IMG/VR virus record: IMGVR_UViG_3300032236_000106
Location: 1-27,982 of that record
Source of the DNA: a virus
Reading direction: 5' to 3' (one strand)
Length of the DNA: 27,982 nt
Position numbers and translations under genes: made by a program
The notes under the pieces: model-generated
Databases searched by the model: none
The model's input: only the letters and a program-made list of their open reading frames with translations
Told to the model about the DNA's origin: nothing
In this document: positions 1 to 27,982 of the stretch, piece by piece
Layout: each line of letters begins with the position of its first letter
Position numbering within the stretch: position 1 is the stretch's first letter

Positions 1-294
1 ACCTGTGCTGAGCTGCCCCGCACCTTGTTGCGCTTGAGTTTGGAGTTGTGAAAAGTCAGCAATGCGCTGGCCACCATAGGTTTGGTATGGGTTTTGATTT
101 ACGTCTGTAAGTGCAGAGCCCATAGACAGCACGTTTTGTGCGTATGGTTTAGCCCATTCGGGTAAATCTTGAACAGTTGTAGTTGTTCCTGTCGCGCTAC
201 CACCGCCACCACCGCCACCGCTACCCCAAAGGGTAAATGATTTAACGATTCCAAGTGGATGGATTAAACTGAACAGCAATTTCATGGCGCTCAT
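1..294 (-). CDS. virion (ejection-type) protein, N-terminal part, cut by window edge
   Basis: An open frame of 98 codons starts at ATG 294 and runs off the left edge without a stop. The start overlaps the stop of the acetyltransferase gene as ATGA. The N-terminus is hydrophobic (MSAMKLLFSLIHPLGIVKSF), followed by a run of seven glycines at about residues 25-31 and then a region with the core PEWAKPYAQNVLSMG and NPYQTYGGQRIADFS. I recognise that region as typical of large internal or ejection proteins of short-tailed phages in environmental genomes; this is recalled family resemblance, not a search result. The position after the nozzle-like and Gly/Ala-rich virion genes fits. The rest of the protein and its function cannot be judged from this window. 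Confidence 0.7.
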   Translation of the reverse strand, partial: MSAMKLLFSLIHPLGIVKSFTLWGSGGGGGGGSATGTTTTVQDLPEWAKPYAQNVLSMGSALTDVNQNPYQTYGGQRIADFSQLQTQAQQGAGQLSTG

Positions 295-755
295 AGCGGC
301 TCCGTATTCAAAACTTTTGAGAATATCTTGTCAGTAAACGTGTACCCAAGATATTCAAATAAACGTGAATTGTCGAGGAAAACCTTTGTGTGCATGATGA
401 CACGGTTAACCCCTTCTTTTTTAAGCACGTCCTCAGCGAACTGAAATAGACGGAGACCCACACGACCCTTGCGGTGTTCTTTCTTTAGATAATAAATATC
501 CTCGAAAGCTGTCAGGCAAGTCTTGTAATGCAAGTGCGGCTGCACAATAAAAATCATGTAGCCAATAAGCTGATTATCCTCTCTAACCGTGATGCAGCGC
601 AACATGCCAGCTACCTGAAGTCTACCGAACGCTTCGTAATCTGGGGCTAAAGGGAAATCTTTGCATGGGCACAGCTCATCGTAATGGGCTGGCAGGATTT
701 CCCTCAGAGCGTCGATAAACTCGCCGGGGTCTTCAGACTGGTACGTTGTTGTCAT
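291..755 (-). CDS. GNAT-family N-acetyltransferase
   Basis: A 154-residue protein with the layout of a GNAT acetyltransferase, which moves an acetyl group from acetyl-CoA to an amine. The segment IGYMIFIV (about 64-71) fits the central strand, and EDIYYLKKEHRKGRVGLRL (85-103) fits strand 4 and the acetyl-CoA pyrophosphate loop (R/Q-x-x-G-x-G/A, here RKGRVG at 95-100). DNSRLFEYLGY (128-138) matches the usual C-terminal N-x-x-A/S-x-x-x-Y-x-x-x-G-F/Y region. Both ends overlap neighbours by ATGA, so it is translated with virion genes. GNAT proteins in this position are common in podovirus-like genomes, but the substrate is unknown. Acetylation of a phage structural or host protein is a guess. Confidence 0.8.
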   Translation of the reverse strand: MTTTYQSEDPGEFIDALREILPAHYDELCPCKDFPLAPDYEAFGRLQVAGMLRCITVREDNQLIGYMIFIVQPHLHYKTCLTAFEDIYYLKKEHRKGRVGLRLFQFAEDVLKKEGVNRVIMHTKVFLDNSRLFEYLGYTFTDKIFSKVLNTEPL

Positions 756-1945
756 GCGGGCAGGTATTTGTCAGCTTTGGTATTGGTAGCTACACGGTTC
801 TTACCTGTGGTTTTGCCGCGAGCCTTCTGGACTCTGTCCATCATAGCGTACAGTTTACGTGCACCAGCTTCGGTCGAACCATTACCCAGCTCAGAAACAA
901 TCCGTGCGGGCACAACAAATTCACCGTCGGCGAGTCGAGCAGGTTGCTTATGGCCAATCACAGCAGGGATGGAATCAGACACACCATCGCCGGGGCCCTT
1001 CAAGAGTCGGCCACCATCAGAGTAACCACCAAGGTTGTAGTGCGCATCAGCAATACCGCCAGTAGCAAATCGGGTTTGTTCGCCTGTCACACTGTCTACG
1101 CCAGTATCTGAAGCGTCTGATACAACGTTCTCAGAAGTTGGGGTTTGCCAAGGAGTAGCGTAGGCTGCATGGTTGATGTCAGCCATCGGGTAGCCAGTAT
1201 TAGCGCCGATTGCGTTTTGGTTTGACATCTGCTCCACAGGGCCACCACCTGTATCAGGGGGGTTGGAAGTAGGTACACCGCCGTCAGCATAACCATAGAG
1301 CTGCTTAGCTTGGTCATCGGAAAGCTTGTTATACGTAGGGTTGAAATAGCGTTGTTGACGGCCAAAGTTCTGCGTCATACCCGATTGGTATGAAGGCACG
1401 TCAGGAGCAGGTGTTGGGCTGTTTGCGTTGGGACTATATGAATAGCGTTGACCCATGCTTGCATCAGATTGTGAGGCCAAAGGTGTAACAGGTTGTGGTT
1501 TAAACGCATCGGCAAGTGCAGGGGCCGCAGCCATAAGACCAGCTTTAGCTAAACCTGTACCGCCACCAACTTGCCCCATAAATGCTTGTTGCCCAGCAGT
1601 TGATCCAAGGCTACCGATACCTGTACCTAGCTTGTCGTACGCGCTTTTTTGTGCGTACTCTTGAGCCGCTTGCTGTTGTGCAGCCAGAGCTTCTTCGCCA
1701 GTTAAGTTAGTACCTGCTTGCTTTAAGGCTTCATTGGTAAAACCCGCTTCGCCAGCGCTTGCAAGTCCTTCGCCTAAACCAGCACCGCCATAACCAGCAA
1801 TACCAGCCATCAAACCTTTTTTCAGGCTACCAGATTGCGCGTAACCTAGGCCCCCCGCAGCAGCAGCGCCAAGCATGGGATTACCCGTAGCTGCGCCTAC
1901 ACCGACGCCTACGATTGTAGGAAGCATTGAAGATAGAAAGCCCAT
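752..1945 (-). CDS. Gly/Ala-rich virion protein with C-terminal tail-type domain
   Basis: This 397-residue protein starts at ATG 1945 behind a GAGG ribosome site. Residues 1-60 are strongly hydrophobic and rich in Gly and Ala (TIVGVGVGAATGNPMLG and similar), as in internal proteins that insert into host membranes during ejection. The middle (150-290) is polar, Pro/Asn/Gln-rich and probably disordered. It carries YADGGV (219-224), FATGGI (293-298) and YSDGGR (308-313). The C-terminal part, GPGDGVSDSIPAVI to PARLADGEFVVPARIVSELG (about 317-354), is a conserved block I recognise from many phage tail-associated proteins. A basic tail with GKTTGKN (377-383) ends the protein. An internal or ejection role is inferred from composition and from its place after the nozzle-like gene. 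Confidence 0.65.
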   Translation of the reverse strand: MGFLSSMLPTIVGVGVGAATGNPMLGAAAAGGLGYAQSGSLKKGLMAGIAGYGGAGLGEGLASAGEAGFTNEALKQAGTNLTGEEALAAQQQAAQEYAQKSAYDKLGTGIGSLGSTAGQQAFMGQVGGGTGLAKAGLMAAAPALADAFKPQPVTPLASQSDASMGQRYSYSPNANSPTPAPDVPSYQSGMTQNFGRQQRYFNPTYNKLSDDQAKQLYGYADGGVPTSNPPDTGGGPVEQMSNQNAIGANTGYPMADINHAAYATPWQTPTSENVVSDASDTGVDSVTGEQTRFATGGIADAHYNLGGYSDGGRLLKGPGDGVSDSIPAVIGHKQPARLADGEFVVPARIVSELGNGSTEAGARKLYAMMDRVQKARGKTTGKNRVATNTKADKYLPA

Positions 1946-1974
1946 ATTAGCCTCGTGAATTGGGGTTGTACATA

Positions 1975-2298
1975 TTATGCCTTGATGCGTAAGGGGTAGC
2001 TAGTGCCGCCGCCAGAGGTATCGCAATAAATATCACCAGAACGGAGATGCGCAAGGTCTGCTTGAGTAGGCAAACTAAGTTTGAATTTACCGCGAGTTGC
2101 AGGGTCTGGCTCGGCAAAAGTTAAACCAGAAACCACGTTGACAGTACCGACACCTTGAGATGCAGCCAACATAGGAGAAGCGTTGTCCAACTGAGTGAAG
2201 TACAAACGCAAAATGTTTGTGAGTTGGTCGATAAACTTCTGGTCGTACTCCACTGGAGCAGCGGGTAGTCGCGGAGCGATTGAATTCTTTTGTCCCAT
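1975..2298 (-). CDS. small conserved virion-region protein, unknown function
   Basis: 107 residues, starting at ATG 2298. A strong GGAGG site lies in the last codons of the nozzle-like gene with a 5-base spacer, so the two are coupled. The N-terminal part (PVEYDQKFIDQLTNILRLYF) looks like one amphipathic helix. The rest is Gly/Ser/Thr-rich with the end RSGDIYCDTSGGGTSYPLRIKA, which looks like short beta strands. Similar small proteins usually follow the nozzle-like gene in related environmental phages, so I think it is a real virion or assembly gene. No catalytic motif is visible. Confidence 0.65.
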   Translation of the reverse strand: MGQKNSIAPRLPAAPVEYDQKFIDQLTNILRLYFTQLDNASPMLAASQGVGTVNVVSGLTFAEPDPATRGKFKLSLPTQADLAHLRSGDIYCDTSGGGTSYPLRIKA

Positions 2299-2300
2299 GC

Positions 2301-4478
2301 TTACCTCCGACCGTCAGGTCTAATGTCAATACGTGGCGTGCCGAGCTGCCATGAAACGCCTAAGTCAGCAGACCCAACACGGAACGCCATTTGACGGCCA
2401 CGAACTCGAACATAGACGTACTCGGTAAACTGCTGCACGTTGTACGAGCGGACGTTAGAGTAGTTATTTAAGCTGGTTACCGTAGGAGCATCTGAGCTGC
2501 CATAGTCTGCACCGGGGTTTTGGCGTGGGCGGACAGTAAATGTGAGAGAGGGCGAAGCTGAGTCTGACCCATCAAAAGTCACGTCAGGAATGATGCGAGT
2601 AGCCAGACCAAAGTTGTGCCCATCACCGATGTCAAAATCAGAAGACTGCACATACGAAACAATAGCCGAAGGTGGCGTTGTTGTTCCATCATCATTACCG
2701 GTTTCTTGGTAAACAAGCTGCCCAGCATAAGGTGTAGCCATTGGCTCAGCACGAAGAGGGCTATCCAACCAAGCAGTACGGCCCATAGTGCCGTAGTACC
2801 AAGTGCGTTCCAAATGGTTAAAGATGACATACTTATCAACCACGGTGCTGTTAGCGGAACAGTAGAACCACCACACTTCGTTAAAGCCTTCGTTTGTACC
2901 AGCAAAGAACTGATACGACTGGTCCATGTTGATGTCATCAAAGATGTATTGACGAAGCGCGCAAGGGAGAGTTTCCACACGACCAGAGTACATGTAGAAC
3001 TTGTCGGCACCCATCCAGTAGGTCACGTTGTTCGCCGTAGCTACGGTGTTGGGGCCAGCAATCGAAATGTTTGCGCCCATGATTTGGAAGCCCCAAACAT
3101 AGGGTGGGCCTAAGTACTGCATGGAGTACACAGCGGCGTCAGTAAACACCAATATTTCTTGGCGGGTCTGCAAAGCGCTAATGATTTGCGAACCGTTACT
3201 CAGTCGGTAGTCACCAGCTTGGTTAGTGGTTTGCGGAGTCCATGTGTAGAACTGTTCTTGGTCTGACCAACGAATAAGCAATGGGTCTTGAGTTGCGGAA
3301 AAGAGCGAACCTGATGGATCGTTTGCGCCAAATGCAATGACGAAACGCGAAGAGTCCGATACCAAAACGGAGTTAACTATCGAGGGAGTAGTCGAATCCA
3401 TCGTAGCGCCATTGATCGTAGCGCCCGCAGCCATAACAACACCGCGATCAAATGTGTTGACGTTGGCATTAACAGTCCAGTAGTACATAGCGCCACCACG
3501 GGGGTTGAAGATTAAGTCTTGCCCGTAGTTAGATTCGCTCCAAAGACGCAGTTGCTGTCCGACCGCACCAGAAGTAGCTGACGTGCCCCACCCAGAGAAA
3601 GAAGTGGTTACTTGAGTAACTGTAGCCCCGGCAGTGTGTGCCGCTGCTGTAGAGCCATTTGCTCCGCGAGTGCAGCCAGTCAATGTATTTGTAGAAATAC
3701 CAGAATATGTAATGGACTCAGAGTCGATAACGATCGTACCTGTCGAACTAAACCCAGTGGCAGAAGTCAGCACAATGGAAGTAGCACTGCTATTTACAGT
3801 GGTGTTAAGCGTGGTTGTTTGAGAGCCAGTAACAACGCCGCCCCAAGTACCAGCACCCCAACCTGTTGCGTAGGTATAAACATCCAAGCCTGTGTTGATC
3901 TGGTATGTAAACGTAGCCGTACCCGCTGCACCGGAAGAGGTAGCGGGGGAAGACACAACAATGTTGTATTGGTTTGAGTTCAGATAAGTAATCTGAAACT
4001 CTTTGTTTAATGCAGCAGCAGGAATACCATTGACCGCACCGCTAACCCCAGAAATCGTAACAAAGTCATGGTTAGATGCACCATGGCCGGGGTCGTTAAC
4101 AGTTACTGTTGTTGAAGTATTGGTTGTAGTAAACGCGCTTGTTATCCCTGTATGCGTTGCACGTATGGGAGTGATGTCGTAGAACAACCCGTTAGGGCCG
4201 TTCTGAATGTAATATTTGAGGTTAGTACCGACGGCAAGCAAGTTCTGCCCACCAAGCGTAATCCAATTCCACATGGAACGCGCAACACCCCAATACGAGC
4301 CAGTCGGCGGCTGCAATGTTGCTTGTGCTGCGCCCGTATCACGAACCCAACCACCAATTTTTTCGGGGTAACCAGAGCGAAAACGAATCTTATCGCAATC
4401 GAACCAGCCGCCTTCGTTAGAAAGAGTTGTACCCTCGCGGTTTACACCGGGGCGGAATTGTAATTTTTGGAGAGGCAA
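2301..4478 (-). CDS. tail nozzle-like beta-propeller protein (short-tail tubular protein)
   Basis: 725 residues. The N-terminus PLQKLQFRPGVNREGTTLSNEGGWFD and the C-terminus WQLGTPRIDIRPDGRR mark a widespread family of podovirus tail proteins thought to form the distal tube or nozzle. Repeated W-rich strands between about 300 and 600 (IRWSDQEQFYTW, LVFTDAAVYSMQY, YWMGADKFYMYSG, ERTWYYGTMGRTAW) suggest propeller blades. Two extra beta modules are inserted: a GHG module (about 121-192) and an ITYSGI/LTGCTRG module (about 224-290). The start is TTG at 4478: a GGGAG site sits 7 bases upstream and the frame is closed by a stop at 4503-4505, leaving no ATG option. The gene is cut off from the upstream lysis genes by the oppositely oriented homing endonuclease. 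Confidence 0.7.
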   Translation of the reverse strand: MPLQKLQFRPGVNREGTTLSNEGGWFDCDKIRFRSGYPEKIGGWVRDTGAAQATLQPPTGSYWGVARSMWNWITLGGQNLLAVGTNLKYYIQNGPNGLFYDITPIRATHTGITSAFTTTNTSTTVTVNDPGHGASNHDFVTISGVSGAVNGIPAAALNKEFQITYLNSNQYNIVVSSPATSSGAAGTATFTYQINTGLDVYTYATGWGAGTWGGVVTGSQTTTLNTTVNSSATSIVLTSATGFSSTGTIVIDSESITYSGISTNTLTGCTRGANGSTAAAHTAGATVTQVTTSFSGWGTSATSGAVGQQLRLWSESNYGQDLIFNPRGGAMYYWTVNANVNTFDRGVVMAAGATINGATMDSTTPSIVNSVLVSDSSRFVIAFGANDPSGSLFSATQDPLLIRWSDQEQFYTWTPQTTNQAGDYRLSNGSQIISALQTRQEILVFTDAAVYSMQYLGPPYVWGFQIMGANISIAGPNTVATANNVTYWMGADKFYMYSGRVETLPCALRQYIFDDINMDQSYQFFAGTNEGFNEVWWFYCSANSTVVDKYVIFNHLERTWYYGTMGRTAWLDSPLRAEPMATPYAGQLVYQETGNDDGTTTPPSAIVSYVQSSDFDIGDGHNFGLATRIIPDVTFDGSDSASPSLTFTVRPRQNPGADYGSSDAPTVTSLNNYSNVRSYNVQQFTEYVYVRVRGRQMAFRVGSADLGVSWQLGTPRIDIRPDGRR

Positions 4479-4486
4479 GTTATACT
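4458..4486 (+). promoter_or_regulatory. sigma-70-like promoter for the homing endonuclease
   Basis: On the plus strand, TTGTAA (4458-4463) and TATACT (4481-4486) are separated by exactly 17 bases. They match the -35 consensus at 4 of 6 and the -10 consensus at 5 of 6 positions. Transcription would start near 4493, just upstream of a TAGGAG ribosome site and the ATG at 4516. The -10 box overlaps, on the other strand, the GGGAG ribosome site of the nozzle-like gene. Confidence 0.5.
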
Positions 4487-4515
4487 CCCGTATCGGTATT
4501 AACTAGGAGCACAGC

Positions 4516-5049
4516 ATGTACGTTTACATTTGGAAACGCAAAGACGGGACCCCTTTTTACGTTGGTATGTCCAAAAACTTTGGTCGCACCAACCCACTTA
4601 CCGCAGGAGGACGCGGCTGGCTTTGCAAGAAAACGCTTGCAGAAATCGGTCCTAGCAATGTTGTGGTTGAGTTGCATCAAGTTGGTACACAAGAAGAGGC
4701 TGCTAGTTTGGAAAAGCGTCTAATCAAAGAAATTGGACGCATACAAACAAATACAGGGCCGTTGACGAATCTTAAACTAGGTGGAGACGGTTGGCAAGGA
4801 ATGTCTGATGCCGGAAAGGCCAGTCTCAGCGCGTTTGTAAAGGCCAATAACCCAATGCACAATCCAGAAGTTCGCGCCAGAGCTACGGCAAAAATGAATA
4901 GCCCTGAAGTCAAAGCAAAATTCATGGGTGACAACAACCCCGCAAAGCGACCAGAAGTCCGAGCGAAATTACTTGCACGCTGGCAAGACCCTGAGTATCG
5001 CGAAAGACAACGCATTGCTAGAACCGGTAAAAAGCGCATTAAAAAGTAA
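4516..5049 (+). CDS. GIY-YIG homing endonuclease with NUMOD3-type repeats
   Basis: This is the only plus-strand gene, 177 residues, with a TAGGAG ribosome site before ATG 4516. The N-terminal nuclease domain has the variant signature VYIW (3-6) and FYVG (14-17). Arg24 sits where the catalytic arginine is expected, and the helix EEAASLEKRLIKEIGR (60-75) supplies the acidic residue that binds metal in this family. PLTNLKLGGDGWQG (82-95) is the usual end of the domain. The C-terminal half carries NUMOD3-like DNA-binding repeats: NNPMHNPEVRAR, NSPEVKAKF, NNPAKRPEVRAK and QDPEYRER (111-163). The end is very basic (GKKRIKK). Its stop lies one base from the endolysin stop and its start 37 bases from the divergent nozzle-like start, as expected for a selfish insertion between two genes. 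Confidence 0.9.
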   Translation: MYVYIWKRKDGTPFYVGMSKNFGRTNPLTAGGRGWLCKKTLAEIGPSNVVVELHQVGTQEEAASLEKRLIKEIGRIQTNTGPLTNLKLGGDGWQGMSDAGKASLSAFVKANNPMHNPEVRARATAKMNSPEVKAKFMGDNNPAKRPEVRAKLLARWQDPEYRERQRIARTGKKRIKK

Positions 5050-5050
5050 A

Positions 5051-5665
5051 TCAGGCAACAGCGGAGCACTCGCTACAGACATTCAGCGCGAGGTTTGTGT
5101 GAGCCACACGGTCATCAAGTCCAATTGTGCCACCATTGATCTTCTTAGTCAGCCCTGTCCAGTCGGAGGATTCAGCCAATTCGTTGCATCCGTGCGTGCT
5201 CCAGAACCAACCAGCAGTCAGCATTGCATACAACGGCGTAGCCACAAGATCGGGCTGCATGACAAAATCCACGCCCAAAGCTTGTCCAGCATGGAAATAA
5301 TTTGAATAGCCAGTGAGCTGAATACCACCACGGCCCCTAAACCGATAGCCGTCACCACTAGACTCGTCACGATTACCCATCCGAGAAGCGTATACGTTAT
5401 TGGCGATTTTCTTGGGATTTCCTGCATACTGGTTAGCGATTTCGAGAGTGGGAAAACGTTTCGGCCACAGCTTCATCAGCGTAGCAGCTTTGTAATTCAG
5501 GTTTTCTTCGAAGATGCGGAAGTTCCCGCACTCGTGCCCGCACTGGCCGAGGAACGCAGCTTGCTTGCGTGGGGTGTCCATCTTAAATTTGACGAACGTA
5601 GCGTTAAGCGGGTCCATCATCGCAGGGTCAATGTGCAAGCGGTTAAGTTGTGCAGCGGTAATCAT
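5051..5665 (-). CDS. GH19 chitinase-type endolysin
   Basis: 204 residues. A glycoside hydrolase family 19 muramidase-like lysin that degrades peptidoglycan at the end of infection. GHECGNF (43-49) holds the likely catalytic acid Glu45, EENLNY (53-58) follows as in phage GH19 lysins, and RGRGGIQLTGYSNY (110-123) is the family signature. The segment GCNELAESSDWTGLTKKINGGTIGLDDR (159-186) is the usual C-terminal active-site wall. No signal peptide is visible, so export should depend on a holin. The start overlaps the Rz stop as ATGA, completing a holin-Rz/Rz1-endolysin cassette. Cysteines 197 and 200 near the C-terminus are unexplained. Confidence 0.92.
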   Translation of the reverse strand: MITAAQLNRLHIDPAMMDPLNATFVKFKMDTPRKQAAFLGQCGHECGNFRIFEENLNYKAATLMKLWPKRFPTLEIANQYAGNPKKIANNVYASRMGNRDESSGDGYRFRGRGGIQLTGYSNYFHAGQALGVDFVMQPDLVATPLYAMLTAGWFWSTHGCNELAESSDWTGLTKKINGGTIGLDDRVAHTNLALNVCSECSAVA

Positions 5666-6075
5666 TTGAGTGTTTCCCTCACTTCGTTGTAGCGGTCGAT
5701 GCAGGAGTTGAGGTCGATGATGGCTCTGTCACCGTCGGCGACGAGCTTGATAAGGTCTTCAACAGTCTGTCCGTCAAGTTCGGCTCGCGCTTGACCATCG
5801 TTGGTGGTAGAGGTGGAACATCCACCCTTGGTGGTGACGGGGACGTACAGCCGAGGGCGAGAAGACAAAATCCCAGAGAGCTTAGTTTCAAAAGCTTGTT
5901 TGGTGTCGGCATCTTTGGCATCTTGTTCATCCTTGCGCTTGTTCATTTCCGTGTTCAGACGAGCTATCTCCAAGCTGTCCTCCGTTTCCTTTTGCACATA
6001 ACCAGCATGGTGGCCGTACAAATATGCAGCTAAAGCGACAGCTATAGCCCCTAGGATCATTGAGGGGCTCGGCAT
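5662..6075 (-). CDS. Rz: Rz-like inner-membrane spanin
   Basis: 137 residues. An N-terminal membrane anchor (ILGAIAVALAAYLYGHHAG, 7-25) is followed by a charged coiled coil (about 28-68) and a periplasmic part with RLYVPVT (75-81), CSTS and ARAELDGQTVEDLIKLVADGDRAIIDLN (97-124), which match Rz proteins. Rz joins Rz1 to bridge and fuse the inner and outer membranes after peptidoglycan is degraded. The start at ATG 6075 overlaps the holin candidate stop by one base (TGATG). An Rz1-like frame is fully embedded in another reading frame of this gene, the classic lambda-type layout. Confidence 0.85.
   Translation of the reverse strand: MPSPSMILGAIAVALAAYLYGHHAGYVQKETEDSLEIARLNTEMNKRKDEQDAKDADTKQAFETKLSGILSSRPRLYVPVTTKGGCSTSTTNDGQARAELDGQTVEDLIKLVADGDRAIIDLNSCIDRYNEVRETLK
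5679..5930 (-). CDS. Rz1: Rz1-like outer-membrane spanin lipoprotein, nested in Rz
   Basis: Up to 83 residues, lying entirely inside the Rz gene in a different frame. It has a basic N-terminus (MNKMPKMPTPNKLLK), a hydrophobic stretch (LSSLGFCLLAL) and a lipobox-like end with GC followed by TSPSPP, closely like the GCTS junction of lambda Rz1. The mature part is short and Pro/Ser/Thr-rich (VDVPPLPP), as in Rz1. The lipobox is imperfect because A rather than L is at -3. An AAGGA site lies 8 bases before the second ATG (5921), so the real start may be 5921 rather than 5930. Confidence 0.75.
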   Translation of the reverse strand: MNKMPKMPTPNKLLKLSSLGFCLLALGCTSPSPPRVDVPPLPPTMVKREPNLTDRLLKTLSSSSPTVTEPSSTSTPASTATTK

Positions 6076-6605
6076 CAGGTTGGCTCCAGTTTGGCTGCTG
6101 CTCGTTCATTTGCTATCTCCTCACGGCTGGGGTCAAGGTAGTCGGCGGGAGTTGTTGGCGGTGGGGGTGCGCGCCACTCTTCGTCCAGCTCAGGGTTTTT
6201 GTAGCCCATGAAGTTCCAGTCGGGCATGGCCGAGGGAGTAGGCGCGGGAGAGGGTGCGGAAAGGGGTGCTGGGGTAGGTGCGATAGGTGCGGGGGGTGGG
6301 GCAACTACCATAGGGGCTATCTTTTCAGCCAGTGCTTTTGCGCCTTTGTTGACGGCAAACATAGCAATCAAAGTAGTCACAGAGCCAGTCATCAAGAGCA
6401 TCACATCATTGAGCATCTTGGTAAAGGCCATGTCGATCGGGGCCATCGTCTTCATCGGCTGCTGATTAAACATGACAGACCACAGCATAGAACCTACCGT
6501 GCCGCCAAACACCGACATCAAAATAACCACAACGAACGCCCAAGCAACGGCTTGAATCAGAAACACTAGCTCGTCGACGGAACGAATCTTAAACTCTGAA
6601 AACAT
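6075..6605 (-). CDS. holin candidate with two membrane segments and Pro-rich tail
   Basis: 176 residues from ATG 6605, which has GGAG 7 bases upstream; a longer frame to 6653 lacks such support. Two hydrophobic segments are clear: LVFLIQAVAWAFVVVILMSV (13-32) and MLNDVMLLMTGSVTTLIAMFAV (64-85). After these the chain is very proline-rich (about 101-127 and 146-153) with an acidic/basic end. It lies directly before Rz/Rz1 and the GH19 lysin, which makes a holin the most likely role. Holins usually end in a short charged tail, so the 90-residue Pro-rich extension is unusual. A membrane-anchored accessory protein remains possible. Confidence 0.6.
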   Translation of the reverse strand: MFSEFKIRSVDELVFLIQAVAWAFVVVILMSVFGGTVGSMLWSVMFNQQPMKTMAPIDMAFTKMLNDVMLLMTGSVTTLIAMFAVNKGAKALAEKIAPMVVAPPPAPIAPTPAPLSAPSPAPTPSAMPDWNFMGYKNPELDEEWRAPPPPTTPADYLDPSREEIANERAAAKLEPT

Positions 6606-6606
6606 A

Positions 6607-6819
6607 TTACTTCTCCGAAGCTGTAGGGACTGGTTGTTGGGCTTGCTTCTCAAGGATAGGAGCTACAAGGTAATCTGGGCAGTCTTGAGTAAAAAGGCAA
6701 TCGGGGCGTTGGCAACGCTTAGCCGACCAGTGCGCTGGGTCTTGGCAATAGTACCGGTAGCGGTCTTCACACGCAGTCAAACTAATCAGCGTCAACAGGA
6801 TCAATGCGAGTTTTTTCAT
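6607..6819 (-). CDS. small cysteine-rich phage lipoprotein
   Basis: 70 residues from ATG 6819. It has a classical lipoprotein signal: MKK, a hydrophobic core LALILLTLISL and the lipobox LTAC with lipid-anchored Cys17. The mature part has four more cysteines (25, 36, 41, 47), enough for two disulfides in the periplasm. Residues after the lipobox (EDRYRYYCQDPAHW) resemble a recurrent phage lipoprotein found beside lysis genes. A longer frame upstream would destroy the signal peptide, so I reject it. The start lies 38 bases inside the preceding membrane-protein gene, with an AAGGAA site about 10 bases upstream. Role unknown: an accessory outer-membrane lysis protein or an exclusion lipoprotein. 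Confidence 0.75.
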   Translation of the reverse strand: MKKLALILLTLISLTACEDRYRYYCQDPAHWSAKRCQRPDCLFTQDCPDYLVAPILEKQAQQPVPTASEK

Positions 6820-6967
6820 TGCGTTTCTTTTCCTTTTCCTCAAGCCGCAGTACAAGGGCATCGACTTTCTTTAACTGCTTCTCTGTGTGAATTATGGCGA
6901 ACGAAAGCCCCATCAAGCAAAAAATGATTAGCGTGACGATAGCTACCCAAAACCAAAATTCCTTCAT
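6782..6967 (-). CDS. small single-pass membrane protein of the lysis region
   Basis: 61 residues from ATG 6967, which overlaps the upstream gene's stop as ATGA. The N-terminal half is one membrane segment (FWFWVAIVTLIIFCLMGLSFAII, 4-26). The rest is a charged helix (EKQLKKVDALVLRLEEKEKKRNEK) that could form a short coiled coil. This is the layout of small inner-membrane lysis helpers. A longer frame upstream adds a polar, low-complexity leader and lies inside the 240-residue gene, so I did not use it. The 3' end overlaps the lipoprotein gene by 38 bases in another frame, like a second overlapping inner/outer-membrane pair. Confidence 0.65.
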   Translation of the reverse strand: MKEFWFWVAIVTLIIFCLMGLSFAIIHTEKQLKKVDALVLRLEEKEKKRNEKTRIDPVDAD

Positions 6968-7686
6968 AGAGTGAAATACAGTCCAATCAGTTCGATCATT
7001 CCCATTGCCACTGCTACCACGTAGATCAGTTTTGCGATCAGTATTTCTTTGCGGTGCTCTAGTCGCCATGCGCTGTTCCGTTCTTTCCGTGCTTTCAGCT
7101 CACGAGCGGCTTCCTGCTCTTCCACAATCTCATCGTACTTCAGCAAAAACTCTTGGTACATTGACCCAAGACCGAGCTCTTCTGGAGTACCCCAAATCAT
7201 CGCTTGCTTCAACTGTGCCGAGAGCTGGGCCATTTGCCACTGCATCTCAATACGGTCAATCGCACTGTCGGCAACCTTCTCGGTGGTGAGAGCTTCTTCT
7301 TCAAGTTCCCGACAATGTATTTTTAACTGCCTTATGGCCTCAAAGTAGACCTTCAGGTTTTCGCAAATCTCATGTACTTGCTGTGCTTGAAATGCCTCAT
7401 AAGTTAGTTCTGGTTCTGGCTCTGCCTTTTTCGCCACAGGCTTTTGTTCTGGAGCAGCCACTGGATTTGATGCTCTCTTTTCCACGGCCACAGGCTTAAA
7501 TAAAGACTGTATCCACCCCCAAATTCCCGTGATCTCTTTGTAAATAGCCTTGGCGTCAGCGACACCGCCTTCGACTTGCTTTTTAAACTTGCCAATTTCA
7601 GCCTTGCCCTCAGACAACATTTGACAACCGGCACGGATAGCACCGACTGCACTTTGCGCCATGAGGAGAAGGCTGATTGGGTCCAC
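6964..7686 (-). CDS. helical, C-terminally membrane-anchored protein, unknown function
   Basis: 240 residues. Start is GTG at 7686; an in-frame stop two codons upstream (the end of the fibre gene) leaves no longer option, and no strong ribosome site is seen, so translation may be coupled. The N-terminus (PISLLLMAQSAVGAIRAG) is a weakly hydrophobic helix. A Pro/Lys/Glu-rich linker covers about 66-95, a long helical, possibly coiled-coil, region covers 95-210, and a membrane segment (LIYVVAVAMGMIELIGLYF, 220-238) closes the chain. It sits between the fibre genes and lysis genes. It could be a virion or lysis-linked protein; I recognise the N-terminal style from environmental phages but not a function. 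Confidence 0.65.
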   Translation of the reverse strand: MDPISLLLMAQSAVGAIRAGCQMLSEGKAEIGKFKKQVEGGVADAKAIYKEITGIWGWIQSLFKPVAVEKRASNPVAAPEQKPVAKKAEPEPELTYEAFQAQQVHEICENLKVYFEAIRQLKIHCRELEEEALTTEKVADSAIDRIEMQWQMAQLSAQLKQAMIWGTPEELGLGSMYQEFLLKYDEIVEEQEAARELKARKERNSAWRLEHRKEILIAKLIYVVAVAMGMIELIGLYFTL

Positions 7687-7692
7687 ATTGGG

Positions 7693-8952
7693 TTAACGTG
7701 TGACAGTAATACAGAGGTACTTCTGGTCGCGCAAGCCATTACCGGGTTGGTTTGATACAAAAGTAAATCCTGTTGTTGAAGGTGGCACATCGGACCCAGC
7801 AGCGTTTTGGAATAAATAGATACTGGCAATATTGGAACCACCTGCACCGACACCAATGTTGACTGAGTAGTTTGCGTCGGGCATCGCAGTAGAAAAAGTC
7901 ACAGTGTATTGCCCTGTCGCATCATGCGAAATACTAGCAATGTTTCCACTGGCATTTACCGTACCTGAAATACCGTTATAGCTAGCCCATGCACGGACAG
8001 CGTACGCTGGCGCAGAACCAGTAGTTGTTGACAAAGCTGTAGCAGTAGCTGCGTTACCACCAATACTCAAACCCGATGCCGTACCTGTAATGTTTGTGCC
8101 CACAAGTGCTGAAGGAGTGCCGAGGGCGGGAGTTACCAAGGTTGGGCTAGTTGCTAATACCAAGTTACCAGAACCAGTAGATGTAGTTGTACCGCTACCA
8201 CCATTAGCCACAGGAAGCGTACCTGTAACGCCGGTAGACAAAGGTAACCCAGTAACGTTAGTCATCACTCCAGATGCAGGAGTACCCAAGGCAGGGGTAA
8301 CTAAAGTTGGGCTGGTAGCAAAAACCAAAGCGCCTGAGCCTGTCTCGTCAGACACAGCAGAAGCCAAGTTAGCTGAAGATGGAGTAGCCAAGAACGTAGC
8401 AACGCCCGAGCCGAGCCCAGAAATACCTGTGGATACAGGCAAACCAGTAGCATTTGTCAGCACGCCAGAAGCAGGAGTACCCAAAGCAGGTGTGACCAGC
8501 GTAGGCGAATTTAATGTCGGCGAGTTTAAATAAGTGTTTTGTTGAGCAAAGTTTGTGCCATCACTCCACACCGTCATCGTCTTGCCAGCAGGAACAGCAA
8601 CCCCAGTACCAGCCGCAGTAGTGTTGCCGAGCACTGTTGAGTTATAGATCGTAGCTGTATAGCTCGATGCGTTGTAAACAACGTATTGCTTAGGCGCGGG
8701 TGGTGCATAGACAGAGAAGTTAGCGCCAGTAGTAGTTGTTAGGGCAATTGATGCGTATCGTGCTTGATCCGCTGCACCATAGTTGGCTGTGAGCGCTTGG
8801 TTAGCTGTAATAACGCTGATTGAGGTATACCCAACAATCGCGCTCTCAAGCACGGTGCTCAAGTTTGAATTGGTTGTGCTGCCCCAGACGCCTGCTTGGT
8901 CGCCAGTAGCAATGAGTTCGATTCGCAGGTCTGGTGAGTATGAAGAAGACAT
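7693..8952 (-). CDS. tail fibre protein with [12 protein letters not shown] repeats
   Basis: 419 residues from ATG 8952 with an AAGGAA site. The N-terminal block [22 protein letters not shown] (7-28) is a recurrent virion-attachment type start. The middle holds three repeats beginning [12 protein letters not shown] at 149, 214 and 269, each followed by Gly/Ser/Thr-rich spacers, a pattern of fibrous trimeric shafts. The C-terminal part ([18 protein letters not shown], then [24 protein letters not shown]) is a common fibre tip domain. It probably contacts the host surface. It is the last of several separate fibre-like genes and lies just before the lysis region. Confidence 0.8.
8113..8508 (-). 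repeat. three imperfect repeats inside the fibre gene
   Basis: The 12-codon unit for [12 protein letters not shown] occurs at 8473-8508, 8278-8313 and 8113-8148. The first two copies continue with similar coding for ASGV(L/M)TN(A/V)TGLP(V/L)STG(I/V). Codon choice differs between copies, so the protein sequence is kept more strictly than the DNA. Confidence 0.85.
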
Positions 8953-8983
8953 GTGTTTTTTCCTTTGCTTGGGATTATGCCCG

Positions 8984-9238
8984 TCAGAATCCTTGTACGC
9001 CAGCAGCTTGTGCTGTGTGATATGCAGACACTACTTCAGGTGTCCATGCTGCTTGTGCAATTGCTATGACGTTGGCTGGTTGACCTGTTAGGTCTTGCCC
9101 CGGTGTAAGGCTTGTGCGGTGAAATGTCTGAGCAATCTGTTCACCGTCTTTAAGGATGCGAGTTGCTTCGCGGTACAACACAACGCCGTTCTCTGTGACG
9201 GTGATTTGATCGATGACTTTGGTTTCTGAGAGTGACAT
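8984..9238 (-). CDS. small fibre-region protein, possible fibre assembly factor
   Basis: 84 residues, start ATG 9238 with AAGGAACACATC upstream. The sequence ([41 protein letters not shown]) reads as beta strands followed by a helical C-terminus ([22 protein letters not shown]). Small proteins of this style lie between fibre genes in many phages and may be fibre chaperones or assembly proteins. There is no motif that proves this. It is flanked by two fibre genes with short gaps (11 and 31 bases). Confidence 0.6.
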
Positions 9239-9249
9239 GATGTGTTCCT

Positions 9250-10140
9250 TTACGCTGTGCGGTATTGACCGCCAATCCAGTAAGATGCGTTGAAGTTAGA
9301 ACAAGGACTATTTGCCCCGCCCGTTGTATAAGCACTAAGCTGCGCCGCTCCGCTGCCACTCATCATAAAAGTGGTATTTGAAGGATTCGCGCTGCCGCCA
9401 TTGGTATATGCAAAAAAACCACCTGCTCTAGTAGTGTCATCTGAACTCGCAGCAAAAGGCATTGCAATAGTAAAAGCCGAACTACTTGCATTTGAAGTTA
9501 CTGTAAGTCGAATTGAAAATAAAACAAGACTTCCAACTTTCACATACGTACCAAGTGCAACAGTAGTCGTAGTTGAACAAGTTGGCGTAAAAGTACCCTC
9601 TTCATAATCATCCAGTGTATTCACATCAGACGACGCGCTTTGAGTTGCAGGGAATGCCAATCCAGTACCGTTTGATGCCACAGCAGTACCTAAACCAATA
9701 CCATACTGAGTGATGGTTGCACTTGTTGCGCTCTTTGATTGAGTAAAGCCGTTGTTGTAGAACTGAATGCGGTTTTGCGTACCTGTGTTGTCAGTAGCGA
9801 TAACCAAGTTGCCTGTAGTGCTGGAGCCGCTCGGCGCAGAGCCGAACAAATACGACTCGTTGGGACCAGTAATGGTGTACGTAGAGTCAGCATAAGCCAA
9901 CGATGTGATACCCATATCTACCCAACCATGTGAGTCGGTACCGTTTGATGGGTATGCAACTAAGTCGGCGGATGAGCTTGTACCGTTGGTGTTGTTGACT
10001 ACGTAAGCTTGGACGTAGTTAGTCGAAGCCCCTGTCATTGCCACGATGGGGTTTGTTGTACCGCCAAGGGCCGTACCATTGCCGAATGTCTCGACACCCG
10101 GTGCTGTGATGCCTGTGGTTCCGTTAATTACGACTGCCAT
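9250..10140 (-). CDS. tail fibre protein with LDDYEEGTFTP tip domain
   Basis: 296 residues. The start MAVVINGTTGITAPG is a common fibre N-terminus. Residues 40-130 (YVQAYVVNNTNGTSSSADLVAYPSNG to YLFGSAPSGSSTTGNLVIATDN) match a beta module often seen in fibres of marine and freshwater phages. Near the C-terminus, NTLDDYEEGTFTPTCS (174-189) starts a known fibre-tip region that ends in aromatic and Asn-rich strands. The start overlaps the upstream S74 fibre gene stop by one base (TAATG). Likely part of the receptor-binding apparatus. Confidence 0.8.
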   Translation of the reverse strand: MAVVINGTTGITAPGVETFGNGTALGGTTNPIVAMTGASTNYVQAYVVNNTNGTSSSADLVAYPSNGTDSHGWVDMGITSLAYADSTYTITGPNESYLFGSAPSGSSTTGNLVIATDNTGTQNRIQFYNNGFTQSKSATSATITQYGIGLGTAVASNGTGLAFPATQSASSDVNTLDDYEEGTFTPTCSTTTTVALGTYVKVGSLVLFSIRLTVTSNASSSAFTIAMPFAASSDDTTRAGGFFAYTNGGSANPSNTTFMMSGSGAAQLSAYTTGGANSPCSNFNASYWIGGQYRTA

Positions 10141-11384
10141 TATTTAGCCTCCAATGCTGCAATGCGCGTTGTGAGTTGTGTGATTAGGGCTTGTTGTTCT
10201 TGGATGGCTGCTGTCAATGTGGCAACCAAGAAGCTGGTGTCGATGCCTTGGTAAACAGGATTTCCATCAGCGTCTACAGCGTCTTTCTCACCAACAACAC
10301 ACTCAGGCACAACAGCGTGTAATTCATGGGCAATAAAACCTTGAGTTGAATGACCTGTTGCTTTCCATGTGTAGTTAACTGGTTTAAGTTGTGCAACAGT
10401 TGCTAATGCTCCCGTCATTGGAGAAATGTTTTCTTTTAAACGATAGTCAGATGACGTTGCATAAACAGTTGTAGTTCCATCCGCAGTTGAAATACCGCCT
10501 GTGTTTGTAGGAGTTGCACCCGCATAAAATTGAGTGAAATAACGGGTTCCTGTTGTTCCTGTATTTACAAGACCAAGCGCGTGATAACTTGCACCACCAC
10601 TTGTTGAAAATGCCGCTGTATATCCAGAACTAGAAGCGCATAAAAGATTGCTCGCACTTAAAATTGTGCTTGTAGTTCCAATCAGCAAACGACCGCTGGA
10701 GTCAATACGGGCGCGTTCTGTTCCACCGCTTGTGCCTGTAAAGAATCGCAGACCGCCAGATGTGTATGTGTTGTATAGGTTTGTAAATCCTGATGAATCG
10801 TATGCTTGCAAATACCCAAGATGGCTTGAATCATCACTGATATAACCCATTCTATTGGCGGTTGCTGACATGGCAAGTTCTTTGCCATTATTTACGGTAG
10901 GAGAAATTGTAGTCCCCACTAATAAATTACCGCTGGAGTCGATACGCATGGCTTCAGCTGTATTAGACCCCGCACTACGGTAACGGAATACTAAACTGCC
11001 AAGATAAGTACTGCTCCATACGTTCAAAATATCCCAACGGCTACGGCCTGTTGTTCGTGTAAATAACGAGATGCCACTTACTGTGCTTGAATCGCTAGGA
11101 CTGACAACTTGAAGTTGAGAGCCATAACCAGCAGTTGCAGCATTTCCACCTAGATCGGCAGCATAAGCAGTTGTGTAAGATGAATTTTGAAGTGCAACAC
11201 CAACTAAGTCGCCAGTACCACCAACACCAACTTGTTGAGTGTTATCAATATAAACCGCATTAGTAGCCGTGCCACCACTCGTAGTGGTTTGTAGCGTTAG
11301 CGTGCCATCATTACCGCCGTTGTATTTAATACCCGACGTGCCACTGATTACGCCGTTGTCGGCGGTGAGGGTATTGGTTGTCAT
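10140..11384 (-). CDS. tail fibre with C-terminal S74 intramolecular chaperone
   Basis: 414 residues. The shaft is beta-rich and has two copies of RIDSSGxLL(V/I)GTT (147-159 and 226-238), a common fibre repeat. The C-terminus is a peptidase S74 intramolecular chaperone: SSDYRLKENISPM (311-323), GFIAHEL (349-355) and a terminal coiled coil (AAIQEQQALITQLTTRIAALEAK). In known cases (endosialidase and related spikes) this domain helps trimer folding and then cuts itself off just before the conserved serine. The mature fibre would therefore end near residue 310. It overlaps the upstream small gene as ATGA. Confidence 0.88.
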   Translation of the reverse strand: MTTNTLTADNGVISGTSGIKYNGGNDGTLTLQTTTSGGTATNAVYIDNTQQVGVGGTGDLVGVALQNSSYTTAYAADLGGNAATAGYGSQLQVVSPSDSSTVSGISLFTRTTGRSRWDILNVWSSTYLGSLVFRYRSAGSNTAEAMRIDSSGNLLVGTTISPTVNNGKELAMSATANRMGYISDDSSHLGYLQAYDSSGFTNLYNTYTSGGLRFFTGTSGGTERARIDSSGRLLIGTTSTILSASNLLCASSSGYTAAFSTSGGASYHALGLVNTGTTGTRYFTQFYAGATPTNTGGISTADGTTTVYATSSDYRLKENISPMTGALATVAQLKPVNYTWKATGHSTQGFIAHELHAVVPECVVGEKDAVDADGNPVYQGIDTSFLVATLTAAIQEQQALITQLTTRIAALEAK

Positions 11385-11545
11385 GCCAATTCCTCATCTG
11401 TTGGTCGTGCCAATGTAGGGTGTTCCCACTTAGCGATGTAATCACCTTTGCCATCGCTGTCGTTTTGCAAGCGAATCACAGTCAAGAAATCTGCGTCTTG
11501 CAGTTCAGGGTAGATTGTTTTGATTTTTTCGTAGAGTGTCATCAT
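11381..11545 (-). CDS. XkdW-like small tail protein
   Basis: 54 residues from ATG 11545 (ATGA overlap with the previous gene's stop); an adjacent in-frame ATG at 11542 would give 53. The sequence MTLYEKIKTIYPEL, then NDSDGKGDYIAKWEHPTLARPTDEEL, fits the small XkdW-type proteins that accompany fibre genes: a short N-terminal helix, a few strands with IxKW, and P-T-x-E-E-L at the end. The function of these proteins is not established, but their place beside fibre genes suggests fibre assembly. A longer frame upstream falls inside the C1q-like gene and I reject it. Confidence 0.65.
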   Translation of the reverse strand: MMTLYEKIKTIYPELQDADFLTVIRLQNDSDGKGDYIAKWEHPTLARPTDEELA

Positions 11546-12156
11546 GCGCTCCGAATCATTGCTGCTTGAAACCATGTGTATATGGAAGAGCCGTAAATAG
11601 CAGGGCTAATTCCAGTTAAATATCCGTATAACTCAATGTAATCTGTTGACCCATTTAAATACACAACAGCAGAAATGCTTACACCAACACTTGTTCCTGA
11701 AGTTTGCACAGCTTTATAGTTTGAACCGTTTTTTACAATAGTGACCATTGCAAAACTAGTGGTTGTATTTGGATAAACTTCACCGTTAACTTGATAATAA
11801 CCAGCAACTAATGGTCTAAATCTGTAATTTGTTGTGTTGTCAAAAGCTCCTGCTGTATCATATTCAACAGTATTGATTTGTATTTTGGTGTTTGTGCTTG
11901 AAGTAATTGATTGATTTGCATTTGCATAAGCACTAAACGCAGGGCCATTACCAGCCACGTTAGCAGCCAACGCTGCTTGAGGAATAGAAGCAGATGGCAA
12001 GACGGGGGCTTGTGCAAAGGTCACTACTTGACTTGAACTAATTGTCAGCGCAGTTGTAGGGGTAGCGCCTGTAGCAAAAGCCAAAACACCCGATGTATCA
12101 GGCAGGACGTTGTACGCTGTGTTAAGCGTGGTGCTAGCGGAAATAACGGTACTCAT
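11542..12156 (-). CDS. fibre-tip protein with C1q-like head domain
   Basis: 204 residues. The N-terminal 80 residues (STVISASTTLNTAYNVLPDTSG, PTTALTISSSQVVTFAQAPVLP) look like a fibre attachment segment. Residues about 70-204 look like a C1q/TNF-type jelly roll: GPAFSAYANANQSI, TKIQINTVEYDTAGAFDNTTNYRFRPLVAGYYQVNGEVY, then alternating strands and a hydrophobic end TWFQAAMIRSA. The pattern F-x-A-Y ... V-x-F/Y-D-T-A-G-x-F-D ... R-F-x-P-x-x-x-G-x-Y is the hallmark. C1q-like domains form trimers and bind ligands, so this may be a receptor-binding tip. The start overlaps the upstream gene by ATGA. Confidence 0.78.
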   Translation of the reverse strand: MSTVISASTTLNTAYNVLPDTSGVLAFATGATPTTALTISSSQVVTFAQAPVLPSASIPQAALAANVAGNGPAFSAYANANQSITSSTNTKIQINTVEYDTAGAFDNTTNYRFRPLVAGYYQVNGEVYPNTTTSFAMVTIVKNGSNYKAVQTSGTSVGVSISAVVYLNGSTDYIELYGYLTGISPAIYGSSIYTWFQAAMIRSA

Positions 12157-12668
12157 AGAATCACCTGACGGCTACCCGATGGCAGCGTGAACGAAGCCCC
12201 TGATGCAACCGACCAAGGGCTGATAGAGATGACGTTATACCCAGACGGAACCACTACGTTTGAAGTCACTGTACCCGCCATAGAAAGCACGCCGTTGCTT
12301 GCATATACGTTAGCGCCCGTTAAGCTATTTGGAACCGTTACGTTACCACTAGCGTCTTGGTTGACCGATTTTTCAGCGGGGTATGTAACAAATACATCTT
12401 TGGTGCCCGAAGAAAAATTAACCAGCGAGCCTGAGTTGCTCGAAGCCAGCACAGTTGTACGTGCTAGCGTAGTACCTGAAGAAGTGTAGGTACCGATGCC
12501 GACTTCCCATTCGCTAGTACCTTGACCTGCAATCGTGTAATAGGTTGTATTGCCATTGCCAATAACAGCAAATGACTGGAAGCCAGTAGATGCTCCGGCA
12601 AGCGTAACCGTACCCGTACCTGTTGTGGTAGTGGTTTCTTTTACGCGATCTGCTAATACAAGTGCCAT
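12153..12668 (-). CDS. fibre or virion-surface protein with conserved N-terminal domain
   Basis: 171 residues, start ATG 12668 with AAGGAAAGAAC upstream. The N-terminal 100 residues (ALVLADRVKETTTTTGTGTVTLAG, YTIAGQGTSEWEVGIGTY, LARTTVLASSN, VFVTYPAEK) are a domain I recognise from many phage genomes at the start of fibres or as separate structural proteins. The C-terminal 70 residues (NSLTGANVYASNGVLSMAG, VVPSGYNVISISPWSVASGASFTLPSGS) are fibre-like strands. It overlaps the C1q-like gene by ATGA. It may be the base protein to which separate tip proteins attach; that is inference from gene order. Confidence 0.72.
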   Translation of the reverse strand: MALVLADRVKETTTTTGTGTVTLAGASTGFQSFAVIGNGNTTYYTIAGQGTSEWEVGIGTYTSSGTTLARTTVLASSNSGSLVNFSSGTKDVFVTYPAEKSVNQDASGNVTVPNSLTGANVYASNGVLSMAGTVTSNVVVPSGYNVISISPWSVASGASFTLPSGSRQVIL

Positions 12669-12677
12669 GTTCTTTCC

Positions 12678-13592
12678 TTAAGCTACAGTGTCAACTAATT
12701 CCCAGTTGGCCTCTTCGGTGTTGTTGATCGCCCCCCATGCGTTAGTCTGCGAGTCGTCGATAACTTGCCAGCCCGCACTTTGCGCGTTCCCAACTGCACC
12801 CCATGTAGCTGTTTGTTGGTCAACCGTATTTTGCCAGTTTGCGTCCTGTGTGTCGACAATCGTAGTCCAATAAACTGCCCTTATGTTACCGACCAGCCCA
12901 GAAGCATAGACCCCAGACAAGGCCGCAGTGGCTGTTTTACCTACAGACCCCACGCTACCACTGGCCAAAACACCTGTGATTGAAGCCTGTTTACCCGGTG
13001 CAACGGAACCTGTAACCCCATTCCCAACCACGCCTGTGAGGGCTACTGTGCGGGAAGAACTGACAGAACCTACGTTACCGGTTGCAAAGTCACCTGTGGG
13101 TGCATCTACATCCGACGGGGTAACTGTACCGGTATTGCCTGTGGCAAATACGCCAGTAATTGCTTTTGAAGCCGCTGCTAATACCGAGCCAACATTGCCT
13201 GTTGCAATATCGCCTGTTAAGGCTACTGTGTTAGATACACTCAGTGTACCAACCGTTCCAGAAGCTGCATCGCCACTCAGGGCAATACTAGTTGTACCAC
13301 GGGAAACAGTTCCAACTGCGCCCGAAGCGGCGACTCCAGACAAGGCAACGGTAGTGCTGACCCCCGTAGTGCCTACATTACCTGTTGCAAAATCCCCTGT
13401 AGTGCCTTCCGCATCCGCTGGAACAACCGTACCTGCATTACCAGACGCCGCAACTCCCGAAAGGGATACGGTTCGATTGTTAGATACGGAGCCGACATTA
13501 CCTGTAGCCGATACACCTGTGATGGCGACGACAATCGTTGCCCCAGCTAACGAGGCAAAGGGTGCTTCGGCAAACGAGGAAATGCCAAACAT
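12678..13592 (-). CDS. repeat protein with 11 G-rich repeats and a Trp-per-11 tail
   Basis: 304 residues with two repeat types and almost nothing else. Residues 21-242 hold 11 copies of an 18-22 residue unit with core (A/S)L(S/T)GVxA(S/T)GNVG(S/T)V. Residues 243-297 hold five exact 11-residue units ending in Trp (NxxDxQxAxW style), so Trp occurs at 242, 253, 264, 275, 286 and 297. This regularity suggests a beta-solenoid or stacked fibre shaft followed by a helical or zipper-like section. The first 20 residues (FGISSFAEAPFASLAGATI) would be the attachment end. It sits at the head of the fibre cluster, so a fibre-shaft or adhesion role is inferred. No strong ribosome site is seen at ATG 13592. 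Confidence 0.75.
   Translation of the reverse strand: MFGISSFAEAPFASLAGATIVVAITGVSATGNVGSVSNNRTVSLSGVAASGNAGTVVPADAEGTTGDFATGNVGTTGVSTTVALSGVAASGAVGTVSRGTTSIALSGDAASGTVGTLSVSNTVALTGDIATGNVGSVLAAASKAITGVFATGNTGTVTPSDVDAPTGDFATGNVGSVSSSRTVALTGVVGNGVTGSVAPGKQASITGVLASGSVGSVGKTATAALSGVYASGLVGNIRAVYWTTIVDTQDANWQNTVDQQTATWGAVGNAQSAGWQVIDDSQTNAWGAINNTEEANWELVDTVA
12702..12866 (-). repeat. five tandem 11-codon repeats ending in Trp
   Basis: Five units of exactly 33 bases encode TTIVDTQDANW, QNTVDQQTATW, GAVGNAQSAGW, QVIDDSQTNAW and GAINNTEEANW. Position 11 is always Trp and position 4 is V or I or N, with Q/E at position 7. There are no insertions or deletions between units. Confidence 0.9.
12867..13532 (-). 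repeat. eleven tandem coding repeats of about 20 codons
   Basis: The repeats encode the core LSGVAASGNVGTV and variants (ITGVSATGNVGSV, TGDFATGNVGS, LSGDAASGTVGTL). Unit length is 18-22 codons. The third and eighth units share the short 18-residue form beginning with TGDFATGNVG and each follows a unit ending in an acidic linker (PADAE or PSDVD), so a higher-order period of about five units is possible. Confidence 0.85.
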
Positions 13593-13621
13593 GGTCTACA
13601 CGGCGTACGCCGCGCCTCGCA

Positions 13622-14098
13622 TTAGGTTGTAGACAAACGCAACAGAGCAGTCGAAGTTGTGTTCGAAGGCATTGTCAAAGTGAACGTACCGGCAGTGATC
13701 GTCTGTGAACCAAATGTATGAACCGACACAGCCTTGTTAGACTGGGTAGAGTTGTAGATCAACACGGTATCAAATGCAGTTGCCAGTGTCACGCTGGTGT
13801 ATGTCAAGCTAGCTGAAGGAGTCCAATAAGCCACACCAGCCGTTGCCGATGTGTTTGTAGACGATGGGGCTGTAGCATTGGTCACCGTTACACCGCCAGC
13901 GGTATATCCTGAACCGGATACTTCGTTGGTAGCTGAGTATGCTGTGGTTGCTGCGTTTACCGTAGCGGTTGTCAAATACAAAGCGCCTTTGAAAGTGTCG
14001 GCTGTACTAGCTGCACGGATAGGAGCTGTACCAAAGTTATGAGTGGCAGTCAGCAGTTCGCCCATGAACGAAGTGCACATTGATTGGGTGTTTGCCAT
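13622..14098 (-). CDS. beta-sandwich virion protein, paralogue of the gene at 14302-14727
   Basis: 158 residues. The chain is Thr/Ser/Ala-rich with almost no charged residues, typical of a beta-structured virion protein. It shares a layout and motif with the gene at 14302-14727: TAYSATNEVSGSGYTAGGVTVT here against TAYTTANEVVASGYTAGGQALT there, followed by a similar VLIYN(S/A)(T/D) strand and an ending of alternating Thr-rich strands. Tail-tip, collar or decoration functions are all possible. The start is ATG 14098, 10 bases after the previous gene, with AAGGAAATATC upstream. Confidence 0.68.
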   Translation of the reverse strand: MANTQSMCTSFMGELLTATHNFGTAPIRAASTADTFKGALYLTTATVNAATTAYSATNEVSGSGYTAGGVTVTNATAPSSTNTSATAGVAYWTPSASLTYTSVTLATAFDTVLIYNSTQSNKAVSVHTFGSQTITAGTFTLTMPSNTTSTALLRLSTT

Positions 14099-14107
14099 GA
14101 TATTTCC

Positions 14108-14302
14108 TTATGCGAAAGAGGCTGTTTCAGCGCCCGCAAAGCTGGGCATCTTTTTCAGTGTGACGTGAGCGGAACGGTGAACCAACTCACCATCCAACCA
14201 ATATTCGACCCAAGTGGTCAATTCGTTTTCGTTGTCAACAGTACCTTCGCGCTTCTCAAGCAACGAATCGTCCATCTCACCTTTGGTTGTTGTGACTAGC
14301 AT
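14108..14302 (-). CDS. small protein between the paralogous virion genes
   Basis: 64 residues, starting at ATG 14302 with a one-base TAATG overlap. The sequence (TTWVEYWLDGELVHRSAHVTLKKMP) reads as a short beta hairpin with charged residues, and the start is acidic (GEMDDSLLEKREGTVDNENE). I do not recognise a family. Overlap with the preceding gene and good codon continuity make it likely to be a real, coupled gene. It may be a small structural or assembly protein. Confidence 0.55.
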   Translation of the reverse strand: MLVTTTKGEMDDSLLEKREGTVDNENELTTWVEYWLDGELVHRSAHVTLKKMPSFAGAETASFA

Positions 14303-14727
14303 TACGCAATCCTTATGATGGCTGAGGTATTGGTGGCGGCAGGGAACTGCACGGTGAATGTTGTGGTTGATGCCTTGTCCGCGCCAAAGTCCAGTACACA
14401 GACAGAAGCGTTAGTGTCTGCGTTGTATATCAACGCGCCACGAGCAATAAGCGAGGAAGTCCAAGTTACGTTTTGAAACGACAAGTATGCAACAGCATTA
14501 CCTGTTACACCGCCCGTTGTTGGTACTTGTGTGATGGTAAGGGCTTGCCCGCCAGCGGTATAACCCGACGCAACAACTTCATTAGCTGTTGTGTACGCAG
14601 TGGTGTCTGGACCAAGCGAAGCTGCACCCGTGTACAAAGCAATTTTAAAGTTGCCTGTAGCCAAGTTGTAGTTGCCGTCTAGCAACCCAACCTTAAATGT
14701 ATTTGTCGCGCCTTGTGCGATAGTCAT
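14302..14727 (-). CDS. beta-sandwich virion protein (paralogue pair member)
   Basis: 141 residues, beginning MTIAQGATNTFKVGLLDGNYNLATGNFKIALYTG, a start often seen in small virion proteins of environmental phages. The motif TANEVVASGYTAGGQAL (47-63) is shared with the 158-residue paralogue downstream. The protein is nearly all beta-prone with a conserved-looking ALIYNAD strand and a C-terminal FPAATNTSAIIRIA. One-base overlap (TGATG) couples it to the adaptor-like gene upstream. Place after the adaptor suggests a neck or tail component; this is inference. Confidence 0.68.
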   Translation of the reverse strand: MTIAQGATNTFKVGLLDGNYNLATGNFKIALYTGAASLGPDTTAYTTANEVVASGYTAGGQALTITQVPTTGGVTGNAVAYLSFQNVTWTSSLIARGALIYNADTNASVCVLDFGADKASTTTFTVQFPAATNTSAIIRIA

Positions 14728-15428
14728 CAGGTCACCGCCTGTCTATATTGGCCAGAACGATACGCATCCTGACGCTCCATACCATCGCCCAGACGTTTAG
14801 CCATAGCCAATGCTTCGTTGTACTTAGTGTTGTACAACGTGACCAAATCGGTTTCACCCTTCATAAAGGTGTATGCCTCGACCAAAGAACCGTACAACAG
14901 CACGCTGTCAAAGTTGTCGCCAAGCCAAGTGTGGCCATCAGACGAGTCAACAATAGACGTAGGGTAGTAGTAATAGTGAAGCTCGACACTGTAACCAGAA
15001 TCAGGCGTTGGCCCAACAATGAAAGACAACTCGTTTGTGATCGTGGTGTTAGTAACCGTTGGTCCAAACAAAGCGTAATACTTTGGCGTGGCTTGATCTG
15101 TCGGCTGTGGGTAAGCTTGGCGGATAAAGTTGACGTCTTTGTTCAACAAAAACTCATAGCTGCCGTCTGTGTTGATAACAGCGAGTGAGTAGGTCGACAA
15201 AAAGTCAGTCGGGCATGACAGGTACTTATTGCCGGTTGTCAAAGTACCTGTAACGTTTTTTCGCAAAGAGGGGAACTGCACTGTGTTAAAGATGCGTTGT
15301 TCCGCCTGCCTAATGAACGTGTCAATCTGCGTCTTTGTAGACACAGGAGTGCCGCTCGCGGTGTACGTTTCGGGGAACGTGTTCTCCGTGTACGCCTGAA
15401 TGTTTGCGAAAAGTTCGTCGTAGGTCAT
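14727..15428 (-). CDS. phage adaptor / head-tail connector protein
   Basis: 233 residues. The N-terminal helical part (MTYDELFANIQAYTEN, then STKTQIDTFIRQAEQRIFNTVQFPSLRK) is the signature of gp4-like adaptor proteins of short-tailed phages, which form the ring below the portal. The middle is beta-rich (SFIVGPTPDSGYSVELHYYYYPTSIV) and the C-terminal part (FDSVLLYGSLVEAYTFMKGETDLVTLYNTKYNEALAMAKRL) is two long helices. Start ATG 15428 follows the previous stop by three bases. This assignment is a confident family-level recognition, while the exact ring position is inferred. Confidence 0.82.
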   Translation of the reverse strand: MTYDELFANIQAYTENTFPETYTASGTPVSTKTQIDTFIRQAEQRIFNTVQFPSLRKNVTGTLTTGNKYLSCPTDFLSTYSLAVINTDGSYEFLLNKDVNFIRQAYPQPTDQATPKYYALFGPTVTNTTITNELSFIVGPTPDSGYSVELHYYYYPTSIVDSSDGHTWLGDNFDSVLLYGSLVEAYTFMKGETDLVTLYNTKYNEALAMAKRLGDGMERQDAYRSGQYRQAVT

Positions 15429-15431
15429 GTT

Positions 15432-15707
15432 TTATGCCATCGGGCCGCGAGCCATCAAGCCTTTAGTAGCTGCACCGGTACCACGGATTTTAATGCCCGA
15501 AGTTTTGATGTCGTTGTTCGCAGGATCACCACCACTCACACGTTGTGAAGGTGTGCCGGGTTTCATTTGGTTAGCGGCCAAGTTGTTTGGGTCTTTACCA
15601 AATTGCTCGCGCTGTTTTTCCAACTGCTGAATAGACAAGCCTTTGCCAGACATAGTGTGTGGCTTAGCGTATGCAGAAGCTGGTTTGTTGTTCTTTTTTG
15701 TAGCCAT
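15432..15707 (-). CDS. small basic Gly/Lys-rich phage protein
   Basis: 91 residues, ATG 15707 with GCGAGG upstream. The N-terminus is very basic (MATKKNNKPASAYAKPHTMSGKG), a short helix follows (SIQQLEKQREQFGKD), and the C-terminus DIKTSGIKIRGTGAATKGLMARGPMA is a conserved tail I recognise from many environmental phage genomes. It carries no membrane or enzyme motif. It belongs to the run of small positively charged proteins between capsid and tail genes. A virion-internal or assembly role is a guess. Confidence 0.7.
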   Translation of the reverse strand: MATKKNNKPASAYAKPHTMSGKGLSIQQLEKQREQFGKDPNNLAANQMKPGTPSQRVSGGDPANNDIKTSGIKIRGTGAATKGLMARGPMA

Positions 15708-15709
15708 GA

Positions 15710-15904
15710 TTAGCCTCGCTTTTGGTTAGCAACTTTGGCTTCGTTGCGGCCAAGTTTCATCATCTCTTCGTTGGTTTTGCCGCCTTTGCCACCTTTGCCA
15801 GCCTTACCAGACTGGATACCAAGTGTTGGGCCGCTATCACCAAGGTTCTTGCCTTTGGTCTTGCCTTTGGTGTTGATGCCTTGAGCACCTGATTTGAATG
15901 ACAT
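15710..15904 (-). CDS. small basic protein with TKGKTKGKN motif
   Basis: 64 residues from ATG 15904, chosen because GGAG lies six bases upstream; a frame starting at 15943 would begin inside the upstream gene without that site. The chain (SFKSGAQGINTKGKTKGKNLGD, then GIQSGKAGKGGKGGKTNEEMMKLGRNEAK) is rich in Lys and Gly, with a short C-terminal helix. The KGKTKGKN motif is shared with the 199-residue protein at 18444-19043, also at DNA level. Probably disordered and nucleic-acid or virion binding by charge; no proof. Confidence 0.6.
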   Translation of the reverse strand: MSFKSGAQGINTKGKTKGKNLGDSGPTLGIQSGKAGKGGKGGKTNEEMMKLGRNEAKVANQKRG

Positions 15905-15914
15905 GTTCGACTCC

Positions 15915-16343
15915 TTACGTCGTTGATATGGTGACTGTACCAATTTCCACAGCTAACGACAAGTAATTTGGCGTTAAACCTGCATCATTTAAGCTCGCTC
16001 CACCAATAGGGTTCCACCCCCATTGTATGTTGCGACTACCCTCACTTTGAAACCCTTGCTCCAAAATGCTTGTGCTATTTCCATTGAGAATCTGCAAACC
16101 TGTTGTGCCGCCATTAACATAACTGCGGTCAGGACGAGGAGCTTGCAAACCTTGTGGGTCGTCAACGGGGAACATACCCAGTTGCAACTGCGGATGGTCA
16201 GGGTCCCAGCACTCTGGGCACACCAAGAGCTCATAGTTCTTGGTCTTGATAATCTCGCGTTTGAGGACTTTAAGCTTGAACCGTTGGTCGCAACGGTCGC
16301 ACTCTGCAATCGCCCATTTACCGCTGGCGAACCGGTTACCCAT
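15915..16343 (-). CDS. zinc-ribbon phage protein
   Basis: 142 residues. The N-terminal region has two CxxC pairs, CDRC (15-18) and CPEC (42-45), about 24 residues apart, which is the spacing of a small zinc ribbon. They lie in AECDRCDQRFKLKVLKREIIKTKNYELLVCPECWDPDHPQLQLG. The rest (SYVNGGTTGLQILNGNS, WGWNPIGGASLN, LSLAVEIGTVTISTT) is beta-rich. I recall this as a recurrent family next to adaptor genes in environmental phages, without known function. Start ATG 16343 overlaps the previous stop by one base (TAATG). It may bind zinc and help adaptor or tail assembly. Confidence 0.68.
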   Translation of the reverse strand: MGNRFASGKWAIAECDRCDQRFKLKVLKREIIKTKNYELLVCPECWDPDHPQLQLGMFPVDDPQGLQAPRPDRSYVNGGTTGLQILNGNSTSILEQGFQSEGSRNIQWGWNPIGGASLNDAGLTPNYLSLAVEIGTVTISTT

Positions 16344-17272
16344 TAGGTGCCCCCAATGTACTGTTGACGTGGGACAAAGCGTTGCGAAGCCTTTTCGTGG
16401 TCTTCATACGCAGCCAATTCCCATGCCTCGTCGTACTGTTGTTTGAGCATCATCAAGCGCTCAGCGCCTTCTGGGATTTTTCCAGCAACGTAGTAAGCCA
16501 AACCAGCCGCCATACAGGGGATGAATCGGAAAGGCACGTCCATGACGTTCACACCACCGCCCGCATCTTGGGTACGACGTAGACGCCAGTAGACGAATTG
16601 ATATGTTTGCGCGCCGTCTGGAGTCGGCCAGACAGTCACAGCGGGGAGGTTCTGCACTGACACAGGAGCCGATGACGAATGAGACGCCGCAGTGGTGCCA
16701 TTCTGCCCACGGAAACAGCCTGTGAGCTGGTTGCCGCTAATTGCTGTGTAGTTGATGGTCTCGGCGTCGATAAGCACAAAACCAGCTGCTGGCATACCTT
16801 GAGTCGAAGTCAACGTAATCGTTGTGTCAGTAGCCGATATGCCACTCGCAAGAGTCGTGATTGACGCCGCAGTCTGCCCATCCAGTCTTTGGACCCATAC
16901 CTGTATCGGACGAGCTTGCTGAAGCTTGTTTGGGAGGGTCGCATAAGTTGAAACGCTGATACGTGTGATGGTCAAGTCAGCTTGGTTAGAAGTCTGACCC
17001 GCTTGTGTACGGATAACATGCTCAAGCAAATCTACAGTGTCATTAGGCAGGGCGTAGGTGCTTTGACCTTGAACCAAGTCAATCTGACCTTGCTCAATCG
17101 TCCACATGTTGATGCCACGGTTCGCCCAGTCGGCGAACATAATGTTGAGGCTACGGCGCGCTGTGCGCAGGTCATAACCAGAACGCAATTCACGTCCGGC
17201 ACGCTCGAACGCTTCCTCAACTAGTTCGCCTAGATCGAGGTTAAATGAGGTTTGGCCGGAGGTGGTTGCCAT
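16343..17272 (-). CDS. adaptor-like virion protein with an inserted beta module
   Basis: 309 residues. The N-terminal helices (LGELVEEAFERAGRELRSG and LRTARRSLNIMFADWANRGINMW) followed by IDLVQGQSTYALPNDTVDLLEHVIR match a podovirus connector or tail-accessory family. An extra beta module (about 137-206: TTLASGISATDTTITLTS, DAETINYTAISGNQLTGCFRGQNGTTAASHS) is inserted, as in the nozzle-like protein. The C-terminal part (FRFIPCMAAGLAYYVAGKI, LMMLKQQYDEAWELAAYEDHEKASQRFVPRQ) is helical. It has the same overall plan as the adaptor at 14727-15428. Two related connector rings, or one adaptor and one tail-accessory factor, are both possible. Confidence 0.75.
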   Translation of the reverse strand: MATTSGQTSFNLDLGELVEEAFERAGRELRSGYDLRTARRSLNIMFADWANRGINMWTIEQGQIDLVQGQSTYALPNDTVDLLEHVIRTQAGQTSNQADLTITRISVSTYATLPNKLQQARPIQVWVQRLDGQTAASITTLASGISATDTTITLTSTQGMPAAGFVLIDAETINYTAISGNQLTGCFRGQNGTTAASHSSSAPVSVQNLPAVTVWPTPDGAQTYQFVYWRLRRTQDAGGGVNVMDVPFRFIPCMAAGLAYYVAGKIPEGAERLMMLKQQYDEAWELAAYEDHEKASQRFVPRQQYIGGT

Positions 17273-17274
17273 GA

Positions 17275-17556
17275 TTACTTCATGCCTTTAAGTGTTTCAG
17301 CTAGACGTGCACGTTGCCCCATTTTACCGGGTGCTTTAGCAGCCTTAGCTAACTTTTTAGCCGGGATAGGCTTATCTTTACTGACTCCCAAAGCTTTTTT
17401 TAAAGCCCCGGGCTTCTTAATAGCGCCTTGAATCCACTTGTCTTTGGTCACACCACCTTCAGCGTATTGCGTGAAGTCAGTGTCGTCGCGGCGAGCTTTA
17501 GTCTCACCTTTAGGCATCTTAGAGGGGGCCACAGCCCCCATGCCACGGCTAGCCAT
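17275..17556 (-). CDS. small basic phage protein with YAEGGV motif
   Basis: 93 residues from ATG 17556. The GTG one codon upstream could extend it by one residue, but ATG is the better start (TGATG overlap with the previous stop). The sequence is MASRGMGAVAPSKMP, then YAEGGV (31-36), then WIQGAIKKPGALKKALGV and a C-terminal segment GQRARLAETLKGMK. The block AIKKPGALKKALGVxxxxxIPxxKLxxAAK is a conserved family I recognise from many phages. It is probably a helix-hairpin type basic protein. DNA or virion binding is inferred from charge only. Confidence 0.72.
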   Translation of the reverse strand: MASRGMGAVAPSKMPKGETKARRDDTDFTQYAEGGVTKDKWIQGAIKKPGALKKALGVSKDKPIPAKKLAKAAKAPGKMGQRARLAETLKGMK

Positions 17557-17762
17557 CACAGGAATTTACCCCGTGTTTTGCCCTTGGATGCAATACCGTC
17601 GGCGCGGCTAGAGGCTGTACCGCCCTTAGCTTTCTTGATGACGATGCCTTCACCTAATTGCTCAGGCTGATCCTTCTTGGGAACTGGCTTTCCTGCGGAA
17701 CCGCTATCAGGTTCTTTGGGCGGTTGGCCCATGTCAGCGGTATAAACTTTGTCTTTAGCCAT
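17556..17762 (-). CDS. small protein ending in SRADGIASKGKTRG motif
   Basis: 68 residues, ATG 17762 with GAGG eight bases upstream. The first 45 residues are polar and Pro/Lys/Asp-rich (probably disordered). The C-terminal 22 residues, KAKGGTASSRADGIASKGKTRG plus KFL, are a well-preserved tail seen at the end of many small phage proteins. The tail matches the KGKTKGK motif in two other genes here. Function unknown; a conserved docking tail is more likely than an enzyme. Confidence 0.68.
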   Translation of the reverse strand: MAKDKVYTADMGQPPKEPDSGSAGKPVPKKDQPEQLGEGIVIKKAKGGTASSRADGIASKGKTRGKFL

Positions 17763-17770
17763 GATTCACC

Positions 17771-18433
17771 TCAATAAGTTTTTGCTTTACGCGAGCCACG
17801 GGCAATACCCCAGCCTTTAACACCGCCGCCAGACTTGAAGTTCTCCTTCATGCCTTTAGGGCCAGCCATCCAAGCATTAGGGTTCAATGTCTTAGCTTCA
17901 CGGGCTTCGCGCGCCGCCTGAACTGCTGCTGCGGCTCTACGACTAGCCACCAACTCATTCACACCTTTGACAGTAGCAGTAGCGCCACGAACAGCTCTAC
18001 CGAGACCGGGAGTCAATGCGTTAGCAGTGTTAGAAACGTTGCGACCCAGTTCAGTGCTATCCACAGAATTACCATTACCGGGAGTTGGGCCAGCGCCGGG
18101 CTTACCGCCTGTTGGAATAGCAGCTTTAACTTCTTCTTTGGTACGCATACGTGTTGCGCCCATAGTTCCCTTTGGCTCGCCTTCAGCGGGACGGCCACGG
18201 CTCTTACCAGCTTCGTCATCAGCAGTAGGCTTCTTAGCCTCAGCCTTTGATTCAGTTTTTGTGGTCTTGGTAGCCTTAGTAGCTGTCTTAGCTGCGGGTG
18301 TTGATTCTTCCGCTTCAGTAGAGTCAGATTGGCTCTGCACAAACTTCATCGCGCGGGCGCGCGTGTCGTCATCAATGTTTGCGTTCTGACCTTCGGTCAC
18401 TCCGCCGTCGTCGTATCGTTTAGCTTTTGCCAT
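17771..18433 (-). CDS. Ala/Lys-rich phage protein with conserved ends
   Basis: 220 residues from ATG 18433 (AAGGAG upstream with a six-base spacer); a longer frame to 18472 lies inside the previous gene and I reject it. RYDDGGVTEG sits at 6-15. Residues 35-90 are a low-complexity Thr/Lys/Glu/Ala stretch. The middle (GRNVSNTANALTPGLGRAVRGATATVKGVNELV) has two weakly amphipathic helices and ASRRAAAAVQAAREAREAKTLN a basic helix. The end FKSGGGVKGWGIARGSRKAKTY is a conserved tail that I recall from other phages. Likely an internal or assembly protein with disordered regions. Confidence 0.68.
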   Translation of the reverse strand: MAKAKRYDDGGVTEGQNANIDDDTRARAMKFVQSQSDSTEAEESTPAAKTATKATKTTKTESKAEAKKPTADDEAGKSRGRPAEGEPKGTMGATRMRTKEEVKAAIPTGGKPGAGPTPGNGNSVDSTELGRNVSNTANALTPGLGRAVRGATATVKGVNELVASRRAAAAVQAAREAREAKTLNPNAWMAGPKGMKENFKSGGGVKGWGIARGSRKAKTY

Positions 18434-18443
18434 GATGGGCTCC

Positions 18444-19043
18444 TTATTTTCGGCCTTTAGCCATGCCGCCACCGCACATAGCGATGTTCTTGCCTTTGGT
18501 CTTACCTTTAGACTCTACGCCGCCGCCGCGAGCGAACTTAGGCATAGTTGGCTCTTCGCCCTTTGTCGTGCCACGTTTTTGCACAGCGCTTTGGCCGAAT
18601 TTGGTAAGCTTGTTTGAACCTTTTTCCACGTCTTTAGCCATGGTGCGGGGGCCGATAGTTTCTTTCATGGGAGTACCACCTTTTTTAAGTTTGAGGGATG
18701 TGCCTTTGCCACCTTTGTGTTCTTGGGCATCGTGTTCTTTGAAGGCTTTCTTGATGAGAGCAACGTCTTGCTTCTTGTCCATCTTCATGTCTTCTTTGCT
18801 GTCGCTTTTAGCCATAGTCTTACCACCTTTTGAGAAAAGAGCCTCTTTCCCATGGCGGGCTTCCGGCTTGTTTGCTTTTTGAAGATCAGGACGAGAGCTA
18901 CTACCCGAACCAAACTTCATACCTTTGCTTTTTTCGCTAAAGTCTTTGGCCACATTTTGCGGCACGCCAGCTGCTTTGGCAAATGCTGGGTTATGCGCTG
19001 CGGCATCCATGAAGCGCTTTTGTTTTTCGCTACTAGCTGGCAT
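18444..19043 (-). CDS. composite basic protein made of several small-protein families
   Basis: 199 residues from ATG 19043, where GGAG lies seven bases upstream; the longer frame to 19223 lies over the neighbouring gene. It reads like several small phage proteins joined together. Residues 5-45 (EKQKRFMDAAAHNPAFAKAA, GVPQNVAKDFSEKSKG) match a family normally found as a separate protein. Residues 78-123 (MAKSDSKEDMKMDKKQ, ALIKKAFKEHDAQEHKGGKG) match another. Residues 168-199 (PKFARGGGVESKGKTKGKN, MCGGGMAKGRK) match the C-terminal tail of a third. Internal methionines at 78, 135 and 167 precede the second and third units. A fusion or read-through arrangement is possible. Confidence 0.65.
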   Translation of the reverse strand: MPASSEKQKRFMDAAAHNPAFAKAAGVPQNVAKDFSEKSKGMKFGSGSSSRPDLQKANKPEARHGKEALFSKGGKTMAKSDSKEDMKMDKKQDVALIKKAFKEHDAQEHKGGKGTSLKLKKGGTPMKETIGPRTMAKDVEKGSNKLTKFGQSAVQKRGTTKGEEPTMPKFARGGGVESKGKTKGKNIAMCGGGMAKGRK

Positions 19044-19299
19044 GTTTGTTCTCCATAAGGCGGTCCAGTTTTTCATCCAACCTATCAAGGCGGTCCAAGA
19101 CCCGGTTAATGTCGGCGTGGACTTCTGTTTTGGTGACGTACTCTTTGGCGACTTCTTCGCGGGTCCTGTTGACGAGGATTGTGACGCGACTAAGCTCGTC
19201 TTTGGTTTCTTTAAGTTCGGCATCTTTCGCTTTCACGATGAACCCCAACAAGGCCATAATTACGGTGAGCGCAGCGCTCCAGAGATGTGTGAGTTCCAT
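19033..19299 (-). CDS. small membrane-anchored coiled-coil protein
   Basis: 88 residues starting at ATG 19299, next to the TAA of the previous gene. The N-terminus is one membrane segment (WSAALTVIMALLGFIV, 7-22). The rest is a highly charged helix with heptad-like spacing (RVLDRLDRLDEKLDRLMEN) near the end. The topology is like phage holin-accessory or membrane-tethered coiled-coil proteins, but it lies outside the lysis block. It overlaps the next gene by 11 bases. Function unknown. Confidence 0.6.
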   Translation of the reverse strand: MELTHLWSAALTVIMALLGFIVKAKDAELKETKDELSRVTILVNRTREEVAKEYVTKTEVHADINRVLDRLDRLDEKLDRLMENKHAS

Positions 19300-19545
19300 T
19301 TAGCAGTTCCACGCCTTTAGGCTTTTGTTGATACGGCTATTTGGGTCTTTGGCTGTCTTAGCGGAAGTCAATTTGCTTTTCATGCCTTCCATGCGCGCGC
19401 AAAATGAATCACGGCGTTTGCCACCCTCGGGCTGTGGAGCCTTGAGGTTCATGCCTTCTTTCTTTGCAGAGGCGCGGCCTTTAGCGTTCAAGCCGCCATT
19501 AGGGTTCTTGCCTTCCTTGCGCTGCCATGCAGGTGATTTAGCCAT
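19300..19545 (-). CDS. small DUF6321-like protein
   Basis: 81 residues from ATG 19545, overlapping the glycosyltransferase stop by eight bases. The sequence SPAWQRKEGKNPNGGLNAKGRASAKKEGMNLKAP, GGKRRDSFCARMEGMKSKLTS and DPNSRINKSLKAWNC fits the small conserved phage domain listed as DUF6321 (family name from memory). Conserved-looking features are SPAWQRKEGKNPxGGLNxKGR and FCxRMxGMK. It has only two cysteines, far apart. No function is known for this family; basic charge suggests nucleic-acid or virion binding. Confidence 0.75.
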   Translation of the reverse strand: MAKSPAWQRKEGKNPNGGLNAKGRASAKKEGMNLKAPQPEGGKRRDSFCARMEGMKSKLTSAKTAKDPNSRINKSLKAWNC

Positions 19546-20284
19546 TGACTGCTTTCAGTTTGGGGGTGCATTGTTCCATCAAAGGCTGCAATACATCCTC
19601 GTTAAAGTCGCGGATGAACTTCTCTTGGCCAACGTGTGGCAAGCTGATTGAAGGGTCAAGGAAGACTGTGAAGCCATCTTCGGCTGCACGGTCACAGAAT
19701 AAGTAGTCTTCGCCGTAGTACTCGCCGTTCACAATCTTCAAGTCAAAAACTGCGCTGTCGGTACGGTTGTCAACATTGTTGAAGTAGTCCCACTCTGGGT
19801 GGTTAGCGATCATCGTCTCAAGAACATGGCGCTGAATCATCATGAACCCTGTGCCAATGCGCTTCACACGAAGCAAACCGTTGGCATCAAACTCAAGAGC
19901 ACCGTTCTCATCCATGTAATAGTCAAGGAAGAACTTGCGGTCCATACCACGGCGAGGATAAATACCAGCTGTGATGTCTTTACCGATACTCAACGCCAAG
20001 AGTCTAAGCACTGCATCAGCAGTAACAACCACATCAGCATCAACAAAAAGCAGCGTATCAGCATCGGATTTAAGGAAGTCCGCAACCAAACAGTTGCGAG
20101 CCTTTGTAATGAGGGAGCACCCCGAGAGGTGCGTGAGGTAGAGCTTAACCCCCAACGACTGGACCTGAACGGCCAGATTGGACAAGGCAAAAGCTGAATC
20201 AATGTTCAGCTTGTTGTCGTAAGCTGGGATCGCAATCATCAGTTTGCGACCAGCTAGGTTAATGCTCTTCTCTGTATCAGCCAT
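19538..20284 (-). CDS. GT-A fold glycosyltransferase (GT2-like)
   Basis: 248 residues. The N-terminus KLMIAIPAYDNKLNIDSAFALSNLA (14-38) fits the nucleotide-sugar binding strand and helix. LLFVDADVVV (78-87) has the DxD motif (DAD, 82-84) that binds the metal and sugar nucleotide. GTGFMMIQRHV (144-154), GEDYLFCDRA (191-200) and SLPHVG (214-219) match acceptor-site and metal-binding motifs of phage GT-A enzymes. It transfers a sugar from a nucleotide donor to an unknown acceptor. It overlaps the head gene upstream by eight bases and the small gene downstream by eight, so it is made together with virion proteins. Virion or DNA glycosylation is inferred only. Confidence 0.85.
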   Translation of the reverse strand: MADTEKSINLAGRKLMIAIPAYDNKLNIDSAFALSNLAVQVQSLGVKLYLTHLSGCSLITKARNCLVADFLKSDADTLLFVDADVVVTADAVLRLLALSIGKDITAGIYPRRGMDRKFFLDYYMDENGALEFDANGLLRVKRIGTGFMMIQRHVLETMIANHPEWDYFNNVDNRTDSAVFDLKIVNGEYYGEDYLFCDRAAEDGFTVFLDPSISLPHVGQEKFIRDFNEDVLQPLMEQCTPKLKAVNG

Positions 20285-20789
20285 AGGTAATCTGTGTTGA
20301 AGTGATATTCACTGAGTTAGCATACACGCCTTGCTCGCACAAAACACCTTCACTAGGAACCAACAACTGGAATGGTTGTAAGTTTGTACCTGTGTTGATA
20401 CCCATAGCCCACTTACCACCGTTGGTCACGTAGTTACAGACAGTACTCGTAGCAATAGTGCCGGAGTTTAAATCTGTGATTGTGAACGTGTTTGCGTCCA
20501 CCACGGTGACGGTGTAGTTACCAGAAACAGGTGCCACGTTGCTGGCTGCTACGTAAGCGATACCAACTTTGTTGCCTGTAACCAGTCCATGACCTGTCGA
20601 TGTGACAGTAACTGTTGTTCCACTGCGGCCATAAGTAGCTGCTGTAGGAGCAGTGTTTGTGTCAAAGAAGTCAATGTAACCGGCAGTGCCGTTACCAAGA
20701 ACAGTGCCTTGCTTCAAACGCACTCGGCCAACAACCAAGAAACCAGAACCTTGCACCTTCGACGTTTTTACGTCATATTGCATTGTCAT
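20277..20789 (-). CDS. beta-rich structural protein with a GHG module
   Basis: 170 residues, ATG 20789 with AAGGAG seven bases upstream; a second ATG lies two codons downstream. The chain has a central module (56-117) of the form GTTVTVTSTGHGLVTGNKV then GNYTVTVVDANTFTI, which is also found in the nozzle-like protein. The rest is beta-prone (GFLVVGRVRLKQGTVLG, NLQPFQLLVPSEGVL). It follows directly after the second terminator and before the glycosyltransferase. I take it to be a minor virion protein. The GHG module is one that databases sometimes label as an E1-like domain; that label would be misleading here. Confidence 0.62.
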   Translation of the reverse strand: MTMQYDVKTSKVQGSGFLVVGRVRLKQGTVLGNGTAGYIDFFDTNTAPTAATYGRSGTTVTVTSTGHGLVTGNKVGIAYVAASNVAPVSGNYTVTVVDANTFTITDLNSGTIATSTVCNYVTNGGKWAMGINTGTNLQPFQLLVPSEGVLCEQGVYANSVNITSTQITYG

Positions 20790-20807
20790 ATCAATTCTCC
20801 TTAATTT

Positions 20808-20829
20808 AAAAAACAGGGGCCGAAGCCCC
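20808..20829 (-). terminator. rho-independent terminator after the decoration-like gene
   Basis: On the minus strand, a GGGGC/GCCCC stem closes on a TTCG tetraloop (stem arms at 20816-20820 and 20825-20829) and is followed by TG and six T residues. It starts 11 bases past the stop of the gene ending at 20841. The core GGGGCTTCGGCCCC is the same as in the terminator near 21490. Confidence 0.85.
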
Positions 20830-20840
20830 CGGAGGATTGA

Positions 20841-21365
20841 TTAGTTCTGGAATGTCGATGGAGATGGAGCGCCGTTTGATCCGCGCACGCTGTACACGAT
20901 GGTGTATTGCACAGTACCAGCAGTCACAGTAGCAACTGTAGGAGTCATAGTGGCAGTAACCAACACGTCGGTTGCACCGATACCAGCACCAGCAGGAGCG
21001 GCAGTAGTAGCAGCACCAGCCCAGTTAGCCAACACACCGTTTGTAGAAGCGGCGCGGCCAGCAGTAGTCAGGTCGGTAGTAGTGAAATACTTGTTGACGG
21101 TAGTGCCGTCACCGATTTGCGCGTTAGCAGCTGTAGAGCCAGTGAACGCCACCAAAGTGTCTTGGTAAATGTTGATGATTTGCGAACCAGCGGGCAAGCA
21201 AGCAATCACGTCGGCGCGGCCAGCAGTGGTCGTACCTGTGTAATCTTTTTTGAATGTCTGAGCAACGATAGTGTCGCCAGTGTTTTGAACGAGGCCGGGA
21301 GTAGTACCGGTAGTGTTTTTAACAGTGCCCAATAACCATGGACCAAGGTGAGTTGCGAATCCCAT
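20841..21365 (-). CDS. virion structural (decoration-like) protein between two terminators
   Basis: 174 residues from ATG 21365, with AAGGAG eight bases upstream; a longer frame to 21398 lacks support. The chain is almost free of charged side chains and is beta/Ala/Thr-rich (GTVKNTTGTTPGLVQNTGDTIVAQ, LPAGSQIINIYQDTLVAFTG, ANAQIGDGTTVNKYFTTTDLTTAGRA). GPWLLGTVKNTTGT at the start is like capsid-associated proteins of environmental phages. The gene follows the capsid gene and is bracketed by two terminators, so it forms its own transcription segment or is fed by partial read-through. Decoration protein or tail component are both possible. Confidence 0.68.
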   Translation of the reverse strand: MGFATHLGPWLLGTVKNTTGTTPGLVQNTGDTIVAQTFKKDYTGTTTAGRADVIACLPAGSQIINIYQDTLVAFTGSTAANAQIGDGTTVNKYFTTTDLTTAGRAASTNGVLANWAGAATTAAPAGAGIGATDVLVTATMTPTVATVTAGTVQYTIVYSVRGSNGAPSPSTFQN

Positions 21366-21509
21366 GAGGATCTCCTTACATGCGTTGTGGTGTGTCAATC
21401 TGCATGAGGTCAGCCGGACCTGTATGGCACACCGAAAAATTCCGGTTGAGGTGAATATACACCTAAAAAGAACAAAAGAAAAGGGGCCGAAGCCCCTTTT
21501 CTACTCGGA
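21366..21509 (-). promoter_or_regulatory. 144-base non-coding spacer downstream of the capsid gene
   Basis: This is the longest gap in the window. It holds the terminator at 21479-21500, then a near-palindrome AGGTGaatataCACCT (21449-21464), and then the ribosome site AAGGAG for the next gene. A perfect -35-like TTGACA is present on the minus strand (21393-21398), but no matching -10 lies at the right distance. It may contain a promoter or processing site for the next gene, but none can be called with confidence. Confidence 0.35.
21479..21500 (-). terminator. rho-independent terminator after the major capsid gene
   Basis: A perfect nine-base stem (minus strand AAAAGGGGC and GCCCCTTTT) closes on TTCG and is followed by a T-rich tail (CTTTTGTTCTTTTT). 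It begins about 10 bases past the capsid stop. A strong terminator here would lower transcription of the genes that follow relative to the capsid gene. Confidence 0.9.
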
Positions 21510-22442
21510 TTAGTTGGAACCCGAAGAACCCCAGATACCCAGAGCGTCAGACCAGCCGAAGCTGTAACGTTCACGGGCCTTGTAACGCACGTTACCGGTG
21601 TCGAAGTCGCCGTCCATGCTGTTTTGCAGCGGTGTACGAACGAAGTGCTTCAAACCGTTAGGCACGTCTGTAGTCAAGAACCAAGCGTTGTTGTCGGTCA
21701 AGAAGTGGTTGATGGTGTAGCCTTCTGGGATAGCACCATTGTTCTTGATCGCGTTGATATCGTTGTCAGTTGTACCAACACGGAGGTTAGTTTCCAACAA
21801 ACGAGTAGCAACGAACTGCAATGCTGGTGGAACAACCATTTTCTTTGGTTTAGCAGCGATCAACAGGCCACGTTCGTCTGTCCAAGCAGCGATTTGAATC
21901 ACGGCGGCTTCCAAAGAAGTCTCGTTCAAGTCAGCTTGCACAGAAGGAGTGTTGGCGTTGGTGCCACCGGCGACCAAAGGATGGTTCACCAAAGTACCAG
22001 AGCTGTTGTAACCGAACAATGACACGCCGTCACCACCCAAGTAGTTGCCGTTGAAGCCGTTATTCAAAACAGCAGCACCTTTAACTTGCTTGGTGTAAGC
22101 CATGGCGCGAGCCAAAGACTTGGTGTAACGAGCGGACAAACTGTCGTACAAGTTATCTTCCACAGCTTCTTCAGTGATGGAGAAACCGAGGGCGATAGTC
22201 TCGTGGTTGTATCGGGTAGACCATGCTTCTTGAGCGTTGTCATAGCTGATGGCAGAGCCTTCATTCTTGACAGGAGCAGCAGAGAAACCTGACAACTTAA
22301 CTTCTTCTTCGAAGCTACGCTCATAAGTTTCGGTTTCGTAGATCTCTTTGTGCTCTTCGCCGTAGCGAGCATATTCCATACCGAACAATGCGTTCAGGCC
22401 GGGGAGCAGTTCTTTAAGTAACTGTGCGCGTGAAATAGCCAT
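21510..22442 (-). CDS. major capsid protein, HK97-type fold
   Basis: 310 residues, ATG 22442 with AAGGAG upstream. The N-terminal part (RAQLLKELLPGLNALFGMEYARYGEEHKEIYETETYERSFEEEVKLSG) gives the long helix and E-loop region of HK97-type capsid subunits. Then come a helix (EDNLYDSLSARYTKSLARAMAYTKQVKGAAVLNNGF) and the P-domain/A-domain blocks (PKKMVVPPALQFVATRLLETNLRVG, NHFLTDNNAWFLTTDVPNGLKHF). The order scaffold, head protein, decoration-like gene, then capsid is standard. A terminator directly follows it, so this gene ends the strongest transcription unit. No protease is seen in the window, so scaffold removal must work otherwise or be encoded elsewhere. Confidence 0.88.
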   Translation of the reverse strand: MAISRAQLLKELLPGLNALFGMEYARYGEEHKEIYETETYERSFEEEVKLSGFSAAPVKNEGSAISYDNAQEAWSTRYNHETIALGFSITEEAVEDNLYDSLSARYTKSLARAMAYTKQVKGAAVLNNGFNGNYLGGDGVSLFGYNSSGTLVNHPLVAGGTNANTPSVQADLNETSLEAAVIQIAAWTDERGLLIAAKPKKMVVPPALQFVATRLLETNLRVGTTDNDINAIKNNGAIPEGYTINHFLTDNNAWFLTTDVPNGLKHFVRTPLQNSMDGDFDTGNVRYKARERYSFGWSDALGIWGSSGSN

Positions 22443-22455
22443 GGTAATTTACTCC

Positions 22456-23052
22456 TTAAACACCAGTGGTGTTGTTGTATTGGTGGGCGTTGATCTTCAC
22501 CAACAACTCGGTGTACACACCGGGAGCAGAGGCAGTTTGTTCAACAACGTCGATAACGCGCAATGGGATGGTTGCGGTTGTACCAGCACCGGTCAATGTC
22601 ACTGCAAAAGCAGAGTTGCCGTTAGTAGTAGAACCAGCGTTCAACACCAAAGGAACGTTAGAACCGACATCAGCGCGGCTCGCGGTGCCCATAGTTGTAC
22701 CAGAAGTAACAACGGCCACTTTGAACAGAGCTTGTTGGTCGTCCACAACATAGGCGTAGGCTGGGTTAGCAGTCGTAGAAGCCAATGCAGGGATGTACTG
22801 ACCTTGAACAGTTTGACCGTTCGAGTTCACGTATTGACCACCCATAACAACACCGACGATAGTGCCAGCGTTAGTAGAGGTTGATTTTATGAGATAGCCA
22901 GTAGTGTCAACTTGCACTGTGTCGCCATTGAAAATAGCGGTAGCGAAGCCAGCAGCAACTGGAATCAGGCGAGTAGCACCAGCATATGGCTTGCCGTCGA
23001 GCGAATTGACGGGATCAAGACCATAGGGTGCCGAAACGGTAGGAAATGCCAT
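22456..23052 (-). CDS. head decoration-like structural protein
   Basis: 198 residues, start ATG 23052 with GGAG seven bases upstream. The chain (MAFPTVSAPYGLDPVNSLDGKPYAGATRLIPVAAGFATAIFNGDTV) is Gly/Ala/Thr/Val-rich and beta-prone, with only a few charged residues. DTVQVDTTGYLIKSTST and GTIVGVVMGGQYVNSNGQTVQGQYIP follow. This style and position, directly before the capsid gene, match a common capsid-associated family in environmental phages. A decoration or cement role is inferred by position and composition. Confidence 0.72.
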   Translation of the reverse strand: MAFPTVSAPYGLDPVNSLDGKPYAGATRLIPVAAGFATAIFNGDTVQVDTTGYLIKSTSTNAGTIVGVVMGGQYVNSNGQTVQGQYIPALASTTANPAYAYVVDDQQALFKVAVVTSGTTMGTASRADVGSNVPLVLNAGSTTNGNSAFAVTLTGAGTTATIPLRVIDVVEQTASAPGVYTELLVKINAHQYNNTTGV

Positions 23053-23069
23053 TTGGGAACTCCAAAAAT

Positions 23070-23534
23070 TTAAGAACCAGAACCGAAAGTAACCTTCGAT
23101 TTCTTGTCCGAGAACAAGGGCATACGAGGATCACTTTCACGAAGGAAATTGTTGTCCACGGATTCCATTTGAGACTTGTTCTGGTTAGCGTAATACGCTG
23201 CCCGTTGTTCCAAGAACTCCGATGGGATGCGGCAGAGCAACAAACCACCCACCTCAATGTTGCCTTTAAAGCGACCTTCGGTAGTAGCGTGCATCATTAA
23301 CTCGGGATACTCCTCTGCTTTGCAGGGTTCATATCCTTCGCGGAGCTTAGAAGAAATATTTGATGGGTCAGCACTGCCCAAAATACCGGTTCGAATCCAG
23401 CGGTGAGTCCAACCTGCGCGGGGCTCGGGGCTAGGTAGAGTCTCTGGCGGACGCCACGCCGTTGGGCGTTGCATGACCGTGCGGTCCTCTAATTTACGAT
23501 CCAGTCGGTTTTGTTTGTTACCGTTTTCCATCAT
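23070..23534 (-). CDS. conserved head-region protein of unknown function
   Basis: 154 residues, starting at ATG 23534 by ATGA overlap with the scaffold stop; a second ATG follows at once. The N-terminal half is basic and Pro/Arg-rich (RLDRKLEDRTVMQRPTAWRPPETLPSPEPRAGWTHRWIR). The C-terminal half is helical: GGLLLCRIPSEFLEQRAAYYANQNKSQMESVDNNFLRESDPRMPLFSDKKSK. The last block is a conserved family I recall from podovirus-like environmental genomes between scaffold and capsid. It may be a head-assembly or minor capsid protein. No enzyme motif is seen. Confidence 0.7.
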   Translation of the reverse strand: MMENGNKQNRLDRKLEDRTVMQRPTAWRPPETLPSPEPRAGWTHRWIRTGILGSADPSNISSKLREGYEPCKAEEYPELMMHATTEGRFKGNIEVGGLLLCRIPSEFLEQRAAYYANQNKSQMESVDNNFLRESDPRMPLFSDKKSKVTFGSGS

Positions 23535-24526
23535 TCACCTCTCTTCAGCAAAGCAACCTGTTTAGCATATTGTTCAATCGGAACCCCAAGACGACGCGCG
23601 ATGGCGGCTTCGGATGCCTTTAACTTAATGCGGTTAGGCGGGGTGCTACGTGAGGCCGGAGCCACAACAGTAGCGGGTTTTGTTGCACGGCGGGGAGTTT
23701 CCTCTTCAGCCGGTTCTGACGTCTTTTTGGGAGGCGTTTCGTCATCCTCATGGCTCTGAACATCTTCAAAATGTTCAGGAAATCGTTTGCGCATCGTTTT
23801 GTCGATGGTGCGGAAGTACTCTTCACTTCCTACATAGTCCGAACCATACTCCTTTGCAAGCTTCTTGTCAAGCCCCATTGCAGTCATAGTCATTTCTTCG
23901 TCAACACCCCACCAATCGGAATTGGCGTTAACCCACTTTTGCGTACGTGGAGACATACGGGGTTGGTTGTCCTGAACGGGCTGTGCAGGTTTGAAGTTGT
24001 CCTTCTCTTCCACCTCGATGGGTCGCATGGTTTGGGCTTTTTCAAGCTTTAACATGGCGCGGGCAATCTCAGCTTGGGCGTTAGCCTGAGCGTCAATATC
24101 ACCAGCTTCAACCGCATCACGATAGGCTTTCTTAGCGGAGCTCAACTCAATATCGGCAGTGGTTTTAGACTGCTCAATATAGGCTTGGCTACCGGTAGCA
24201 AGCTGCTGTTGGAGGCGTTTGTTTTCCTCGTAGACCTGCTTGGCATAAGCTTCAGCGGCCTGACGTTCACGCAAGGCTTCTTCCTTGGCGCGGCGCTCAT
24301 CGTGGTAACCACGGGTGAACTTCTTGATACGTGCTTGGACCTTCTCGTCGTATGAGGCTAGCTCATCTTCCGATGGGTCTTCAGGAGGTGGCGCAGCCTT
24401 ACGGCCACGGTCTTCTGGTGGGGTATCGTCTTCAATTTCTACTTCAAACTTATCGTCTTCAGCAGCAGCTTTTTTAGCTTCCTTTTCATCAGGAAACTCG
24501 AACTCGTCTTTGAATTCATCTGTCAT
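23531..24526 (-). CDS. capsid scaffolding protein
   Basis: 331 residues, ATG 24526 with AGGAG upstream. The composition is that of a scaffold: very acidic start (DEFKDEFEFPDEKEAKKAAAEDDKFEVEIEDD), a long charged coiled coil (about 80-170: RIKKFTRGYHDERRAKEEALRERQAAEAYAKQVYEENKRLQQQLATG), a middle SPRTQKWVNANSDWWGVDEEMTMTAMGLDKKL block that resembles other phage scaffolds, a disordered Pro/Glu/Thr region and a small basic C-terminal helix (LKASEAAIARRLGVPIEQYAKQVALLKRGE), which is the usual place for capsid binding. It lies right before the capsid genes. Scaffold proteins guide capsid assembly and leave before or during maturation. Confidence 0.85.
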   Translation of the reverse strand: MTDEFKDEFEFPDEKEAKKAAAEDDKFEVEIEDDTPPEDRGRKAAPPPEDPSEDELASYDEKVQARIKKFTRGYHDERRAKEEALRERQAAEAYAKQVYEENKRLQQQLATGSQAYIEQSKTTADIELSSAKKAYRDAVEAGDIDAQANAQAEIARAMLKLEKAQTMRPIEVEEKDNFKPAQPVQDNQPRMSPRTQKWVNANSDWWGVDEEMTMTAMGLDKKLAKEYGSDYVGSEEYFRTIDKTMRKRFPEHFEDVQSHEDDETPPKKTSEPAEEETPRRATKPATVVAPASRSTPPNRIKLKASEAAIARRLGVPIEQYAKQVALLKRGE

Positions 24527-24538
24527 TTCTAACTCCTA

Positions 24539-24952
24539 TTAGGCAACGCGGCCAATTCCACGTGGGTCTTCCACAACTGCTTCAACCGAGTCATCATTGA
24601 TGATGCGGAATTCACGGCCATGGATCTTCAGGCGGGTGCCTGAATTGGGTCGGACGATGACAAAGTCACCTTCCTTGCATGACGGACCTGATGGGAAACG
24701 AGTCTCATCTTTGTATGCGTCAGGGCCAAGTTTCACTACAAACAGCACAGAAGTCAGAACTTCTTCGTGGTACATAGCTTGGCTAGATTTGACGATTCCA
24801 ACTTCGCTGTCGGCGTACTGCTCCATAGCCTCGGGGACTACACACAGCACATGAAAGCGTTTAGGTTCCGGCAGTTGCTTCGCCTTATCCTCAGCTGGTT
24901 TGTTCAAGAGGCCGGACAAGTCCACCGCTCCTGACAAGTTAATGTCATTCAT
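24539..24952 (-). CDS. GroES-like co-chaperonin candidate
   Basis: 137 residues from ATG 24952 (GGAG eight bases upstream, eight-base overlap with the previous gene). After a 30-residue polar leader the chain lines up with GroES by eye: RFHVLCVVPE with the first strand, VGIVKSSQAMYHEEV (51-65) with the mobile loop that carries the IVL-type chaperonin-binding triplet, and KEGDFVIVRPNSGTRLKIHGREFRIINDDSVEAVVEDP (93-130) with the GroES KVGDIVIF, EVLIMSESDILAIVE end. T4 gp31 is a known phage GroES equivalent required for capsid folding. The position between portal and scaffold supports a similar job. No structure was computed. Confidence 0.68.
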   Translation of the reverse strand: MNDINLSGAVDLSGLLNKPAEDKAKQLPEPKRFHVLCVVPEAMEQYADSEVGIVKSSQAMYHEEVLTSVLFVVKLGPDAYKDETRFPSGPSCKEGDFVIVRPNSGTRLKIHGREFRIINDDSVEAVVEDPRGIGRVA

Positions 24953-25142
24953 CAGATTGCTCCATTCGTTGCACAAGGTCTTTGACAATAGATTCTGCGT
25001 GCGTGAGACCTCGGATCACACCACAGACGTGACGATACTCGTCAAACGTTTTAGCACCTCCTCCAGAGAGGAAGGAATTCTGGTCGCCACGGAGTTTGTC
25101 GATCTCCTTGGCAATGTAAGCAAGCACTCGGCTGTTGTCCAA
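24945..25142 (-). CDS. small helical head-region protein, TTG start
   Basis: 65 residues. The start is TTG 25142: a GGAG site lies six bases upstream and overlaps the portal stop. No ATG exists near the N-terminus of the conserved-looking part (MDNSRVLAYIAKEIDKLRGDQ). The chain is helical (KTFDEYRHVCGVIRGLTHAESIVKDLVQRMEQSDE), and I recognise the block GGAKxFxEYxxxCGVIRGL from related environmental phages. It follows the portal and overlaps the GroES-like gene by eight bases. Function unknown; a small portal- or assembly-associated protein is likely. Confidence 0.68.
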   Translation of the reverse strand: MDNSRVLAYIAKEIDKLRGDQNSFLSGGGAKTFDEYRHVCGVIRGLTHAESIVKDLVQRMEQSDE

Positions 25143-25145
25143 ATA

Positions 25146-27638
25146 TTACTCCTTGTTATCGCGTGGTACGCGGTTTTGAGCCATACGATTTTGGTGAGCT
25201 TGCGCGCGTTGGTTGTGCAGCTGCGCTTTGCTCTTCGCAATGTCAATGCCCATACGAGTAGCTTCGAGTTCTTGTGTCTTGGCCAGTTGGTCGCGTTTGG
25301 CAGCGGCGGTAGCAGCCACTTGCATTGCAGCGATTTCTTTCTGTGCCTCGATACGAGACTCCTCGATGCGAATCTGGTCGGCTTTGGCAGCAGCGTCGAT
25401 GCGTTGTTTCTGCTGTTTGAGCTGCAACTCTTGTTGCTTGAGTTGGAGTTCTTGCTGTTGCATTTGTACAACAGGGTCTTGCATCTGCTGTTGAGCTTGC
25501 TGTTGTTGAGCTTCTTGCTTGTGCTGCTGAAGTAGCTGTTGTGAAGCCTGCGCGGCCATCATCGCAATGTGGTCGGCTTGCTCTGTGGTGAGGTGCTTCA
25601 TGTTCTCTTCGCTCGGCAACACCATACCCATTTGCTTCTCGATTTGCAGGCGGTACTCGAACGCGACGTGCTCGTTGATGTGAGCCATCATCGCTGCCTG
25701 AATAGCCTGAGCTTGTGGGTTTTGACCAATGATCTGCATGATCTTGGGGTCTTGCATCGCTGCCATGTGAACACCCAAGTGAGCTTGGTGGTTCTGCTCC
25801 ATGAACGCTTTCACAGGCTTACCGGTCAACAAGTTCTGGTTCTCTTGCACTGGGTCAGTCGGCACTTGGTCATCTTCCACTGGCACCAGCTTATTGGCGT
25901 TCTTGATGCCCAACACCTCAATCATTTGGCGGTGTAAAAGGGGCAAGTTATACAACTGCGGTGCACTCTGGGCCAACTGCAACACTGCTTGGTACTGCAC
26001 GACTTTCTGGGCCATGGTAGCTGCGTTGGGGTCGGACACAGGGATGACATCGCACATGTCGTAGTCGGACTTTTTGATTGCGCGATTGCCTTCTTCTGGC
26101 TCATAGTCATAGTCTTCTGGTGTGTAGTCGGCGATGATGATCTTCAGGAGTTTAAATTCCTGTTTCATCGCATAGTGCAAGCGGGCCTGCACAGCGGACA
26201 TCACTTTAAGAGTACGTTCCAACAGAGCCAATGTGGTGCCCACTGGAGCCTGAGAGCTCATATCAGACACGCTCATATCACCAGACGACGCAAAGGCACG
26301 GCCTTCTTGAACAATCTGGTTGAACAACGTGAACAGAACCTGTGATGGCTCCTTGTATGGCAGAGGCAGAATGTTGTCGCGGATGCTGCCCGATGGGACG
26401 TCTACGTCGCGGAACTCACCCGGTTGGATTGGTGTGTCATCGCCTTTAATTCGCAGTCCGCGAGACTTAAGACCCCCCGGGAGGTTACTGAGGGTACCAG
26501 CATCGACGAGTTGACGAATAAGCATCGTCGCGGATTTCGCATATCCACCGATAAGGTGAATGAGTCCGTAGCCGTAAAAACCGAACCCCGGAATGTATTG
26601 GTAATGCACAAAGTGCTGGCGCTTGAGTTTGAGCGGGTCGTCTTCATACCAATTCCTACGGATGGCCAAGATTTTACGTGTGCCCTTCTCAATAGTCACC
26701 ACGTATGGCAACGCGATACCTGTCTCTTCGCCGTTCTCATCCTCGTCCTCGAACCCTTCCAAGTCCAACATGACGTGCATTTCTAACAGGCGGTAGCGGT
26801 CATCCTGAATAGCAGACATGCCATTCTCTTCGGCCTTCTGCTTCTCAACGTCGTCCAACTCGACGATCGGATCGCCCAAATCTTCGTTGATGTAGAAGCC
26901 TGCGTACTGCAACTTCTTCAACTCGTTCTCAGTCTTACGCATCACATGAGTAACGCGCTCGGCATCCTCAATATTAGATGCGCCGTACGGAACCACGATG
27001 TCCTCGGCGGGAATGAACGTAGCAACTTGGCGACCTTTCGATGGGTCGTAGTACACCTTCTTGAACGCAGAACCCGCCAATGGCAGAGACCATAACATCT
27101 TCTCATGCTCGCTGCGGTATTCAGTCATCACCTCGGTGAGCTGGTAGTTCATGTCCTCACGGACGCGCGCCGCTGCTTCTTCTCGCAATACGTCAATAGC
27201 TCCAACGATCTGAGTTTTAACTGGTCCCATAGCTGGGAACGTCTCCATCATGGACTCTGACTGGAATCGCACAACGGACTCGGTGAGCATCGGGTGGAAC
27301 ACACCGCAAGCGCCTTGCCATGGCTCAGTACGGTCTTCGTACTTCAAGCCCAACAGTTTCAGACCGTCAACATACGTCTGTATCCAATCGCGTCGGTCGC
27401 CAGTATCTTTGTCAAAATCTTCAACCAACTCTTGACCCAAAGACTGCAAGTCCTTCTCGTCCATGAACTCCGCAAGGTTGGCATCAAAGTCTTCAGCAGT
27501 GCCTTCGTTTTGTTCGACGTCTTCCATTTCGCCGTCAATGGGCTCCAGTTCGATGTCAATTTCAATGTCGGGGCCGATTGAGGGTGAGTCCATCAATTCA
27601 GATAAGCCCTCGGGTGCTGCGTATAAACTCTTGTCCAT
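25146..27638 (-). CDS. portal protein
   Basis: 830 residues, ATG 27638 with AAGGA upstream. The protein forms the ring through which DNA enters and leaves the head. Residues about 90-150 (GLKLLGLKYEDRTEPWQGACGVFHPMLTESVVRFQSESMMETFPAMGPVKTQIVG), the block GSAFKKVYYDPSKGRQVATFIPAEDIVVPYGAS (192-225) and FGFYGYGLIHLIGGYAKSATMLIRQLVDAGTLSNLPGGLKSRGLRIKGDDTP belong to a podovirus portal family in environmental phages. The C-terminal 140 residues are Gln-rich (HKQEAQQQQAQQQMQDPVVQMQQQELQLKQQ) and strongly coiled, which fits a helical barrel that projects into the head as in P22. The acidic N-terminus (about 21-75) is unusual and may be disordered. Confidence 0.9.
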   Translation of the reverse strand: MDKSLYAAPEGLSELMDSPSIGPDIEIDIELEPIDGEMEDVEQNEGTAEDFDANLAEFMDEKDLQSLGQELVEDFDKDTGDRRDWIQTYVDGLKLLGLKYEDRTEPWQGACGVFHPMLTESVVRFQSESMMETFPAMGPVKTQIVGAIDVLREEAAARVREDMNYQLTEVMTEYRSEHEKMLWSLPLAGSAFKKVYYDPSKGRQVATFIPAEDIVVPYGASNIEDAERVTHVMRKTENELKKLQYAGFYINEDLGDPIVELDDVEKQKAEENGMSAIQDDRYRLLEMHVMLDLEGFEDEDENGEETGIALPYVVTIEKGTRKILAIRRNWYEDDPLKLKRQHFVHYQYIPGFGFYGYGLIHLIGGYAKSATMLIRQLVDAGTLSNLPGGLKSRGLRIKGDDTPIQPGEFRDVDVPSGSIRDNILPLPYKEPSQVLFTLFNQIVQEGRAFASSGDMSVSDMSSQAPVGTTLALLERTLKVMSAVQARLHYAMKQEFKLLKIIIADYTPEDYDYEPEEGNRAIKKSDYDMCDVIPVSDPNAATMAQKVVQYQAVLQLAQSAPQLYNLPLLHRQMIEVLGIKNANKLVPVEDDQVPTDPVQENQNLLTGKPVKAFMEQNHQAHLGVHMAAMQDPKIMQIIGQNPQAQAIQAAMMAHINEHVAFEYRLQIEKQMGMVLPSEENMKHLTTEQADHIAMMAAQASQQLLQQHKQEAQQQQAQQQMQDPVVQMQQQELQLKQQELQLKQQKQRIDAAAKADQIRIEESRIEAQKEIAAMQVAATAAAKRDQLAKTQELEATRMGIDIAKSKAQLHNQRAQAHQNRMAQNRVPRDNKE

Positions 27639-27647
27639 TTCGTGTCC

Positions 27648-27914
27648 TTACTTTGACTCTTTGAGCGTTGCCCAATTTGTACGTGGGTCGTATTTGAAAT
27701 CCGTGGCGGGACGGCCACTACGTTTAGAAGCGCGATCTTTCGCGCGCTGCTCTGCTGTCATATTATCCCGGGCTTTACCCTTTTTGGTAAGTGCCCCAGA
27801 CTTTGTCATGTCGCCACGTTTTTTGAGGAGCGCAATCGCCAAGCCTTCATCTCCCACCTGCGCGGTGAGTCGCTTGACCAACTGATTCTTCCCAAGAAAC
27901 TTCTGTGTCGCCAT
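27648..27914 (-). CDS. small basic conserved phage protein
   Basis: 88 residues from ATG 27914, which lies two bases after the previous gene's stop. A longer GTG frame to 27959 lies over that gene, so I reject it. The chain MATQKFLGKNQLVKRLTAQVGDEGLAIALLKKRGDM is a helical start, and NMTAEQRAKDRASKRSGRPATDFKYDPRTNWATLK is a conserved basic C-terminal block I recognise from other phages. It has features of a small DNA-binding protein (basic, helical). It lies just before the portal gene, where some phages encode packaging or portal-linked proteins. Function unproven. Confidence 0.7.
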   Translation of the reverse strand: MATQKFLGKNQLVKRLTAQVGDEGLAIALLKKRGDMTKSGALTKKGKARDNMTAEQRAKDRASKRSGRPATDFKYDPRTNWATLKESK

Positions 27915-27916
27915 AC

Positions 27917-27982
27917 TTAAACTGTGTAATACCGTTCTTTGTTCCTGCTGCGGAACCACTGAATATCTTCAGGCTCATCACT
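27917..27982 (-). CDS. C-terminal end of an upstream gene, cut by window edge
   Basis: The last 21 codons of a frame that enters from the right edge, ending in TAA at 27917-27919. The residues are SDEPEDIQWFRSRNKERYYTV. The small basic gene starts two bases after this stop, the same close packing as in the rest of the operon, which supports real coding. In this position a terminase or packaging gene would be expected, but 21 residues are too few to say. Confidence 0.5.
   Translation of the reverse strand, partial: SDEPEDIQWFRSRNKERYYTV

Follow-up and report, generated by a model that had tools for sequence, protein, structure and literature searches.

The window, as we call the whole 27,982-base stretch analysed here (IMG/VR virus record IMGVR_UViG_3300032236_000106, WIN in comparisons), carries a free-standing GIY-YIG homing endonuclease gene (HEG) on the plus strand (4516-5049), which starts with ATG and encodes 177 aa. 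On one side lies a noz-like virion structural gene (phrog_3287; 2301-4478, minus strand; TTG start codon at 4476-4478), whose 5' end is the docking site of the HEG; its product, of 725 aa, has a sole strong sequence relative in the PDB, 9nwi_Y, occurring in six chains. On the other side is a GH19 endolysin gene with an intact reading frame (5051-5665, minus strand, stop codon 5051-5053), an incidental upstream neighbour. The first-pass annotation had placed the HEG start 37 nt from the divergent noz start codon and the HEG end one nucleotide (5050) from the endolysin stop, and the coordinates agree on both counts. It had also taken the HEG to be the only plus-strand gene, which agrees with the 10 other long plus-strand ORFs, none of which has a PHROG match.

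Residues ~214-291 of the noz-like protein form a short domain matching PHROGs 4406 and 7578, as does a tail-region protein (16343-17272), which suggests domain sharing within one phage. Elsewhere in the window, a GNAT acetyltransferase gene (291-755) adjoins the structural genes, and a weak glycosyltransferase match (phrog_12406, phrog_34859) lies within the structural region (19538-20284).

Between the start codons of noz and the HEG lies what appears to be a HEG-borne bidirectional leader (4479-4515, both strands), which is conserved across the 27 distinct leaders that adjoin noz and is absent at empty sites. Its plus strand contains TATACT (4481-4486), the putative -10 hexamer of a HEG promoter, which is TGNTATACT or TGNTATAAT in relatives, and TAGGAG (4505-4510), the Shine-Dalgarno (SD) sequence of the HEG. 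Its minus strand contains GGGAG (4486-4490), a candidate replacement SD for noz that abuts the HEG -10 with a one-base overlap. Within the noz coding sequence, a -35-like TTGTAA (4458-4463, plus strand) precedes the -10 with a spacing of 17 nt. The TTGTAA-17-TATACT and TAGGAG signals are thus present where they had been reported, and an independent promoter had been claimed from them. Taken by itself, the sigma-70 match is no more frequent than expected by chance (the region has 2, shuffled sequences 4.7 +/- 2.3), and in the window, as in L178 and L179, the TTG or GTG start of noz removes the TG of an extended -10, each of the three having a TTGTAA or TTGCAA -35 at 17 nt; both the chance-level match and the missing TG in the window were counted against our leader model. 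What makes a HEG promoter credible is the conservation of a -10-like hexamer, which nearly all 27 distinct leaders have at much the same distance. The claim of a promoter of its own is therefore supported by the conserved -10 and leader, with the qualification that the -35 belongs to the coding part of noz and that the leader would also serve noz.

The endonuclease and its missing C-terminus

The HEG product matches Pfam GIY-YIG (PF01541) with 25.4 bits (cut-off 22.6) and the homing endonucleases of phrog_314 with an E-value of 1.2e-9. Five GIY-YIG residues, Y4, Y15, R24, E66 and N85, are unchanged across 13 homologues, and we take them to be equivalent to the catalytic Y, Y, R, E and N of I-TevI. 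The best PDB matches of its AF2 model (pLDDT 79.8) are UvrC GIY-YIG domains, with a probability of 0.99 and an E-value of only 0.12. The gene had been described as GIY-YIG/NUMOD3; the first half of this description is borne out, but NUMOD3 gives no Pfam match at E 0.01, and the NNPxxxPE repeats of the protein resemble NUMOD3 by eye only. Where measurable, dN/dS among the HEGs is 0.07-0.46 (computable pairs only), which indicates purifying selection; the values of WIN against nearly all relatives are saturated and unusable.

Most relatives have 238-280 aa; the window protein, with 177 aa, is missing about 60 C-terminal residues that relatives with complete ORFs have, including the last repeat and the basic tail. 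Its activity is uncertain because of this loss, and this copy may be weakened or inactive. It is a serious possibility, a little short of even odds, that the window holds a decaying relic of an element that was once mobile and site-specific and has been inactive since it lost its C-terminal module, a history compatible with the explanation that we propose for the family. The shortening speaks for such decay; against it stand an intact reading frame, all five GIY-YIG residues, and an intact start codon, SD and -10.

The antisense family and its proposed two-way leader

Relatives of the window HEG were found at 40 loci, a number that includes near-copies and that yields the 27 distinct leaders mentioned above. 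In all 40, and in both antisense subfamilies, the HEG is antisense to noz and starts 31-45 nt from the noz start. The gene on its far side varies, being a GH19 endolysin, a lysozyme-type endolysin or a tail-fibre-like gene, and the anchor is therefore noz and not the lysis gene. The position between lysis and tail genes that had been noted in the window hence holds on the noz side, but the lysis gene is incidental, since relatives have other upstream genes. L113, L116, L117, L125 and L161 have wider gaps before noz, which are not due to the antisense family. A pattern search and tblastn returned no relatives of the HEG in bacterial genomes, phage records contain only distant GIY-YIG relatives (28-34% identity), and no noz match lies near the more distant IMG/VR matches (L188-L217, mostly 34% or less), which were set aside for that reason. 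The HEG tree by itself is poorly resolved.

The conserved leader is ~35 nt long and has the HEG -10 (TGNTATAMT) and the HEG SD on one strand. On this strand the block reads TGNTATACTCCTG...AACAAGGAGA-ATG, and its complement, CAGGAGTATANCA, lies before noz with a spacing that suits an SD. In a further subfamily TGCTATAATTCTCC occupies this position, and there the noz ATG itself gives the TG of the extended -10. In comparisons that treat related loci as independent, and whose HEG-positive loci came in part from searches for the HEG, the extended -10 match around the noz start, on the opposite strand, averages 6.4 of 8 at filled sites versus 4.65 at empty ones (p 6e-8), and the noz SD pairs with -6.57 kcal/mol at filled versus -5.46 kcal/mol at empty sites, a modest difference (p 0.017). 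Leaders also score higher for the extended -10 than shuffled leaders (mean 6.29 versus 5.38 +/- 0.17). At two loci of a single lineage, L241 (290-356) and L243 (262-328), the leader is found at noz with no HEG, and it is probably a scar after loss of the HEG; its retention fits with a dependence of noz on the leader. A match to the leader pattern in L239 was discarded as chance, there being no noz there.

The leader could conceivably be only a promoter and untranslated region for the HEG, with the noz SD a by-product of the CTCC beside the -10 and noz translated by other means. The overlap of -10 and CTCC, by which conserving one could carry the other, and the weak noz SDs of L002 and L182 are what this view would expect. 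We nevertheless consider it unlikely, since GGAG or a close variant lies suitably before noz in most filled sites despite the differing -10 to CTCC spacing of the two leader types, since the antisense insert intervenes and leaves no sense gene near enough for coupling, and since the leader of L241 and L243 seems to have outlasted the HEG.

Empty sites and recent transfer

The first-pass annotation had viewed the HEG as a selfish element wedged between its neighbours, and had suggested comparing the endolysin/noz junction in relatives without the insertion. In the four closest noz relatives (L091, L106, L012 and L101) there is no HEG, and the endolysin-noz gap is 15-16 nt; their native sequence upstream of noz is of the type GTAGGAAAATACAGCC-ATG. 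Most relatives are without the HEG, so that it is not a gene carried by all of them, as a fixed part of the region would be. On a noz tree of 87 rows the HEG label requires 9-10 changes, and WIN groups with the same four empty rows (SH-aLRT 98). The site is thus fixed and its occupancy by the HEG varies; it lies outside any intron, and the reading frames on both sides are intact. Together with near-isogenic filled/empty pairs and the recent transfer described below, these empty sites and this patchiness on the noz tree strongly support a selfish mobile insertion.

The cleanest of these pairs is L002 (filled) and L131 (empty). Their noz genes are 97.7% identical from +27 and their upstream genes 94% identical up to the stop; what distinguishes the two loci is the insert together with a different spacer and a different beginning of noz (~27 nt), which is what repair with co-conversion would predict. 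In L002 the native AAAGGAG of L131 still forms the end of the upstream gene, separated from noz by the insert. It had been supposed that the insertion was precise and left both neighbours intact. This is so for the reading frames, but the native noz SD was displaced and, in this cleanest pair, ~27 nt at the beginning of noz were replaced. In WIN, nt 4-24 of noz are nearest to the HEG-positive L178 and nt 25-90 to the empty L091, a possible trace of co-conversion that, coming from 21 nt, is suggestive only. The noz genes of L121, L173, L177, L181 and L183 start one codon later (xxxATGTTA, not ATGCCxTTA), and from such starts in HEG-bearing loci the insertion junction seems to lie within the first two codons.

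Transfer is seen in L185 and L187, whose leader and HEG are 99.6% identical while the flanks are at about 85% or less; identity drops ~35 nt into noz on one side and shortly after the HEG stop on the other. We read this as a recent HEG transfer between diverged phages. At the level of the family, horizontal transfer with co-conversion of flanks is thus seen in L185/L187 and L002/L131. HEG and noz identities are also discordant in places (83% versus 52% for L173/L177). It is very improbable that the HEG became fixed long ago and was then passed down vertically together with noz, being lost many times and no longer mobile: the correlation of HEG and noz identities (Spearman 0.56) and the grouping of WIN, L179 and L121 in both trees would fit, but the sharp identity island over leader and HEG in L185/L187, the regional near-identity of L002 and L131 apart from the insert and the changed noz 5' sequence, and the discordance of L173 with L177 and L178 would not.

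Proposed invasion and retention at the noz start

Our preferred reading, to which we give a probability of roughly 80% from sequence comparisons, is that of a mobile free-standing GIY-YIG HEG that resides at the 5' end of noz and whose two-way leader drives the HEG and rescues noz. The enzyme would cut noz genes that lack the HEG, close to the start, and repair would copy the HEG into the cut gene. The leader would then drive the HEG from its -10 or extended -10 promoter, while its complement would supply an SD to noz, the native one having been removed or stranded beyond the insert. Translation of noz would thus be maintained, and losing the leader would carry a cost. We propose that, with the -10 and the noz ribosome site in one stretch of bases, the phage becomes dependent on the leader.

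The noz start also hosts a second family. In L237 (3956-4720), L238 (3980-4729) and L249-L262, a SegE-like GIY-YIG-type protein is encoded in sense orientation, docked at the noz start, which the 3' end of its gene overlaps or abuts; coupling could in this way translate noz without a new SD. Relatives with at least 58% identity all lie at noz where the downstream sequence suffices (L258 ends before noz). The two families differ in orientation and share, besides the docking site, a similar C-terminal tail (AKKAYWDKK): the last ~20 residues of the SegE-like family are similar to the antisense tail, with 22 residues at 77% identity in L272. On balance we favour the broader view that the 5' end of noz was invaded by two GIY-YIG families in opposite orientations, that the antisense leader would hold the HEG -10 and the noz ribosome site on opposite strands, and that the phage would depend on this leader and keep it after the HEG is lost.

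Several elements of T4 offer points of comparison. segD is a free-standing GIY-YIG gene lying antisense between the essential structural genes 23 and 24, the only antisense HEG of T4, and no segD-specific promoter was found (PMC2988022). The noz-docked family is like it in kind and orientation, but its leader is conserved and its sequences give evidence of mobility at a single site, whereas no replacement SD is reported for segD. segG and other seg and mob inserts, likewise intergenic free-standing HEGs beside their target gene, have embedded host-gene promoters, proposed to favour their retention (PMC2988022). They too bring expression signals for a host gene within the insert; these are, however, promoters for the downstream gene in sense orientation, while in the noz family the signal would be a ribosome site that overlaps the HEG's own promoter on the opposite strand. 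In I-TevI, the promoter adjoins target-like DNA (PMC2988022), a likeness that in the noz family is known here from geometry only; I-TevI is intron-borne with demonstrated autorepression (PMC2988022), unlike the free-standing noz-docked HEG. In the open-access papers searched, there was no report of a HEG leader supplying the ribosome site of the invaded gene. The free-standing HEG is thus most likely of a known kind, and its two-way leader rescuing the invaded gene most likely new.

If our reading is true, it would show how a selfish gene can separate a tail gene from its ribosome site and yet not silence it, and why a HEG inserted in this manner resists removal. With natural alleles of all three states, filled, empty and scar, at one site, the invasion, persistence and loss of HEGs become directly testable in phage tail operons.
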